Below, in pieces: positions 1 to 64,000 of a stretch of DNA of 64,000 bases. The DNA is taken from contig JABLXH010000012.1 in assembly GCA_013178155.1 (NCBI GenBank), forward strand, positions 1-64,000. Direction: 5' to 3'. A program made the position numbers and the translations under genes. The notes beneath the pieces are model-generated. The model worked only from the letters and a program-made list of their open reading frames with translations, did no database searches and was not told where the DNA came from. Every line of letters begins with the position of its first letter. Positions within the stretch are counted from its first letter, which is position 1. This DNA comes from Armatimonadota bacterium (GTDB lineage Bacteria > Armatimonadota > Zipacnadia > Zipacnadales > UBA11051).

Positions 1-1281
1 CTGATCATCATCCACAACCCGCCCCAGACCCACAACGTCCCGTGGAGCATCACCCACGCTGCCCGCGAAGGCCCCACGTTCACGGTGACCGTCGAGGTCT
101 GTGACATGAGTGGTGGCGTAGTCGTGACCCATAGCGAGACCCAGGTCGGGCCGGGCAGCGGAAGCTGGACCTGGGACGGCAAGATCAACGGTGTGGACGC
201 AGCGAAGGGTCTGTACATCTCGCGGGTCTACACCTCCCACTACTTCCAGGGGGCAGGGGGTTGTAGCGACCGCGACAAGACCGATGTCCTCAGCGAGGTT
301 TCGGTAGATGGCTTCCAGTGGGTGACCGGCCAGTACCCCACACGAGCGCAGGTGACCCTGCACTACACACTCTCGGAGGCACTCACCAACTGTGTGGTGA
401 CCGCCTACAAGCCTGACCTCAGCACCACTGCAGTGCACGTCCCGGCCAACGGAGCCCTCTCCGGAACGGGCGGGGCACACAACGTCACGGTGGAGTTCGC
501 CGTGGACCCGCAGATATGTGGCACCTACCGCTTTGTGATCACGGGTGACCAGGCCAGCGGTGCCGGCAACCGCGATGAACAGGCCAAGCCGACGGTGCCC
601 GAGGGCGCCAGCGTGGACATCTGGCCGCCGGCCATGAACTGGCACTCTCCGACGTGGGCGTCCGACTTCGCATGTTGCTGCGAGTATGGTGCTCAGATGC
701 AGGGTGAACCACATGGGGGCTCTCATTACGCCGCAGACGCTGCCCATTCCTTGCCCGTGGCTTCCGAACTAGTGGATCACCTACTCAGTGATGCCGTCAT
801 CTCCCTACACTCACACTCCGGTCCGGGCTACACGCACATCATCGCGCGAGACCAAAACGGCAACGAGACCGCAGCGAACTTCTGTGCAATGCACTACAGC
901 TTCTACACACCAGGCAGGGACGTCGCGCTGTCGGACTACCAGGGTGACCTCTCGCAGTTGCGATTCATTCTCTTCAATGGCTGCGAGACGGGCGCGATGT
1001 CCCCGCCGTTCACGGGCCCGAGCCTCGTGAGTGCGGCCGAGGACGCTGGGGTTGACGCCTCACTGGGCTTCAACGAGCCGATATTTATGGACCAGTCGGG
1101 GTTGTGGACACACTGGTTCTGGTACTATGCCTGCGAGATGGGGTGCACCGTCTCCGATGCCCATGCGGAGGCGTTCGACGAGGTTCTGGGTTTGCTGGGC
1201 GGGAACACTGACTGGCGGCTGTTTGACGTTGCGGTGTCTGGCGGCATGTGTGACATCGTGCCTGCGCGTTACGGCCAGTGA
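1..1281 (+). CDS. Secreted clan-CD-like (caspase/C25/CHAT-type) protease, 5'-truncated
   Basis: The reading frame is open from base 1, so the N-terminus lies outside the window; the GTG at 85 is only the first internal start-like codon. The N-terminal part resembles FlgD-type Ig-like/beta-sandwich modules (a phrase like SWTWDGKINGVDAAKGLY). The C-terminal half has the layout of a clan-CD cysteine peptidase: a hydrophobic strand into a His-Ser-His-Ser-Gly loop (His codons at 808 and 814), then a second hydrophobic strand ending FNGCETG (Cys codon at 982), then an Ala/Gly-rich SLVSAAEDAGVDASLGF helix-strand. That spacing is shared by C25, CHAT and metacaspase-like peptidases. Substrate is unknown. 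Export is inferred from the Ig-like modules, because any signal peptide is off the edge. Confidence 0.6.
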   Translation: MIIIHNPPQTHNVPWSITHAAREGPTFTVTVEVCDMSGGVVVTHSETQVGPGSGSWTWDGKINGVDAAKGLYISRVYTSHYFQGAGGCSDRDKTDVLSEVSVDGFQWVTGQYPTRAQVTLHYTLSEALTNCVVTAYKPDLSTTAVHVPANGALSGTGGAHNVTVEFAVDPQICGTYRFVITGDQASGAGNRDEQAKPTVPEGASVDIWPPAMNWHSPTWASDFACCCEYGAQMQGEPHGGSHYAADAAHSLPVASELVDHLLSDAVISLHSHSGPGYTHIIARDQNGNETAANFCAMHYSFYTPGRDVALSDYQGDLSQLRFILFNGCETGAMSPPFTGPSLVSAAEDAGVDASLGFNEPIFMDQSGLWTHWFWYYACEMGCTVSDAHAEAFDEVLGLLGGNTDWRLFDVAVSGGMCDIVPARYGQ

Positions 1282-1321
1282 TGCCTTCCCGAAGCAGACC
1301 CGCAGAGAGGAGCCATGTAAC

Positions 1322-2239
1322 ATGCAAACCCCCAGCTGGACAGAAAGCGTGCCACGGCCCCGGGCGGCCGTCTTGACTGCCTGCGCCTTGGCGGCACTGG
1401 TCATTGTGATTCACCTCCGCCTCAGCTCTCACGCGAACGACAGTCGCGCGCTAGCTGCCGCCCTCCTTGGTGTACCTGCCACGGAGTTGCGCTTGTCTGC
1501 CAGCCGCACCCCAAGGGCAGTAACGGGGGGTACTAGCTCTTTGTTCGAGCTCACGGATCCGAGTAGGCACGGACTGAAGGCGGCTTGCGCCAGGGTGGGC
1601 CCCGACGCCAAGTACGTCTCATATGCCTCATGGGTGTACACGAACCAACCGACGAGGAGAGCCTCGACTGACGATGCGAAGCGCGCCGGGCGCGCTTTCC
1701 TCGCTGCCCGGTCGCCGCTCTATCGCGAGGGCGTGCGGCTCACGGTGGACATGCTGGGCGACACTAATCGGCCTCGCTACGTGGTCAGGCAGGCGGTCCC
1801 CTCAGGGGATACGGTGTACTTCATCTACGTCGCCCTAGACATGGCGGCCCGCCCTGAGTTCTATGGCGTCGCTGAGTCGCCGCGGGAGCCGGCTCCTACC
1901 GCACCGGTCAGGCTAACTGAGGAGCAGGCTTTGGCGGTGGCGCAGCGTGAGCTTGCACGGAAGCCAGGGCTCACCGTGGACAAGGTTTGGGTCGTCAACC
2001 TCAGCACACGTAGTTTCTTCGCGCCGGATGGTCGACCGGTCTATGTGGTCGGTGTCAACGGACATCACCGCGACGCATCCACCAATGCGCCGCCCTCAAG
2101 CGTCTCGTTCAGCTGGGGCGTGGACGCGTCATCAGGAGTGCTGCTAACTCGGTGGAGCCCACCGCCTGAGGCCTTCGCGCCGGGGTCTGCGCCTGGCAGC
2201 GTCGAGCCCAGGCCAGACGGCACTCCACACGCGAACTGA
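1322..2239 (+). CDS. Membrane-anchored protein with PepSY-like C-terminal region
   Basis: A 305-residue protein. The ATG at 1322 follows an AGAGAGGAG ribosome-binding site; longer in-frame extensions would overlap the preceding gene. Residues about 15-35 form one hydrophobic segment (an uncleaved anchor or signal peptide), so the bulk should face the periplasm. The C-terminal third contains a helix-strand unit starting LTEEQALAVAQRELARK and ending in a WGVDASSGVLL-like strand, which recalls PepSY/propeptide-type domains often linked to inhibition of secreted proteases. It lies 40 bases after the protease-like gene and is probably cotranscribed. A modulating role for that protease is only an inference from position. 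No enzyme motif is visible. Confidence 0.5.
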   Translation: MQTPSWTESVPRPRAAVLTACALAALVIVIHLRLSSHANDSRALAAALLGVPATELRLSASRTPRAVTGGTSSLFELTDPSRHGLKAACARVGPDAKYVSYASWVYTNQPTRRASTDDAKRAGRAFLAARSPLYREGVRLTVDMLGDTNRPRYVVRQAVPSGDTVYFIYVALDMAARPEFYGVAESPREPAPTAPVRLTEEQALAVAQRELARKPGLTVDKVWVVNLSTRSFFAPDGRPVYVVGVNGHHRDASTNAPPSSVSFSWGVDASSGVLLTRWSPPPEAFAPGSAPGSVEPRPDGTPHAN

Positions 2240-2418
2240 CGGAGCGATGGTGTCACCCTTGACCCGAAGGTGCAGTTCGACCTAAAACCTAGGGACACCA
2301 TGCATGTTTCCTGTCCGCCACCGCTTCGGGCGGGAAGAGTCCGGAGGGGGACCGCGAACGACCTCGGGTGAAGCGTGACGGCCAGGACGGCGCTTTTACA
2401 TTTGGTGTCCCCGGTTTT

Positions 2419-2453
2419 CCGCGCCGGAGGCCTCACTTTGGCCTCCGGCGCGG
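2419..2453. terminator. GC-rich hairpin between convergent genes
   Basis: A perfect 12-bp inverted repeat (arms 2421-2432 and 2440-2451, loop TCACTTT), extendable by two more pairs to 2419-2453. It sits between the ends of the plus-strand PepSY-like gene and the minus-strand URO-D gene. There is no U-tract on either side, so a role as a shared transcription barrier is inferred from position. Confidence 0.45.
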
Positions 2454-2472
2454 GGGCACTGGCTCGCTGCGG

Positions 2473-3576
2473 CTATCCCTGTCTCTCCATCCACTCCCGC
2501 ACCACCAGGAAGCGCTCGATGGGGGTGGGGAGGCCGTCGGCTGCGGCCCAGAGGAGCAGTGGGGCGGCGCGCACGCGGGGCGTGTAGAGCTCGTCCAGAG
2601 CCTGCCAGATGCGCTCACGGGTGGTCTCCGGGGCCTGGAAGGCCGTTTCCTGCAGCACCGAGCCAAGCTGCGGGAACTCGTCACCCAGGGCGTCCAGGGC
2701 CATCTCCACGGTCGTGTCACCCACCGGTGGCGGGGTCAGGGCGTTGATGGCGTCGGCGCCGGTCTCGGACAGAACCGGCAGCAGGGCCCGCAGGTGCCCG
2801 CACATGTGCAGCACCAGCCGCTTGCCGTGGCGGTGGCAGATGTCGGCATACTGGCGGATCTGGGGAAGCGATAGCTCGCGGTACAGAGCAGGGCTGATAA
2901 GCCGCGTGCTGGTGTTCTCCACCGCAATCAGGGCTGGCGCCGGGACCTGCGCCGCCATCGCCTCGTACTCCCGGCACCGCGCCTGCTGCATGACGTCCAG
3001 CAGCGTCAGCAGTTCCTGCTGCTGGTCCTGCAGGAACCGGTAGAAAGCTACGACCCCCATGTCAAGCTGCAGGAGCTGCTGCACCGGCGAGGGGGTCATG
3101 GTGGGCAGGAACAGGCCGTCGTCGCCCAGGGCGGCGTCCACGCGCCCATAGGCCTCGGCTGCACCATGCGTCTCAGTGGGGGAACTGTGCTCCCACAGTC
3201 GTGTGAACACGCGGAGGTCATCGGCGCTCGCGACGGGGTGCTGCAGCGGGTGCCCGCTGCGGAAGGTGGCGGTCAGGTCGCCCCAGGGCGTGCGGGTGGT
3301 CTGCACGAGCGTGCCATCCGGCAACAGCTCATGGCTGACTACCGCCTCCGGGCAATGATGGGAGACGGGCGCGGGAACCTGCAGGTCGGGCGGGAGGCCG
3401 TAGCTGCCGAACTGGAGAATGTCGCACCCCAGGCGGCGATAGAAGTCCAGCAGGGGGAGGTTCCGCCACTCGTCGGGCATGACGGAACGGGTGGTGTCAT
3501 CCACGAGCGTGGTCCAGCAGGGGCGGTCGGGCGGTTGCCCTGCAAGGATGGCCATTAGCCTTTGTCTTCCGGTCAC
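2473..3576 (-). CDS. URO-D-fold protein, MtaA/CmuA-like (zinc-type methyltransferase candidate)
   Basis: A 367-residue member of the uroporphyrinogen decarboxylase superfamily. The N-terminus (MTGRQRLMAILAGQPPDRP, GTG start at 3576) is the usual opening of the non-haem branch. A strand ending in LVLHMCGH supplies the His-x-Cys pair that ligates zinc in cobalamin:coenzyme M methyltransferases such as MtaA. The distal Cys expected after the GNV strand in MtaA is not obvious. Function is more likely methyl transfer to or from a corrinoid protein than haem synthesis, but no corrinoid protein or other haem gene lies nearby. Two paralogues occur in this window (36.4 and 45.5 kb) with different residues at the metal site. 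Confidence 0.7.
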   Translation of the reverse strand: MTGRQRLMAILAGQPPDRPCWTTLVDDTTRSVMPDEWRNLPLLDFYRRLGCDILQFGSYGLPPDLQVPAPVSHHCPEAVVSHELLPDGTLVQTTRTPWGDLTATFRSGHPLQHPVASADDLRVFTRLWEHSSPTETHGAAEAYGRVDAALGDDGLFLPTMTPSPVQQLLQLDMGVVAFYRFLQDQQQELLTLLDVMQQARCREYEAMAAQVPAPALIAVENTSTRLISPALYRELSLPQIRQYADICHRHGKRLVLHMCGHLRALLPVLSETGADAINALTPPPVGDTTVEMALDALGDEFPQLGSVLQETAFQAPETTRERIWQALDELYTPRVRAAPLLLWAAADGLPTPIERFLVVREWMERQG

Positions 3577-3669
3577 GGTACAGTAACCACGTTTCGCGGG
3601 GAACTTCCGCCCGGGAATCGTTGCTTAGTGAGGTCAGCGCCTAGCCCATGTTCTGCCCGGATTGCCAGC

Positions 3670-4410
3670 ATGCCTGAGTTACCGCCTGCCCCGTACCTAT
3701 CGGTTGTCATCCCCGCCTACAATGAGGCTCAGCGTCTCGGTCCCAGCCTGGAGCGGATCCTGGCCTATCTCGCCGATCGCCCCTTTGCCGCCGAGATCGT
3801 CGTGGTGGACGACGGCAGTACGGATGGGACGGGCGATCTGGCCCGACAACTCCTGGAGGGCCGGGCGGATTATCAGGTGCTCCGGAATGAACCCAACGCA
3901 GGCAAGGCGGTATCCGTCCGGCGCGGGCTGTTGGCCGGCCGCGGCCAGGTGCTCCTCTTCTCCGACGCCGACCTGTCGACACCCATCGAGGAGGCCGATC
4001 GACTCCTGGCGGAGCTGGAGGCCGGCGCCGACGTTGCCATCGCCTCCCGCCAGCTCCCCGGAGCGCGGTTGGCAGTGCACCAGCCCTGGTACCGGGAGTT
4101 GGCCGGGCGCGCTTTCGGCTGGGTGAACCAGATGGTGCTGCTCCCCGGCATTCCCGACAGCCAGTGCGGCTTCAAAGCCTTTCGGCGTGAAGCCGCCCAC
4201 GCCCTGCTGCCCCACCAGCGCCTGAGTGGCTGGGCCTTCGACGCCGAACTGCTCTACGTCGCTCGTCGCCTGGGGTTGAAGATCGCGCAGGTGCCCGTCA
4301 CCTGGATCAACGATCCGGCGAGCAAGGTGCACATGGTGCGCGATGGTCTGCGCATGGTGCTGGACCTGTTTCGCATCCGCCGACTGCACCGACACCTCCG
4401 CCCGCTGTAG
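3670..4410 (+). CDS. GT2 family glycosyltransferase (dolichyl-phosphate glucosyltransferase-like)
   Basis: A 246-residue GT-A fold glycosyltransferase. From the ATG at 3670 the protein starts MPELPPAPYLSVVIPAYNE, the classic GT2 first strand. It continues with the nucleotide-binding VVDDGSTDGT, a central FSDADLSTP (DxD-type metal site) and a SQCGFKAFRR segment typical of the Alg5/dolichyl-phosphate beta-glucosyltransferase subgroup. No membrane helices are evident, so it probably works at the inner face of the membrane, charging a polyprenyl phosphate with a hexose. A TTG-initiated extension to 3562 would overlap the divergent URO-D gene and is less likely. Confidence 0.82.
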   Translation: MPELPPAPYLSVVIPAYNEAQRLGPSLERILAYLADRPFAAEIVVVDDGSTDGTGDLARQLLEGRADYQVLRNEPNAGKAVSVRRGLLAGRGQVLLFSDADLSTPIEEADRLLAELEAGADVAIASRQLPGARLAVHQPWYRELAGRAFGWVNQMVLLPGIPDSQCGFKAFRREAAHALLPHQRLSGWAFDAELLYVARRLGLKIAQVPVTWINDPASKVHMVRDGLRMVLDLFRIRRLHRHLRPL

Positions 4411-4432
4411 TGTCTGCCGGCCTCTGCTGGCC

Positions 4433-6880
4433 CTAGGGGCTGGCCTGCACACTGACGCTGCGGCCGTCCGAGCGCAGCAGCAGGTTGCCTCTCTCGCCCG
4501 TCTGCCACACCTCCAGGCCCTGGCGGGTGAAGACTTCCAGACCCTCGCGCCGCGGACCCTGATAGCCCCGTCCGCTGGAAAGTAACACCACTTGCGGCGC
4601 GACGGCGCGCACGAACGCTTCCGTGTTGGAGTGCTTGCTGCCGTGGTGTCCGGCAATGAGCACGGTGCTGCGCAGGGCCTCCGGCTGGGCCGCCAGGTCG
4701 CGTATGAGCTTCCGTTCGCCCTCCTCCTGCAGATCCCCCGGGATTAGAACACTGGTCTGACGGTAGGTCAGGCGCAGCACGAGGTTGTTGTTATTGGCGT
4801 CGTCGGGGGTGCCGTGGAGCAGTCCGTTGGGGCCGATGACATCCAGGACAGTTCCGCCGCCCAGGTCAAGCCGTCCGCCAGCCTGGGCGGGCACAAGCGG
4901 CACTCCCACGCGCTGGGCCATCCGGAGGAGGTCCTGCCAGGCCGGGTCGGGGTCGGCGTCAGGGCCCACCAGAAGCTGTCGCACGGGGAGTGAAGCCAGC
5001 AGCGTTGGCGCGAGGTTACAGTGGTCAGCGTGGGCGTGGCTGATGACGAGTGCATCGAGACTGCTCACGCCGCGCAGGGCCAGGTAAGGCAGAAACTCAC
5101 GGCGGGCAAACCGTGCCGGATCACCGCCCGTCACCTGAGTTCCAGCGTCTACCATCACATGAGCGCCGGTCGGGCTGCGGATCAGCAGGCACTGGCCGGC
5201 ACCCACATCCAACAGATGCAACTCCAGCGCCGGCGGCGCGGAGCGGCCGAAGGCCAGGGCGGCGAGCGGCATCGCGGCCAGCAGCACAGCCATGACCAGC
5301 AGCGGGCGCGGCACCCGTCGAGAGGCGGAGCGCAAGCCGAGGGTGCGCCAACCCACCAGCAGCAAGGACGCCGCTGCGTACCAGGCAATGATCAGTCCTG
5401 GCGCCATGCTGACCCCCTCGAGTGCGGCCCCCGGGAGCCCGGCGAACAGGCGGTTGCTGGCCAACAGGGCGTCCAGCAACTGGCGAGCCACGAGACAGAC
5501 GGGGGTAGCCAGGGGGATCCAGACCAGTCCCAGGCCAATGGCCAGTAGGCCCAGGTACAGGATGATCGCCGACAGGGGTAAGGCCACCACGTTCGCCAGT
5601 GTCCCCAGGAGCACTACCTGCCCGAAGTGGTACGACAGGATGGGCACCGCGAGCAGCCAGGCACCCGCCGTGCCCAGCAAGGCGAACCGGAACGCCGTCC
5701 AGACTCGCCCGGCGGACGGAGACCGCCACGCGGGCACTGCCGCCAGGTACACGCCCAGGGTGCACATGAAGGTCAGTTGAGGCCCCGGTTCGAAAACCGC
5801 CGAGGTATCGCTCAGGCACAGGCACAAGGCGGCGAGGGCCAAGGCTGTGGCGAAATCGTAGCGACGACCGATCGCCAAGCTGACCAGCATGAGGACCTGC
5901 ATGCCGATGGCACGGGCGATGGAGACGCCCAGCCCGGCCACAAGGCCGAAAAGCAGTAGACCGGCGACGGCGGGGGGAATGGCCCACAGCGGCAGGGCTC
6001 GCCGCCGCCCGCGCAAGAGCAGAAGGATACCGACCGCGAGCACGGAGACCTGGGCTCCGGATACCACCAAAAGGTGCATGGTACCGCTACGCGCGAAGAG
6101 GTCCTCGATATCCTTTCCCACGGGCACGGCTTGCTGTCCATAGACCATGCTCCCCAGCAGATCGGCATAGACCTGGGGGTGGCTGCCTGGCATCGCTCGG
6201 GTCAGGGCATCCAGCACGCGGTGCCCAAAGAAGGCGGTCCGATCGCGCAGCAGGCCGGCTACTCCGGAAGCGCGCTCACGGGCCAGGACAGTGGTCGCCT
6301 GACCCCGTGTGTGAGCCCCCTGGCGCAGGGCGCGCCGCTCGAAGGGCCCTGGTCTGTCGCCCGCGGGTGCTAGCTCCCGGAGCGCCACATCCGCCAACTG
6401 AAGGCGCTCCCCTACGCGAAGGGCCTCGTCCTCTGGAACCCGGGGCAGGCGCAGCAGGGCCAGGCCGCTGTGGCCCTGTGCCGAGAGCCGGACCAGGGCC
6501 ACGGGCGGCCCCAGGTAGCCCCCCCAGGGCCGCAGGACGGTGGCCTCTGCCTGCTCCAGTGTGGTCCCGGCGAGGTGAACAATGTCGGTGGTCCGCGGCG
6601 TCGTGCGGTAGGTGTGCAGCGCTCCGGCCGCGAGAAAGGCCAAGGCCAGCGTAAAGGCCCGCGCGGCCCCCGCTGCCACGGGGCGACAGGCCAGTGCGCC
6701 CCCCGCTGCCACCAGCGCCAGTCCCCCCAGAGCCATGAGCGGCGGTCGCGCCCAGTCTGCCCAGGCGATGCCCGCCAGGGCCGCCAGCGTCCAGCAGAGC
6801 AGCGGACGGAAGCGCAGGGCGTCAGCCACATCGCGCAGGAGACCAGGCCAGGTGGCAGCGGAGGGGGGCGGGGTGCTCAT
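4433..6880 (-). CDS. comEC: ComEC/Rec2 DNA-uptake channel protein
   Basis: An 815-residue polytopic membrane protein with full ComEC architecture. Hydrophobic N-terminal segments (about 25-85) are followed by a soluble OB-like stretch. The central Competence domain opens with GSMVYGQQAVP and LLVVSGAQVSVLA and has multiple helices to about residue 500. A C-terminal metallo-beta-lactamase domain carries HLLDVGAGQCLLI, SHAHADHCN (metal site) and AGHHGSKHSN. It forms the inner-membrane channel for single-stranded DNA in natural transformation; the C-terminal domain is thought to act as a nuclease. Its ATG lies only 7 bases after the stop of comEA, so the two form an operon. No other competence genes are in the window. 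Confidence 0.93.
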   Translation of the reverse strand: MSTPPPSAATWPGLLRDVADALRFRPLLCWTLAALAGIAWADWARPPLMALGGLALVAAGGALACRPVAAGAARAFTLALAFLAAGALHTYRTTPRTTDIVHLAGTTLEQAEATVLRPWGGYLGPPVALVRLSAQGHSGLALLRLPRVPEDEALRVGERLQLADVALRELAPAGDRPGPFERRALRQGAHTRGQATTVLARERASGVAGLLRDRTAFFGHRVLDALTRAMPGSHPQVYADLLGSMVYGQQAVPVGKDIEDLFARSGTMHLLVVSGAQVSVLAVGILLLLRGRRRALPLWAIPPAVAGLLLFGLVAGLGVSIARAIGMQVLMLVSLAIGRRYDFATALALAALCLCLSDTSAVFEPGPQLTFMCTLGVYLAAVPAWRSPSAGRVWTAFRFALLGTAGAWLLAVPILSYHFGQVVLLGTLANVVALPLSAIILYLGLLAIGLGLVWIPLATPVCLVARQLLDALLASNRLFAGLPGAALEGVSMAPGLIIAWYAAASLLLVGWRTLGLRSASRRVPRPLLVMAVLLAAMPLAALAFGRSAPPALELHLLDVGAGQCLLIRSPTGAHVMVDAGTQVTGGDPARFARREFLPYLALRGVSSLDALVISHAHADHCNLAPTLLASLPVRQLLVGPDADPDPAWQDLLRMAQRVGVPLVPAQAGGRLDLGGGTVLDVIGPNGLLHGTPDDANNNNLVLRLTYRQTSVLIPGDLQEEGERKLIRDLAAQPEALRSTVLIAGHHGSKHSNTEAFVRAVAPQVVLLSSGRGYQGPRREGLEVFTRQGLEVWQTGERGNLLLRSDGRSVSVQASP

Positions 6881-6887
6881 GCCGGGT

Positions 6888-7541
6888 TCAGGGCCGCACG
6901 TAGGGGCGTAGCTGCTCCAGGCGCTGGGGACCGATACCCTCTACCTCGGCCAACTGGTCCACTGACCGGAAACCGCCATGCTCGTAGCGGTAGTACAGGA
7001 TGCGGCGAGCCAGTTCCTGGCCGATGCCCGGCAGGGCCTCCAACTGCTCCGGAGTCGCCTGGTTCAGGCTGACGATGGCGGGCTGAGCGCTAACCGGGCG
7101 CGTCACGCTGGTAGGGGTCGCAGGGCGCGGTTGAGGCGCGGGCATGGGCTGGGACGGCGACACGGGTGCCGGCTTCACCGGGCTGAGCTCGGCCGCCGTG
7201 CGAAGACGGCCCACAATCACCTGGGACCCGTCCTGGACCGGGGCCGCCAGGTTGACGGAGGTCATGTCGGCGAGCGCCGTCTGGCCACCAGCAGCGCGGA
7301 TGGCGTCGCCCACCCGCGCGCCTGGCGGAAGCCAATACAGGCCTGGCGTGCGGACCTCACCAGCCACGTGAACGGCATTCAGGGAACGGCCGGCGGCCAC
7401 AGGAGCCGGAGGCGGGGTGTAGACCACAGGCGTGGGGACTGCAGGCCGTGCGAGACGCTGCAGGCTGAGCAGCACCACACCCCCCACCACACCCAGGAGC
7501 CCAACGGCGATGAGTAGCTTCTGCGGGCGCGAAAACTCCAA
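6888..7541 (-). CDS. comEA: ComEA, SLBB plus helix-hairpin-helix DNA receptor
   Basis: A 217-residue protein: one N-terminal membrane anchor (about 8-28), a Pro-rich linker, an SLBB domain (VHVAGEVRTPGLYWLPPG onward), a second Pro-rich linker (about 120-155), and a C-terminal tandem helix-hairpin-helix (LNQATPEQLEALPGIGQELA then VEGIGPQRLEQLRPY). This is the standard ComEA layout, binding incoming double-stranded DNA in the periplasm and passing it to ComEC. The start codon is TTG at 7541 with an AGGGAG about 13 bases upstream, so the exact start is uncertain by a few codons. Confidence 0.9.
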   Translation of the reverse strand: MEFSRPQKLLIAVGLLGVVGGVVLLSLQRLARPAVPTPVVYTPPPAPVAAGRSLNAVHVAGEVRTPGLYWLPPGARVGDAIRAAGGQTALADMTSVNLAAPVQDGSQVIVGRLRTAAELSPVKPAPVSPSQPMPAPQPRPATPTSVTRPVSAQPAIVSLNQATPEQLEALPGIGQELARRILYYRYEHGGFRSVDQLAEVEGIGPQRLEQLRPYVRP

Positions 7542-7639
7542 GGCGAGGTTCTATCTCCCTGGTCGGGCAGTGGCTGACGACAGCGGGGTGTTCGCCTGCC
7601 GCGAAGGGAATCCTCCTCAACGAGAGACCGAACAGCCTG

Positions 7640-8098
7640 TCAGGTCTCCAGGGTGCCAAAACACGCAACCTGGGGCCGCTCGAGACGGGCAAAGTCGGCG
7701 TACTTGAGCAGTATGACTTCGCTATGGCTGCATGCCCGGATAGCGATGGTTTCCTGATCGGCAAGCTGGCTGTCCACGTAGGTTCGCAACCCGTACCGCG
7801 AACCGAAGGGGGGCTCGGCGCCCAGGGGACAGTCGGGGAACAGCGTCGCCAGCTCGGGCTCGGTGGCCAGGCGGACGTCGGTACCCAGTAGCTGCTCCAC
7901 GCTGTCCATGTCCACCCGGCAACAGGCGGGCAGGACCAGCATGACGAAGTCGTCGTCGGCCTTCACGACGACCGTCTTGGCAAAGATCTGGCCCGGCACG
8001 TGCTGCGCCGCCGCCTCCTCCTGGGCCGTGAAGGATTCCTCGTGGTGCTTGACCGTGAAGTCAACGCCTTGCTCGTTAAGGTATTCCAGGATGTTCAT
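7640..8098 (-). CDS. YbaK/ProX-type aminoacyl-tRNA deacylase family protein
   Basis: A 152-residue single-domain protein of the YbaK/aaRS-associated editing family, which hydrolyses misacylated tRNA such as Cys- or Ala-tRNA(Pro). It shows the family pattern of N-terminal MNILEYLNEQGVDF (like the YbaK opening helix), FAKTVVVKADDDFVMLVLPA with the conserved Lys strand, and LGAEPPFGSRYGL, the substrate-pocket loop. The ATG at 8098 is fixed by a strong AGGAGGTG site 8 bases upstream; the frame stays open far beyond it by chance. Specificity cannot be read from the sequence. Confidence 0.82.
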   Translation of the reverse strand: MNILEYLNEQGVDFTVKHHEESFTAQEEAAAQHVPGQIFAKTVVVKADDDFVMLVLPACCRVDMDSVEQLLGTDVRLATEPELATLFPDCPLGAEPPFGSRYGLRTYVDSQLADQETIAIRACSHSEVILLKYADFARLERPQVACFGTLET

Positions 8099-8204
8099 CA
8101 CGCCACACCTCCTGAGTTGGCCCCGGCGAATCGCCCCCCTACACGAACAGCGACAGTCTACCCTTCGGGGTTCAGGAGAGGACTCCTGCCGCGATCCGAG
8201 GGCG

Positions 8205-10517
8205 CTAGCGGCGGAGGATGACCACGTTTGAGATCTCGGCATGCCCGCCGTTGCGGAGGCCCCATACCAGACGGCTGTTGGCCCCGGCGCCGGTGCGGAA
8301 GGTGTAGGCGCGGCGAACGGGGCCTGCGGTGTGGCGCTGGGTCCACATGAACCGGGGACCGTCCTCCGCCTCGTGACCCTCGCTGACCAATCGCAGATAG
8401 AGATGGTCGCCCTGGCCCACCTGCGGGCGGGCGGAGCAGGTGAACCAGACGGTGTAGACGGTGTCCGGCTCGAGTAGCACATGCGCGGGGTTGGTGGCCA
8501 TGAAGTCGTAGTCATCGGCCGGGAGCCGCACCTGCGAGGCATCTCGGCTTGCAACAACGATGGGCAGTGGACAGGGCGGCCGACGGCGGTCAAAGGCAGT
8601 GGCTCCGCCAAAGAGCAGCAGGTCTTCCGCCACGGACCGGCCCAAGTCGGGCCCCGCAGCCACGCGGCGCACCCGAGAGTCGGGCACTGCTTCCAGGTGC
8701 ACGTCATCCACGACCATGGCTCCCCCTCCCAGGGCCTCCCACACCAGTTGATAGTCATCACGTTCGCGGAGCGCTAACAGGATCGTCTTGCGCGCCGGGC
8801 CCTGCCCCGCCTTGTCATACCATCGCGTTTCACCCACACGGAGGCCGTCGCCGCCTTCCGCGTAGCACGCGAAGTAGCCGGGGTCGTCGCTGTTGAGGTC
8901 ACGTTCCGGGTTAGCGGTGACGTCATAGCGAAAGGACAGCAGATAGGTTCGCCAGGGCCGCAGCAGACCAGGCCGCGCCAGCGCCTGACCGGGGCGCACT
9001 AGTGCCGAAGGCAGGGGCTGTGCGCTGCCGGAACGTCGAGCCCGCCCGCGCCCAATGCGGATCGGCCCCAAGAGGTACCGCTGGCTGGCGTCACCACCCC
9101 CCACGGCCAGGCGCAGACGAGGAGTGCCGTTGAGGTCCACCATCGCCAGGCGCAGGTCATAGGCCCCTTCCGGCAGGTCTGCCGGCAAGGGGAGGCAAGA
9201 CCGCACCTCGTAGCTCTCACCGGCCACAAAGTTGGTCTGATCGAAATCAGCGTCAATGCCCTGCCAGACCACCTGGTCGCCCTGCATCAGGTACACGGCC
9301 AGCGGGTAGCGCCGGTAGCAGCGCCCCATGCCCCGGTTCTCCCACGTCTGCCCCAACACCAGTTGGCCGCCCGGCTCGACTGTCTCCGGGTACTCCGCCC
9401 GCACCAGGACAAATCGGTAGCCCAGCAGTCTCTGAGCTTTGGCTACCAGTTCGGGGTGCGTCTCCTGGAAGCGGTCACCCCAGTGCATGGTGAGGTAGTT
9501 GGCATGGTGAGAGAGTGCTTCATCCACGGCATTCTCGAGGAAGTCATCACCCGGCCGGGTGTTGGGGAATCCGACCGGGCTGGGGCCGGTGTAGGCTTCA
9601 TAGCCCCCGAAGGGCTCGGCCCAGATGGGGCGCCGCCAGTGCTGGGACAGGTTGGCCAGCAGCCGCCCGTCCCACTCCTGGAAGACGGCGCCGCCAACCC
9701 CGTCGCGCCGCGCGGCGATGGCCGGGTAATCGAAGACCTCGTCGAAGAGGCTGCGCTCCAGGTACTGGCGATAGGAGGGCCGGTATTCGTCATAGATGGA
9801 GGTCCCCGGCGGCATGGTGCCGGGGGAACCCGCCAGCGTCGGGAACTCCCATTCGTAGCTTACGCTGACAGTCAGGATGCGTCTGCCGGCGATGGCCTCC
9901 CGCCAGAGGTCAAAGACGGTGCGCAGCGCGTGGCGTCGCTGCGCCACCGTGCGGTAGGGATACCCGCTGTGCCACTCGCCGAAGGCGCCGTAGCCACGGA
10001 GGGCGATAAGCTCGACGCGGGGGTCGTTGCAGAAATGGTCAGCGAACTGCTTGAGGTACAGCCGGAGGCGCTGCTGATAGAGCGGGTGGGTGTAGTCGGG
10101 GTAGCGCGGGCCGTCCGAGCCCTGGGGCGCATGGCAAGGCACGCCCAGCGCGTAGAGCCAGTCGGGGCATCCCTCCATGCCGGGGGCCTGCCCGTAGTAC
10201 TCAGTGGAAGCGATGATGTGGATCGTCTTGCCCAGCCGCGTCCAGGCCTCGACGACGCGGTCTACGGTGGACCAGTCGTACTCCCCTGGCTCCCGCTCGA
10301 CGGCGGCCCAGGTGAAGAGAACCTGAACGTTGTCATACCACAGGTAGGGGTCGGTGTCGCCCGGCAGCGGGCTATTCAGATAGGCAACGATACCCCAGCC
10401 CATGTGCGGGTTGTGGAGGGGCTCGTCGATCTCGCGGGGGAAGACCACCCGAGCCACGGCGGGCACGCCGGCCACAACTACGACAGCCGCATACAGAAGG
10501 ACCTTGAGGCTATCCAT
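8205..10517 (-). CDS. Secreted DUF4832 TIM-barrel glycosidase-like protein
   Basis: A 770-residue exported protein with a signal peptide at about 1-22. The N-terminal half is TIM-barrel-like and glycosidase-like (HNPHMGWGIVAYLNS, FTWAAVEREPGEYDWS, ALRGYGAFGEWHSG), as in DUF4874/beta-galactosidase-like barrels. A DUF4832 domain follows at about 340-480 with the typical LPADLPEGAYDLRLAMVDLNG. The last 270 residues look like two carbohydrate-binding-like beta-sandwiches. It probably acts on extracellular polysaccharide; catalytic acids cannot be assigned with certainty (the Glu of GEWHSG is a candidate). It starts 40 bases after the stop of leuS on the same strand. Confidence 0.72.
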   Translation of the reverse strand: MDSLKVLLYAAVVVVAGVPAVARVVFPREIDEPLHNPHMGWGIVAYLNSPLPGDTDPYLWYDNVQVLFTWAAVEREPGEYDWSTVDRVVEAWTRLGKTIHIIASTEYYGQAPGMEGCPDWLYALGVPCHAPQGSDGPRYPDYTHPLYQQRLRLYLKQFADHFCNDPRVELIALRGYGAFGEWHSGYPYRTVAQRRHALRTVFDLWREAIAGRRILTVSVSYEWEFPTLAGSPGTMPPGTSIYDEYRPSYRQYLERSLFDEVFDYPAIAARRDGVGGAVFQEWDGRLLANLSQHWRRPIWAEPFGGYEAYTGPSPVGFPNTRPGDDFLENAVDEALSHHANYLTMHWGDRFQETHPELVAKAQRLLGYRFVLVRAEYPETVEPGGQLVLGQTWENRGMGRCYRRYPLAVYLMQGDQVVWQGIDADFDQTNFVAGESYEVRSCLPLPADLPEGAYDLRLAMVDLNGTPRLRLAVGGGDASQRYLLGPIRIGRGRARRSGSAQPLPSALVRPGQALARPGLLRPWRTYLLSFRYDVTANPERDLNSDDPGYFACYAEGGDGLRVGETRWYDKAGQGPARKTILLALRERDDYQLVWEALGGGAMVVDDVHLEAVPDSRVRRVAAGPDLGRSVAEDLLLFGGATAFDRRRPPCPLPIVVASRDASQVRLPADDYDFMATNPAHVLLEPDTVYTVWFTCSARPQVGQGDHLYLRLVSEGHEAEDGPRFMWTQRHTAGPVRRAYTFRTGAGANSRLVWGLRNGGHAEISNVVILRR

Positions 10518-10557
10518 GGGTACCGACTTCTGGCCGGTGACGGCGGTGTCTGGTCCC

Positions 10558-13212
<2,655 letters not shown>

Positions 13213-13330
13213 CGCCCCTGCCGATGGTGTGAGCAGTAAGCAGGCGCAACAGGCGCGTTCGGCCCTGCAGGGGCGACCGCGCCTGTCCGGTAGCTTACAC
13301 GATGGCCGAGACCCAGCGCAAGGGGCGCTG

Positions 13331-14194
13331 CTAGCGACCGTGGAGCAGGCCCACCGCCAGCAGCACGATGCCTACGCCCAGGACCACGGCGGTCACCTGG
13401 AGCTTCTCGCTCCGGCTCAGGTTGAAGGCACCGATATTCGCCACCAGGAAGCCGGTGACGATGAAGGGCAGCAGTGGCAGGGCCGGGATTCGGGGCATCA
13501 AGAGGACCGCGAGCATCCCCGTGGCCATGGCCACCAGGACACCCCAAAACGTGGCCCGGTGGCGCAGTCCAAAGCGCCAGACCGCTGCCAGGAAGAAGGC
13601 GAGGAAGATGAAGTCGCCCAGACCGGCAGTGGCCACATGGCTTAGGCCCCGGGCGCCCGCCGGGCCGGCGGCTGACCCCACCTGCGGGATTGCCACCGAG
13701 AGCTTCTCCACCAGCTTTGGGGCCTTCTCCAGGGCCTTGCCCGTCGGGCCGGCAAAGACGGTAAAGATGTCGGCCAGGCCGGCCACCAGAGCGACGGGCA
13801 GCAGGATGTTGCGCTCCCGGACGATCAGCGCCAGCAGCCGCCCCGCGAAGATGCAGGCGAGCAGGAAGCTGACGCCGGAGGCCGCCGAGACGACCGTCCG
13901 GAGAGCCTCGAGGCTCCTGGCAGACAGGCCAACCGCATACCACACCGCCAGGCAGATCGCCAGGCCCGCAGCGTCTCGCCAAGGCCGCAGAGGGTACTTG
14001 GCCAGTTCGGCCACCACCAGGAGGGACAGGAACAGGAACAGCAGCGTGGCCAGCACGCTGCCGGCGGCCGGCGGGATGCCCCGCACATAGGGTACGCCGG
14101 CCAAGAGGCCATAGGCCAGCAGCACGAGGACCAAGGCTCGCCAGAGGGGTGGACGCTGGTTGGGGACCGAGGGGGAGGCTGATCCGGGAGTCAT
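13331..14194 (-). CDS. Presenilin/SPP-like (A22-type) intramembrane aspartyl protease candidate
   Basis: A 287-residue protein of about nine to ten membrane helices. Three motifs appear in the order and spacing of the GxGD proteases. A helix has Asp142 in LVAGLADIFTVFAGPTGKAL, the place of the presenilin YD helix with its following K/P-rich loop. The next helix has GLGDFIFLAF with Asp194. A PAL motif, IPALPLLPF at 236-244, opens a later helix. The hydrophilic loop at about 157-190 matches the cleavage-loop position. The Tyr before the first Asp is Ala here. It would cleave membrane-embedded signal peptides or helices. It precedes leuS and follows a small Cys-rich gene on the same strand. Homology is my reading of motifs and is not confirmed by alignment. 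Confidence 0.68.
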   Translation of the reverse strand: MTPGSASPSVPNQRPPLWRALVLVLLAYGLLAGVPYVRGIPPAAGSVLATLLFLFLSLLVVAELAKYPLRPWRDAAGLAICLAVWYAVGLSARSLEALRTVVSAASGVSFLLACIFAGRLLALIVRERNILLPVALVAGLADIFTVFAGPTGKALEKAPKLVEKLSVAIPQVGSAAGPAGARGLSHVATAGLGDFIFLAFFLAAVWRFGLRHRATFWGVLVAMATGMLAVLLMPRIPALPLLPFIVTGFLVANIGAFNLSRSEKLQVTAVVLGVGIVLLAVGLLHGR

Positions 14195-14227
14195 GGGCCC
14201 GCCGGGGGACTGAGGAGAGAGTGGGCT

Positions 14228-14614
14228 TTACAGACAGTCACTGATCTCCAGGAACTCGCCACCCTCAATCTGGCGCTGGAGGATGCAGCGGTTGGCATCG
14301 AAATGCATGGTTACGTTGATGAGCTGCTGACAGCGGGCACCGAGCATCTCTTTGTGCAAGGTGTACCCGGTGGGCCGGGGTTCCTCGTGCTCATGGGCCC
14401 GGTGGCCATTGCTGGTCTCGTACTCGGCCTCCAGCTCGTAGGCCTTCTCCACGCGGGTGCGGATGACCTCACCGCAGTGGGAACAGCGGACCACGATCTG
14501 AAGCGCTGGAGAGGAGGGATCACAGCAGCACTGATCGTCTTTGCCCCAGATCGCGTGACCGAGGCGTTCCAGAAGAGTAGGCACTACCACATCACCGTTT
14601 CGCTTCCGCACCAA
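14228..14614 (-). CDS. Small cysteine-rich protein of unknown function
   Basis: A 128-residue soluble protein I do not recognise. It carries clustered cysteines that could hold metal: QCCCDPSS at about 28-35, VRCSHCGEVIRTR (a zinc-knuckle CxxC), GARCQQL and NRCILQ. A His/Glu-rich stretch (GHRAHEHEEPRP) lies in the middle. The start is uncertain (TTG 14614, GTG 14611 or a GTG eight codons later), with no clear ribosome-binding site. It is divergent from rpoZ and 33 bases ahead of the presenilin-like gene. Confidence 0.6.
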   Translation of the reverse strand: MVRKRNGDVVVPTLLERLGHAIWGKDDQCCCDPSSPALQIVVRCSHCGEVIRTRVEKAYELEAEYETSNGHRAHEHEEPRPTGYTLHKEMLGARCQQLINVTMHFDANRCILQRQIEGGEFLEISDCL

Positions 14615-14708
14615 GTCCCGCTGTCCGCCCCGTCAGCGAGGGCAACTGCTGCGCCGTGATGCGAGCATAGCGCACGCCCCGACCGGTGTCAAGCAAGCCC
14701 GCGGTCGC

Positions 14709-14749
14709 CTTCCAGACAGTAAGGGCTTTTCCTTTGACTTCCAGACAGT
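14709..14749. repeat. Two 12-bp direct repeats at the rpoZ promoter
   Basis: CTTCCAGACAGT occurs identically at 14709-14720 and 14738-14749, a 29-base period. The second copy abuts and overlaps the last two bases of the -35 hexamer of the rpoZ promoter. That placement suits a repressor or activator that binds tandem sites. The regulator is unknown. Confidence 0.55.
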
Positions 14750-14762
14750 GGATCGTTATACT
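14734..14762 (+). promoter_or_regulatory. Sigma-70-type promoter of rpoZ
   Basis: TTGACT (14734-14739), a 17-base spacer, then TATACT (14757-14762): five of six matches to consensus in each hexamer. Expected transcription start is near 14769, giving a leader of about 57 bases before the rpoZ GTG. Confidence 0.8.
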
Positions 14763-14825
14763 ATGAGTTCCGGTTTTGTGTGTGTACCCGGCATCTTCAG
14801 CAGGTCAGCCCCAAGGAGGCGTGCC

Positions 14826-15269
14826 GTGAGACGGTTCCCGATCGAAGAACTGGTGGATCGCGTAGGTAGCTGCTACTCTGTGGTTGTGGCGGCCGCCAAG
14901 CGTGCCAAGCAGATCAAGGACGGCGCACCGCCGCTGGTGCAGGTAGACTCCCGCAATCCGCTGACCATCGCGCTGCATGAGATCGCGGTTGGCCTCGTCG
15001 AGATCACCGAGCCGGTGGCTCCGTCGCCAGAACCGCCGACTGCTGCTGCCGAACCGGAACCCACGCTGAGCACGGAGAAGGCCCTGCCTGACCTGCCACT
15101 TCTTGACCTGTCAGACACTCTCGGCGAGGCAGTCCTGGAGGAGGAGGCCGCGCTGGAAGAGGAAGACGACGAGGACGAGGAGGAGGACCTGGAAGCGGAT
15201 CTGGATGATGACCTGGACGAGGACCTGGAGGATGAGACGGACGGGGACGACGACTGGGATGAAGGGTAA
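14826..15269 (+). CDS. rpoZ: RNA polymerase omega subunit with long acidic tail
   Basis: A 147-residue protein whose first 65 residues match omega: MRRFPIEELVDRVGSCYSVV, the AAAKRAKQI helix, and NPLTIALHEIAVG. It assists folding and assembly of the beta' subunit. The GTG at 14826 is preceded by AAGGAGG seven bases away, which decides the start over an upstream ATG. Omega is normally 60-100 residues; here a Pro/Glu linker leads to about 45 residues made almost only of Asp, Glu and Leu, ending DDDWDEG. The tail is coded without frameshift and resembles acidic tails of delta-type polymerase subunits, which could weaken nonspecific DNA binding. That role is inferred. Confidence 0.88.
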   Translation: MRRFPIEELVDRVGSCYSVVVAAAKRAKQIKDGAPPLVQVDSRNPLTIALHEIAVGLVEITEPVAPSPEPPTAAAEPEPTLSTEKALPDLPLLDLSDTLGEAVLEEEAALEEEDDEDEEEDLEADLDDDLDEDLEDETDGDDDWDEG

Positions 15270-15378
15270 GGCGTCGCCCCACCCCCGCGATGTGCGCCTG
15301 GGAATGTGCCGACTCTTCGCCGTCAGTGTCCGATAGTGTTACTTGCCCCACCCTGGTACGGAAGTAGGCTAGTCGCAC

Positions 15379-16491
15379 GTGTCCAAGGACTATTACGCTA
15401 TCCTGGGTGTCTCGCCTGACGCCTCGGCAGAGGAGATCAAGCGCGCTTACCGTCGCCTGGCCCGAGAGTACCATCCCGACGTCAACGGCGGCGATCCGGA
15501 AGCCGAGGAACGGTTCAAGCAGGTCGGCGAGGCTTACGCGGTATTAAGCGACCCTGAGAAGCGTCGGCGCTATGACACCTACGGGGGTGACAGCCCCGCC
15601 GACTTCGGCTTTGCCGATGGCTTCCCGGACTTTTTCAGCATCTTCGAGCAGGCTTTCGGCTTTGGTGGCGGGCGTGGTGCGCGTGCCAGCATCGGTGCCG
15701 ATATCCACCACGAGCTCGAGATCGAGCTTGAGGAGGTCCTCACCGGGGCCACTCGCAGCATCTCGTTGCTCCGACAGGTGCGCTGTCAGACCTGTGGCGG
15801 CTCCGGCGCCAAGGTCGGCTCAACGCCCGACCGATGCACCCAGTGTCAGGGCCACGGGCGGGTCCGGCAGATGCGCCAGACCTTGCTGGGTAACATGGTG
15901 ACGGTGGTGACGTGTCCTCAGTGCCGCGGGCAGGGCACGATCATCCGTGAGTTCTGCGAGGCCTGCGAAGGTCGTGGGGTCGTCCGCACCACCGAGGAAT
16001 TCACAGTGACGGTGCCGCCGGGTATCGAGAGCGGCCAGCACCTGGAGTACGAGGGCCGGGGGGATGTGAGCGAGTCCGGACTGGCGGGCAGCCTCTACGT
16101 TCGCGTTACGGTCCGCCCCCATGAGGAGTTCACCCGCGAAGGCTGGCACGTGCGGTCCGTGGTGCCGGTGCATTTCTGGCAGGCGGCCCTGGGTGACACA
16201 CTGACGGTGCGCACTCTGGAGGGTGAGGAGACGCTCCATCTGGCTGCCGGAACGCAGTCGGGGACCGAGTTGCGGCTGAAGGGCCGGGGGCTGCCGGACC
16301 TGCGGCGCCGCGGGCGGGGCGACCACATTCTCACAGTTCAGGTCGTGACGCCCGAGGAGCTCACCGCGGAACAGCGGGAGTTGCTGGAGGAACTGGCCCA
16401 GAGTTTCGGCCACGAGCCACCCGCAAGCCGCGACCGTGGGGCCGGCAAGGGCTTCTTCGCCCGCGTTCGGGAGACACTGACCGGCGAGTAG
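15379..16491 (+). CDS. dnaJ: DnaJ/Hsp40 co-chaperone
   Basis: A 370-residue type I DnaJ. It has an N-terminal J domain (YYAILGVSPDASAEEIKRAYR, with HPD at 32-34), a short Gly/Phe region (GFADGFPDFFSIFEQAFGFGGG), four zinc-finger CxxCxGxG-type repeats (CQTCGGSG, CTQCQGHG, CPQCRGQG, CEACEGRG) and two C-terminal substrate-binding beta domains. It stimulates DnaK ATP hydrolysis and delivers unfolded clients. The start is GTG at 15379. No dnaK or grpE is adjacent; it lies 109 bases after rpoZ and may share its transcript. Confidence 0.95.
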   Translation: MSKDYYAILGVSPDASAEEIKRAYRRLAREYHPDVNGGDPEAEERFKQVGEAYAVLSDPEKRRRYDTYGGDSPADFGFADGFPDFFSIFEQAFGFGGGRGARASIGADIHHELEIELEEVLTGATRSISLLRQVRCQTCGGSGAKVGSTPDRCTQCQGHGRVRQMRQTLLGNMVTVVTCPQCRGQGTIIREFCEACEGRGVVRTTEEFTVTVPPGIESGQHLEYEGRGDVSESGLAGSLYVRVTVRPHEEFTREGWHVRSVVPVHFWQAALGDTLTVRTLEGEETLHLAAGTQSGTELRLKGRGLPDLRRRGRGDHILTVQVVTPEELTAEQRELLEELAQSFGHEPPASRDRGAGKGFFARVRETLTGE

Positions 16492-16615
16492 CTGCCGTCC
16501 GGGGAACCACGGAACCCCGCTGGTGAGACGAGAACTCAGGCTCTGTCCCCCATTCTACCTGGCTAGCGCGGCAACGGAAGTGCGCCCGTCGGTCTGACGA
16601 AAGGTCTGGCTTCGC

Positions 16616-17500
16616 ATGCGCTGGCAGCAGTTGGAAATCGAGTGCCCCCTCGCCGCCTCAGAGGCGGTGCTGGCTTTGCTCCACCGTTTCACGGGCGGCA
16701 CGGTCATCGAGGACACCCCCGTAGGAAAGCTTCTGCGGACGTACCTGCCGGAGAACGATGACCTACCCCGGCTGCTGGATGAGATCCGGCAGTGGCTGGC
16801 GAACCTGCCGCCCGAGTTGCTGGAGGAGGGGCCGCCCACCGTCCGCGAGAGCTGGATCCAGGAGGAGGACTGGGCGCACGCCTGGAAGGCGTACTTCAAA
16901 CCCCTGCGGGTGGGGCAGCGGCTGGTGGTCAAACCCACCTGGCAGCCGTGGCCTCCGGATGACGACCCGGGGGCATCGCGACCTGGCGACCTCGTCATCG
17001 AACTGGACCCGGGCATGGCCTTCGGGACGGGAGCCCATCCCACCACCCGCCTGTGCCTGGTAGCTTTGGAGCGGCACCTCCGACCCGGGATGCGGGTCAT
17101 TGACCTCGGGTGCGGCTCTGGCCTGCTTACGGTGGCGGCGCTGAAGCTGGGTGCGGCCCAGGTGCTGGCAGTGGACAACGACGCCCTGGCTGTGCAGGCC
17201 ACAAGAGAGAACTGCCAGCGGAATGGCGTGGACGGTTGCGAGGTCGTGCTGGCAGACGGACTGGGCCCGGTGCGGGGGCAATGGGACCTGATCGTGGCCA
17301 ACATCTCGGCGGCTGTCATAAAGGTGGAGACTCCGCGGGTGGTGGAGCGCCTGGGACCGGGTGGCATCTTCGTCTGTTCGGGGTTCTACGAGGGCTGGGA
17401 CGATGAGATCGCCGCTCTGATGCGCGAAGAGGGGCTGGAGTTAATCTCCGAATGCACCGAGGAGATGTGGGGCTGTCTGCACGGGCGGAAACCGCGGTAG
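16616..17500 (+). CDS. prmA: Ribosomal protein L11 methyltransferase
   Basis: A 294-residue SAM-dependent methyltransferase. The N-terminal domain (MRWQQLEIECPLAASEAV) is the L11-binding module. The catalytic domain shows ELDPGMAFGTGAHPTTRLCL (the PrmA signature), VIDLGCGSGLLTVAA (SAM motif I), AVDNDALAV and a DLIVANISAAVI motif. It trimethylates amino groups of L11. A 27-base gap with a good AGGAGA site separates it from rsmE, so the two RNA/protein-modification genes form an operon, a pairing common in many bacteria. Confidence 0.94.
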   Translation: MRWQQLEIECPLAASEAVLALLHRFTGGTVIEDTPVGKLLRTYLPENDDLPRLLDEIRQWLANLPPELLEEGPPTVRESWIQEEDWAHAWKAYFKPLRVGQRLVVKPTWQPWPPDDDPGASRPGDLVIELDPGMAFGTGAHPTTRLCLVALERHLRPGMRVIDLGCGSGLLTVAALKLGAAQVLAVDNDALAVQATRENCQRNGVDGCEVVLADGLGPVRGQWDLIVANISAAVIKVETPRVVERLGPGGIFVCSGFYEGWDDEIAALMREEGLELISECTEEMWGCLHGRKPR

Positions 17501-17527
17501 AGGGATTCGGCGCGGCCAGGAGACCAC

Positions 17528-18274
17528 ATGCAGCGTGTCTTTCTGCCTCCTGAGAGCCTTGCAGGCGATCCTGTGGTGCTCCCTCCGGACACCGCTCACT
17601 ACCTGTCCCACGTCCTGCGCCTCCGAGCCGGCGATGAGTTTGTGGCTCTGGATGGTTCCGGAGCCGAGTATCGTCTGCATCTTCTGCCGGGCCAGCCGTG
17701 TGCGGCCCGGGTTGTTGAGACCCTCCCCCCCCGCGCGATGCAGACCGTCGAGTTCACCCTCTATCAAGGCTTGCCCCGTGGCAAGCGCTTTCCCCTCATC
17801 ATTCAGAAGGCTACGGAACTGGGCGCGGCGCGGATCGTTGCGGTCACGACGGCTCGGTCGCAAGTACACCTGGGGGAGCGGGAGGCCGCGTCCAAACTGG
17901 AACGCTGGCGCAAGATCGCCCGAGAGGCTGCCGAGCAGTGCTTGCGTCCGACGGTGCCGGAGCTTATGATGGCCCACAGTTGGAAGGAAGCTCTGGCCCA
18001 CTGGTGCGCCCTGGGAGTACCGGGTCTGCTGCTGGACGAGACCCAGGCCGCCACGCCGGGACACGGGGTCGGAGACGTATTGGCCTTGCTGGGGAGGCCC
18101 AGAGCACTGGCTGGGTTTGTGGGACCAGAGGGCGGGTTCGCACCGGAGGAGGCGCAGGCGGGGCGTGACGCCGGACTGCTTCCAGTTAGCCTGGGACCGC
18201 GGGTGCTGCGCACGGAGACCGCAGCCCTGGTGATATGTACCCTGGTGATGTACACTTTCGGCCAGCTAGGCTGA
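17528..18274 (+). CDS. rsmE: 16S rRNA (uracil-1498-N3)-methyltransferase
   Basis: A 248-residue SPOUT methyltransferase. An N-terminal PUA-like domain (MQRVFLPPE, HYLSHVLRLRAGDEF) precedes the knotted SAM-binding domain with the RsmE markers IIQKATELGAARI, ERWRKIAREAAEQCLRP, GFVGPEGGFAPEE and LGPRVLRTETAAL. It methylates U1498 in the decoding region of 16S rRNA. It follows prmA and its stop overlaps the upstream region of the lipoprotein gene that follows. Confidence 0.94.
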   Translation: MQRVFLPPESLAGDPVVLPPDTAHYLSHVLRLRAGDEFVALDGSGAEYRLHLLPGQPCAARVVETLPPRAMQTVEFTLYQGLPRGKRFPLIIQKATELGAARIVAVTTARSQVHLGEREAASKLERWRKIAREAAEQCLRPTVPELMMAHSWKEALAHWCALGVPGLLLDETQAATPGHGVGDVLALLGRPRALAGFVGPEGGFAPEEAQAGRDAGLLPVSLGPRVLRTETAALVICTLVMYTFGQLG

Positions 18275-18291
18275 TGCGGGAGGCTCTGACC

Positions 18292-19626
18292 ATGCGGCGT
18301 TTGAGCTTGGTGTTGCTGTTGACAGCTTTCGTGGCGTTGCTGGTGGCCGGTTGCACAAAGGTAGACGAGGCTCCGTCGGCGCCCTCGGCGGCGTCCAAGC
18401 CCGGCGCTCCTACGGGCCCCACGACAGAGCTGGTGCTTTTCACCTGGACTGCCCGCGACGAGGAGCAGGTGAACCAGGAGATCATCAAGGAGTTTGAGGC
18501 GGCCAATCCCGGCATCACGGTGCGACTGCAAAACGAGACCGGCGGCAGCCAGACGGCGATGCAGAAGCTGCAGACGATGATCTCGGCCCAGCAGGGCCCG
18601 GACGTCATCAGCATCCATGGCGCTTTCTTCATCCCACTGGCGGCCAAGGGGGCCCTGCTGAGCCTGGATGAACGCATGGCGGGAGACCCGGCCTTCAACG
18701 CCGCCGATTTCAGCCCGGCCTTGCTGGAGTTGTGCAAGTACGAGGGCAAGATCTATTCGCTGCCGCGCTACACGTCGGTATACTGCCTCTTCTACAACAA
18801 GACGCTTTTCGACGAAGCCAAGGTTGCCTATCCCCCCGTTTCCGGAGAGTGGACCTGGCATCATTACCTGGCGGCTGCCAAGAAACTGACGAAGGATACG
18901 GACGGCGACGGCAAGATTGACCAGTGGGGCTGTGTCATAGATTTCTGGGGCGCGCGCATCTACCCGTGGCTGTGGCAAAACGGCGCTTCGCTGATGAACG
19001 CTGACCGCAGTCGGTGTACGCTGGACAGTCCTGAAGCCATCGAGGCCATGCAGTTTCTGTATGACCTGCGCCACAAGCACAAGGTGGCCGCCGCGGCCAG
19101 TAACAGCGATCACGACGCAGGCCTGACCGCCTTTACCCAGGGCCACATCGGCATGTACATGACCGGGCCGTGGGATATCCAGACCTTGCGGCAGGCCAAG
19201 ACGCTGCAGTGGGACGTCGCCCCGCTGCCCCGCAAGAAGCAGAAAGCCACGATGCTGGGCACGGAGAACTACGGCATCTGGTCGGGCACCAAGCACCCCG
19301 ATGAGGCCTGGAAGCTCTTTGCCTTCCTGATGAGTCCCGAGGTCCAGACCAAGATGGCGGAACGGCTGGAGAAGATGCCTTCGCGGACCTCGGTGCTGCA
19401 GGGCCCATACCTGCAGGGAAGCCCTGGCTTCGACCGCAAGGTCTTTGTAGACGCGATAGCCTACGGCCGCCAGCCCGAGAACATCCCGGAGTGGTCCCAG
19501 GTCAAGGACCTGATCCAGAATCAGCTTGACCTGATCTGGGTGCAGAAGACCACCGTGGCGGCGGGTCTGAAGAAGGCGGCGGCGGATGTGAACAAGACGT
19601 TGACGGAACTGCGGGCGAAGAAGTAG
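18292..19626 (+). CDS. ABC-type sugar-binding lipoprotein (extracellular solute-binding family 1)
   Basis: A 444-residue lipoprotein: signal peptide with lipobox LVAGC (Cys about residue 21), a Pro/Ala/Ser linker, then a periplasmic-binding fold with family landmarks LVLFTWTARDEEQVNQEI, VRLQNETGGSQTAMQKLQTM, YTSVYCLFYNKTLFDEA and EAWKLFAFLMSPEVQTKMAE. It should capture an oligosaccharide or sugar for an ABC importer. The ATG at 18292 has GGGAGG eight bases upstream. The two permease genes that normally follow are missing; the next genes are an exported nitrilase-like enzyme and a glycosidase-like protein, so permeases and ATPase must be encoded elsewhere. Confidence 0.88.
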   Translation: MRRLSLVLLLTAFVALLVAGCTKVDEAPSAPSAASKPGAPTGPTTELVLFTWTARDEEQVNQEIIKEFEAANPGITVRLQNETGGSQTAMQKLQTMISAQQGPDVISIHGAFFIPLAAKGALLSLDERMAGDPAFNAADFSPALLELCKYEGKIYSLPRYTSVYCLFYNKTLFDEAKVAYPPVSGEWTWHHYLAAAKKLTKDTDGDGKIDQWGCVIDFWGARIYPWLWQNGASLMNADRSRCTLDSPEAIEAMQFLYDLRHKHKVAAAASNSDHDAGLTAFTQGHIGMYMTGPWDIQTLRQAKTLQWDVAPLPRKKQKATMLGTENYGIWSGTKHPDEAWKLFAFLMSPEVQTKMAERLEKMPSRTSVLQGPYLQGSPGFDRKVFVDAIAYGRQPENIPEWSQVKDLIQNQLDLIWVQKTTVAAGLKKAAADVNKTLTELRAKK

Positions 19627-19641
19627 CCCGGGAGGCTGAAG

Positions 19642-20976
19642 GTGGAGATCTTGGCTGTCCATCATCTGACAGTACTGGCCCTCGTCGGTCTCGGGCTGGT
19701 CAGCGTCTTGGCCTCGGCGTCTGCCGACTGGACACCCGGCGCACCGCGTGACGAGATCCGACCCGACTTTGCTCGCGACGCCACCGGCGGGCGGAATGGC
19801 GGCGAGGCGCTGGTGATCACCATGGACCAGCGGGAAGGGCTGCATGGCTATTGGCGGCGCGTGTTCCCGGTGACCGGCGGGCAGTGGTACCGGTTCAGCG
19901 CGTGGCGGAAGGCCGAGGGCGTGGCCAACCCCCGGCGCAGCGTGGTGGCGCGGGTGTTGTGGCAGAACGCCGACGGCAACCCGGTGCCGCTGGATAGCCC
20001 GGTGGTGGACCGCTACCTGCCCGACTGGCATGACCCGCAGGCCGAGGCGGAGCACCCCCTGGACGGGGCGACCGACGCCGCCGGTTGGACCGAGGTCAGG
20101 GGGGCCTACCGCGCACCTGGGAAGGCCACGCAGGCCCTGGTAGAGCTGGCGCTGCTGTGGGCGCCGGGGGGCAGGGTGACTTGGAGTGAGGTCAACTTCG
20201 CGGAGTGTCCGCCGGTGGCGCCGCGCCGGGTGAAGCTCGCGGCGGCGCACCTGCGCCCCAGCAGCGGGAAGTCTCCCCTGGACAACTGCCGCATGTACGA
20301 GCCGCTCATCGCCGAGGCCGGGCGCCAGGGAGTGGAGCTGCTGGTTCTGGGTGAGTGTGTCACCACCGTCGGCCTCGGCGGGACTGCCAGCGACTTCGCC
20401 GAGCCGATCCCCGGACCCTCGACCCAGTACTTCGGCGCGCTGGCTCGGCAGCATGACCTGTACCTGGTGGTGGGCCTGATGGAGCGCGCGGGGCATGTGG
20501 TCTACAACACGGCGGCGCTCATCGGCCCGGACGGCGAGCTGGCCGGGAAGTACCGCAAGGTCTGCCTGCCGCGCGATGAGATCGCGGGCGGAACAGCGCC
20601 GGGCAGCGAGTACCCGGTCTTTACGACCCGCTTCGGCCGTGTCGGCATGATGATCTGCTACGACGGCTTCTTCCCGGAAGTGACGCGCGAGCTGGCCATC
20701 AACGGGGCCGAGGTCATCGCCTGGCCGGTCTGGGGCTGCAACCCCGACCTGGCGGCAGCCCGCGCCATTGACCACCAGCTCTATATCGTCAGCAGCACCT
20801 ACGAGCCCATCGAGAGCAACTGGATGAAGTCGGCGGTGTGGGGCCCCAGCGGTGAGACCCTGGCGGTGGCGAAGGAGTGGGGCACGCTGGCTGTGGCCGA
20901 GGTGGACCTGGCCGCACCCACCCACTGGCGCTCCCTGGGCAATTTCAGGGACGAGTGGCCACGCCACCGGCCGTAG
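19642..20976 (+). CDS. Exported nitrilase-family carbon-nitrogen hydrolase with N-terminal beta-sandwich
   Basis: A 444-residue protein starting at GTG 19642 with a signal peptide-like N-terminus (about 1-28). Residues about 35-190 look like a carbohydrate-binding beta-sandwich ([34 protein letters not shown]). Residues 197-440 form a nitrilase domain with the full catalytic set: Glu238 ([10 protein letters not shown]), Lys306 (KYRKVCLP) and Cys339 ([11 protein letters not shown]). Such enzymes hydrolyse amides or nitriles, or transfer acyl groups. Most nitrilase-superfamily proteins are cytoplasmic, so an exported one with a sugar-binding-like module suggests an amide substrate on a glycan or cell-surface polymer. 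It sits in a row with the sugar-binding lipoprotein and the GHL6-like gene. Confidence 0.82.
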
Positions 20977-21050
20977 AGCTGTCAAGCGTTTCGGAGGGGT
21001 TTGTACCCCGCCCCATAGAGGCAGACACCTACGTTTCAGGAGACCATTGC

Positions 21051-23027
21051 ATGACCAACCTGCGCTTTCGCCAGATTCACCTGGACTTCCATACCAGCGA
21101 GGAGATACCGGGCATCGGCAGCGCCTTTGATGCCAATGAGTTCGCCGACACCCTGGCGGAGGCGAATGTCAACTCGGTAACCTGCTTCTCGCGCTGCCAC
21201 CACGGCTGGATCTACCACGAGACAGCCAAGTTCCCGGAGCGCAAGCACCCCCACCTCACCTGCAACCTGCTGGCAGAGCAGATCGAGGCCTGCCATGCTC
21301 GCGGTATCCGCGTGCCGATCTATGTGACAGTTCGCTGGGATCACTTCACAGCGCGCCAACACCCCGAGTGGCTGGTGGTGGATGAGAACGGCTGTTTCGT
21401 GGGAACCAAGCCCTATGAGGCGGGGTTTTACCGGCAGTTGTGCCTCAACAGCCCCTACGTGGACTTCCTTGAGGCGCAGACCGTGGAGGTTTGCGAGACG
21501 TTGCCGACGGATGGCTTTTTCTTTGACATCGTTTTCTCCACTCCGTGCAGTTGCGAGGACTGCAAGCGCGACATGCTGGCCGCGGGCATGGATCCGGCGA
21601 ACCCCCAGGAGCGGGCGCTCTTTGCCGACCAAGTGCTGCAGCGGTTCCAGGAGCGCATGACAGCAGCGGTACGTGCGCATCATCCTGAAGCAACGATCTT
21701 CTATAACTCTGGGCATGTCGGCCCACGCCACCGGCCCATCCTGCACAACTTCACCCACCTGGAGCTGGAGTCCCTGCCCGGCGGCGGGTGGGGCTACATG
21801 CATTTCCCCATTGCCCAGCGGTTCGCCCGCACTCTGGGCGTGGACACCATGGGCATGACCGGGAAGTTCCATACCACCTGGGGTGACTTCAGCAGCTTCA
21901 AGAACCCAGCAGCGCTGGAGTTTGAGTGTTTGCACATGCTGGCTCTGGGCGCCAAGTGCTCCATCGGCGACCAGCTTCACCCGACGGGCCGCATCTGCGC
22001 CGAGACCTACAAGCTCATCGGTGGGGTCTACGCGAAGGTGAAGGCGGCGGAGCCCTGGTGCGAGGGCGCCAGGCCGCTGGTGGACATCGCGCTGATGACG
22101 AGCGAGGAGTGGGTGGGCGGCGGACATGCGGGGATGCCGCCAGCAACCATCGGCGCCACGCGTATCCTGCAGGAACTGCGCCAGCAGTTCAACATCGTGG
22201 ACAGCCAGTCGGAGCTGTCAGGCTACAAGGTCGTAGTGCTGCCGGACGAGATTCCGCTGGATGAGGCGCTGACGGCCAAGCTGTCGGCTTACATCGCAGG
22301 GGGTGGGGCGGTCCTGGCCACCCACAAGTCGGGCCTGAACCCCGAGGGTAATGCTTTTGCGCTGCGAGAGCTGGGTGTGGAGTTCGTGGGCGAGGCGCGG
22401 TACTCACCGGACTTCATCGTGGCGGGGAAACTGGGCGGGCCACGGCCGGAGACCCCGGTGGTCATGTATAGTCGTGGGGTGGAGACCAGACCGCAGCCGG
22501 GGGCGGAGATCTTGAGCACGATGGTGCTGCCCTACTTCAACCGGACCTGGCGCCATTTCTGCAGCCACGGCCACACGCCGGCGGCGGGTCCCGCGGACTA
22601 CCCGGGCGCGGTCCGCAACGGCAACTGCATCTACCTGATGCATCCGGTATTCTCGCTCTATGCCCGCCGTGCGCCCAGGTGGTGCAAGGACCTGGTGGCC
22701 GGGGCCCTGGCCTTATTGCTGCCCGAGCCGCTGGTGGAGGCCCAAGGCCCCAGCACGCTGCTGCTGACACTGAATGAGCAGCCCCAGGCCGGGCGGCTGG
22801 TGCTGCACGCCCTGCATTATGTGCCGGAGCGCCGGGGGCAGGAGTTGGACACGATCGAGGACATCCTGCCAGTCTATGACGTGAAGGTGTCGGTGAGGGC
22901 GGAAAGGCCGGTGGAGCGCGTGACGCTGGAGCCACAGGGCGAGCCGCTGGAGTTCACTTTGAGGGACGGCCGGGTGGGGTTCACGATCCCCAGGATCGAG
23001 GGGCACCAACTGGTGGTGCTGGCGTAG
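21051..23027 (+). CDS. GHL6-like glycoside hydrolase with beta-galactosidase trimerisation domain
   Basis: A 658-residue protein starting at ATG 21051, seven bases after AGGAGA. The first 370 residues form a TIM-barrel of the hypothetical glycosyl hydrolase 6/alpha-fucosidase-like type (MTNLRFRQIHLDFHTSEE, CHARGIRVPIYVTVRWDHF, DGFFFDIVFSTPCSCEDCK, a candidate catalytic Asp). A flavodoxin-like beta-galactosidase trimerisation domain follows (YKVVVLPDEIPLDE, LSAYIAGGGAVLATHKSG), then a C-terminal beta domain. No signal peptide is visible, so it should act in the cytoplasm on imported oligosaccharide. It is last in the group of three carbohydrate-related genes. Confidence 0.78.
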   Translation: MTNLRFRQIHLDFHTSEEIPGIGSAFDANEFADTLAEANVNSVTCFSRCHHGWIYHETAKFPERKHPHLTCNLLAEQIEACHARGIRVPIYVTVRWDHFTARQHPEWLVVDENGCFVGTKPYEAGFYRQLCLNSPYVDFLEAQTVEVCETLPTDGFFFDIVFSTPCSCEDCKRDMLAAGMDPANPQERALFADQVLQRFQERMTAAVRAHHPEATIFYNSGHVGPRHRPILHNFTHLELESLPGGGWGYMHFPIAQRFARTLGVDTMGMTGKFHTTWGDFSSFKNPAALEFECLHMLALGAKCSIGDQLHPTGRICAETYKLIGGVYAKVKAAEPWCEGARPLVDIALMTSEEWVGGGHAGMPPATIGATRILQELRQQFNIVDSQSELSGYKVVVLPDEIPLDEALTAKLSAYIAGGGAVLATHKSGLNPEGNAFALRELGVEFVGEARYSPDFIVAGKLGGPRPETPVVMYSRGVETRPQPGAEILSTMVLPYFNRTWRHFCSHGHTPAAGPADYPGAVRNGNCIYLMHPVFSLYARRAPRWCKDLVAGALALLLPEPLVEAQGPSTLLLTLNEQPQAGRLVLHALHYVPERRGQELDTIEDILPVYDVKVSVRAERPVERVTLEPQGEPLEFTLRDGRVGFTIPRIEGHQLVVLA

Positions 23028-23059
23028 GGGGAAGCCCGTCTCAAGCAGCTTCCGAACCA

Positions 23060-23088
23060 GGGCGGGGAGGCCGGTGGCCTCCCCGCCC
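23060..23088. terminator. Hairpin between convergent genes
   Basis: A perfect 13-bp GC inverted repeat (arms 23060-23072 and 23076-23088, three-base loop) between the plus-strand glycosidase-like gene and the minus-strand 5'-nucleotidase-domain gene. No U-tract is present on either strand. Same style as the hairpin at 2419-2453. Confidence 0.5.
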
Positions 23089-23112
23089 GTGCGTCGCCAG
23101 TTGTGCGAGCAG

Positions 23113-23799
23113 CTACTCACGCACAGAGATCCGCCCAAACCCCGTCAGGGACACAGTGCCCTTCCTCTGGGCGTACTCGACAATCGTCTCTGCCAGGCCC
23201 TGTTGGCTCTGCACCTTGATCTGCTTGGCCGTGAAGATCTTGAAGTAGCCCGACCCGCCCTTCGCCAGCGAGAGCGGCATGGCGACACGGTAGGTGGCAT
23301 CATTCAGCAAGGGGTCCAGTCCCACCAGCACACTGGTGATACGCTCGCCGCGCGGCGCGGTGGGGTCGTACTGGAACGTCACCCCGGACACCTGCAGAAA
23401 GGAGGTGCTGGGCAAGGGGGCGCTGTGGACCGAACGCTCCAGGGTGTCGCGGACCTGGGCTCCGGACAGCTCCGACACCGCCCAAACCTCGTCGGGGTTG
23501 GTCAACATGGAGGCGATGCGGTCGCGCGACAGCGGCCCCGGAGCCAGCGAGCCCGCCTTGATGAAGCTGATGGCCGCGATGAAGGCGATATTCGCCTTGG
23601 AGGCATCGCGGAGGGCATCCGTGGCGAGGTCGCCGAAGCTGGTCTCCTGGGCATCGCAGTTTTCATTGGACAGCGCCGTGGTCGACTGCCCTTCGGCCTG
23701 GGCTGGCCGCGGCACCATGATCAGCACGACCCCCAGGCCGATGACCAGCACCCCTGCCAGCAACAGGGCCAGCCTAAGTCTCTTCATCATCCTCATCAC
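23113..23799 (-). CDS. Free-standing 5'-nucleotidase C-terminal domain, exported
   Basis: A 228-residue protein with a signal peptide or anchor (about 8-35) followed directly by a 5'-nucleotidase C-terminal (substrate-binding) domain: ETSFGDLATDALRDASKANIAF, GPLSRDRIASMLTNPDEV, LQVSGVTFQYDP and MPLSLAKGGSGYFKIF. The N-terminal metallophosphatase domain that performs catalysis in UshA-type enzymes is absent, and nothing upstream could encode it because prfB lies there. It may bind nucleotide or pair with a separate phosphatase. The start (ATG 23799, 23796, 23790 or 23787) overlaps the end of prfB, suggesting translational coupling. Confidence 0.75.
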   Translation of the reverse strand: MMRMMKRLRLALLLAGVLVIGLGVVLIMVPRPAQAEGQSTTALSNENCDAQETSFGDLATDALRDASKANIAFIAAISFIKAGSLAPGPLSRDRIASMLTNPDEVWAVSELSGAQVRDTLERSVHSAPLPSTSFLQVSGVTFQYDPTAPRGERITSVLVGLDPLLNDATYRVAMPLSLAKGGSGYFKIFTAKQIKVQSQQGLAETIVEYAQRKGTVSLTGFGRISVRE

Positions 23800-24896
23800 C
23801 CTCTCCCACCGCTGTCTGCAGCCAGGCGCGGATGAACTCGTCCAGTTCCCCGTTCAGCACCGCCATGACGTTGGCCGTCTCGTAGTTGGTCCGATGGTCT
23901 TTGACCATCGTGTAAGGTTGCATGACGTAGGATCGGATCTGGCTTCCCCACTCGATCTTGGCCTTTTCGCCCCGCAGAGCAGCCAAGCGTTCCTGACGCT
24001 TGCGTCGCTCGATCTCGTGGAGTCTTGCCTGCAGGATAGCCATCGCTGTCCGACGGTTGGCATGCTGCGAGCGCTCGTTTTGGCAACTCACAACGATCCC
24101 CGTCGGCAGATGGGTAATCCGCACTGCCGAGTCCGTCTTGTTCACGTGCTGCCCGCCGGCCCCGCTGGACCGGAAGGTGTCAACACGCAAGTCCTCGGGC
24201 GGGATGCTGATCTCAATGTCCTCGCCGATCTCCGGGATCACGTCCACGGAGGCGAAGCTCGTGTGCCGGCGTTTGCTGGCGTCGAAGGGTGACAACCGGA
24301 CCAGCCGGTGTACGCCGTTCTCCGCCTTCAGGTAGCCGTAAGCCAAGTTACCGACCACCCGCGCCGTGGCACTGCTGATACCGGCCTGCTCGCCGGGCAC
24401 CACCGAGACGACCGCAAACTCCATACCGTGCCGGTGGGCCCACATCTCGTACATGCGCAGGAGCATCTCCGCCCAGTCACAGGCCTCTGTGCCACCGGCT
24501 CCGGCATTGACTGAGAGGATAGCATTGCTGGCGTCGTACTTGCCGCCCAGGATGGTCTGAAACTCAAGGTCCGCCAGGCGCTTCTCGCATCGCTGGAACT
24601 CGTCGCGGATCTCGGCTTCGAGCGCCTCATCGTCGGCGTCTCCCAGCTCAGCCAGTTCGAGCAAATCCTGCAGGTCCTTCTCAAGCCCCTCCCAGGGTGC
24701 CAGGTAGTCCTCCAACTGTGAGACTTTCTGCAGGTGCTTGCGCGCGACCTCAGGGTCATCCCAAAGGTTCTGAGCTTGGGTTGCCTCCTGCAGGGTAATC
24801 AGTTCCCGCCGTTTGCCGGCCAGGTCAAAGACGATCCCCCATTTCGTGCAGGTTTGCCAGGGAACGCTTGATGCTGTCCACTACCTCGTTCATCAT
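23774..24896 (-). CDS. prfB: Peptide chain release factor 2, expressed through a +1 frameshift
   Basis: RF2 recognises UGA and UAA stops. The main frame (ending 23774) has SPF in LVRLSPFDASKR (codon recognition), SGAGGQHVNKTDSAVR with the GGQ catalytic loop, and the coiled N-terminal domain. Its first ATG in that frame would delete the normal N-terminus. Upstream, a 23-codon frame starting at ATG 24896 or 24893 (MNEVVDSIKRSL...) ends CTT TGA at 24830-24825; slipping +1 at CTT-T gives Asp-Leu-Ala-Gly-Lys-Arg-Arg-Glu-Leu and joins the main frame, making 373 residues, the usual RF2 length. A run of five Gs lies just upstream. It follows secA by 62 bases. Confidence 0.95.
24824..24842 (-). promoter_or_regulatory. 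Programmed +1 frameshift site of prfB
   Basis: Read on the minus strand: ATG GGG GAT CGT CTT TGA C. The CTT-TGA-C core is the known RF2 autoregulatory slip site; in-frame UGA is read slowly when RF2 is scarce and the P-site tRNA(Leu) slips to UUU. The Shine-Dalgarno-like GGGGG (24840-24836) is five bases from CTT, against three in Escherichia coli. Confidence 0.92.
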
Positions 24897-24958
24897 CTTC
24901 TTAGACGCCCCATCTTGCGGAATCTCTTGGAAAGTCTGGCCCGGGCCCAGCCAACATC

Positions 24959-27900
24959 TCACTTCATGCAACAAAGCTTGTACTTCTTGCCGCTGCCGCA
25001 AGGACACGGATCGTTGCGGCCTACCTTGGGCGCGGAGCGGGTGCCTGCCGCCGGTCCGGAGCCGATGCCCCCCGACCACTCCGTGGCCTGCTCGCGCAGG
25101 TCGCGCACGATAACCGCATCCTGCTCCACGCTTTCGGTGGCGCTGAATGCCTTCTGGGTCGTGCGCAGCGCGATCTGCGCCAGGAGGTGCTCAAACAGCT
25201 CGGAGGCCTCCTTCTGGTATTCGATGAGTGGGTCGCGCTGGGCGTGTCCACGCAGATGGATACCATCCCGCAACTCGTCCATGTTCAGCAGGTGCTGCAT
25301 CCAGCTCTTGTCCACCGACGACAGGAGCCAGTAGCGCTCGAGATGGCGGAACTCGCGGTGGCCGATAGTGTTTTCGCCGGGTCGGGGCTCTTCATCAAGC
25401 AGCGCAATGAACCCGGAGCGCAGGTCCGTCGCCGCCAGTTCGCGCGCCCGACTGATGGCCAGGCCCATCAGCGCTACCGGCGCCTGCTTCTCCAGGGCCT
25501 GCACCAGGCCCACCACGTCCACGCTGACACCGTCTCTACGGTCTTTCGTCAGCGCTGCCTCCGCGACCGCCTGCGCTTGCCTGATCAGCTCGGCGCTCCG
25601 ATTGGCCACTGCTTGCTCGGTCTCGACGTCTGCCTTGCGCTTGCCGGCTTCGGCCTCGCGCTCGTTCAGCCGCGCCACGACCGCCGAGGCCGCTGCTTCG
25701 ACCTCAGCGACCAGCCGGTCGGGCTCCACCGAGTCGAGGGCGTCAACGGCAAGCCGCGACAGCATATCGTGCAAGTGGCCGTGCAGGTACTCCAGCATGC
25801 CCAGGAAGTCTATCTCCGCCAGCGGCTTGCCGACCGGTGCGAAGTGGCGCAGAGCCGTCTCGATCTCCAGCTCAATGCGCAGTCGCTCGCGGCCCACATA
25901 GACCTCGCGAACCAGCCGTCGGACCTCATCGTGAAGGTCCGGGCGCGGAATGGCCAGTAGCCCTTCATGCCCGAGATCATGGGCGACACCCTCATACTCG
26001 TCGTCCAGACTGCGTACCAGGTCAGCGAGTCGCCAGGTGTTCCTGGGTTGGTCGGCGGGGCAGTGCTCAGAAAGCAGTTTGGCGACGGTCCGTTTCACCT
26101 CGTCCTGCAGCATCTCGCGGGCAGTTTCCTGGTCCACGTTCCGTCGCAGCGTCCCGTGTGGGATGGTCTTCTCGCGCAGGTAGGCCGCCAGGTCCTCATC
26201 GGCCTGAGCCATCGCCTCCAGGTCGCGCACCGCCAGAGCCACAGCGATACCGCTGCCAGACGACCGGCGGCGGACCTTTCGCCTCGCTTCATCCTCGGGC
26301 GGAGTGGAGAACACTCGCACCAGTTCGCGGTAGAGCCCCTCCAGGTCCCAGTCGTCAGGGTTACGTACCTGGCTGGCATAGGTCTCCAGAATGTTTTCGG
26401 CGGTCGTGTCTATCATGCGCAGGATGACGCTCTGGACGTTCTCGCCATCCAGCACTCGGCGCCGCTGGGCATAGATCACCGAGCGCTGGCGGTTCATGAC
26501 GTTGTCGTATTCCAGGGTGTGCTTGCGGATGCCGAAGTTGCGAGTCTCGACCTTCTCCTGGGCGCGTTCGATGGCCCGGCTGACCATCCGCGTCTCGATG
26601 GCCTCCTCCTCAGGCCACGAGTTCAGGAAGGCGCCAAACCGGTCGGGACCGAAGAGCTGCATGAGCTCGTCTTCCAGCGAGACGAAGAACCGGGAGCTTC
26701 CCGGGTCGCCCTGGCGGCCCGAACGACCACGGAGCTGGTCGTCAATGCGGCGGCTCTCATGCCGCTCGGTGCCGATGACGTGCAGTCCACCGCACTTCTT
26801 AACATACTCGTAGCGTTCAGGGAAGAAGTTCTGGCCCTTGGCCGGGTTGCGGCCGCCGAGGATGATGTCCACGCCGCGCCCGGCCATGTTCGTGGCAATC
26901 GTCACCATGCCCGGCTCGCCCGCCCGCGCGATGATCATGCCTTCCTGCTCATGGCGCTTGGCGTTGAGAACGTTAAGCTTGCTGTCATGGTTCTCATCAC
27001 CTGGCCTCAGGCCATCCGCGATGAGAGCCGCCAGTCGCTGCCGCAGGACCTCGTTCGTTGCGCCGGAGTCAGTGTTGTCAGCCAGACCAATGATCTCCAG
27101 GAAGGCGTCCAGGTTGGTCGGATCCTGCAGGTCCTCAGGCACGCCCAGGACGGCCACGATATCGCCCAACGTCGCTTGCGGCTGGTCGTCGCTGCCCTTC
27201 CCACGGCGACGTCCCTTGGCGGCGGGAGCGGCAGCCGACCGGCGCTTCAGGTGGCGAGCCTGGTCCACCAGTTGCGCGATCGGCTGGCGGAGGGTACGCA
27301 GGTAGTTCTCCCGATCATCCTTGCTGAGCTCCTTGCCGCCCCTGTGGATCCGGTGCAGAAGGATCTGGACCAGGATGTGGGTCTGCAGCCAGGTGTGCTC
27401 CAGCCGCATAGCCAGGTGCTCGGAGACCTCCACCGAGCGGGTTCCCACCAGGACTGGCTGATCGCGCAGATGGCAGTTTATGATCTCGTTGATAATGCCC
27501 CGGTACTTGGCTTCCGCGGTCTTAAAGACCGTGTCGGGGTAGTCCTTGCGAATGACAGGCCGGTTTGTGGGTACCTGAGTGACGCGGCAACCGTAGGTCT
27601 TGGTGAACTCCTGCTCCTCGGTCTTGGCGGTGCCGGTCATGCCCGCCAGCTTCTTGTAGAGCTTGAAGAAGTTCTGGTAAGTGATGCTGGCGACGGTCTG
27701 GCGCACCCGGGGAGCAAACACGCGCTCCTTGGCCTCGATGGCCTGATGGAGGCCGTCGGAGTAGCGTCGGCCCGGCTGGAGATGCCCGGTGAACTCGTCC
27801 ACGATGACCACTTCGCCGTTCATGACGACGTACTCGTCATCGCGGTCGTAGAGCTTGTGGGCCTTCAGGGCGTTGTCCACGAGCTGGGCGATCTCAATGT

Positions 27901-28783
27901 TCTCGGGGTCCACCAGTGACCCCTCAAGGTGCAGCTCCCGCTCCACGAACTCCTGGCCCGCCTCGGTCAGGGCGGCCTGGTGGTCCTTCTTGTCCCAGGT
28001 GTAGAGGGGCTCGTCCTCGGTGTGGGCGCGCAGCAGCTTGCGTACCAGGTCGTCGGCCCGACGGTAGTTCTGGGCCTCCTGCTCGGTTTCTCCGGAGATA
28101 ATCAGCGGCGTGCGGGCCTCATCAATGAGGATGCTGTCGGCCTCGTCCACGATGGCGTAGTACAGCTCCCGCTGGCGCAGATGAGCCGGGTTGACGGTCA
28201 TGTTGTCCCGCAGGTAATCAAAGCCCAGCTCGCTGTTCTCGACATAGGTGATGTCCCGGGCGTACATGGCCCGGCGTTCGCTGTCACTCATGGAGTGCTG
28301 AATGTAGCCCACCGTCAGCCCGAGGAACTCAAAGATCTGCCCCATCCACTGGGCCTGCCAGCGCACCAGGAAGTCGTTGGTGGTTACCAGATGAACGCCG
28401 CGCCCCGGCAAGGCGTTAGCATAGAGTGCCAGGGTGGCCGTCAGGGTCTTGCCCTCACCCGTCTTCATCTCGGCGATCTTGCCGTCATGCAGGATCATCC
28501 CGCCAATGAGCTGGACGTCATAGTGGCGCTCACCCAGCACCCGCCGCGCCGCTTCGCGACACACGGCGAAGGTCTCGTGGAGCATGTCCTCGAGGTCCTC
28601 GCCCCGAGCCAGGCGCTGGCGGAACTCGACGGTCTTGGCGGCCAGCTCCTCGTCTGACAGCGCCTGCATCTGGGGTTCCAGGGCCGTTATCTCGGCCGCC
28701 CGCCGGCGGTAGCGCGCGATCTCGCGGGCGTTGGGATCAACGATGTTCTTGACTGCGGCAAGGGGTGCGACCATAGACAGCAA
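24959..28783 (-). CDS. secA: SecA preprotein translocase ATPase, enlarged
   Basis: The motor that drives unfolded proteins through SecYEG. Motifs: IGGMILHDGKIAEMKTGEGKT (Walker A, about 106-113), VDEADSILIDEARTPLIISG (DEAD box), MTGTAKTEEQEF, and NMAGRGVDIILGG in the second nucleotide-binding domain. The C-terminus is the metal-binding SEC-C tail RNDPCPCGSGKKYKLCCMK. At up to 1274 residues it exceeds the usual 800-950. About 140 residues (463-601) are inserted between GTRSVEVSEHLAMRLE and NVLNAKRHEQE, where most SecAs have about ten, and the helical region is also long. Start is TTG 28783 or, more likely, ATG 28774. Confidence 0.95.
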   Translation of the reverse strand: MLSMVAPLAAVKNIVDPNAREIARYRRRAAEITALEPQMQALSDEELAAKTVEFRQRLARGEDLEDMLHETFAVCREAARRVLGERHYDVQLIGGMILHDGKIAEMKTGEGKTLTATLALYANALPGRGVHLVTTNDFLVRWQAQWMGQIFEFLGLTVGYIQHSMSDSERRAMYARDITYVENSELGFDYLRDNMTVNPAHLRQRELYYAIVDEADSILIDEARTPLIISGETEQEAQNYRRADDLVRKLLRAHTEDEPLYTWDKKDHQAALTEAGQEFVERELHLEGSLVDPENIEIAQLVDNALKAHKLYDRDDEYVVMNGEVVIVDEFTGHLQPGRRYSDGLHQAIEAKERVFAPRVRQTVASITYQNFFKLYKKLAGMTGTAKTEEQEFTKTYGCRVTQVPTNRPVIRKDYPDTVFKTAEAKYRGIINEIINCHLRDQPVLVGTRSVEVSEHLAMRLEHTWLQTHILVQILLHRIHRGGKELSKDDRENYLRTLRQPIAQLVDQARHLKRRSAAAPAAKGRRRGKGSDDQPQATLGDIVAVLGVPEDLQDPTNLDAFLEIIGLADNTDSGATNEVLRQRLAALIADGLRPGDENHDSKLNVLNAKRHEQEGMIIARAGEPGMVTIATNMAGRGVDIILGGRNPAKGQNFFPERYEYVKKCGGLHVIGTERHESRRIDDQLRGRSGRQGDPGSSRFFVSLEDELMQLFGPDRFGAFLNSWPEEEAIETRMVSRAIERAQEKVETRNFGIRKHTLEYDNVMNRQRSVIYAQRRRVLDGENVQSVILRMIDTTAENILETYASQVRNPDDWDLEGLYRELVRVFSTPPEDEARRKVRRRSSGSGIAVALAVRDLEAMAQADEDLAAYLREKTIPHGTLRRNVDQETAREMLQDEVKRTVAKLLSEHCPADQPRNTWRLADLVRSLDDEYEGVAHDLGHEGLLAIPRPDLHDEVRRLVREVYVGRERLRIELEIETALRHFAPVGKPLAEIDFLGMLEYLHGHLHDMLSRLAVDALDSVEPDRLVAEVEAAASAVVARLNEREAEAGKRKADVETEQAVANRSAELIRQAQAVAEAALTKDRRDGVSVDVVGLVQALEKQAPVALMGLAISRARELAATDLRSGFIALLDEEPRPGENTIGHREFRHLERYWLLSSVDKSWMQHLLNMDELRDGIHLRGHAQRDPLIEYQKEASELFEHLLAQIALRTTQKAFSATESVEQDAVIVRDLREQATEWSGGIGSGPAAGTRSAPKVGRNDPCPCGSGKKYKLCCMK

Positions 28784-28888
28784 TCACCATCCAATAGCAC
28801 ATCTGCTCGGGGCCCCGGCTGACCTTGCGGCCGGGCATCGGGCGGACAGCAAACACGGGCCGCTTCGCGCCACGAACCGGCCGAGTTC

Positions 28889-28917
28889 ATTATAGTATAA
28901 CGTCACACCGCAGGGAA
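28889..28917 (-). promoter_or_regulatory. Possible secA promoter
   Basis: A perfect -10 TATAAT on the minus strand (28889-28894) lies about 115 bases before the secA ATG in the 211-base gap behind lptD. The -35 at 17-base spacing is TTCCCT (28912-28917), a poor match. The rest of the gap shows nothing recognisable. Confidence 0.4.
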
Positions 28918-28994
28918 AGGTTTGGCCGTGGTCCCACACGCCGCTGGCCTCGCTGCCCAGTCCAGGCGTGCCTGACGGTCCGGCGGGACGGACG

Positions 28995-30554
28995 TCAATC
29001 CTTCCCCGCCGGCTTCGTCAGCGCTTCGGGAGCGGCGGCTGGCACCATGGGGGGCAGCGGCGGTACCTCGTCTGCCGTGACTACGGGACGCGAGTCATAC
29101 GGGAAAGTGTCGCCAGTCAGGCCGTTTACGTTGACTTCCAGGCTCAGCGTCTCGCCCGCGCGGTCCCACCGCAGCCCCCAGGTCAGACAGTGCAGCCGGC
29201 GGTAGACGCCGATCTGCCACTGGCGAAGCCGGCTTTCGTCCAGGTCCAGTCGGGCGTAGCTGTCAAGCGACCAGTCTTGTCCCAGGCCCAGAGTGAACTG
29301 ACCGTACAGCTCATTCTCGGCGTAGATGTCATCAAACAGAAACGGGGTGCTGCCGGAGGCCTGGTGGCGCACATACCACAAGGCACCACGGGTGGCGCGA
29401 CTCTGGTCCGAGCCGATGCCCAACTCGAGTTGCAGGTCGCGCAGACGCTCACCGGTGTCATAGAGGCTTTGCTCGCCGCTGACGGCCCACCATGCCCCCT
29501 GGCGTTGGCGCCGAGCCTGCGCGTCGGACGCATAGCCCACAGACACAGAAGCCTTCAGGGCCTCGCGCGCCGGAGAGGTCATCGGCTCTTCCCTGATGGA
29601 AGCCAAAGACAGATTCAGTTCGGCGGAGTCGCCACAGGCGCTCGGGGCCGACAGAGGCCGAGACAAGCTGAGTTCGGGCAGCAGGTTGATGCGCGACCAC
29701 TGGTCCACGTCCCACGCCACCAGTTGCCGCCGGGCGGCGGCGAGCGTCAACGTCTCCCGCCCGGAGGTCCGCCGGGCGGCAACCTCGCCCGGGAACTTCA
29801 GCTCCGTGCCCAGGCGGACCGTGGCGGATACCTCCCATTCGCTGCCTCGTCCCGACAGGTCCCAGCTCACAGGCACGTAGAGCCCGTCGTAGCTGGAGTA
29901 GCCCGGAGTCAGGAAAGTCTGTCGCCGTTGCGTCCCGCTGCCCCGCAAGAGGGCGGAGTACGCGCCCGGTATGCGGAGCGTGTGGCCGTAGAGGCTCAGC
30001 CGGCCCTCGCGGATCGTCCACCTTGTGGTGCGCGTGTCGTAGGTCAACTCCTTGACCCCGACACTGTAGTGAGGGTGGACGCGGTCACAGGTGGTCATGC
30101 GCCCCTCCACCACGTAGACCACGTCAGCCTCCTTGCGGATCTCGTCACCGAAGAAGTATCCCCTCACCGGGCGATCCGGACAGCCGGGGGCGGGCATCTC
30201 CACACTGACCCGGCCGCCGTGGAGAATGAACTCATCGCGGGTGAACCGGATCTCGGCCCTCTCTCCCCGCATCGCCAGTTGCTGGCTGCGCAGACGCACA
30301 CCCTCATGGGCAATGATCAGTCCGTGCGAGAGGTCGGCTTCCAGCTCGCCGGAGGCCACGGCAACCGTGGGCATGCCTGGCTGGTCGCTTTGGGCCGTGA
30401 TCGTGACATCACCGTGGACGGCGAGCGTCCCGGCCTCGCGATCGAGCTCCACGTGGTCGCCCTGGATGGCTATGGTGATGACGGGCTTCTTTCCCGCGGC
30501 CAGCAGCGGCGCGGACAGCACCAACACGCAGATGGGGAGTAGATGTAAGCGCAA
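28995..30554 (-). CDS. lptD: OstA/LptD-like outer-membrane protein
   Basis: A 519-residue exported protein. I place the start at TTG 30554, giving a signal peptide MRLHLLPICVLVLSAPLLAA with CAGGAA about eight bases upstream; the frame is open further by chance. After the signal peptide comes an OstA/LptA-like beta-jellyroll (ITIAIQGDHVELDREAGTL, VHGDVTITAQ, LRSQQLAMRGERAEI). The rest has the alternating aromatic pattern of a beta-barrel (WSLDSYARLDLDE, WQIGVYRRLHCLTWGLRWDR) as in the LptD C-terminal barrel. It would insert lipopolysaccharide-like lipids into the outer leaflet, marking the host as a diderm. Shorter than classical LptD (about 750-800), so subfamily is uncertain. Confidence 0.75.
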   Translation of the reverse strand: MRLHLLPICVLVLSAPLLAAGKKPVITIAIQGDHVELDREAGTLAVHGDVTITAQSDQPGMPTVAVASGELEADLSHGLIIAHEGVRLRSQQLAMRGERAEIRFTRDEFILHGGRVSVEMPAPGCPDRPVRGYFFGDEIRKEADVVYVVEGRMTTCDRVHPHYSVGVKELTYDTRTTRWTIREGRLSLYGHTLRIPGAYSALLRGSGTQRRQTFLTPGYSSYDGLYVPVSWDLSGRGSEWEVSATVRLGTELKFPGEVAARRTSGRETLTLAAARRQLVAWDVDQWSRINLLPELSLSRPLSAPSACGDSAELNLSLASIREEPMTSPAREALKASVSVGYASDAQARRQRQGAWWAVSGEQSLYDTGERLRDLQLELGIGSDQSRATRGALWYVRHQASGSTPFLFDDIYAENELYGQFTLGLGQDWSLDSYARLDLDESRLRQWQIGVYRRLHCLTWGLRWDRAGETLSLEVNVNGLTGDTFPYDSRPVVTADEVPPLPPMVPAAAPEALTKPAGKD

Positions 30555-30611
30555 TGCCGGGCGTTCCTGGTCAACGGTGACCCACGTACGGCGGGCCTGG
30601 ACAGTGGGTCG

Positions 30612-30641
30612 AGTATAGCACAAAGCGCTGAGCGCCGTCAC
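30612..30641 (-). promoter_or_regulatory. Promoter of the lptD-like gene
   Basis: On the minus strand GTGACG (30636-30641), 18-base spacer, TATACT (30612-30617). Expected start near 30605, leaving about 50 bases before the TTG of lptD. Divergent from the leader promoter at 30679. Confidence 0.55.
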
Positions 30642-30678
30642 TGGCGCCCCGGAATCGACGGCGGGCCACCGATTTCCC

Positions 30679-30707
30679 TTAACAACCATGCCCCTTTGGA
30701 CTATAAT
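30679..30707 (+). promoter_or_regulatory. Near-consensus promoter of the structured leader
   Basis: TTAACA (30679-30684), 17-base spacer, TATAAT (30702-30707). This is the best sigma-70-type promoter in the window. Expected start near 30714. No good coding frame begins within the following 340 bases. Confidence 0.8.
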
Positions 30708-30713
30708 ACTCAA

Positions 30714-31004
30714 AAGCGCGTTACGCGCCGCCCTTCGGGGCCATTCTATGTTGCCGATTACTCTGATGAAGACCTGCACGGCGAGCATGAGCCGACAGTG
30801 TGGCTGCGCCAGTCTGAGGTTGGACGCCAGCCTCCACACATGCCTGCTCATGGATACTCATGCTACTCGCGTGGTCATTAACCGTGACCACCGCGAGACC
30901 TGCTCGCCGGCGGCTCCTCCTACGGAGCGTCCCCCGGGATAGACTAGTCAGCAATCCGAACGGGAAATGGCCACGAGCAGGCAATGCCAGCTCGTGGCTT
31001 TTTC
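30714..31004 (+). ncRNA. Structured leader RNA/attenuator upstream of sigma-factor gene
   Basis: About 290 bases between the promoter and an intrinsic terminator, without a convincing coding frame. Perfect or near-perfect helices are: 30716-20/24-28; a UUCG tetraloop hairpin 30730-30741; 30816-23/30827-34 (8 bp), enclosed by CATGAGC 30786-92 with GCTCATG 30846-52; a 12-bp helix 30866-77/30885-97 with one bulged C; and 30913-17/30924-28. CCTGCTCG at 30899-30906 is exactly complementary to CGAGCAGG at 30974-30981, which overlaps the terminator's 5' arm, so it can act as antiterminator. I find no motifs of cobalamin, TPP, glycine, SAM or T-box RNAs, nor of tmRNA, RNase P RNA or SRP RNA. Confidence 0.65.
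30970..31003 (+). terminator. Intrinsic terminator ending the leader RNA
   Basis: Nine-bp perfect stem GCCACGAGC (30970-30978) and GCTCGTGGC (30990-30998), then TTTTT. It lies 53 bases before the sigma-factor ATG, so it must be read through for that gene to be expressed from the 30679 promoter. Confidence 0.88.
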
Positions 31005-31056
31005 GTTTTGTCGGTCTGGTCGCCATTCTGTCGTGACGCCGGTAGGAGGAGTTCCG

Positions 31057-31599
31057 ATGAAGTCGCTGATCAGCAAGGCACAGCAAGGCTGTCCCCAGGC
31101 GCGCGCGCAACTGGCCGCCGCTCTCCGCCCGCGCCTGTGCAGCATGGCGAGGTACTACTCTCGCCGCGGCAACCTGGAGTACGAGGACCTGCTGCAGGAG
31201 GCCTGGTGTGCGGTCTTTGAGGCGTTACCGGAGACCAAGCTGCATATCGGCGAACCGGAGCAGTTCCTCCTGCGACGAGCCCGCTGGGCGGTGCTGGACT
31301 ACCTCAAGTGGTCTCTGCGCCGCCAGATGGCCCCGCTGGACGAGACCTTTGCCGGCGCCAGCACCGGCTCCCCGGCGGGCGAGGTGGACCTCCGCGTGAC
31401 GCTGGGCGACGTGGCCGAGGAACTCTCCCCGGTCCAGCGGCAGGTGATGGAGATGCTGATGGCTGGCGATAGCTGCACCAGCGCGGCTGACAAGCTGGGG
31501 TGCACCACGGCCAACGTGTCCTACCACCTGGCACAGGTCCGCCGGGCCGTGGACAAGGCCTTCCGCGAGGCCCCGCGATACGAGCGGGTACCGGCCTGA
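31057..31599 (+). CDS. Sigma-70 family (ECF-like) RNA polymerase sigma factor
   Basis: A 180-residue protein with sigma region 2 (ARYYSRRGNLEYEDLLQEAW, the core-binding and -10-recognition helices) and region 4 (LSPVQRQVMEMLMAGDS, then the helix-turn-helix SAADKLGCTTANVSYHLAQV). Region 3 is absent, as in ECF factors. The ATG at 31057 has AGGAGGA six bases upstream; the open frame extends to 30967 through the terminator, which is not coding. No anti-sigma gene is adjacent. Expression is probably controlled by the attenuator-like leader directly upstream. Regulon unknown. Confidence 0.82.
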   Translation: MKSLISKAQQGCPQARAQLAAALRPRLCSMARYYSRRGNLEYEDLLQEAWCAVFEALPETKLHIGEPEQFLLRRARWAVLDYLKWSLRRQMAPLDETFAGASTGSPAGEVDLRVTLGDVAEELSPVQRQVMEMLMAGDSCTSAADKLGCTTANVSYHLAQVRRAVDKAFREAPRYERVPA

Positions 31600-31726
31600 G
31601 GGCACAGCAATGACCGCGAGAGGGCCCCGGGGCCGGCTCATCTGAGCCGGTCCCGTCGCTTTGCAGGAGAACCGCAACTTCCGGGGAAAGGAAGCGCAAC
31701 GAGCTACCTGCCAAGGAGGAGCCCTG

Positions 31727-32071
31727 ATGCGCCAGTTGCACCACTTCGGCCTGCCCACCGATCAGGTTCAGCCAGGGGAGACCTACGTCCCGGCGACGAA
31801 GGTTTTTGTGACCGATCCCATGGCGCACCCCCAGAAGATTGAGTTCCTGCGCTTTGAGGCTGATAGCCCGGTGACCGGGCCCGTGCGTGAGATGCCTCAC
31901 CTCGCCTTTGCGTGTGACAACCTGGAGGCGGAGATCGAGGGCGCGGAGGTGCTGCTCGGCCCCTTTGAGGCCATGCCAGGGCTGAGAGTCGTCTTTGTCC
32001 AGAAGGACGGGGCGGTCTTTGAGTTCATGGAGTTCGCCGAGGGTGTGGACTGGGGCACCAGCGACCACTAG
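31727..32071 (+). CDS. VOC/glyoxalase-fold small protein
   Basis: A 114-residue single vicinal-oxygen-chelate-like domain pair (MRQLHHFGLPTDQ; MPHLAFACDNLEAEIEGAEV; GAVFEFMEF). The His near the N-terminus, the His of PHLAF and the final Glu of FEFMEF occupy typical metal-ligand positions. ATG at 31727 is set by AAGGAGGAG six bases before it. Substrate is unknown; the neighbouring SDR gene suggests a small sugar or ketone pathway. A GGCTCA/TGAGCC hairpin (about 31631-31655) without U-tract lies between it and the sigma gene. Confidence 0.7.
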   Translation: MRQLHHFGLPTDQVQPGETYVPATKVFVTDPMAHPQKIEFLRFEADSPVTGPVREMPHLAFACDNLEAEIEGAEVLLGPFEAMPGLRVVFVQKDGAVFEFMEFAEGVDWGTSDH

Positions 32072-32161
32072 GACCGTACGCCCGACAGGGCTGTTGCGCG
32101 TACCAGGAACCAGCGGCGTGTCCGTCACCGACTGACGGGCCTATCTGAGGGAGTGTCTGCA

Positions 32162-32935
32162 ATGACCGTTGCCAACAAGGTTGTACTTGTCACCGGGGGC
32201 ACCTCCGGCATTGGCGCCGGTGTGACCCGACGACTGGCTGAACTGGGCTGCAAGGTGGTCTGTGCCTCCAACCAGGAGGCCGAGGGGCAAGCGCTCGCCG
32301 CAGAACTGAAGGCCCAGGGCTATACGGTGGACTTCGTGGCCGTGGACGTGGCCTGCGAGGAGAGCGTGAAGGCGATGGTCCAACGAGTGCTGGACCTGCA
32401 TGGACGGCTGGACGCGGTGCATTCCAACGCCGGGGTCTGGCGGCAGGGCAAGGTGACCGACTTCACGCAGGATGACTTCGACTTCGTTATGGGTATCAAC
32501 GTGAAGGGTAACTTCTGGGTCGCCAAACACGTGGTGCCGGTGATGGAGGCCCAGGAGGGTATGGGGACCATCGTCATCACCACCTCGGTGGCGGCGCAGA
32601 TCGGCTTCCCCCAGCACGCCCTGTACTGCGCGTCGAAGGCGGCGCTGGAGGCCATGATCCGCTGCATGTGCAACGACCACGCGGGCAAGGTGCGCGTGGT
32701 GGGCGTGTCGCCGGGGACCATTGACACGCCGATGCTGGCCGCCACCTGCGCGGGCTGGGATAAGCCCAAGGAGGAGATCTATGCCGAGGTCGCTCGGAAG
32801 ATCCCGGTGCGGCGCCTGGGTCAGCCCGAGGACATCGGCAACGCGGTGGCTTTCCTGATCAGCGACGGGGCCAGCTACATTGATGGCACGATCCTGGTCC
32901 TGGACGGGGGGACGCTGCCGCTGCCGCCCTGGTAG
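32162..32935 (+). CDS. Short-chain dehydrogenase/reductase
   Basis: A 257-residue classical SDR. The Rossmann nucleotide site is VTGGTSGIGAG; the structural HSNAGV and catalytic Ser-Tyr-Lys (ITTSVAAQIG, YCASKAA) are present, with the SPGTIDTPM loop and the C-terminal VLDGGT. It oxidises or reduces a hydroxyl/keto substrate with NAD(P); N after CAS in the second strand (VVCASNQEAEG) gives no clear cofactor preference. The ATG at 32162 lies eight bases after GAGGGAG. Confidence 0.88.
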   Translation: MTVANKVVLVTGGTSGIGAGVTRRLAELGCKVVCASNQEAEGQALAAELKAQGYTVDFVAVDVACEESVKAMVQRVLDLHGRLDAVHSNAGVWRQGKVTDFTQDDFDFVMGINVKGNFWVAKHVVPVMEAQEGMGTIVITTSVAAQIGFPQHALYCASKAALEAMIRCMCNDHAGKVRVVGVSPGTIDTPMLAATCAGWDKPKEEIYAEVARKIPVRRLGQPEDIGNAVAFLISDGASYIDGTILVLDGGTLPLPPW

Positions 32936-32971
32936 CGGTGCGCCCGGAGCCTGGCCCATGGGAGGTGCGAG

Positions 32972-34174
32972 ATGGCGGCTCGCGCGAGCGTCGGTCTGAC
33001 CCTGCTTAGCATCGCTCTGACCCTTGGTTGCCGCTCGACGGTGCCGAAGGCAGCGCCTCCACCGCCGCCCCCGCAAGCGACGTGGGGGGTGCTGGCCCTG
33101 GGAGTGGGTGGACTGGTCTTCGTGCCCGAGAACAGCCCGGCCAGTCCTGTGCCGGTGGAGGCCTATCCGGCGGACCGTGGGGCTCCCGAAGTCGCCATCA
33201 GCCCCGACGGGAAGCGGCTTGCGCTGGTTGCCCCTGATCACAGCCTGCGGGTCTGCTCACTGGTCAGCGGTGAAGCCAACACCATCGCGCCGGCCTACGC
33301 CGAGGACACCGGCCAGCGCGGCGCCATGGCCTGGTCGCCCGATGGCGAGGCCCTGGCCCTTGTCGAGGAGGGGAAGCTCTTCGTCTGGGACAGAGCCGGC
33401 GGGCGGCGGGAGTTGGTCACCACGCCACGCGTTACCGACGTGGCCTGGTCGCCGGACGGCCAGGTGATTGCCTATGGGCGACGGGGCGAGGACGAGAAGG
33501 ACCTCGGGCTATGGATCGTGAAGGCCTCCGGGGGTGAGCCGAGGCGCATCGCCCCGCCCTCGGGCGACATCTTCGCGGCCTCATGGCCCGTCTTCTCGCC
33601 CGATGGCCAGTGGATTGCGTTCTGGCACGCCTGGGAGGGCGGGGGCCTGTGCTTCGTGCGCCCCGACGGCAGCGGCTACCGCAAGGGGCTGGACTTCGGC
33701 GGCGGACCGACGGTGTGGCGAGCCGACAGCTCCGCGGTCGTCTACCTGGCCCTGAAGGACGAGATGACCGTGCGCGGGGTCTTCCAATGCGCGCCCAGCG
33801 GCAAGCCAGCGGCTCTGGTCACAGGTGATGTGGACCAGTTCGACATGCTGCCATCGGGGGATTTGATCTGGCTTCAGTCGGGTGAGAAGCAAGGCGAGAT
33901 GACCACCAAGACGACGGTGCGGCTCCAACCTACCGTGGGCGGAGAAACCGAGAAGCCCTGGGAGATGATGGTGGCCGGCGGGTATGGTCGTTGTCAGTTC
34001 CGGCCCGACGGCAAGCAGGTCGCGGTCTGGACCGGGAGGGACGATGGCCGCGGCGACGTGTACGTGGGGACACCGGGGCAGGAGCTCTCGGTCCTGGCCA
34101 CCGACATCGGTGAGTTCATAGGTTGGGCCCAGGGTCTGTACGCAGTCGCCAGTTCGTCGGGAGGCCAGCGATGA
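32972..34174 (+). CDS. TolB/WD40-like beta-propeller lipoprotein
   Basis: A 400-residue lipoprotein with lipobox LTLGC near residue 20 and a Pro-rich linker. Repeated propeller blades carry the PD40 pattern: VAISPDGKRLALV, MAWSPDGEALALV, VAWSPDGQVIAYG, PVFSPDGQWIAFW, CQFRPDGKQVAVW. Likely a periplasmic scaffold. Its stop overlaps the ATG of the next gene (ATGA), so the two are translationally coupled and may function together. Confidence 0.83.
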   Translation: MAARASVGLTLLSIALTLGCRSTVPKAAPPPPPPQATWGVLALGVGGLVFVPENSPASPVPVEAYPADRGAPEVAISPDGKRLALVAPDHSLRVCSLVSGEANTIAPAYAEDTGQRGAMAWSPDGEALALVEEGKLFVWDRAGGRRELVTTPRVTDVAWSPDGQVIAYGRRGEDEKDLGLWIVKASGGEPRRIAPPSGDIFAASWPVFSPDGQWIAFWHAWEGGGLCFVRPDGSGYRKGLDFGGGPTVWRADSSAVVYLALKDEMTVRGVFQCAPSGKPAALVTGDVDQFDMLPSGDLIWLQSGEKQGEMTTKTTVRLQPTVGGETEKPWEMMVAGGYGRCQFRPDGKQVAVWTGRDDGRGDVYVGTPGQELSVLATDIGEFIGWAQGLYAVASSSGGQR

Positions 34175-36114
34175 TTTACGAGTCTGTGTGCCGTGAGGCT
34201 CGCGCCATCTCCAGCCACTCATTGGCTCGGCCACTATCTCCCATCGAGTGGAAGCGCTCGCTGCGAGACCGGCGGAAGATGTGGTTGGAGATGCTCGGCC
34301 TGGACCCGCTGCCGCGCCGGACCGACATGCACCTGACCGTCACCGGCACCCTCGACCGGGGCGACTACGTGGTCGAGAAGCTGCACTTCCAGTGCCTGCC
34401 CAAGGTCTACGTGGCCGGGAACCTGTATCGCCCCAAGCACGTGCGCGGGAAGCTCCCGACAGTGCTGTACCTGTGCGGCCATACCACCGGTAAGGCCGCG
34501 CCGACGTACCAGGCTCGGCCTCGCTGGTTCGCCCAGCACGGTTACGTCTCCCTGGTGCTCGATACCATCGAGCAGGGCGAGAACCAGGGCGACCACCACG
34601 GTACCTACACCCACGGGCGCTGGGACTGGATGAGCCGGGGCTATACGCCTGCCGGCACCGAAACCTGGATCGCCATGCGGGCCCTGGACTACCTGGAGAC
34701 GCGCGACGACGTGGACGCCGAGCGGATGGGCGTCACCGGTCTGTCCGGGGGCGGGGTTATCTCCTGGTGTCTGGGGGCGGCGGACGAGCGCGTGAAGGTC
34801 GTTGCGCCGACGTGCCAGACGGGGAGTGTTGAGCAGATCGCCGTGGACCGCGCCACGGACGGCCACTGCGACTGCGCGTTTTGGATCAACTACTATCGCT
34901 GGTGCACCCCGGACCTGGGCGCTCTGATCGCGCCGCGGGCCCTGCTGGTGACCGCCGGGACCGAAGATGGTCTCTGGCGCCCCTATGCCTTCCGCGACGC
35001 CTGCCATCGCATCGCGCAGCAATACGATGCCCTGGGTGCCTCGGGTAACTTCGAGTTGGTCGAGGACCGCACGCCGCACGGCTACACGCCCAAGCTGGAC
35101 GCCGCCATCTTCGGCTGGTTCAACCGGCACCTCAAGGGCGACGACAGCCCGGTGACCGAGGGTGTGACCGACTATGTCGAACCTGCGGAGAACCTCTCGG
35201 TCTACGGCGGCCAGGCGCCAAGAGATGACCGCATGGCGGAGGTGGACAAGCTGCTGGTAAGGGCCGCCGTTCCGCCGAAGCTGGATGACGCGGAGACCCT
35301 CCGCAGGACACTGGACGGGCGCCTGATGGACTTGAAGCTGAGCACCTTTGGCAGCCAGGTAAGTGACTGCCGACCGGCACTGGTGGAGTTCCGCGCTGAC
35401 GGGGCTGACGAGATGGACCCCAAGCGACGGCGTAGTGCCGCCAGTTGGGTCTTCGACACGGGCGACGGTCTGCGGCTACGGCTGCGCACGCTGAGCGCTG
35501 CCGGCGGGGCCATGGACCCGATGCTGGTCTGCGCAATGTCTCCCGACGCCAGGCATGGCTACTTCGGCGGCGGGCCGTCACGGCCGTGGGTTGGGCCGGG
35601 GATCGCCACCGGCGTGGTTGAGGTGCGTAGTACCGGGGCGACCTCGGTCGGGCCGGGGTATCTGTGGACGCTGCGGCGGGTCTACCAGATGCTCGGCCAT
35701 ACGCTGCCCGAGCGGCAGGTCGCCGACTTGCTGGCAGGTCTACGGCTCATCTACGACCATGTACAGCGCGAGCCGCACCTGGCGCTCTACGGCGAGGGCT
35801 ACACGGCGGTGTTGGCCATCTACGCGGCGCTGGTGGGAGACTACCACGACGGCCGCGTGGAGGAGCTGGTGCTGCGTGACCCGCCGGAGACGCACACGCA
35901 CCCGACGACACCGGAACTGCTGGGGGTTCTGCGCGTGGGCGACCTGCCGCAGAACCTCGCGCTGTTCGCGCCGCGGCCCATCACCTTTGTCGGCGCGGTC
36001 CCGCCGGCCTACGAGTGGACACGCGAGGCGTATGCCAGACTCGGCGCGCCCTTCCGGGTGCTGGAGCGGCTGGAGGACTGGCGGCCACTGCCTGTCGCGG
36101 AGGCAGGGGACTGA
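34171..36114 (+). CDS. Alpha/beta-hydrolase, acetyl-xylan-esterase-like, two-domain
   Basis: A 647-residue protein starting at ATG 34171 (overlapping the previous stop). The first 340 residues form an alpha/beta-hydrolase: LPTVLYLCGHTTG oxyanion strand, nucleophile Ser192 in GVTGLSGGG, acid in TAGTEDGLW, and His in RTPHGYTP. This resembles bacterial acyl-esterase/acetyl-xylan esterase-like enzymes linked with plant polymers. The C-terminal 300 residues look like a second, degenerate hydrolase lobe (VLAIYAALVGDYHDGRVEELVLRD) without a GxSxG. No signal peptide is visible. Probably de-esterifies a carbohydrate in the cytoplasm. Confidence 0.75.
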   Translation: MIYESVCREARAISSHSLARPLSPIEWKRSLRDRRKMWLEMLGLDPLPRRTDMHLTVTGTLDRGDYVVEKLHFQCLPKVYVAGNLYRPKHVRGKLPTVLYLCGHTTGKAAPTYQARPRWFAQHGYVSLVLDTIEQGENQGDHHGTYTHGRWDWMSRGYTPAGTETWIAMRALDYLETRDDVDAERMGVTGLSGGGVISWCLGAADERVKVVAPTCQTGSVEQIAVDRATDGHCDCAFWINYYRWCTPDLGALIAPRALLVTAGTEDGLWRPYAFRDACHRIAQQYDALGASGNFELVEDRTPHGYTPKLDAAIFGWFNRHLKGDDSPVTEGVTDYVEPAENLSVYGGQAPRDDRMAEVDKLLVRAAVPPKLDDAETLRRTLDGRLMDLKLSTFGSQVSDCRPALVEFRADGADEMDPKRRRSAASWVFDTGDGLRLRLRTLSAAGGAMDPMLVCAMSPDARHGYFGGGPSRPWVGPGIATGVVEVRSTGATSVGPGYLWTLRRVYQMLGHTLPERQVADLLAGLRLIYDHVQREPHLALYGEGYTAVLAIYAALVGDYHDGRVEELVLRDPPETHTHPTTPELLGVLRVGDLPQNLALFAPRPITFVGAVPPAYEWTREAYARLGAPFRVLERLEDWRPLPVAEAGD

Positions 36115-36118
36115 CCTT

Positions 36119-36319
36119 TCATTCTGCTTTGCGGTCTTTCAGACCTAAGGCGCGCAGGATGTTCATCATCGGGCACCAGTTCGTGAAGCCAGACTGCACC
36201 AGGTTCAGGCCGATGAAGGCGGTGAACAGCAGCCACCAGGGACTTAGGAAGTGTGTCAGCACCACGCTGATCAGGATCATGATGCCGGCAATGATGCGGA
36301 GGGCTCTTTCGACGGTCAC
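36119..36319 (-). CDS. DUF2892 (YgaP-type) small membrane protein
   Basis: A 66-residue protein: MTVERALRIIAGIMILISVV and FLSPWWLLFTAFIGLNLVQS form two membrane helices, followed by GFTNWCPMMNILRALGL, the hallmark CPM-containing motif of DUF2892. In YgaP this domain anchors a rhodanese. The start is GTG 36319 with AGAGGTGAG four bases upstream. It converges with the esterase-like gene with a four-base gap. Confidence 0.85.
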   Translation of the reverse strand: MTVERALRIIAGIMILISVVLTHFLSPWWLLFTAFIGLNLVQSGFTNWCPMMNILRALGLKDRKAE

Positions 36320-36351
36320 GGGCTCACCTCTGGCATGTACTCTGACTGTCG

Positions 36352-36369
36352 TATGCTGAACATAGCATA
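36352..36369. promoter_or_regulatory. Palindrome in divergent DUF2892/URO-D intergenic space
   Basis: TATGCT-GAACAT-AGCATA, a 6-6-6 inverted repeat in the 108-base space between two divergent genes. A second perfect palindrome, GTTCGCGAAC, lies at 36391-36400. Either could be an operator; no clear promoter hexamers can be placed. Confidence 0.35.
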
Positions 36370-36427
36370 GACTGCGCATTGGCCGATCGGGTTCGCGAAC
36401 ATCCGCATGCAAGAAGGAGAGGTCCGC

Positions 36428-37531
36428 ATGACGCACAAGGAACGCCTCGTGACTGCCCTGCAGCGCGGAGTGCCCGACCAGGTGCCGATCACCTGGGAGC
36501 TGGAGGGGCGCTTCGCTGTCACCCTGACCGGTCGGCTGGACTGGAAAGGCATCTGCGACGCGCACCGGATCATCGGCTCGTCTATCTTCAACGTCCAGGG
36601 CATTGGGCCGGGCCTGCACACCAGGCTGCCGGCGGGCTACGGTTGGAGCGAATCCTCCGAGCCCTCCCCTTCCGGCGGCACACTCACCAGGCGCGTCCTG
36701 CGCACGCCCAAGGGCGAGCTCTCGTCGGCGGACGTGGTGGGGTACATGCCCAATGACCCGCATGTCAGCAAGCATGTTGAGTACCTGATCAAGGAGCGCG
36801 ACGACTGGGCGATTTACGCCGACTACCTGCGGGTTGCCGCCGCCAACTCGGAGCCCTCGCTGGAGACCCCTGCCGAGGCCTACGACTACATCGGCGACGA
36901 CGGCCTCGTCGGGGGCTGGATGGCGGACTCAGTCTACCACCTGGCGCACCAGCGGCGCGACCAGGACTTCATCATGGACCTGATCGAGGCTCCCGATCTG
37001 ATGGAGGAGACCCTCCAGGCGGCCGACCAGCACAGTCAGAGACTCCTGGAGTCCTTCAACGCCTCCAAGATCGAGTGCCTCGTCTACGACATCTGCTGGT
37101 CGTCGCTCAGTCTGTTGTCGCCGGAACTGGTACGGCGCTTTGTCATCCCTCGCGCCCAACAGGCGGTGGCGATCACCGGGCCGGGCAAGTTCATTGTCTT
37201 CTTCCAGACCGGACGGATCCGCGCCGTGGTGCCGGACCTGGTGGCGTGTCGGCCCCACGGCATCCAGCATTTTGACGTGCTGGGCGACTGCGACCTGGCG
37301 GAGATCAAGCGCAGCTTCGGCCGCGACATCTGTGTCATCGGCAACGTGAGCCCGGTGGTGCTGGCCTACGGCAGCCCCGAGGAGGCGCGGGCCGAGGCAC
37401 GTCGCTGCCTGCAAGCGGCCAAAGAGGGCGGCAGTTACATCATGAGCACCTCCGACGAGGTGCCGGTGGACGCCAAGGTCGAGAACATGAAGGCGATGGT
37501 CGAGGTGGTGGCAGCGGAGGGACGGTACTGA
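36428..37531 (+). CDS. URO-D-fold protein without His-x-Cys zinc site
   Basis: A 367-residue paralogue of the URO-D-fold protein at 2473-3576. MTHKERLVTALQRGVPDQVP is the standard opening and IGNVSPVVLAYGSPEEARAEA the typical C-terminal strand-helix. At the metal position, where methyltransferases have HxCG, it reads FIVFFQTGR, so zinc methyltransferase chemistry is unlikely in the usual form. The ATG at 36428 follows AAGGAGAGG. Substrate unknown; the family in such genomes is often found with sugar metabolism genes. Confidence 0.75.
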   Translation: MTHKERLVTALQRGVPDQVPITWELEGRFAVTLTGRLDWKGICDAHRIIGSSIFNVQGIGPGLHTRLPAGYGWSESSEPSPSGGTLTRRVLRTPKGELSSADVVGYMPNDPHVSKHVEYLIKERDDWAIYADYLRVAAANSEPSLETPAEAYDYIGDDGLVGGWMADSVYHLAHQRRDQDFIMDLIEAPDLMEETLQAADQHSQRLLESFNASKIECLVYDICWSSLSLLSPELVRRFVIPRAQQAVAITGPGKFIVFFQTGRIRAVVPDLVACRPHGIQHFDVLGDCDLAEIKRSFGRDICVIGNVSPVVLAYGSPEEARAEARRCLQAAKEGGSYIMSTSDEVPVDAKVENMKAMVEVVAAEGRY

Positions 37532-37567
37532 AGGGCTTCGGGCGCCGCGTTCGGAGGCCTTACTGAG

Positions 37568-39172
37568 GTGACGATGTCCCGGGAGACGCTTTGGCGGCCA
37601 TTGCTCGTGGCGGGCGGCCTGGTGGCCTTGGGCTACCAGGTCGCTGCCGTCTGGGTCTTCACAGCGGATGACTCGTACATCACTTACCAGTACAGCCGCA
37701 ACCTGGCGGCGGGCTGGGGACCGGTCTGGAACGCGGGGGAGCCGCCGGTAGAGGGATACACCACCTTCCTGTGGATGCTCGTCATGGCCGGGCCGCATCT
37801 GTTGTCGGCGGACCCGGTGTTGTGCGCCAAAGTCCTGGGCCTCCTGTCCACAGTCGGCGCTCTCCTGCTCACCTACCAGTTTGCCCGGCACCTGCAGCGG
37901 ACCTGGCACACCTCCGCCAGCGGTGTGTGGCCGGCAGTGAGCGTACTGCTGCTGGGAGTCCTCCCGGCCACCGCGGTGCACACGGTTTCGGGCATGGAGA
38001 CCGCGCTCTTCACGTTCTTGCTGACAGCCTTGCTGTACACAGTGACGCTCTGCGCGGGCGAGGTGACGCCTCGGCGCGCCTACGGGCTGGCTGCAGTCGG
38101 CCTGTTGACCGGGTTGACGCGCCCGGAAGGCAACCTCGCGCTGTTGCTGGCGTGCGGGGCGCTGTGGACAGTGACACCGCGGGAGCGCCGAGGGCCCTTG
38201 CTGCGTGCCTTACTGCTGGCGTACCTGCTTCCGGGGGCGACCTACTACGTCTGGCGCTATTGGTACTACGGCCATGCCTTCCCGCTGCCCTTTTACGTCA
38301 AGACGGTCGGCGAGACCATGGCCGGGTGGCCGCATGTGGTCCACTACCTGTGGTCGCTCGTGCTGCCGGTGGGGCTTCTCGCCGCCCCTGGCCTGCGCAG
38401 CCGGGGCCTCCGCTTGCTGTTGCCAGCCATGGTGCCGGCCGCGGGGCTGATGGCCTTCTTTGTGCTCCCCAAACACCTGATGGGCTACGAGTCGCGCTAC
38501 CTCTACCCGCTCACCCCGGCCCTGATGGCCGTTGGCATGGCCGGCGTGGGCGAGACCTTGCGGCTGATGCAGCCGTGGCTGACCATGCGCTCCCACCGCG
38601 AGCGCTCCCTGATGCTCGCCACCCTGATAGCGCTGATCGCGGCCCGGACCATTGACCACTACGAGCGTGGAGTGGCTCCCACCATCGCCAGGAAGCAGGC
38701 GTACGGCCTCTGCCTGAACGCGGCGCACGTTGCCCTCGGCAAGTACCTCGCGGGCTTCCCGGGCCCGCGTCCGCTGGTGGGGTTCAACGACGCCGGAGCC
38801 ATCCCGTACTTCTCCCGTTGGCGGGGCCTGGACCTGTGGGGCCTGAATGATGCGACCATTGCTCTGCACGGCAAGGCTGAGCCGGGTTACTCGGACTATG
38901 TGCTGGGGAGACGCCCCGACCTGGTGATCATCGGATCGTCAAGCGCAGCGGAGTACAAGCCGACCTGGCCCTGGGAGCCTGGCCTGCACCGCCGCCTGCT
39001 GGCGGCCGGGATGGCGTGCGTGAAGGTGGTCACCTACGATGAGGGTTCCTACTACCTGTGGCTCTTCTCCAAACCGCAGAGCGACGTGGGGCGCTACGTG
39101 GCGGCGTGGGAGCAGCCGGCCGGGGATCGCTCCCGGCAGGGCGTCGGCCCCGCCAGGGGGCCGGGAGGGTGA
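37568..39172 (+). CDS. GT-C-type membrane glycosyltransferase (AftB/mannosyltransferase-like)
   Basis: A 534-residue polytopic protein with about nine to ten hydrophobic segments up to residue 370 and a soluble C-terminal domain. The first extracytoplasmic loop has FTADDSYITYQYSRNLAAG and PVEGYTTFLWM, the Asp-Asp motif and loop pattern of GT-C enzymes such as arabinofuranosyltransferase AftB and related families that use polyprenyl-phosphate sugars. It would transfer a sugar outside the inner membrane. Acceptor unknown. Confidence 0.75.
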   Translation: MTMSRETLWRPLLVAGGLVALGYQVAAVWVFTADDSYITYQYSRNLAAGWGPVWNAGEPPVEGYTTFLWMLVMAGPHLLSADPVLCAKVLGLLSTVGALLLTYQFARHLQRTWHTSASGVWPAVSVLLLGVLPATAVHTVSGMETALFTFLLTALLYTVTLCAGEVTPRRAYGLAAVGLLTGLTRPEGNLALLLACGALWTVTPRERRGPLLRALLLAYLLPGATYYVWRYWYYGHAFPLPFYVKTVGETMAGWPHVVHYLWSLVLPVGLLAAPGLRSRGLRLLLPAMVPAAGLMAFFVLPKHLMGYESRYLYPLTPALMAVGMAGVGETLRLMQPWLTMRSHRERSLMLATLIALIAARTIDHYERGVAPTIARKQAYGLCLNAAHVALGKYLAGFPGPRPLVGFNDAGAIPYFSRWRGLDLWGLNDATIALHGKAEPGYSDYVLGRRPDLVIIGSSSAAEYKPTWPWEPGLHRRLLAAGMACVKVVTYDEGSYYLWLFSKPQSDVGRYVAAWEQPAGDRSRQGVGPARGPGG

Positions 39173-39307
39173 GACCCGGCGGCAGCAAGAAGGTGGCATG
39201 TCCACACGGCGCGAATACCCCAGCACTCAACACTGCCTGATCCGCGGGAGCATCCTGCGTCAGCGCTGCAGCCGCCTGGGGCGGCATGGTACGAGGGAGG
39301 ACCTTTC

Positions 39308-40351
39308 ATGGCCAAGAAGATGCGTGTTGGTGTAATCGGTGCCGGAGGCATATTCCAGGGCGCCCACTGGCCCGGCTGGAAGGCGCTGGATGACTGCGAG
39401 GTTGTGGCGCTTTGCGACATCCGGGACAGCGCACTGGAGGCTGCGGGGGCGCTGTGTAACGTGCCTCCCGAGATGCGGTTCAAGAAGTACGATGACATGC
39501 TCAAGAAGGTGGAGTTGGACATCGTGGATGTCTGCACGCCCAACTGCTACCACTGCGCGCCCACGGTGGCCGCCTTTGCCGCCGGGTGCCATGTCATCGT
39601 GGAGAAGCCCTGTGCCACGTCGGTGGCCGAGGTCGAGAAGATGATAGCCGCACGGGACAAGGCCGGGAAGCAGTTCATGGTGGCCCAGTCCCTGCGCTTC
39701 ACGCCCGAGCATCTGGCGATGCGCCGGTGGGTGGATGCGGGCATGGTCGGCGACATCTACTACGGCCGCCTGAGCCTGTTACGTCCGCGCGGCGTGCCGG
39801 CCTGGGGCGACTTCATCGTCAAGGAGATGTCGGCCGGTGGCCCGTGCTACGACCTGGCGGTGCACATTCTGGACCTGGCGCTTTATCTGATGAACCATCC
39901 GGAGCCGGTATCGGTCTCGGCTAACTACTGGCTGGAGATCAGCAACAAGCCGTCCCTCATGGCCCATGACCCCAAACGCTATACGGTGCCCGACGAAATG
40001 GCGGCCGGCTTTGTTCGCTTTGCCAACGGCGCCTGCATTGCCCTGGAGACTTCGTGGGCGATCAATGCTCCCGAGGGCACCTACAATGTCTTCCTGGCGG
40101 GCACCAAGGGTGGCATGCAGAATAACCCGTTGACGCTCGTGCGCGAGGAGGCGGGCCTGCTGACCAACACCACGGTGCAGGTTAACCCGGACGCCGGCAT
40201 CGCTTCCCACAGTGAGGAGATCCGCCGCTTCGTGGAGTCCATCAAGAAGGGTCTGCCGTCCCCCGTGCCCGGCGAGCAGGCCCTCATCACCCAGCGCATT
40301 CTCGACGGCATCTACAAGTCGGCGGTGAAGGGCAAGGAAGTCAAGGTCTAG
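39308..40351 (+). CDS. Gfo/Idh/MocA family NAD(P)-dependent dehydrogenase
   Basis: A 347-residue oxidoreductase: Rossmann start MRVGVIGAGGIFQGAH, IVDVCTPNCYHCAP, the conserved VEKPCATSVAEVEKM (Glu-Lys-Pro active-site Lys), and GGPCYDLAVHILDLALYL with the catalytic Asp-x3-His. These enzymes oxidise a sugar hydroxyl. ATG at 39308 follows GGGAGG by eight bases. It is followed by a strong terminator, so it ends a transcript. Confidence 0.88.
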   Translation: MAKKMRVGVIGAGGIFQGAHWPGWKALDDCEVVALCDIRDSALEAAGALCNVPPEMRFKKYDDMLKKVELDIVDVCTPNCYHCAPTVAAFAAGCHVIVEKPCATSVAEVEKMIAARDKAGKQFMVAQSLRFTPEHLAMRRWVDAGMVGDIYYGRLSLLRPRGVPAWGDFIVKEMSAGGPCYDLAVHILDLALYLMNHPEPVSVSANYWLEISNKPSLMAHDPKRYTVPDEMAAGFVRFANGACIALETSWAINAPEGTYNVFLAGTKGGMQNNPLTLVREEAGLLTNTTVQVNPDAGIASHSEEIRRFVESIKKGLPSPVPGEQALITQRILDGIYKSAVKGKEVKV

Positions 40352-40382
40352 CCGCCCAGCAGCAATCTGAGCGAGCCCTGCG

Positions 40383-40418
40383 GGGGAACCGGTGCCAGAT
40401 GCAGCCGGTTCCCCTTTT
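40383..40418 (+). terminator. Intrinsic terminator after Gfo/Idh/MocA gene
   Basis: Ten-bp stem GGGGAACCGG (40383-40392) with CCGGTTCCCC (40405-40414), then TTTT. Confidence 0.85.
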
Positions 40419-40538
40419 GGTTCTTGCGCAAGGAGGTGACAGGGGTTCGCGGGTGCGGCGTGGAACCTCAGATAGGGTACGACAGTCTTACGAGTGCAGC
40501 TAGGCTAGACTGCCAGAATGCAGTTGGAGGGTACAGTG

Positions 40539-41621
40539 ATGAAGTACACTGCGCTGGTAACCGTGGGGCTGTTGTGCGTTGTGCTGATGTGCGGGTGCGG
40601 TGGTGGGGGGTCTTCACTGACGCCGCCGTCCGAAGTCGGTACGCTGTCGGGAACGTTGTCGGGGGCCACCAGCCCAGAGACTTACAGCATCATCGTGGAT
40701 GGGCAGCCGTTGAGCGCCAAGCCGAACGCTGACGGCAAGTTCGTCGTGCGGAACTTGCCCGCCGGGACGCACACCGTCGCCCTGGTGGGCGACGGGGGGA
40801 TGATGGGGGCCTACGTGGAGGCCAATGTCGTTGCCGGGACCACGACCAATGTCGGCACTGTCACGCCGGGCCTGGGCGGGCAGATTGTGGGTCTGGTCAT
40901 GAAGCGGGACATGGACGGCAACCTCTCGCCCCTGGAGGGCGTGGAGGTGCTGGCCGACTCGGATGAACCCGTCTACATTCTCAACGGCGACGACGGGAGC
41001 GTGACCGACCCGCCCCAGAAAGACGGCGACGCCCTGCAGTTCAAGGCCATCACCGACAGCAACGGAAGCTACATCATCCCCGCCGTCCCCGAGGGCAGCT
41101 ACATCGTTACGGTCAACGTCCCGGGTCTGACCCAGGGCGTCCAGTGGGTCTGGGTATCGCCGGGCACCACTGCAGTGGCAGACTTCCAACTGGAAGAGGC
41201 CATTGAGGAAGGCGTTGGCACGGTCACCGGCACGGTCCTGGGGGCTGATTCCGCCGGCGGCACGGCTCCGCTGGAAGGGGCCATGGTGACCATCTACACC
41301 GATGCCCGCTGGTCGCCACCCCGCATCGAGGACCCCATCGCGCTGCCGGCGCATGCCGCCTCGAAACTGATGTCAACTCTGCAGGCCGCTACCGGCTTCA
41401 TCCCTCCGGACTACTGGTTCCAGGAGTTCGCCACACTGACCGATGCCGAGGGCAAGTATACGCTGAATGTCCCCAGCGGCTACATCAATATCAGCGTCTG
41501 GGCCGAGGGGTATGAGGGCGTGTATGAGCGCGTTGCCCTGCAACCGAAGACCACGCTCACCAAGAACTACACTCTCCAGCCGTGGGTGGAACCGGAGCCG
41601 GAGCCAGAGCCGGTGGAGTAG
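40539..41621 (+). CDS. Lipoprotein with repeated carboxypeptidase-regulatory-like domains
   Basis: A 360-residue lipoprotein: signal peptide with lipobox LMCGC, a Gly/Ser run, then three Ig-like carboxypeptidase-regulatory-like units. Their signatures are SIIVDGQPLSAKPNADGKFV, LQFKAITDSNGSYIIPAVPEG and ATLTDAEGKYTLNVPSGYIN. The end is a Pro-Glu repeat (WVEPEPEPEPVE). ATG 40539 is preferred to 40518 because the signal peptide then begins MKYTALV. A surface or periplasmic scaffold is likely; no enzyme site. Confidence 0.8.
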   Translation: MKYTALVTVGLLCVVLMCGCGGGGSSLTPPSEVGTLSGTLSGATSPETYSIIVDGQPLSAKPNADGKFVVRNLPAGTHTVALVGDGGMMGAYVEANVVAGTTTNVGTVTPGLGGQIVGLVMKRDMDGNLSPLEGVEVLADSDEPVYILNGDDGSVTDPPQKDGDALQFKAITDSNGSYIIPAVPEGSYIVTVNVPGLTQGVQWVWVSPGTTAVADFQLEEAIEEGVGTVTGTVLGADSAGGTAPLEGAMVTIYTDARWSPPRIEDPIALPAHAASKLMSTLQAATGFIPPDYWFQEFATLTDAEGKYTLNVPSGYINISVWAEGYEGVYERVALQPKTTLTKNYTLQPWVEPEPEPEPVE

Positions 41622-41645
41622 CCACCTGTCGTGGTCGTACCCTCA

Positions 41646-41674
41646 GGGGCCGCCTCGAGCGAGGCGGCCCCTTT
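41646..41674 (+). terminator. Intrinsic terminator after the lipoprotein gene
   Basis: Eleven-bp stem GGGGCCGCCTC (41646-41656) and GAGGCGGCCCC (41661-41671), loop GAGC, then TTT. It also separates the lipoprotein from the convergent aquaporin gene. Confidence 0.75.
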
Positions 41675-41701
41675 CCGTTGGGCAGCAGACCACGATCCAG
41701 G

Positions 41702-42406
41702 TCAGGTGGCCTTCGCGGATGGCTCGGCGAACACCATCCGGTAGACCACGCCGCCCAGGGCCCCGCCGAGCAGTGGCGCCAGCCAGAAGAGCCAGAGCTG
41801 GGCCAGGGCCCAGTCACCAACCACGAGAGCCGGGCCGGTGCTGCGTGCCGGGTTGACGGAGGTGTTGGTGACCGGGATGCTGATGAGGTGGATCAGGGTC
41901 AGGGCGAGGCCGATGGCGATGGGAGCCAGCCCGGCCGGAGCGCGCTTGTCGGTCGCGCCCATGATGATCACCAGAAACATAAACGTCATGACGACCTCGG
42001 CGAGGAAGCCGGCACCCAGCGTATAGCCGCCCGGAGAGTGGGCCCCGTAGCCGTTGGAGGCCAGCCCCCCGGACAACTCGAAGTTCGGGCTGCCGCTGGC
42101 GATGATCAGGAGGATGTAGGCGGCGGCAATGGCCCCAAGTACCTGGACGACCACATATGGCACCAGCTCGCGCCCGCTGAAGCGTCCGCCGAAAAAGAGA
42201 CCGAGCGAGACCGCAGGGTTCAGGTGACAGCCAGAGATGTGACCAATCGCATACGCCATCGTGAGAACCGTCAGGCCGAAGGCCAGGGCCACTCCCAGCA
42301 GTCCTATGCCCACCTCCGGGAAAGCTGCCGCCAGCACCGCGCTGCCGCAACCTCCCAGAACCAACCAGAACGTGCCGATGAACTCCGCCGCAAGCTTGCG
42401 TCCCAT
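41702..42406 (-). CDS. aqpZ: Aquaporin Z-like water channel
   Basis: A 234-residue six-helix MIP-family channel. [21 protein letters not shown] is the AqpZ-type opening; the two pore loops are [11 protein letters not shown] and [13 protein letters not shown], with Arg after the second NPA completing the selectivity filter, as in water-selective members. The ATG at 42406 is fixed by GGAGGTG. The frame stays open far upstream by chance. Likely single-gene transcript. Confidence 0.92.
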
Positions 42407-42604
42407 GCCACCTACACCTCCCACCAAGCACAAGGATATGCTGACCCTGTGAAGTATGCGCCAGTTAGGCTCCTGTGACAAGCCCCAGACATGGTAGCTT
42501 AGCGCTATCAATGGCCAGCGCGAGCGCGAATGGCTCTGGGGAGGTCTTCGAGTGGCATCAGGGGAACAGCGCCGTGGGGACACTTCGCTGCAAAGGCTGT
42601 CTGC

Positions 42605-43381
42605 ATGAACCTCAAGCTCATCGCCTGCAACGTCTTCCTGCGCGAGGCCTGCCTGTGCGTGGCCCGCTCGCCGCATGTGTTTGACCTCGAGTTCCTGGAA
42701 CTGGGGGTGCACGTGCGGCCGGACACCCTCCGCGAGGCCATCCAGGAGGCCATAGATCGCTGCGAGACCAGCCCCCGCCCCTATGACGCCATCTGTCTGC
42801 TCTTTGGGCTGTGCGGAAACGCGGGGGCCGGTCTGAAGGCGCGCTCCATCCCCCTGGTGATTCCTCGGGCCCACGACTGCTGCACGGTCCTGCTGGGTGA
42901 CAAGCGTCGCTTCGAGGAGTTGTTCGGTGACGCGCCGAGTACGCCGTTCTCCTCGGCCGGGTACATGGAGCGTGGGGACTACTTCATCCGGGTCGAGGAG
43001 GGTGACTACAAGGTCCACTACGGCGACGCCTATGCGGAGATGGTAGCTCAGTACGGCGAAGAGAATGCCCGGTATATCTGGGAGACCATGCACCCACCAG
43101 GCCTAGACGATGGCAGCAAACAGGCCGTCTTCATCGCTCTGGAGGAGCTGGCGCACCTGGACCATGAACGTAGGTTTCGGGAGCTGGCCGCGGCCGAGGG
43201 GGTGGCGTACCGCTCTGTCGCGGGTAGCTTGCGCCTGATTGCCGACCTTATCAACGGCGATTGGAGCCCGGAGGACTTCCTGGTCGTGCAGCCCGGCGAG
43301 TGCACCCAGGGCGTGTACGACTTTGCCGAGATCATCCGGGCGGTCCCCTGCGCCGACGCGCCGAATGAGGAGCCAACATGA
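42605..43381 (+). CDS. DUF1638 family protein
   Basis: A 258-residue protein of the DUF1638 family: [29 protein letters not shown] and [18 protein letters not shown] are its recognisable strands, with conserved cysteines and the His-Asp-Cys. DUF1638 genes are often beside corrinoid methyltransferase systems in archaea and anaerobes. Here it is first in an operon with a zinc dehydrogenase, an SGNH hydrolase, a URO-D-fold protein, a Gfo/Idh/MocA enzyme and a GH3. Its stop overlaps the next ATG (ATGA). Biochemical role unknown to me. Confidence 0.82.
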
Positions 43382-44379
43382 AAGCCGCCTTCAAGCGCGG
43401 GACGACGGTTACGCTGAGGGACATCCCCCTCCGGGACCTGGCCCCGGACGAGATCCGGGTGAGGGTCCAGGCCTGTGGCATCTGCGGCACGGACCTGCAC
43501 CTGAACCCCGATGAGGCCGACCAGGAAAGCCCCTTCGGCCACGAGGCTGCTGGTGTCGTGGTTGAGAAGGGCTGTGGAGTGACCTGCCTTGAGGTGGGTC
43601 AGCCCGTGGTGATCGAGTCCGCTACCCCTTGCGGCTTCTGCGAGCAATGCAAGAACGCCCAGCAGGAGCTTTGCACCGACATCAAGAGCTTCTGGCACAG
43701 TGGCTACTTCGGTTTCGCCGAGGAGATGATCACCCCGGCCATCACCGCGATCCCTTGCGACGATCTGCCACCCCACATTGCCTGTCTGAGTGAGCCGCTG
43801 GGGGTAGCCATTGACCTGGTGCGGCTCGCCGACATCCGGCCGGAGTCCAACGTGCTGCTGCTGGGCCCTGGTCCCATCGGGCTGATGGCCCTGGCCATCG
43901 TCCGGCGCATGGGGGCGCGTCGCGTCTTCGTCAGCGGGCACAGACGTTCTGCCGCCCGTCTGGCCGTGGCCGAGCGGATCGGCCTGGAAGGGTTCTTTGA
44001 CCCAACCGAGGCGCCGTTGGGGGAAGTGGACTTCGGATGCACCATAGACCGCGTTCTGGTCACCTCGCCACCGCCAACGCTCAACGATGCCTTCCAGGTA
44101 GCTGGCAAGGGCGGCATCATCAGCTTCATCGGCATCGGCTACGGGGAGAACGCGCGCTGCAGCTTCGATGTCAACGACTTCCACTTCAAGAAGCTCCAAC
44201 TGCGCGCTTCCTTCGCCTCGCCGGCGCTCTACACGCCGCGGGCGCTGCAGTATCTCCGCGAGGGCGTGGTGGACGCTGAGGCTCTCATCTCGCACCGTTT
44301 CCCGCTGGACCGGATCGGCGAAGCGATGGCGGTGGCCCGCGACCCGAGCCGAGCGGTGAAGGTGATCGTGGAGCCGTAG
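43378..44379 (+). CDS. Zinc-dependent alcohol/polyol dehydrogenase (MDR)
   Basis: A 333-residue medium-chain dehydrogenase. Catalytic zinc site: CGICGTDLH and PFGHEAAG; structural zinc site: four cysteines in CGFCEQCKNAQQELC. The Rossmann domain has LLLGPGPIGLMALAI. Similar to sorbitol/threonine-type dehydrogenases; likely oxidises a sugar or polyol with NAD. Coupled to the DUF1638 gene by a four-base overlap and seven bases before the SGNH gene. Confidence 0.88.
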   Translation: MKAAFKRGTTVTLRDIPLRDLAPDEIRVRVQACGICGTDLHLNPDEADQESPFGHEAAGVVVEKGCGVTCLEVGQPVVIESATPCGFCEQCKNAQQELCTDIKSFWHSGYFGFAEEMITPAITAIPCDDLPPHIACLSEPLGVAIDLVRLADIRPESNVLLLGPGPIGLMALAIVRRMGARRVFVSGHRRSAARLAVAERIGLEGFFDPTEAPLGEVDFGCTIDRVLVTSPPPTLNDAFQVAGKGGIISFIGIGYGENARCSFDVNDFHFKKLQLRASFASPALYTPRALQYLREGVVDAEALISHRFPLDRIGEAMAVARDPSRAVKVIVEP

Positions 44380-44385
44380 GAAGAC

Positions 44386-45468
44386 ATGGCCTCGACGCCT
44401 CATGCCCTGCCAGTCATCAACCTGCCCGTTCCGCGACCCGGGATGTCGCCGCAAGGCACTCTGACCCTCACGGTGGCGGACACGAAGGGACGCTACACGA
44501 TCCCCTATATCCAGTCGCCGCCGACTGTGAGCCTGCAGCTTCAGTTCAGCCCGACGGGGCCGCTGCGTTGCCACGTGCGGCTCTTGCTGGGCGAGACAGT
44601 GAAGGGCACGATTACTGCCACGCGGGCCTGTTCGCGCGTGCAATTCCACGAGCTGACACCGGCTGAGTACTCGGTGGAGCTGACCGCCCTTGGCGATGAC
44701 GGCGCATCGGTGGGCGTCGCTCGCCACGAGCGCCTGGGCATCGGCACGGTCCTCTGCGCCATCGGCGACAGCATTACCGAGGGCTACCACGGACACGCTT
44801 TCTGGCGCGACGACCTCGATCTGCGGAGTGATGTCTTTCCCGCCGAGGCGGTTTCGCGCGATGGGCGCAACTTTCCGCAACACGCGCCCACCACGCCAGC
44901 CCACCGGCCCGAGGTCAACTGCTTCCAAAGCTGGATGACTGACCTTAATGACCTGCTGACCGAGCGCTGGGGGCAGCCGGTGTTCATTGCCAACGAAGGC
45001 TGGGGCGGCATCACCAGTGGCGGCTACCTGCACATGATGCAGACCGACAGGGGCTGGCAGGAGCGCATGGAACTGCTGCGACCGTCCGTGTGGCTGATCC
45101 ACCTGGGCGTGAATGACGAACGCGCCGGCGTCACTCCTGCCGCCTTCGCGGCCAACATCGAGGCCATCGCCGACTTGCTCATCAGCGACTATGACGCCCG
45201 GCCCGGTCGGGTGCTGGTCGCCCGTCCGTGCTACGACTACGCCGAGGGCTGCGCGGAGATGGAACGCGCCTACATCGCCGAACTGGACCGGCTCATTGCC
45301 CGGAGGGGGCTTGCTGCCGGACCAGACTTCTTTGCCGCCTATGCAGTGGACCGGGCCAGGTGGTACGGGGATGATCCGGTGCACCCTAACGTCGAGGGAA
45401 TGGCCTATATGGCTGGGCTGTGGGCCGACGCGCTGATCGCCGCTTTCCCGGAGGGAGTACCCGGATGA
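44386..45468 (+). CDS. SGNH/GDSL-type hydrolase
   Basis: A 360-residue protein with an N-terminal beta-sandwich (about 1-115) and a C-terminal SGNH esterase domain. Its blocks are AIGDSITEGYHGH (nucleophile Ser), NEGWGGITSGGY (Gly), LIHLGVNDERAG (Asn) and DPVHPNVEGM (Asp-x-x-His). No signal peptide. Such enzymes remove acyl groups from sugars. The stop overlaps the next ATG. Role within the operon: probably deacylation of the substrate before oxidation and glycosidic cleavage. Confidence 0.85.
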   Translation: MASTPHALPVINLPVPRPGMSPQGTLTLTVADTKGRYTIPYIQSPPTVSLQLQFSPTGPLRCHVRLLLGETVKGTITATRACSRVQFHELTPAEYSVELTALGDDGASVGVARHERLGIGTVLCAIGDSITEGYHGHAFWRDDLDLRSDVFPAEAVSRDGRNFPQHAPTTPAHRPEVNCFQSWMTDLNDLLTERWGQPVFIANEGWGGITSGGYLHMMQTDRGWQERMELLRPSVWLIHLGVNDERAGVTPAAFAANIEAIADLLISDYDARPGRVLVARPCYDYAEGCAEMERAYIAELDRLIARRGLAAGPDFFAAYAVDRARWYGDDPVHPNVEGMAYMAGLWADALIAAFPEGVPG

Positions 45469-46412
45469 CCGGAAAACAGCGGATGCTCCAGACGCTGCGT
45501 TTCGAAGAGCCGGACCGCCCTCCGCACTTCGAGGTCATGTTCGAGCTGGAGTACGAGGCCTTTGGGCTCCGTTTCCCGGACCGCAACTCCTGGGCCGGCA
45601 TCTCACGGGCCGAAAAGGATGCCAAGATCGGCCAGTGCATGGAGATCTATGAGCGGATCGTTGAGCGCTACCAGTGGGACGCCCTGCTGGTCTTCTGGCC
45701 GTGGAGTGACGCCGACGGCGTCAAAGCGGCCAAGCGCACCTTCGGCGACGACATCCTCATTGGGACGGTAGTGGGGGGCACGACGTGGGCGATTGAGGGC
45801 GTGTCGGACTGGATGCAGTTCTCACTGGACCTGGTGGAGCGCCCGGAGGCTCTCCACGAGGAGGCACGGCGCAAGACCGAGGTCGCCATTGCCAAGTTCA
45901 ACGAGCTGGCGGAAGCCGAGCCGGACTTCATCCATGTCGTCAATGACATCGCCTTCAACGCCGGGCCCTTCATCGCCCCGGACCAGATCCGCGAGTTGAT
46001 CATCCCCTACCTGACCGAGCAGGTCGCCCACATCCGCTCGCTGGGTATCATCCCCTTCATCCACACGGATGGCAACATCATGCCCTTCCTCGACGACTAC
46101 ATCGGTACGGGCGCAGCCTGTTACCAGTCGGTAGACCCACAGGCGGGCATGGATATTGCTGTGGTCAAGCAGCGTGCCCAGGGCAAGATGGCGCTGATGG
46201 GGAACGTGCAGTGCAGTCTGTTGCAGGATGGTCCGCAAGAGGCCATCCGCCAGTCGGCGCTGTATTGCCTGGAGCACGCCACGCCCGGCGGTGGCTATAT
46301 CTTCGGCACCAGCAACACCATCTTCCCGGGGATGCCGCTGGAGCACTACGAGTACATGCTGTCAGTCTACCGCGAGTTCTGCGCGAGGCTGGCGAGGCGC
46401 GCTCCGCTGTAG
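45465..46412 (+). CDS. URO-D-fold protein with His-x-Asp at the metal site
   Basis: A 315-residue third URO-D-family paralogue (MTGKQRMLQTLRFEEPDRPP). At the metal position it reads IPFIHTDGNIMPFL, i.e. His-Thr-Asp in place of the His-x-Cys of zinc methyltransferases; C-terminally ALMGNVQCSLLQDGP offers a Cys. Start at ATG 45465 inside the stop of the SGNH gene. Its presence in a carbohydrate operon argues against haem synthesis; demethylation of a methoxylated sugar or aromatic group is one speculative option. Confidence 0.75.
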   Translation: MTGKQRMLQTLRFEEPDRPPHFEVMFELEYEAFGLRFPDRNSWAGISRAEKDAKIGQCMEIYERIVERYQWDALLVFWPWSDADGVKAAKRTFGDDILIGTVVGGTTWAIEGVSDWMQFSLDLVERPEALHEEARRKTEVAIAKFNELAEAEPDFIHVVNDIAFNAGPFIAPDQIRELIIPYLTEQVAHIRSLGIIPFIHTDGNIMPFLDDYIGTGAACYQSVDPQAGMDIAVVKQRAQGKMALMGNVQCSLLQDGPQEAIRQSALYCLEHATPGGGYIFGTSNTIFPGMPLEHYEYMLSVYREFCARLARRAPL

Positions 46413-46484
46413 GTCGGGCACTCTTGCCTGAGAGCCGTCGTGTCGGGCGAGGATGCCCGACCCACGCGATTGAGGAGGAACGCC

Positions 46485-47543
46485 ATGCCCATTACCGCCG
46501 GTGTCATCGGTTGCGGGAACATCAGTCGCTTCCATTTCTCGGGTCTGGAGAAAGCGGGGGCCCGGGTGAAGTGGGTCTGCGACCTGAATGAGGCCACCGC
46601 CCGACCCTGGGCGGACAAGTTCGGGGCGCGCTACACGGCAGACTATCGCGACGTCATCGCCGACGACGAAGTCAACCTGGTGGATGTGACCAGTTACTCC
46701 TCGGCCCACAAGGAGATCTGTCTGGCCGCCATCGCCGCGGCGAAGCCTGTGGTCTGTGAGAAGACCCTGGCCACCAGCGCCGATGACGCCCTGGAGATCG
46801 TGCAGGCCGCCGAGACCGCCGGGACCATCTTCTACACCAGCTACATGAAGCGCTTTATCCCGGCGGTGGAGCAAGCCAAAGCTCTGCTGCCTTCCCTGGG
46901 AACCCTCGTCTCCACCTACATCCGGGCTTACCAGCCGTGGGGCGACCTGTGGGACGCGGCGCCCGCCGAGGGCTTTCTGGCCGTCGGACCGGACGGGACC
47001 TCGGTCCTCAGGAAGCTCTACGGCGGCGGCATACTCGTCTGCGGGGGCAGCCACATCCTGGATCTGGTATGCTTCTTCCTGGGGAGGCCCCGACGGCTGT
47101 TCGCCCACATGCACTGGCCCGAGGGCGGGGACTATGACGTTCAGGCAGCGGCGTTGCTGGAGACCGACAACGGCGTGGTGCATTACGAGGCCCTGGCGCA
47201 CCCCCTGACCGGCATCGGCTTCCTGCGCGACGGCTGGGACGAGCGCATCGAGATCAATGGCCGCAAGGGGCGGCTGGATATCTATAGCTCGCTGTGGGAC
47301 GACCCGGAGCACAAGGCCTCGCTGCTGGTGCACTACGACAACGCGACCGGGCAGGCCACCGAGTACCGCTATCCGGCAGTCTCACCCTTCGACCGCGCGC
47401 TGGCCTTTTTCTGTTGCAACATCGAACGAGGCGAGCAGGGCGCGCAGTCGCGCCTGACCGGCTACGACGTGGACGAACTGATTGCCCACATCGAGCTAAG
47501 CGCCCGCACGGGCGAGGCCGTAAACGTCAACTGGCGCATCTAG
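46485..47543 (+). CDS. Gfo/Idh/MocA family dehydrogenase
   Basis: A 352-residue sugar dehydrogenase-like protein: ITAGVIGCGNISRFHF (Rossmann), VVCEKTLATSADDALEI (the EKP motif is EKT here, Lys kept), GGGILVCGGSHILDLVCFFLG with the Asp preceding catalytic His positions. ATG 46485 follows GAGGAGGAA. Same operon as the URO-D and GH3 genes. It probably acts on the sugar released by the GH3 enzyme. Confidence 0.85.
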   Translation: MPITAGVIGCGNISRFHFSGLEKAGARVKWVCDLNEATARPWADKFGARYTADYRDVIADDEVNLVDVTSYSSAHKEICLAAIAAAKPVVCEKTLATSADDALEIVQAAETAGTIFYTSYMKRFIPAVEQAKALLPSLGTLVSTYIRAYQPWGDLWDAAPAEGFLAVGPDGTSVLRKLYGGGILVCGGSHILDLVCFFLGRPRRLFAHMHWPEGGDYDVQAAALLETDNGVVHYEALAHPLTGIGFLRDGWDERIEINGRKGRLDIYSSLWDDPEHKASLLVHYDNATGQATEYRYPAVSPFDRALAFFCCNIERGEQGAQSRLTGYDVDELIAHIELSARTGEAVNVNWRI

Positions 47544-47567
47544 CCAGGCTTCTGCGAGGTGCCGATC

Positions 47568-49706
47568 ATGACTGACAGCGATCCCTGCCCGGCGTTCCGT
47601 GACCCGAGCTTGCCACCCGCGGAACGAGCACAGGCCCTCATTGCCGCCATGACGCTGGAGGAGAAGGTGTCGCAGATGGTGCACGACGCCTTCGCCATCC
47701 CTCGGCTGGGCATCCCTGCCTACAATTGGTGGAATGAATGTCTGCACGGGGTCGGGCGGGCGGGGGTGGCCACTGTCTTCCCGCAGGCCATCGGTCTGGC
47801 AGCTACCTTCGATACCGACCTGATGTTCCGCGTGGCCACAGCCATCTCGGACGAGGCGCGGGCGAAGCACCATGCGGCGCTGGCGGCTGACGGTGGGTCG
47901 CTGTGGTATTACGGTCTCACTTTCTGGTCGCCAAACATCAACCTCTTTCGTGACCCGCGCTGGGGGCGAGGCCAGGAGACCTACGGTGAGTGCCCGTACC
48001 TGACCGCCCGGCTGGGGGTGCAGTTTGTCCGCGGGTTGCAGGGGGAGGACCCCAGGTATCTCAAGCTGGTCGCCACTCCCAAGCATTTCGCGGTGCACAG
48101 CGGCCCCGAGGCGGAGCGCCACGGCTTTGATGCGGTAGTCAGCCAACGCGATCTGCGCGAGTCATATCTCCCGCACTTCGAGGCCTGTGTTGTCGAGGCC
48201 GGAGCCTGTTCGGTGATGCCCGCCTACAACCGCACCAACGGCGAGGCGTGCGCTGCCAGCCCGACCCTGCTGCAGCGCATCCTGCGCGGGGAATGGGGCT
48301 TTCAGGGCTATGTGGTCTCGGACTGCGGAGCCATTGATGACATCTATCAGCACCACAAGCTGGCCTCCAGCCCGGAGGAGGCGGCGGCTATATCTGTGCG
48401 TGCCGGCTGTGACCTGAACTGCGGTTGCACCTATGGGTCGCTGGTCGCCGCCGTGCAACAGGGGCTCATCACCGAGGCGGAGCTTGACGTCTCATTGCAG
48501 CGACTGCTCGAGGCTCGCCTGCGGCTGGGGATGTTTGACCCGCCCGAGATGGTGCCCTACGCGAGCATCCCGCTGGAGGTCAACGACTGCCCGGCCCACC
48601 GCGAACTGGCGCGTCAGGCGGCGCGAGAGTCGATAGTCATGCTGAAGAACGATGGTTTGCTCCCGCTGACCACCGAGGTGAGGACCCTGGCGGTTATCGG
48701 ACCCAACGCCGATGACGTGGACGTGCTGCTGGGCAACTACAACGGCCTTCCGTCAGTGGCCGTGACACCCTTGCAGGGCCTCATCGAGCGAGCCGGCGAC
48801 ACGATGCGCGTGACCTACGCCCGCGGCTGTGACCTGGTGGGCGAGGATCGCTCCGGCTTCGCCGAGGCCCTGCGGGTGGCCAGCGAGGCCGACGTCGTGG
48901 TGCTGGTGCTGGGCCTCTCGCCACGCCTGGAGGGCGAAGAGGGCGACTCTGACCTCAACCGCAGCGGCGACCGGACGTACATTGACCTGCCGCCGATCCA
49001 GGAGGCCCTGCTGAGAGAAGTGACCGCCGTCGGTAAGCCGGTGGTGCTGGCCCTCACCGGCGGCAGCGCAGTGGCGGTCAACTGGGCCGCGGAGCACGTC
49101 AGCGCCATCCTCGCCACCTGGTACGGCGGCGAGGAGGCTGGGACGGCGCTTGCGGAAGTGCTCTTTGGTGATGTGAACCCTTCGGGGCGGCTGCCGGTGA
49201 CCTTCTACCGCAGCCTGGACCAGCTCCCGCCCTTCAGCGACTACGCCATGGCGGGCCGGACTTACCGCTTCTTTGCGGGCCAGCCGCTCTACCCCTTCGG
49301 CCACGGCCTGAGCTACACCCGCTTCACCTACAGCAACCTGGAGGTGACTCCGGACACCATCGCCGCAGGCGAGTCCGTGCAGGTGACCGTTACCGTGGCC
49401 AACACCGGCGAGCGGGCGGGCGATGAGGTCGTCCAGCTCTATCTCAGCGACGTGGAGGCGTCAGTCCCGGTGCCGCTGCGCCAACTCCAGGGCTTCCAGC
49501 GGGTTCACCTTGAGCCCGGTGAAAGCCGGCGGGTGGTTTTCGCCCTGCAGTCCCGTCAGATGGTCTGCTATGACGACGACGGGCGGCCCTTTGTCGAACC
49601 CGGCAAGTTCACAGTCGCCGTCGGCGGCGGGCAACCGCTGGCGCAGTTCACATCAAGCTTCGTGACGGGGAGCTTCCTCGTTACAGGGGCTCCTCCAGGA
49701 GGTTAG
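47568..49706 (+). CDS. GH3 beta-glucosidase/beta-xylosidase
   Basis: A 712-residue GH3 enzyme with the full layout: TIM-barrel domain beginning MTLEEKVSQMV and NWWNECLHGVGRAG (typical of xylosidase/xyloglucanase members), TPKHFAVHSG, and the nucleophile Asp252 in GYVVSDCGAI. The alpha/beta-sandwich domain (IVMLKNDGLLPL, NPSGRLPVTFYRS) follows, then a C-terminal fibronectin-III-like domain (GDEVVQLYLSDVE). No signal peptide, so it cleaves imported oligosaccharides. It ends the operon and its 3' end overlaps the convergent GH38 gene by 26 bases. Confidence 0.92.
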   Translation: MTDSDPCPAFRDPSLPPAERAQALIAAMTLEEKVSQMVHDAFAIPRLGIPAYNWWNECLHGVGRAGVATVFPQAIGLAATFDTDLMFRVATAISDEARAKHHAALAADGGSLWYYGLTFWSPNINLFRDPRWGRGQETYGECPYLTARLGVQFVRGLQGEDPRYLKLVATPKHFAVHSGPEAERHGFDAVVSQRDLRESYLPHFEACVVEAGACSVMPAYNRTNGEACAASPTLLQRILRGEWGFQGYVVSDCGAIDDIYQHHKLASSPEEAAAISVRAGCDLNCGCTYGSLVAAVQQGLITEAELDVSLQRLLEARLRLGMFDPPEMVPYASIPLEVNDCPAHRELARQAARESIVMLKNDGLLPLTTEVRTLAVIGPNADDVDVLLGNYNGLPSVAVTPLQGLIERAGDTMRVTYARGCDLVGEDRSGFAEALRVASEADVVVLVLGLSPRLEGEEGDSDLNRSGDRTYIDLPPIQEALLREVTAVGKPVVLALTGGSAVAVNWAAEHVSAILATWYGGEEAGTALAEVLFGDVNPSGRLPVTFYRSLDQLPPFSDYAMAGRTYRFFAGQPLYPFGHGLSYTRFTYSNLEVTPDTIAAGESVQVTVTVANTGERAGDEVVQLYLSDVEASVPVPLRQLQGFQRVHLEPGESRRVVFALQSRQMVCYDDDGRPFVEPGKFTVAVGGGQPLAQFTSSFVTGSFLVTGAPPGG

Positions 49707-52164
49707 CCTCGGTCACGGTCCTCTCCTTCGGGTCCACCCGCAGGGTCTTGATCTCGAAGGCGCCGAGGGCGACCTTCTGTTTCAGGCCCAGCGCGGGGAG
49801 GCTCAGTGTCGTGGTGCGCTTCTGGCCGGTTGGCTCGAAGAGCCGCACCACCAGCGCCTGGCCGTCCTGTGACCGCTTCACCGCTGTCACCTGCACCGTC
49901 TTGTCGCTCAGCGTCACCAGCGGCAGCGGTGCCTCGCCCTGACCCGACGGGAAGAAGGACAGGGCCATTGGCTTTTCGTTGTGCGCCAGCGCCTCGCGGT
50001 CCACCGCCGCCAGACGCTCCGCCACCGGACCGCCGTTCAGCCAGAAGTGATATAGCCGCTCGCCCTGGTCCATGCGCGGGGTGAAGCGGTGCTGCGGCAC
50101 CACGGGCCGGTCGCCGATGGGGTGGGCAGCATAGGCCGGGGAGCGCAGCAGCGTCATGCGCAGGCCTGCGGGTGAGCAGTCGGAGCCGTAGACCCCATCG
50201 TTGATGCAGGTCAGGGCGCGCTCGCCGTCAGCGATGACGGCAGTCCACTTCTGCGCCACCGCCTCGTCACCATTGGCGGGCAGTTCGCCGACGCCATAGG
50301 CCACCTGGCCCACATACCGCAGTTCCTGACCCGCCACCGGGAAGCCGAGCTTCAGCAGCCGGTTCTTCTCCGCCCATTGCACCCGCGCCTCGACCTCGAT
50401 CTCTGTGCCGTGCCTGGGCAGCTTGTAGCGCAGCAGCAGGAACGAGTGGTTGTACCGGAAGCCGGCCTCCACGACGGTCCGCACCTCGCCGTCCTCGATG
50501 ATGCGCACCGGCGGCAGCGTCTTGGCGCGTACTCGCGCGAAACGAGCGCTGTCCTTAGGGTTGAGCAGCTCGAATTTTCCGACGATGTTGCCGTAGCCGT
50601 GCACCAGCATTCCCCACGGGTCCTCGTCGTCGGCCATCACCAGGGCTTCGCAGGGGCCGCTGACATGGCTGACCCCGTCCACCGCGTATTCCTCCAGCCA
50701 CCCGGTGCGACGGTTGATGGTGACACTGAGCCGATCGGTGCGGAAAGTGAAGGTGTCACCATCGTCGGGGAACTGCGGCGGCGCGGGCCGGGCGGGAAGC
50801 ACCTCGAAGCGGCAGTCGAAGCGGTTCATCTGCGAGGGCTTCAGCTCGGCCCGGAAGGCCATGCGCTTCCGCCAGTCCAGGTTCAGGTTGCCGTCCTCCT
50901 TCTCCAACTGCCCGGGCAGAAGGCGGTTGCCCTGGTAGACATGCGGGATGGTGAAAGTCTCGCTCCAGTTGAAATCCGCGAGTTGGAACTCGCACTCGAC
51001 GATGGTCTCCACCGGGTACGGATGCGGGTTGTAGACCAGCACCGGCACCTCGCCCTCCGTCGCTTTCGGTTGCCCCGAGGCGAGAGCGAAGAAGGCCCGG
51101 GCCTTGGCGCGCGACACCAGCTCCAGCCCATGGTCCAGGAGGCGCAGGGAGGTCTCTTCCACCGGCTGGATGGATGAGCCGGGGAGAATGTCATGGAACT
51201 CAGCCGTCAGCAGGTCACGCTCGGCCTCCTCCAGTTCTGCCCCCGGGTAAGCCATCAAGCCCTGCAGCCACGCCGAGGCGGCCATCTTTTCGAGAGCGTA
51301 GAGCTCGTTCTCCAGTTGGCGGTGCTTCTGCTTGAGCCGCACCTGCGAGGTGTAGCAGCCGACGGCCCAGGGGTTCAGGTCGCGCTCTACCCGCGGCATC
51401 TCGACCTGCTTTGACCGCACCTCCGCCCAATACGCCTCGGGCGTGGAGTGGATGATCTCGTGGTCCTGGACTTCGGCAATGAGCTCGGTCAGGGCCTGCA
51501 GGTCCTGGCGCGACGGCCCACCGCCGTGGTTGCCCACACCCCACAGGACGATGCCGACGGGATCTTGGGGGTAGGTCTGCAGCCAGCGCTCGACTTTCTC
51601 CCGCGCCCCGCCCAGAGGCGAGTTGTAGTGCCAGACGCGGTGGGCCATGATCTCCGAGCCATCGTAACCCACCCAACGAAAGCGGTCGGCGGGCAGTTCA
51701 CAGTCGGCCTGGCCGGGGCGGCAGAAGATGTAGCTGTCATAGCCGCACTTGGCCAGAATCTGCACCAGGCCCTGGGTATGACCAAAGGGGTCGAGGTTGA
51801 TGGCCGTGCGGGGTCGCACACCGAACTTCTCGTGGAAATAGGCCAAGCCGCTCAGGGCCTGGCGCACGAAGGACTCCCCGCTGGGCATGTTGCAGTCCGG
51901 TTGCAGATGCCAGCCCCCCATCACGTGCCATTGCCCGCGCTTCACCAGGCGCCTGATACGCCGGAAGAGGGCCGGCTCGTACTCCTCGACCCAGCGGTAG
52001 AGAATGCTCTCGTTGTGGCAGAAGACAAAGCCGGGGAACTCCTCGCACAGGTCGGCAGCGGTTCGGAAGGTGGATATGGCCTCGGCGGCCCCTTCCTCCC
52101 ATTCCCACTGCCAGACCGGATCGAGGTGGGCGTTGCAGATCAGATGGACGCGCGGTCCGGGCAT
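49681..52164 (-). CDS. GH38 alpha-mannosidase
   Basis: An 827-residue GH38 enzyme. The zinc site and nucleophile region are visible: CNAHLDPVWQWEWEEG (His13, Asp15), GGWHLQPDCNMPSGE, and INLDPFGHTQG with nucleophile Asp125. A three-helix-bundle middle domain (LLTAEFHDILPGSSIQPVEE, with a metal His) and C-terminal beta-sandwiches follow. It hydrolyses alpha-mannosides, probably in the cytoplasm as no signal peptide is present. Start ATG 52164, 42 bases after the isomerase gene; both are one transcript. Confidence 0.92.
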   Translation of the reverse strand: MPGPRVHLICNAHLDPVWQWEWEEGAAEAISTFRTAADLCEEFPGFVFCHNESILYRWVEEYEPALFRRIRRLVKRGQWHVMGGWHLQPDCNMPSGESFVRQALSGLAYFHEKFGVRPRTAINLDPFGHTQGLVQILAKCGYDSYIFCRPGQADCELPADRFRWVGYDGSEIMAHRVWHYNSPLGGAREKVERWLQTYPQDPVGIVLWGVGNHGGGPSRQDLQALTELIAEVQDHEIIHSTPEAYWAEVRSKQVEMPRVERDLNPWAVGCYTSQVRLKQKHRQLENELYALEKMAASAWLQGLMAYPGAELEEAERDLLTAEFHDILPGSSIQPVEETSLRLLDHGLELVSRAKARAFFALASGQPKATEGEVPVLVYNPHPYPVETIVECEFQLADFNWSETFTIPHVYQGNRLLPGQLEKEDGNLNLDWRKRMAFRAELKPSQMNRFDCRFEVLPARPAPPQFPDDGDTFTFRTDRLSVTINRRTGWLEEYAVDGVSHVSGPCEALVMADDEDPWGMLVHGYGNIVGKFELLNPKDSARFARVRAKTLPPVRIIEDGEVRTVVEAGFRYNHSFLLLRYKLPRHGTEIEVEARVQWAEKNRLLKLGFPVAGQELRYVGQVAYGVGELPANGDEAVAQKWTAVIADGERALTCINDGVYGSDCSPAGLRMTLLRSPAYAAHPIGDRPVVPQHRFTPRMDQGERLYHFWLNGGPVAERLAAVDREALAHNEKPMALSFFPSGQGEAPLPLVTLSDKTVQVTAVKRSQDGQALVVRLFEPTGQKRTTTLSLPALGLKQKVALGAFEIKTLRVDPKERTVTEANLLEEPL

Positions 52165-52206
52165 GTCAGGTGCCTCCGTCAGAGGTCAGCGGTCGTCAGG
52201 CGTTAA

Positions 52207-52974
52207 TCAGTCCACGATCCCCAGCTTCCGCAGGTGTGCGGCGCAGGCGGCCACGTTGGCCTCCATGGCCTCAACGGTATCTGCCGAGCCGGCCACACCC
52301 TCCAGCTCCAGCGTGTAGGGACCGCTGAAGTTCACCGTCTGGAGCACGGCGTGCAGAGCTGCGTAGTCCACGATCCCCTCACCCAGGTTGGGGAAAGTGG
52401 GGTCCTTGTAGCCGCCGGTGGTGTCCTTGGCGTGGATGCTGCGGATGAAGGGCAGGGCCTTCTTGGCTTCCTCGACTACATCCACATTCTCGTTGTAGTA
52501 GTAGACGTTCGCCGTATCCAGGTTCCAGCCCACCGCCGGATGCCGGACGGCGCTGAAGACCGCCAGCGCCTTGTCGCCGTTCTCACTAAGGTCCTCGTGG
52601 GTCTCCATGGCGACGAACAGCCCGCGGGACTCGGCGATGTCGCCCACCTGGCGGATCAGCTCATAGGCCCGCTCCAGCGGCATGTCACCAGCATGGAAGC
52701 TGACGAAGTGCCCGCGGGCGCCCAGGTCGGCGGCCATATCATTGTAACGGCCGAACTGTTCCAGCAGGTCGTCCTGAGCGAGGCTCACCGGGGTGTGGGT
52801 GGTCATGACCTGCAGCCCATGCGGCCCCAGCAGGTCCTGGATCTGAGTTACGCTCTGATCGAGCCTGAGCACGATTTCCACATACCTGATTCCGAGCGCC
52901 GCTACGCGGTCCAGGGGGAGTTGCGGCCGGTCAACGTAGTTGATGCGGTGGGACAGGGGGTTCGCCACAGCCAT
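52207..52974 (-). CDS. Xylose-isomerase-like TIM-barrel protein (sugar epimerase/isomerase)
   Basis: A 255-residue AP-endonuclease-2 fold protein. Strand ends supply the metal ligands typical of sugar epimerases: VAMETHEDLSENG (Glu), VGWNLDTANVYYY (Asp), SIHAKDTTGGY (His), YTLELEG (Glu). It would interconvert keto-sugars. ATG 52974 is set by GAGAGG four bases upstream; the frame remains open to 54078 by chance. It precedes the GH38 gene and is divergent from the DUF4091 gene, sharing a 156-base intergenic region. Confidence 0.82.
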   Translation of the reverse strand: MAVANPLSHRINYVDRPQLPLDRVAALGIRYVEIVLRLDQSVTQIQDLLGPHGLQVMTTHTPVSLAQDDLLEQFGRYNDMAADLGARGHFVSFHAGDMPLERAYELIRQVGDIAESRGLFVAMETHEDLSENGDKALAVFSAVRHPAVGWNLDTANVYYYNENVDVVEEAKKALPFIRSIHAKDTTGGYKDPTFPNLGEGIVDYAALHAVLQTVNFSGPYTLELEGVAGSADTVEAMEANVAACAAHLRKLGIVD

Positions 52975-53130
52975 CGTCCTCTCGGGCCGAAGCCCTGGTC
53001 TGGGGTGCTGGCCGGCATAGTTCGGCGTCGAGCGAGCATTCCCTTGTTGGCCGGGAGAGTTCCTGCGGAGGTCTGCCCGGCACCCGGCGCGAAGAACGCG
53101 GCAACGCTGTTGGTCGAGGGAGTGAGTGCC

Positions 53131-56076
53131 GTGACACGCCGCCTGCTGCTTGCGCTGGTGTCTTTGGCCGTCCTGTGCACCCCGGTCCTGGCTGCCGGGG
53201 GGCTTCTGGTCAACCCCGACTTCTCTGAACGGGCGGAGGGCGACGCCCAAGGGCCTGCGGCCTGGACGCTTCCCGATAGCGACCCCCCGGTATACGCTGT
53301 GGTGGACGATGACGGCTACAGCGGGGCCCATTCGCTGCGCTATACGGCGCGGGCTGCGGGACCAGCCGAAGCTGTAACCCAGACGATCGCGTGTTCCGCC
53401 AACACCGACTACGTGCTGACTGCGGCCCTGAAGTGTGATGGCACTGTCCGGCCGCTGGTTCGGGTGTTCGCGCCTGACCTCGACCGCGAGGCGGTGCGGA
53501 TCGTGGGCCGCGGTGACGATAGCTGGCAGTTGTTCGTGGCGGACTTCAACAGCGGCGCCGCCACGAGGCTGCGGGTTGAGCTCTATGGGGACCACACGAT
53601 CCTGGAGACCGGCCAGGCCGTGGTGGGCACCTCGGGCCTGGACGACGTGCAGATCTACGCCGCTGCTGACGTACCCGAAGCCATCCGGCCAGCGGACCCC
53701 TTTGTCGCTCCAGGACCGAACATCGCCCTGGGCAAGCCTTACGCCCTGCGCCCGGCGCCCAACTACAGCTATTGCACGGACGAAGGGGACAGCACGCAGC
53801 TCACCGATGGCGAGCGCACCGTAGGGTACTTCTGGGTCCAGAAGACGACGGTCGGCTGGACCCGTGGCGCTCCGGTCATCATCACGGTGAACCTGGGGCA
53901 GGTGGAGCCCATTGCGGGCGTGTCCTATAACACGGCGGCCGGAGTAGCTGGTGTGGCCTGGCCCAGCAACATCCTGGTGATGGTCAGCGACGATGGCCAG
54001 AGCTGGACCCTGGCCGGGGACCTGATGCTGCTGGCCACCGAGCAGGGCATGCCGGCACCGGACCAGTATGCTGTCCATCGTTTCGCCACCGACGCGCTAC
54101 GCACCCGCGGCCGCTACGTAAGCTTCGCCATCGACTCCCCGCAGTACATTTTCTGCGATGAGATAGAGGTCTACCGGGGCTCCGACGAGCTGTTGGCCGT
54201 GGAACCGCCGGGACAGAGAGTGGACGACCCCGCCAAGCTCTTCCAGTCGCTGCGCATGCGCAACGCAGTAGTCCTGCGACTGCGTACCGACCTGAGCGCT
54301 GCGCGGGAGTCGATCACGCAGACGCAGTCCCTCGATGAGGGTACGCGCCGACAACTCGAAGCCCGCGCCGATGAGCTGGCGCAACGGATCACGGCGCTGC
54401 CGTCGGAGACGGGTGCGGACCTGCAGACCATCTTCCCCATGAATGAGCTGCAGGCGGAGATCTACGCCCTGCACGCGCCTCTGCACCGGGCCCGGGGGCT
54501 GTCGGGGGTCGTGGCCTGGCAGAAGGGCCGCTGGGACCCACTGGAGCCCACCGAGGCTCCCGCGGAGCGTCCCCCCCTGCCTGAGCTCAACATTGCCATG
54601 ATGCGGCGGGAATACCGGGCGGAGGCGTTCTGTGTCACAAACTGCACTGACGAGCCACTGACACTCACGGTCAACATTGTGGGCCTGCCGGGAGGGCGCA
54701 ACCCCAGCTACGTCAAGCTGCGGGAGGTGCTCTTCACCGACACGCGCGAGATGCGGCCCATCGCGGCCGCGCTGCCAGAGGCGCGACAGAGCGCCCTGGG
54801 GTACAAGGTCTCACTGCCGGCCGGCATGACGCGCCAACTCTGGGTCGAACTGCGGCCGCTGGACCTGGATGCTGGCGAGTATCGGGGCCAGGTGACCCTC
54901 CAGACCGACGGCAGCGACGCCGGTCTGGTTGTCCCCCTGACGCTGAAGCTCTACCCTCTGGATTTCCCCTCTCTGCCCTCGGTGTCTGTCGGAGGCTGGG
55001 ATTACCTGAACGGTGGTGGCGCCTATGACGCAGGGTCCGGCAACATGGCGGCACTGATCGAGACCCTCACGGAGCACTACGTGGACACCCCCTGGGGCAC
55101 GGCCGCGGTGCAGCCCAACAACGTGCAGTTTGGGCCGGAGGGTGAACTGCTCCAGGTGAGCTTCGACAACTGGGACGAGTGGGTTGGCAAGTGGCCCGGC
55201 GCCCGGCATTATGCGGTCTTTCTGGCCGAGGACAGGCATTTCTACGGTGAGGTCATCGGCACGCCACGGTTCAACCGCATGGTCGGCGAGTGGATCACGG
55301 CCTGGGTGGAGCACATGGACACCCAGGGGCTGCGCCCGGAACAGCTCTTGCTGCTCATCTACGACGAGCCCGGGCTGGCGGAGGGCCCGGCCAATGACAT
55401 CATCGCGGCCTGGGGCAACGCCATCAATGCCGCTCAGCCGGGCGTCGTGGTCTGGGAAGACCCCTGCTATGAGGACCCGGCACAGGTCAAGCCGGCGGTC
55501 TTTGCCGCTTGCGACGCCCTGTGTCCCAATATGTTCCACTGGATGAACTACGGCAAGGGCTTCCAGGACTTCTACCTGCCCCAGCAGGCCGCCGGCAAGG
55601 ACCTCTACTTCTACTCCTGCTCAGGTCCGGGCAAGCTTCTGGACCCCATCTACTACCACCGTGCCCAGTTCTGGTGGGCGCTGCAGACCCGGGCGAGGGG
55701 GTCGTTCTACTGGGCCTTCGGCGACGAGGGTGGCGGAAGCTCGTTTCGGGCCTACACGCAGGGCCGGACGCAGTACTCGCCGCTGTTTATCACGCCCACG
55801 GAGGTGGTGACGGGGAAGCACATGGAGGCCATCCGCGAGGGGGCGCAGGACTACGAGTACTTCGGCATGCTGCGGGCGCGGGTGGCCGAACTCGAGCAGC
55901 AGGGCGTTTCAACGCCACTGGTGGTCGAGGCGAAGGCGCTTCTGCAGGACTTGCCCGTGCAGGTGACCAGCCGCCTGAGCAGCGGCGCGGCCACGTGGCA
56001 CCAGCCGGACAAGGACCGCGACTTCATGGATGCTGCGCGGCTGCAGGCGCTGGAGATGTTGGCGCGGCTGCAATAG
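53131..56076 (+). CDS. Secreted DUF4091/GH123-like glycosidase with discoidin-like modules
   Basis: A 981-residue protein starting at GTG 53131 (GAGGGAG eight bases upstream), with signal peptide MTRRLLLALVSLAVLCTPVLA. Residues 25-190 are a carbohydrate-binding-like sandwich; 190-370 an F5/8-type discoidin-like module (NIALGKPYALRPAPNYSYC); 370-480 a helical linker; 480-640 Ig-like sandwiches. The last 330 residues are a DUF4091 catalytic barrel, related to GH123 N-acetylgalactosaminidases, with LLLIYDEPGLAEGP (Asp-Glu pair) and RGSFYWAFGDEGGG. It works outside the cytoplasm on a complex glycan. Confidence 0.82.
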   Translation: MTRRLLLALVSLAVLCTPVLAAGGLLVNPDFSERAEGDAQGPAAWTLPDSDPPVYAVVDDDGYSGAHSLRYTARAAGPAEAVTQTIACSANTDYVLTAALKCDGTVRPLVRVFAPDLDREAVRIVGRGDDSWQLFVADFNSGAATRLRVELYGDHTILETGQAVVGTSGLDDVQIYAAADVPEAIRPADPFVAPGPNIALGKPYALRPAPNYSYCTDEGDSTQLTDGERTVGYFWVQKTTVGWTRGAPVIITVNLGQVEPIAGVSYNTAAGVAGVAWPSNILVMVSDDGQSWTLAGDLMLLATEQGMPAPDQYAVHRFATDALRTRGRYVSFAIDSPQYIFCDEIEVYRGSDELLAVEPPGQRVDDPAKLFQSLRMRNAVVLRLRTDLSAARESITQTQSLDEGTRRQLEARADELAQRITALPSETGADLQTIFPMNELQAEIYALHAPLHRARGLSGVVAWQKGRWDPLEPTEAPAERPPLPELNIAMMRREYRAEAFCVTNCTDEPLTLTVNIVGLPGGRNPSYVKLREVLFTDTREMRPIAAALPEARQSALGYKVSLPAGMTRQLWVELRPLDLDAGEYRGQVTLQTDGSDAGLVVPLTLKLYPLDFPSLPSVSVGGWDYLNGGGAYDAGSGNMAALIETLTEHYVDTPWGTAAVQPNNVQFGPEGELLQVSFDNWDEWVGKWPGARHYAVFLAEDRHFYGEVIGTPRFNRMVGEWITAWVEHMDTQGLRPEQLLLLIYDEPGLAEGPANDIIAAWGNAINAAQPGVVVWEDPCYEDPAQVKPAVFAACDALCPNMFHWMNYGKGFQDFYLPQQAAGKDLYFYSCSGPGKLLDPIYYHRAQFWWALQTRARGSFYWAFGDEGGGSSFRAYTQGRTQYSPLFITPTEVVTGKHMEAIREGAQDYEYFGMLRARVAELEQQGVSTPLVVEAKALLQDLPVQVTSRLSSGAATWHQPDKDRDFMDAARLQALEMLARLQ

Positions 56077-56093
56077 GTGAGGAGCGAAGGGCG

Positions 56094-57425
56094 ATGTCTT
56101 ACCATGGTGTTCCCAAATCCAATGCACTCTACGAGCGCGCGCTGGAGCTGATTCCCGGCGGTACCCAGCTTTTCTCGCGCCGTGCGGACCGGTTCATCCC
56201 CGGTCTGTCACCCATGTATGTGGACCACGCCGAGGGGGTCGACGTGGTGGACCTGGACGGCAACCACTACCTGGACTTCGGCATGGGCTGTGGGCCCGTC
56301 ATTTTGGGCCATTGCTACCCGGCCGTGAACGAGGCGGTCATCGCCCAGGCGCGGAAGGGCAACTGCTTCACCGCCAACGACCCCCTGGAGGTGGCGCTGG
56401 CCGAGCTGCTGGTTGAGTTAGTGCCGTGCGCAGAGATGGTGCGCTTCTTCAAGACGGGCGGAGAGACCAATGCGGCCGCGATCCGGATCGCCCGGGGGGT
56501 CACAGGGCGCCAGGTCGTGGCCTTCTGCGGTTACCACGGCTGGCATGACTGGTATCTGGCGGCCAACCTGGCGGACCCCAACACGCTGAACTCCCACCTG
56601 CTGCCCGGTCTGGACACGCGGGGCGTTCCCGCGGCCCTGAAGGGCACCGCCATTCCCTTTGAGTACAACAACCTGGACTCGCTGCGCGCGGTGCTGGAGG
56701 CTCGCCGTGGCGAGGTCGCGTGCGTGATCATGGAGGCCTGCCGGTCCAAACAGCCGGAACCGGGCTTTCTGGAGGGTGTCCGTGACCTGGCGCACGACCA
56801 CGGGGCTCTGCTTATCTTTGATGAGATTGTCACCGGGTTTCGGATGGCCCTCGGTGGAGCCCAGCAGTACTTCGGGGTGGAGCCGGACCTCGCGACGTTT
56901 GCCAAGGCGCTGTCCAACGGCTACCCGCTGGGGGCGGTGTGCGGCCGGCGCGAGGTGATGAGCGAGGCCGCCAGCATGTTCATCAGCAGCACCTATTTCA
57001 GCGACTCGATCGGCCTTGCAGCCGGGCTGGCCACGGTCACGGAACTGCGCGACAAGCCGGTACTGGCGCATGTCTGGGCCATGGGACAGCTACTCCAGGA
57101 GGGCCTGACCTCGTTGGCGGCGCAGCATGGTGTGGCCTTCCACTGCGAAGGCTATCCGCCGGTCATGCACCTCGGCTTCGACGAACCTGATGAGCAGCTC
57201 CGCATCGTGATGACCACGGTGTACCTGCAGGAGTTGGTCAAGGGCGGCATCATGAGCTTGATGGGAGCCTATCTCTCCTACTCCCACCAGCCGGAGCACA
57301 TCGCAGCTTATCTGGCCGCGGCGGAAAGAGGCCTGGTGGCGGTCAGAGAGGGGCTGGACCGGGGAGACCTGGCGGACAGAGTCGAGGCCGGACTGTGGGG
57401 GTCACACTTCCGGCGCCTGGTATAG
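56094..57425 (+). CDS. Class III aminotransferase, glutamate-1-semialdehyde aminomutase-like
   Basis: A 443-residue PLP enzyme: ERALELIPGGTQLFSRR is the GSA-aminomutase-like opening, VRFFKTGGETNAAAIRIAR binds cofactor phosphate, GYHGWHDWY stacks on PLP, IFDEIVTGFRM supplies Asp243, and TFAKALSNGYPLG the Schiff-base Lys271. True HemL is about 430 residues and has SGTEA where this has TGGETN, so an amino-sugar or other aminotransferase is more likely than tetrapyrrole synthesis. It starts 17 bases after the DUF4091 gene and converges with the prenyltransferase gene two bases apart. Confidence 0.82.
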   Translation: MSYHGVPKSNALYERALELIPGGTQLFSRRADRFIPGLSPMYVDHAEGVDVVDLDGNHYLDFGMGCGPVILGHCYPAVNEAVIAQARKGNCFTANDPLEVALAELLVELVPCAEMVRFFKTGGETNAAAIRIARGVTGRQVVAFCGYHGWHDWYLAANLADPNTLNSHLLPGLDTRGVPAALKGTAIPFEYNNLDSLRAVLEARRGEVACVIMEACRSKQPEPGFLEGVRDLAHDHGALLIFDEIVTGFRMALGGAQQYFGVEPDLATFAKALSNGYPLGAVCGRREVMSEAASMFISSTYFSDSIGLAAGLATVTELRDKPVLAHVWAMGQLLQEGLTSLAAQHGVAFHCEGYPPVMHLGFDEPDEQLRIVMTTVYLQELVKGGIMSLMGAYLSYSHQPEHIAAYLAAAERGLVAVREGLDRGDLADRVEAGLWGSHFRRLV

Positions 57426-57427
57426 GG

Positions 57428-58342
57428 CTATAGCAGGCGGGCCAGAGGCAGCCCCAGGCTGAGGCCCACGGACGTGACCAGGTGGCAGCCGATGGTGGCG
57501 GCGTTGGCGGGTGTGAGGTTTGGCAGGTCGTCGTAGGACTGCAGCACCACGGCGCTGGCCTTCAGCGCCAGCGGAAGCCCGGCCAGCGCCAGCAGCGCCC
57601 AGGGCGGGAGCAGGCCCGCCAGCACCGCTACCGGGACGATGGCTTGCGATAGTACCAGCAGCCCCACGTGCACGCGCGCAGAGACACGCCGGCCCAGGCG
57701 GACGACCCAGTGGCGCTTGCGGACAGCAGCATCGGCCTCCATGTCCTGGAACTGGTTGACCCATAGCACGGCGGAGATGAGCAATGCGGTCGGCAGGCTG
57801 GCGATGGCTGCCTCGACGGTGAATTGCTGGGTCTGCACGTAGTATGCGCCGAGCACGGGGAGAACACCGAAGTCCAGGAAGATGAAGAGCTCCCCGGCAC
57901 CACGGTAGCCCAGCCGAAATGGCGGGGCCGTGTAGAAGAACCCGGTCAGTCCCCCGACGACCCCCAGGGCCAGCACGGGCCAGCCGGTGGCCCAAACCAG
58001 ATAGAGACCGATGGCGGCGCCAAGCCCCATCGCCAGGAGCGCCGCCAGCAGCATCTCCCACGGCTCCACAAGCCCAAGCTGTATGACCCGGCTGCCCCCG
58101 GTGAAGGGGGTGGCATAGGTGGTGTTGGCAGCGTCATTGCCGGACAGGTGGTCGTAGTAGTCATTGGCGAGATTGGCGCAGGCGTGCAGAGCCGTGAGGG
58201 CGATCAGGGCGAGAAGCGCGTGCGGCCAGTGAATGCCGTGGCCGTCGTAGAAGGCCAGGGCCGTGCCCACCGCGATGGGGGCGAAGCTACCAGTGAAGAA
58301 AGGCGCACGGGCTGCACGCAGCCAAAACAGCGGTCCACGCAT
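57428..58342 (-). CDS. UbiA-family prenyltransferase, MenA-like
   Basis: A 304-residue membrane protein with about nine helices. The first Asp-rich motif is ANLANDYYDHLSGND and the second NQFQDMEADAAVRKR, with YTAPPFRLGYRG between, matching 1,4-dihydroxy-2-naphthoate polyprenyltransferase (menaquinone synthesis) more than UbiA proper. ATG 58342 (not the GTG six bases upstream) is favoured because AGGAGGAG is then seven bases away. No other men genes are nearby. Confidence 0.82.
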   Translation of the reverse strand: MRGPLFWLRAARAPFFTGSFAPIAVGTALAFYDGHGIHWPHALLALIALTALHACANLANDYYDHLSGNDAANTTYATPFTGGSRVIQLGLVEPWEMLLAALLAMGLGAAIGLYLVWATGWPVLALGVVGGLTGFFYTAPPFRLGYRGAGELFIFLDFGVLPVLGAYYVQTQQFTVEAAIASLPTALLISAVLWVNQFQDMEADAAVRKRHWVVRLGRRVSARVHVGLLVLSQAIVPVAVLAGLLPPWALLALAGLPLALKASAVVLQSYDDLPNLTPANAATIGCHLVTSVGLSLGLPLARLL

Positions 58343-58368
58343 GGACACACTCCTCCTGCTGCAAGAGA

Positions 58369-58399
58369 GCAGGGGGCAGCCACGGCGGCAGCCCCCTGC
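58369..58399 (-). terminator. Hairpin after zinc-ribbon gene
   Basis: Nine-bp perfect inverted repeat (58369-58377 and 58391-58399) in the 87-base gap between the zinc-ribbon and prenyltransferase genes. Only a short T/C-rich stretch follows on the minus strand, so termination is uncertain. Confidence 0.35.
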
Positions 58400-58429
58400 G
58401 AGACGATGGGTGATGGCAGTTCTGAGCGT

Positions 58430-58630
58430 CTATCTCAGGCGCAGGTCTATAACCCAACCAACCTCGTAAGTCTGGCCGCAGTTGGGGCACTTGAGGACAA
58501 CGCCGGCCGGCTGCCGCACCTCCTTGGTCGGTGGCATCTGCACCAGCACGATATGGAAGCCGCCCGCGTACTCACACTTCACGCACGTCTCGAAGGTCAC
58601 GTTCAGGTGGTGCAGCATCGGCTTGTCCAT
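58430..58630 (-). CDS. Small zinc-ribbon protein
   Basis: A 66-residue protein with two cysteine pairs, ETCVKCEYAGGF and LKCPNCGQTYEVG, forming a probable zinc ribbon, and a basic C-terminus. ATG 58630 lies nine bases after GGGAGG. It overlaps the 3' end region of the preceding flavoprotein reading direction by none (20-base gap). Function unknown. Confidence 0.65.
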   Translation of the reverse strand: MDKPMLHHLNVTFETCVKCEYAGGFHIVLVQMPPTKEVRQPAGVVLKCPNCGQTYEVGWVIDLRLR

Positions 58631-58649
58631 CGCTTTCGCCTCCCACAGA

Positions 58650-59246
58650 TCAGCGCGAGCGCACGAGCTGGGCCCCCGCTTCGCGGGCCTGCCCAACAGC
58701 CTCCCAATGCTCTCCCACCTCGCCGGACCGGGCGATCCGGGGGAAGATGAGCTCCGTGTACTCGCTATCCAGAATTTCCACGAAGTACCGGACCTCGGTG
58801 CGAATGCCCTCGATGTCTTCGACGGCGTCGCCGGCTAATGTAGAGACCAGGAGCACGTCGCGGTGCTTGTTCTGGCCGTCGGCTGAGATGGGATGGCCCA
58901 GCAGGTATTTGCGGGCCCAGAGGGCCTGGCAACGGTCAATCATCGCCTTGGTCTGAGCTGTGACCCCTCCGAAGTAGACCGGGCTGGCCAGGACCATGCC
59001 GTCCATGCGCTCGATGGCCTCATAGACCTGGTCCATGTCATCGCGGATCACGCAGCGCCCCGTCTGGCTGCAACCGCCGCAGTCCTGGCACGGACGGATG
59101 CTCAAGTCGTTCAGCGCGAGCTTGGTTACAGCGGCGCCTGCTTCCGCGGCGCCCTGGAGGGCGGCGTCCAGCAGGATGTCCACGTTACCTCCCACGCGGG
59201 GACTGCCCAGAACCCCAACGATGTAGGGCTGCTTCTTGTCTGCCAT
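58650..59246 (-). CDS. Flavodoxin-fold NADPH-dependent FMN reductase / iron-sulfur flavoprotein
   Basis: A 198-residue protein. VGVLGSPRVGGNVDILL is the FMN phosphate loop; IRPCQDCGGCSQTGRC is the compact cysteine motif of archaeal-type iron-sulfur flavoproteins that hold a [4Fe-4S] cluster; LASPVYFGGVTAQTKAMIDR is the FMN ring-binding loop. These proteins reduce oxygen or peroxide, or transfer electrons from ferredoxin, in anaerobes. AGGAG precedes ATG 59246. It belongs to the minus-strand group with aldolase and ferritin-like genes. Confidence 0.85.
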   Translation of the reverse strand: MADKKQPYIVGVLGSPRVGGNVDILLDAALQGAAEAGAAVTKLALNDLSIRPCQDCGGCSQTGRCVIRDDMDQVYEAIERMDGMVLASPVYFGGVTAQTKAMIDRCQALWARKYLLGHPISADGQNKHRDVLLVSTLAGDAVEDIEGIRTEVRYFVEILDSEYTELIFPRIARSGEVGEHWEAVGQAREAGAQLVRSR

Positions 59247-59306
59247 GCTTCTCTCCTCATGTCATAGGGCGCCCCGAGCGCCCTGATGCCGCCGTCAGGC
59301 AGCGGC

Positions 59307-60212
59307 TCATGCCAATGGGCGGCTGTACCTGGCCATCACCTCGGACTTGATCCGCGCCGTCATGGCCAGCGCCTCTTCCCAGGGTCGTTGCCACATATTG
59401 CGGCCGAAAATGAGGCCTGTGGCCCCGGCTTCCATGCACAGATGGGCCTTCCGCAGCAGGTCCTCATCGCCCAGCTTGGAGCCACCGGAGAACAGCACCA
59501 GGGTGCGGCCGGCCGACTCCACGACCCGGCGCAGCGCCGCCGCCTCGTCCTCGGCCAAGGTGTTGTAGGGTTTCGGCAGCTCTGCCAGGTTGTCCAGCTT
59601 CGGCTCGTTTAGCTTCACCACATCTGCCCCGAGCTCACAGGCGATGCGGGCCGCGTAATCCACAGCGTAAAGCGAGTCGCGCCCACCCTTGGCCTCGATC
59701 GCCTCACCCCGGGGGTAAGCCCAGACGATGACCGGCATGCCCGCGGCCTCCGCCTCCTGACGCACGGACATGAACTGCAGGAAATCGCGGTCCTGGGCGG
59801 GGGAGCCCACGTAGACCGTATACCCGACCGCATCCGCTCCCAGGCGCACGGCGTCGGCCACGGTGGCGTTGAGCGGCGAGAAGGCCTGCGCGTCGGAAGG
59901 TATCGTCGTCTTGCCGTTGAGCTTCAGGATGAGGGGAACCCGTCCGGCGTACCGGTGCATGTACTTCTCCGCCAGACCGATCTGAAAGACGATGCCCGAA
60001 TAGCCGCCTTCCAGCGCCAGCCGAAGTTGGAACTCGGGGTCCTTGCTCTCAGGGTTGGCGAAGAAGTCCACCGGCCCGTGCTCCATGCCCTGGTCAATGG
60101 GCAGAAACATGGCGGTCCCGTTGGCCGGTCCGTGCTGGTACAGCAGCCGATACAGCCGGGCGCGTTTGCCCGTGGACAACGTCATACGATCCAGTGTCAC
60201 ATAGTCAGCCAT
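59307..60212 (-). CDS. DhnA/FbaB-type class I fructose-bisphosphate aldolase family
   Basis: A 301-residue TIM-barrel aldolase of the archaeal/DhnA type: [18 protein letters not shown] (metal-free active-site Asp), [35 protein letters not shown] with the likely Schiff-base Lys, [15 protein letters not shown] (phosphate loop) and [12 protein letters not shown]. It cleaves fructose 1,6-bisphosphate or a related ketose phosphate in glycolysis/gluconeogenesis. Start ATG 60212, with GAGGGAAG upstream. Confidence 0.9.
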
Positions 60213-60248
60213 AGTCTACCACTTCCCTCGACCGGATTCGCCCGCCTC

Positions 60249-60743
60249 TCACCGGCCCTCTTGCAGATCCTGCTTGAGCTTGCTGAGGATGCGCACATGG
60301 CTCTTTTCCTGGGCCAGCAGGGCTCCTACCTTCGGAGCCTCCTCGGCGCTGACGATATCCCGCATTTCATAGAGGAAGAGAATGGTGTCTTTCTCGAAAG
60401 CGATGGCGAAGTCAAGCGCCTCTGCGTCCGTTCGCATTGCCGCCACGGCCCGCGTGCCGGTGGCCTGATCGGGAAGCACACGCGAAAACAGCAGGGCCCC
60501 CATGTACTCCTGCTCCTCACCCGGATAGGACTCGCGCGGGGGGTGCTGGGGTGATGCTTCCTTCATCTGCCGGAAGGTCGCCTCATGGTTGCGCTCGGCC
60601 TCCGCCAGGTTGTGCATCAGCTTCGCCACGCTCTCAGTGCTGGCTGCCTTGGCGGCGGCCTCATAGAAGGCGCGCCCGTTCTGCTCGGTCAGGATGGCCA
60701 TGTCGTAGACTTCCTCGGCCGAGAACAATCCCAGACTGGACAT
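60249..60743 (-). CDS. Rubrerythrin-like ferritin-fold protein
   Basis: A 164-residue four-helix protein: the two Glu-rich helices AILTEQNGRAFYEAAAKAA with AEAERNHEATFRQM, and AIAFEKDTILFLYEMRD with AQEKSHVRILSKL, supply the ExxH-type di-iron ligands of rubrerythrin-like ferritins. No rubredoxin domain is attached. It likely reduces peroxide or stores iron in an anaerobe. ATG 60743 has AGAGGAGT eight bases upstream. Confidence 0.85.
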   Translation of the reverse strand: MSSLGLFSAEEVYDMAILTEQNGRAFYEAAAKAASTESVAKLMHNLAEAERNHEATFRQMKEASPQHPPRESYPGEEQEYMGALLFSRVLPDQATGTRAVAAMRTDAEALDFAIAFEKDTILFLYEMRDIVSAEEAPKVGALLAQEKSHVRILSKLKQDLQEGR

Positions 60744-60973
60744 ACGCACTACTCCTCTGGCGCTGTAGTCATACCCCGGGGGCATCGCGAACCGCCGCGC
60801 GGCACCCGCGGTCCCAGCTCGAAGCGCTGCCGCTGCTGGCCTCATGCTGTCCTATTGGACTTTCGCTAGTATTCCATCGTTCACCTTCCCTCCGCGGTAC
60901 CCATGTCCAGCAGCGGTCCAAGGCGTGCACCGCTGCTTTGCAGTTAAACCGGTGCAAAAGCTCGCGGGGGCTA

Positions 60974-61002
60974 TTGACAAGCTGTTGGCGATTTGCGATA
61001 TT
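60974..61002 (+). promoter_or_regulatory. Promoter of the hydrogenase operon
   Basis: TTGACA (60974-60979, perfect), 17-base spacer, GATATT (60997-61002, four of six). Expected start near 61009, giving a leader of about 115 bases. Confidence 0.6.
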
Positions 61003-61044
61003 GAACCGTCGCACAGGCATGACCGTCGTAGACAAGCGACGATC

Positions 61045-61071
61045 AGCGGACTGGATGCGGTCCGCTTTTTT
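61045..61071 (+). terminator. Intrinsic terminator inside the hydrogenase leader
   Basis: Seven-bp stem AGCGGAC (61045-61051) with GTCCGCT (61060-61066), followed by six Ts ending 61071. It lies between the promoter and the hydrogenase start codon. A preceding small hairpin (CGTCG/CGACG) occupies the first part of the leader. Confidence 0.7.
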
Positions 61072-61083
61072 GGCGTCTCCCTA

Positions 61084-61099
61084 TGTGACTTTTTTCACA
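61084..61099. promoter_or_regulatory. Rex/Crp-type palindrome TGTGA-N6-TCACA
   Basis: TGTGACTTTTTTCACA is a perfect TGTGA-N6-TCACA inverted repeat, 25 bases before the hydrogenase ATG. It fits the core of the NADH-sensing repressor Rex (TTGTGAANNNNTTCACAA) and equally the Crp/Fnr half-sites. In fermentative bacteria Rex controls hydrogenase operons, which favours Rex. Confidence 0.55.
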
Positions 61100-61124
61100 A
61101 ACTGTCTCCACAGGAGAACCCTCC

Positions 61125-62897
61125 ATGTCTGACGTAACCCTGACCATTGACGGTGTCTCTGCTACGGTTCCCAGGGGCACGACGATCATGCAGGCCGCCG
61201 ACACCGTTGGCATCCGTATTCCTCGGCTTTGCTACCATCCTCGCCTCTCTATCGAGGGAGCCTGCCGCGTCTGTGTGGTGGAGGTGGAAGGGGCGCGCAA
61301 CCTGGTTGCCTCCTGTCATTACCCCGCCGAGGACGGCATGGTGGTGCGCACGCACACGCCCGAGATCCTGCAGCTCCGTCGTGACATCGTTGAGTTGCTC
61401 CTCGACAACCACCCCGAGGACTGCAACACCTGTGAGCGCGACGGCAACTGCGAGCTGCAGCGCCTGGCTTACGCCACCGGGATTCGCGAGCGGCTGTTTG
61501 CTGGCGAGCGCAAGCACTACGAGAAGGACAACCTGGGGCCAGCCATCATCCGCGACCCGGACAAGTGCATCCTCTGCGGCCGGTGCGTGCGGGTGTGTGG
61601 TGAGATCCAGGAAGTGGGCTGCCTGGGCCAGGTCAACCGCGGGTTCAAGACCGTCGTCATGCCGGCCCACGATGCCCCCATGGTCGAGACCGTGTGCACA
61701 GGCTGTGGGCAATGCGTGAACGTCTGCCCCACCGCTGCCTTCCTGGAAAAGGACGCCACGGCCGATCTCATGAAGGCTATCGAGGATCCCGAGATGATCG
61801 TGGTGAGCCAGATGGCGCCGTCAGTGCGGGCAGCCATCGGCGAAGCCTTCGGAGAGGCCCCCGGCAAGGCGTACGAGGGCGAGATCTACGCCGCCATGCG
61901 CCGGATTGGCGTGGATTACGTGTTTGATACCCAGTTCAGTGCTGACCTCACGATCATGGAGGAGGGCGCGGAGTTCGTCAAGAAGCTGGCCGAGGGCGGT
62001 CCGCTGCCCAACATCACCTCATGCTGTCCCACGTGGGTCAAGTACTGCGAGACCTTCCACCCGAATCTGCTGCATCTGCTCTCCACCGCCAAGTCGCCCA
62101 TGTCCATGCAGGGGGCGATGGTGAAGACCTACTGGGCCGAGAAGATGGGCATTGACCCCAGTCGCATCTTCTCACTGGCGGTCATGTGCTGCACCTGCAA
62201 GAAGTTCGAGGCCACGCGCCCGGAGCTCTTCGTCAACGGCCTCCCGGCCGTTGACCGCGTGCTGACCACCCGCGAGTTCGCCTGGTTGCTCAGGAACTAC
62301 GGCATTGACTTCACGCACCTGCAGCCGGAGGAGGCGGACAACCCGCTGGGCGAATCCACCGGTGCTGGCGTCATCTTCGGCGCCACCGGCGGCGTGACGG
62401 AGGCAGCGCTGCGCACCGCCTACTACCTCCTGTTTCAAAAGGACCTTCCTGCCGACGCCCTCAACTTCGAGCAGGTCCGGGGTCTCAAGGGGGTGCGCGA
62501 GGCCACCCTCGACTTCGAGGGGACAGCGGTGCGCTTGGCCGTGGTGCATGGCCTGAGCAACGCGAACGAGGTTTTGGACCGGCTGATTGCCGGTGGCGAG
62601 TACCACTGGATCGAGGTCATGGGGTGTCCGGGCGGCTGCGTGGGCGGGGGCGGCCAGCCGTACGCGGGGGCCAATGCGGTGCCGCTGGATGAGTGCCTGC
62701 TGGCTCAGCGCGCCTCTGCCCTGTACAACCTGGACGCTGCCCGGGAGATACGCTGCTCCCACCATAACCCCAGCATCCAGCGACTCTATCAGGAGTACCT
62801 GGGTGACCCCCTGGGGCACAAGGCGCATGAGCTGTTGCATACCTACTACTATCCGCGGGTGCCTATGGGCGTCCGGCCGCAGGAGGCACAGGTCTGA
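61125..62897 (+). CDS. hydA: [FeFe]-hydrogenase, NADH-linked/bifurcating HydA type
   Basis: A 590-residue catalytic subunit. N-terminal [2Fe-2S] ligands Cys36, 47, 50, 64; His-Cys3 [4Fe-4S] site His96, Cys100, 103, 109; two [4Fe-4S] sites at Cys148-158 and Cys191-201; then the H-cluster domain. L1 is TSCCPTW (298-304), L3 is MGCPGGCVGGGGQP (Cys501, 505). L2, canonically MPCxxKxxE, reads MCCTCKKFE (354-362), so Pro is replaced by Cys355 and a further Cys358 is present; ligand Cys356 and Lys359 remain. Followed in overlap by a NuoE-like subunit, as in HydABC enzymes that couple NADH and ferredoxin. AGGAG precedes the ATG. Confidence 0.93.
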   Translation: MSDVTLTIDGVSATVPRGTTIMQAADTVGIRIPRLCYHPRLSIEGACRVCVVEVEGARNLVASCHYPAEDGMVVRTHTPEILQLRRDIVELLLDNHPEDCNTCERDGNCELQRLAYATGIRERLFAGERKHYEKDNLGPAIIRDPDKCILCGRCVRVCGEIQEVGCLGQVNRGFKTVVMPAHDAPMVETVCTGCGQCVNVCPTAAFLEKDATADLMKAIEDPEMIVVSQMAPSVRAAIGEAFGEAPGKAYEGEIYAAMRRIGVDYVFDTQFSADLTIMEEGAEFVKKLAEGGPLPNITSCCPTWVKYCETFHPNLLHLLSTAKSPMSMQGAMVKTYWAEKMGIDPSRIFSLAVMCCTCKKFEATRPELFVNGLPAVDRVLTTREFAWLLRNYGIDFTHLQPEEADNPLGESTGAGVIFGATGGVTEAALRTAYYLLFQKDLPADALNFEQVRGLKGVREATLDFEGTAVRLAVVHGLSNANEVLDRLIAGGEYHWIEVMGCPGGCVGGGGQPYAGANAVPLDECLLAQRASALYNLDAAREIRCSHHNPSIQRLYQEYLGDPLGHKAHELLHTYYYPRVPMGVRPQEAQV

Positions 62898-63421
62898 TGC
62901 GGTATCAGCGCAAGACACTCGAGAGCCCGGAATGGTGGCAGTCCCTGGACGCTTACATCGCTGAACAGAAGGAGCGCAACCGCGATCACGTCCAGAGTGC
63001 GCTGATTCCGGTGCTGCATCACGTGCAGGATACCTTCGGCTACATCCCGGTCAAAGCGATCAACCATGTGGCGCAGCAGTTGGGGGTGCCCACGGCCTTT
63101 GTCTGCGGCGTGGCCAGCTTCTACTCGTATTTCTCATTGACCCCCAAGGGCATCTACACCATCAGCGTATGCCTTGGCACCGCCTGCTACGTGCGCGGGA
63201 GCCAGGCGGTTCTGGACGAGTTCTGTCGCCAGATCAACTGCCGCCCCGGCGAAAGTACGCCAGACGGTCTTTTCACCGTGCACGAGGCGCGCTGCCTGGG
63301 CGCCTGCGGGCAGGCGCCGGTGGTCATGGTCAATGATGTAGTGTACGCGCGGGTCACCCCGGAACAAGTTCCGGACATCATCGCCCAGTTGACAGCAGAG
63401 GCCCAGGCCGAGTCGGCCTAG
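62897..63421 (+). CDS. hydC: NuoE/HydC-like [2Fe-2S] subunit
   Basis: A 174-residue thioredoxin-fold ferredoxin. Helical N-terminus (LIPVLHHVQDTFGYIP) and then the four-cysteine cluster site: CLGTACYVRG and CLGACGQAP. It passes electrons between the NADH-oxidising HydB subunit and HydA. Its ATG overlaps the hydA stop (TGATG), so translation is coupled. No HydB (NuoF-like) is inside the window; it is expected downstream. Confidence 0.92.
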   Translation: MRYQRKTLESPEWWQSLDAYIAEQKERNRDHVQSALIPVLHHVQDTFGYIPVKAINHVAQQLGVPTAFVCGVASFYSYFSLTPKGIYTISVCLGTACYVRGSQAVLDEFCRQINCRPGESTPDGLFTVHEARCLGACGQAPVVMVNDVVYARVTPEQVPDIIAQLTAEAQAESA

Positions 63422-63461
63422 GCTGGTCCGCAGGGGTGCGGCAGCGGTGCCGCGGTAGGCC

Positions 63462-64000
63462 ATGGACCTCCCAATCAAAACCAAGCTGGAACTGAGCTTC
63501 GTCAGCCTCGCCCTCGTCGGCGGCTTGGTGACAGTCATCGCGGGCGGAGCTTTCTTGCGGTGCACGCTGGCGGACGACACTGATGTACACCTGGTGCTCG
63601 GCGTACTGCTGAGTGCGGCCCTGGTCAATGTCGTCCTGGCGTTGGCGATGGGAGCCTTCATGGCCCGAAAGCTGACGCAGCGCATTGCCGCGCTGACCGA
63701 TGCTGCCCTCGCCCTGGAACACGGCGAGCTCGACGCCCGGGTGCCCCTGCCCAAGCACGCGCGGCAGGATGAGCTGAAGCGCCTGCAGGTGGTCTTCAAT
63801 GAGATGGCGGGAGCGCTGCAGAGTCGCGACGAGGAGCTGCGACGCAGCCAGCAGCAACTCCAGGAGACGGCTCAGGAGCTGCGGCAGTGGAATGAAAGCT
63901 ATCTGAGCACCCTGGCCTTCATCACCCATGAGCTGAAGAACCAGATCGCCTCAACCCGGCTGAACTTACTGGCGCTGCGCGACGGGTACATCGGCGACCT
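63462..64000 (+). CDS. HAMP-domain sensor histidine kinase, 3'-truncated
   Basis: The frame from ATG 63462 runs to the window end (179 codons). Two hydrophobic segments (about 13-32 and 45-65) flank a short extracytoplasmic loop. A HAMP-like stretch (RKLTQRIAALTDAALALEHGELDARV) leads to a coiled coil rich in Glu/Gln (about 110-150), then the phosphoacceptor box FITHELKNQIAS. The ATPase domain lies beyond the window. Histidine-kinase-like genes often lie between the NuoE-like and NuoF-like genes of HydABC operons, which fits this position 40 bases after the NuoE-like gene. Confidence 0.82.
   Translation, partial: MDLPIKTKLELSFVSLALVGGLVTVIAGGAFLRCTLADDTDVHLVLGVLLSAALVNVVLALAMGAFMARKLTQRIAALTDAALALEHGELDARVPLPKHARQDELKRLQVVFNEMAGALQSRDEELRRSQQQLQETAQELRQWNESYLSTLAFITHELKNQIASTRLNLLALRDGYIGD

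Follow-up and report, generated by a model that had tools for sequence, protein, structure and literature searches.

Organization of the sigma factor locus

The window analysed here, a stretch of 64,000 nucleotides, is part of a 5.5 Mb Armatimonadota genome and carries the gene of an ECF-like sigma factor, preceded by a promoter, a leader containing an upstream open reading frame (uORF) and an intrinsic terminator (Table 1). When the sequence was re-checked, the promoter TTAACA-17-TATAAT, the terminator, the repeats and the sigma factor ATG (31057) were all found where a preliminary description of this DNA had placed them, and the same was true of the individual motifs CCTGCTC (30843–30849), CCTGCTCG (30899–30906), CGAGCAGG (30974–30981) and CATGAGC (30786–30792). 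The terminator consists of GGCCACGAGC..GCTCGTGGC followed by a T-run, with its end near 31004; it is missed by a simple terminator scan, because its loop is longer than 8, and was detected with a custom hairpin scan.

Table 1. Features of the sigma factor locus, in window positions.
Feature	Position	Strand	Basis	Description
Promoter	30677–30707	+	local form of the phylum-wide CTTTAGCA-N16-CGATA	CCTTAACA-N16-CTATAAT; spacing exactly 16
Predicted transcription start	30714	+	promoter geometry alone	about 7 nt past the -10
UUCG hairpin	30730–30741	+	sequence	holds GGGG 30737–30740, weak Shine-Dalgarno-like for ATG 30748
uORF	30748–30942	+	open frame and positional counterparts in relatives	64 codons; alternative start ATG 30766 (58 codons); stop TAG 30940–30942
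Element 1	30779–30792	+	partition-function folding	CGGCGAGC 30779–30786 pairs with 30902–30909; CATGAGC 30786–30792 with 30846–30852
Element 2a	30841–30849	+	partition-function folding	TGCCTGCTC; 9 bp with 30975–30983
Long hairpin	30866–30897	+	folding	CTCGCGTGGTCA..GTGACCACCGCGAG, within the uORF
Element 2b	30899–30906	+	complementarity	CCTGCTCG; 8 bp with 30974–30981; about 40 nt ahead of the uORF stop, as in relatives
Intrinsic terminator	30969–31009	+	hairpin scan	element 3, 5' arm (antiterminator target 30974–30983); element 4, 3' arm 30990–30998; T-run
Shine-Dalgarno of sigma gene	31044–31050	+	sequence	AGGAGGA
ECF-like sigma factor gene	31057–31599	+	Pfam	180 aa; Sigma70_r2 and GerE-like HTH

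The sigma factor matches the NCBIfam model TIGR02937 with 45.7 bits (cut-off 42.9), as do all 19 of the aligned orthologues, and its relatives of solved structure are weak matches to WhiG and ECF sigma factors (E ~1e-6). Orthologues occur in 21 of 61 relatives and, counting a few matches that are partial or weak, in 67 of 291 Armatimonadota genomes; the 53 loci from named genomes lie nearly all in Armatimonadota, among them the cultured species Chthonomonas calidirosea. An anti-sigma gene adjoining the gene of an ECF sigma factor is common, not universal. Among 61 loci we found neither a conserved operon partner nor a conserved adjacent anti-sigma gene, and only the sigma gene itself was widely common, indicating that it moves on its own. 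Upstream of the orthologues, the order of the parts is kept: the promoter comes first, then a leader containing a short ORF, then, at many loci, a terminator, and finally the sigma gene.

The leader is strongly folded and contains a uORF

The leader of about 290 nt had been described as strongly folded, and this was borne out by a free energy of -133 kcal/mol for 30714–31010, compared with -105.7 ± 4.5 for dinucleotide shuffles (z = -6.03, 0 of 200). A match to a known RNA family, which the preliminary description had proposed looking for with Rfam, was not obtained: no Rfam 15 covariance model reached its gathering score on the leader, with noise alone at permissive thresholds. Likewise, neither ARAGORN nor Rfam matched a stand-alone RNA (6S, tmRNA, tRNA) at the locus, and we found no paralogous leaders within the same genome. 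In blastn comparisons with orthologous leaders, mostly the promoter and the terminator region were recovered; overall, leader sequence and fold are kept only at the promoter, the uORF, element 2 and the terminator.

The preliminary description was mistaken in finding no good coding frame in the leader, because the 64-codon uORF is open throughout and corresponds in position to the uORFs of relatives, which are led by a Shine-Dalgarno sequence. Nearly all orthologous leaders contain a uORF of 15–62 codons, mostly with an AAGGAGG-type Shine-Dalgarno; that of the window is weak, as it also is in its nearest relative (G001), and in relatives of the order G-rich stretches precede the uORF start. 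The stop codon lies 26 nt ahead of the terminator in the window, and 24–31 nt across the eight order members examined. Between close pairs of leaders, indels are in frame and the frame is kept at pN/pS values of 0.2–1.2. Given these values and the divergence of the peptides, we rejected the uORF as a conserved protein. A kept frame with a weakly constrained peptide is compatible instead with a leader read for ribosome traffic more than for its product, and the frame in the window is probably the sensor of an attenuator. We infer that it is translated, although its weak Shine-Dalgarno makes this the least secure point for the window.

In uORFs of deep-branching families (L117, L118, L119, L126, L127, L136, L153 and L154) the C-terminal part frequently contains SPR[S/F/T/P]G or PRFG, encoded with synonymous variation (CGT/CGC/AGA for Arg), and could be an arrest motif. 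The uORF might thus encode a nascent-chain arrest peptide or a secreted signal, responding to something specific to the peptide, such as secretion status, rather than to general translation stress. This recurrent ending with its synonymous variation is what such a peptide would leave; nevertheless, the motif coincides in part with element 2 and does not occur in the order of the window, where the endings are CSPAAP, CSWTAPP and NSWQV, the peptides diverge fast, and the association with hflX (see below) points to ribosome stress, so that we regard this explanation as rather unlikely.

The preliminary description had offered an attenuator or an undescribed riboswitch. In the second case, the leader would fold into an aptamer that binds a small molecule, and the ORF would be there by accident. 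The strong and complex fold (z = -6), with long helices between promoter and terminator, would suit an aptamer, although the lack of an Rfam match, the restriction of conservation to the four parts listed above, the recurrence of uORFs with a Shine-Dalgarno and the position of element 2, which is set relative to the uORF stop, make a ligand-binding riboswitch very improbable. Hence, the attenuator is retained, as its architecture travels with the sigma gene and the alternative pairing of the terminator 5' arm is seen repeatedly, with covariation, whereas the riboswitch is not needed because a uORF is present and the geometry of the switch is tied to its stop codon.

Element 2 and element 3 covary between families

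Conservation in relatives, on which the preliminary description had made its reading depend, was found across the phylum. The intrinsic terminator between promoter and sigma gene is kept in the eight order members and in several other families, and was not detected in all; indeed, many leaders have no recognised terminator. For instance, in L117, L118, L120 and other leaders of families f45, f28 and f29, the promoter and the uORF are conserved and no intrinsic terminator was recognised between uORF and sigma gene, which makes another mode of control possible there.

In several families, a segment 20–48 nt ahead of the uORF stop (element 2) is complementary to the terminator region. Choosing element 2 by unrestricted best complementarity was uninformative in many families, and the choice was restricted to the stretch ahead of the uORF stop. 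When the complementarity of each element 2 with its own partner was compared with that for swapped partners, 13 of 48 cases reached p<=0.05 and 20 of 48 reached p<=0.1, corresponding to binomial probabilities of 4e-7 and 1e-8 if treated as independent, which species are not. Support came from families f1, f6, f11, f12, f17 and part of f45; no matching element 2 was found with this test in families f22, f28, f29 and f37, and the element 2 of the window, taken alone, was not significant (p = 0.12).

The preliminary description had also named covariation of the alternative pairing as potential support, and this was found across families and is weak inside the order of the window. In Chthonomonadaceae, five of eight pairs show compensatory changes, with 13 double changes, and the covariation score is 0.475 versus 0.183 ± 0.042 in shuffles (0 of 500), to be read with the fact that the helices had been chosen for complementarity, the swapped-partner control being the stronger test. 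At the same positions, members of this family carry unrelated yet matching sequences: CTGTTCACC:GGTGAACAG, TCTCCACCG:CGGTGGAGA, GATCCACC:GGTGGATC and AGCGCCGG:CCGGCGCT. In the order of the window, a CTCGTGG-type element 2 pairs with element 3, which is alternatively paired with element 4, and the 3:4 helix is 97% paired over seven order members. There, formal covariation amounts to one compensated pair with one double change: in L124/G001, CTCGTGG becomes CTCGCGG in elements 2 and 4 and CCACGAG becomes CCGCGAG in element 3.

Ribosome position and the predicted choice between the pairings

The mutually exclusive pairings claimed for the leader are present, and both folding and comparison indicate that the antiterminator excludes the terminator. 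We modelled the effect of a ribosome placed on the uORF by constrained thermodynamic folding, with the window RNA ended just before element 4. Without a ribosome, the two pairings of element 1 have probabilities of 0.99 and 0.72 in partition-function folding, and both copies of element 2 are sequestered by them; the probability of the antiterminator is then about 0, as it is with a ribosome near the uORF stop. It rises to 0.57–0.98 at most of the sampled codons 1–17, codon 5 being the exception, because an early ribosome covers element 1, by which both copies of element 2 are otherwise sequestered. A second, weaker zone appears at codons 41 and 49–55, positions at which the ribosome releases element 2a.

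For seven of nine relatives, the antiterminator keeps a probability of about 0.8–1.0 with an early ribosome and drops to about 0 with a ribosome over element 2; in most of them, the 2:3 pairing is the default and is lost only with a ribosome standing on element 2. The pattern of G011 resembles that of the window, and G020 fits the predicted dependence on ribosome position poorly. Taken together, the models suggest that, in all variants, a ribosome stalled early would either leave the antiterminator available or make it so. In the completed leader at equilibrium, the terminator is more stable in every state, and the switch would thus have to be kinetic.

This dominance of the terminator in the full leader, along with the families in which no element 2 was detectable, is also what would be expected of a constitutive partial terminator that lowers basal expression of the sigma gene or ends a small RNA, with no regulated antitermination. 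We find this quite unlikely, since the complementary elements 2 and 3 covary from one family to the next, with the distance to the uORF stop held constant, and a passive terminator needs no such complementarity.

A regulated attenuator would operate as follows. Transcription would begin at an element that the sigma factor probably recognises itself, and ribosomes would translate the short uORF of the leader. During normal translation, and in the window also when no ribosome is present, element 2 would be masked or sequestered, element 3 would pair with element 4 and RNA polymerase would stop at the terminator. An early stall in the uORF, caused by an antibiotic or by other translation stress, would allow element 2 to pair with element 3 before element 4 is made, so that the terminator would fail and the sigma gene would be transcribed. 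The sigma factor may then activate its own gene and a small regulon, which in several families would comprise hflX and other genes of ribosome-rescue, RNA-repair and efflux type. We infer the direction of the switch from thermodynamic folding; the stress sensed is likewise a prediction.

A promoter element shared by the sigma genes and hflX

The promoter of the window (TTAACA, 30679–30684; TATAAT, 30702–30707) matches 11 of the 12 positions of the sigma-70 consensus, and sigma-70-like sites are expected 0.3 times per 2.5 kb. Its earlier description as a near-consensus promoter therefore holds for the sequence match, and is incomplete in that this sequence locally represents an element which is found across the phylum and is not of the sigma-70 type. 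This element, CTTTAGCA-N16-CGATA, lies upstream of about 45 orthologous sigma genes in the same register and with invariant spacing, which suggests that the sigma-70 look of the window promoter is a local variant of it. In the form CTTADCA-N16-CTATAMT, the promoter at 30677 is the sole exact match in the entire window genome.

Across the 291 genomes, there are 74 exact sites for CTTTAGCA-N16-CGATA, versus 25 for a reversed control pattern, and 19 of the 74 are just upstream of the sigma gene. The other sites are concentrated in genomes with the sigma gene (21 of 67, versus 13 of 224 without it; Fisher 2e-7). Because single exact sites can be due to chance, hflX, which encodes a ribosome-splitting GTPase, was tested across genomes. 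The element precedes hflX in 13 of 30 sigma-bearing genomes from seven families and in none of 28 sigma-less genomes of related families (Fisher 5e-5), with three of the 13 belonging to one genus, so that the effective number is lower. The hflX site of the window genome matches weakly and could also be accounted for by a sigma-70 promoter; likewise, the hflX promoters in the order of the window are in the right register and could equally be sigma-70 promoters. RqcH was rejected as a general member of the regulon, the element being present in two of 27 cases, both from one genus, and was kept as a negative control.

The presence of the element at the sigma gene suggests autoregulation, which is less certain in the order of the window because the promoter there resembles sigma-70. 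Alternatively, another sigma factor might transcribe the sigma gene, in which case there would be no self-regulation and both the promoter element and hflX would belong to that factor. This resemblance in the window's order speaks for such an arrangement, while the concentration of the element in genomes with this sigma gene, and its absence from the hflX promoters of related sigma-less genomes, speak against it; we consider it a minor possibility.

Among the genes behind single sites are those for HflX, RqcH, RtcB, RsgA, Thg1, a Mef/Tap-like MFS protein, GNAT acetyltransferases and a RIO-type kinase. In G011, a site is followed by the gene of a protein that looks like Eis, which a Pfam scan assigned to no family. 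In L236 (G046), L235 (G243) and L206 (G068), the sigma gene is closely followed by a second site of the element, which precedes an RsgA-like GTPase in G046 and a strong Shine-Dalgarno in G243 and G068. In L216 (G076), L223 (G099) and L201 (G057), sites are found 10–11 nt ahead of the start codons of, respectively, RtcB, RqcH and a Thg1-like protein, which suggests near-leaderless transcripts. G075 contains four exact sites and no detected sigma orthologue; this genome is 82% complete and possibly lacks the corresponding contig.

Comparison with known attenuators and sigma factors

On comparative sequence evidence, we consider it likely that 30677–31599 forms a self-contained unit regulating an alternative ECF-like sigma factor, through uORF-coupled transcription attenuation and probably also through the factor's control of its own promoter. 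The closest parallel is the whiB7/wblC system of actinobacteria, in which translation of a uORF leads to termination and disturbed translation to an antiterminator (PMC11550727; PMC7157823), and which shares with the present locus a regulator gene preceded by a uORF and an intrinsic terminator and, probably, autoregulation of the promoter. Nevertheless, the regulator is there a WhiB iron-sulphur protein and here an ECF-like sigma factor, in another phylum, with another promoter element and with no common sequence; when we tested the regulator of the window as a WhiB-like iron-sulphur protein, the product was a sigma factor and not a member of WhiB7/WblC. The WblC regulon includes hflX, eis/GNAT acetyltransferases, and ABC and MFS transporters (PMC7157823); the present one resembles it in hflX, for which alone there is support, the other targets being single instances.

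In Listeria, hflXr (lmo0762), whose product is of the HflX type, is preceded by rli80, with a uORF and alternative terminator and antiterminator, and is induced by ribosome-stalling antibiotics (PMC6310831). There the attenuator acts directly on hflXr and has an RLR arrest motif; the present one, which has no sequence in common with it and is not a member of that system either, would act on the gene of a sigma factor by which hflX appears to be driven. The exclusive pairings (1:2, 2:3 and 3:4) coupled to the position of a ribosome on a leader ORF are also those of amino-acid operon leaders of the trp/his type, from which the present leaders differ in having no conserved run of regulatory codons and in targeting a regulator gene instead of a biosynthetic operon.

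Alternative sigma factors are usually restrained by anti-sigma proteins. The factor described here is like those ECF sigma factors in its two domains, its TIGR02937 superfamily and its apparent autoregulation, and unlike them in having no conserved adjacent anti-sigma gene, its control appearing to reside in the transcript leader. If ribosomes stalling on a leader ORF gate its expression, sigma control would here take a different route, apparently convergent with WhiB7. In the open-access literature, which does not cover subscription journals, we found no paper that connects an ECF sigma factor to uORF attenuation, and none of relevance on Armatimonadetes. What would be new here is that the target is an ECF-like sigma factor lacking a conserved anti-sigma gene next to it, that the system is spread across the phylum and that it is linked to ribosome rescue.

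We see about even chances that Armatimonadota possess a phylum-specific translation-stress sigma factor, which a uORF attenuator and positive autoregulation control in place of an anti-sigma factor, and which drives ribosome-rescue and RNA-repair genes (hflX and, in single genomes, those for RqcH, RtcB, RsgA and a Thg1-like protein). If so, it would be a counterpart of WhiB7/WblC that evolved independently. An uncharacterised sigma family, from a phylum in which hardly any molecular biology has been done, would thereby gain its first function and a predicted promoter code, together with a prediction of the genes that answer translation inhibitors in Armatimonadota.

The window also contains, on the minus strand at 24959–28783, the gene of a SecA homologue of 1274 aa with all SecA domains and a SEC-C motif in Pfam; SecA proteins are usually shorter than this.
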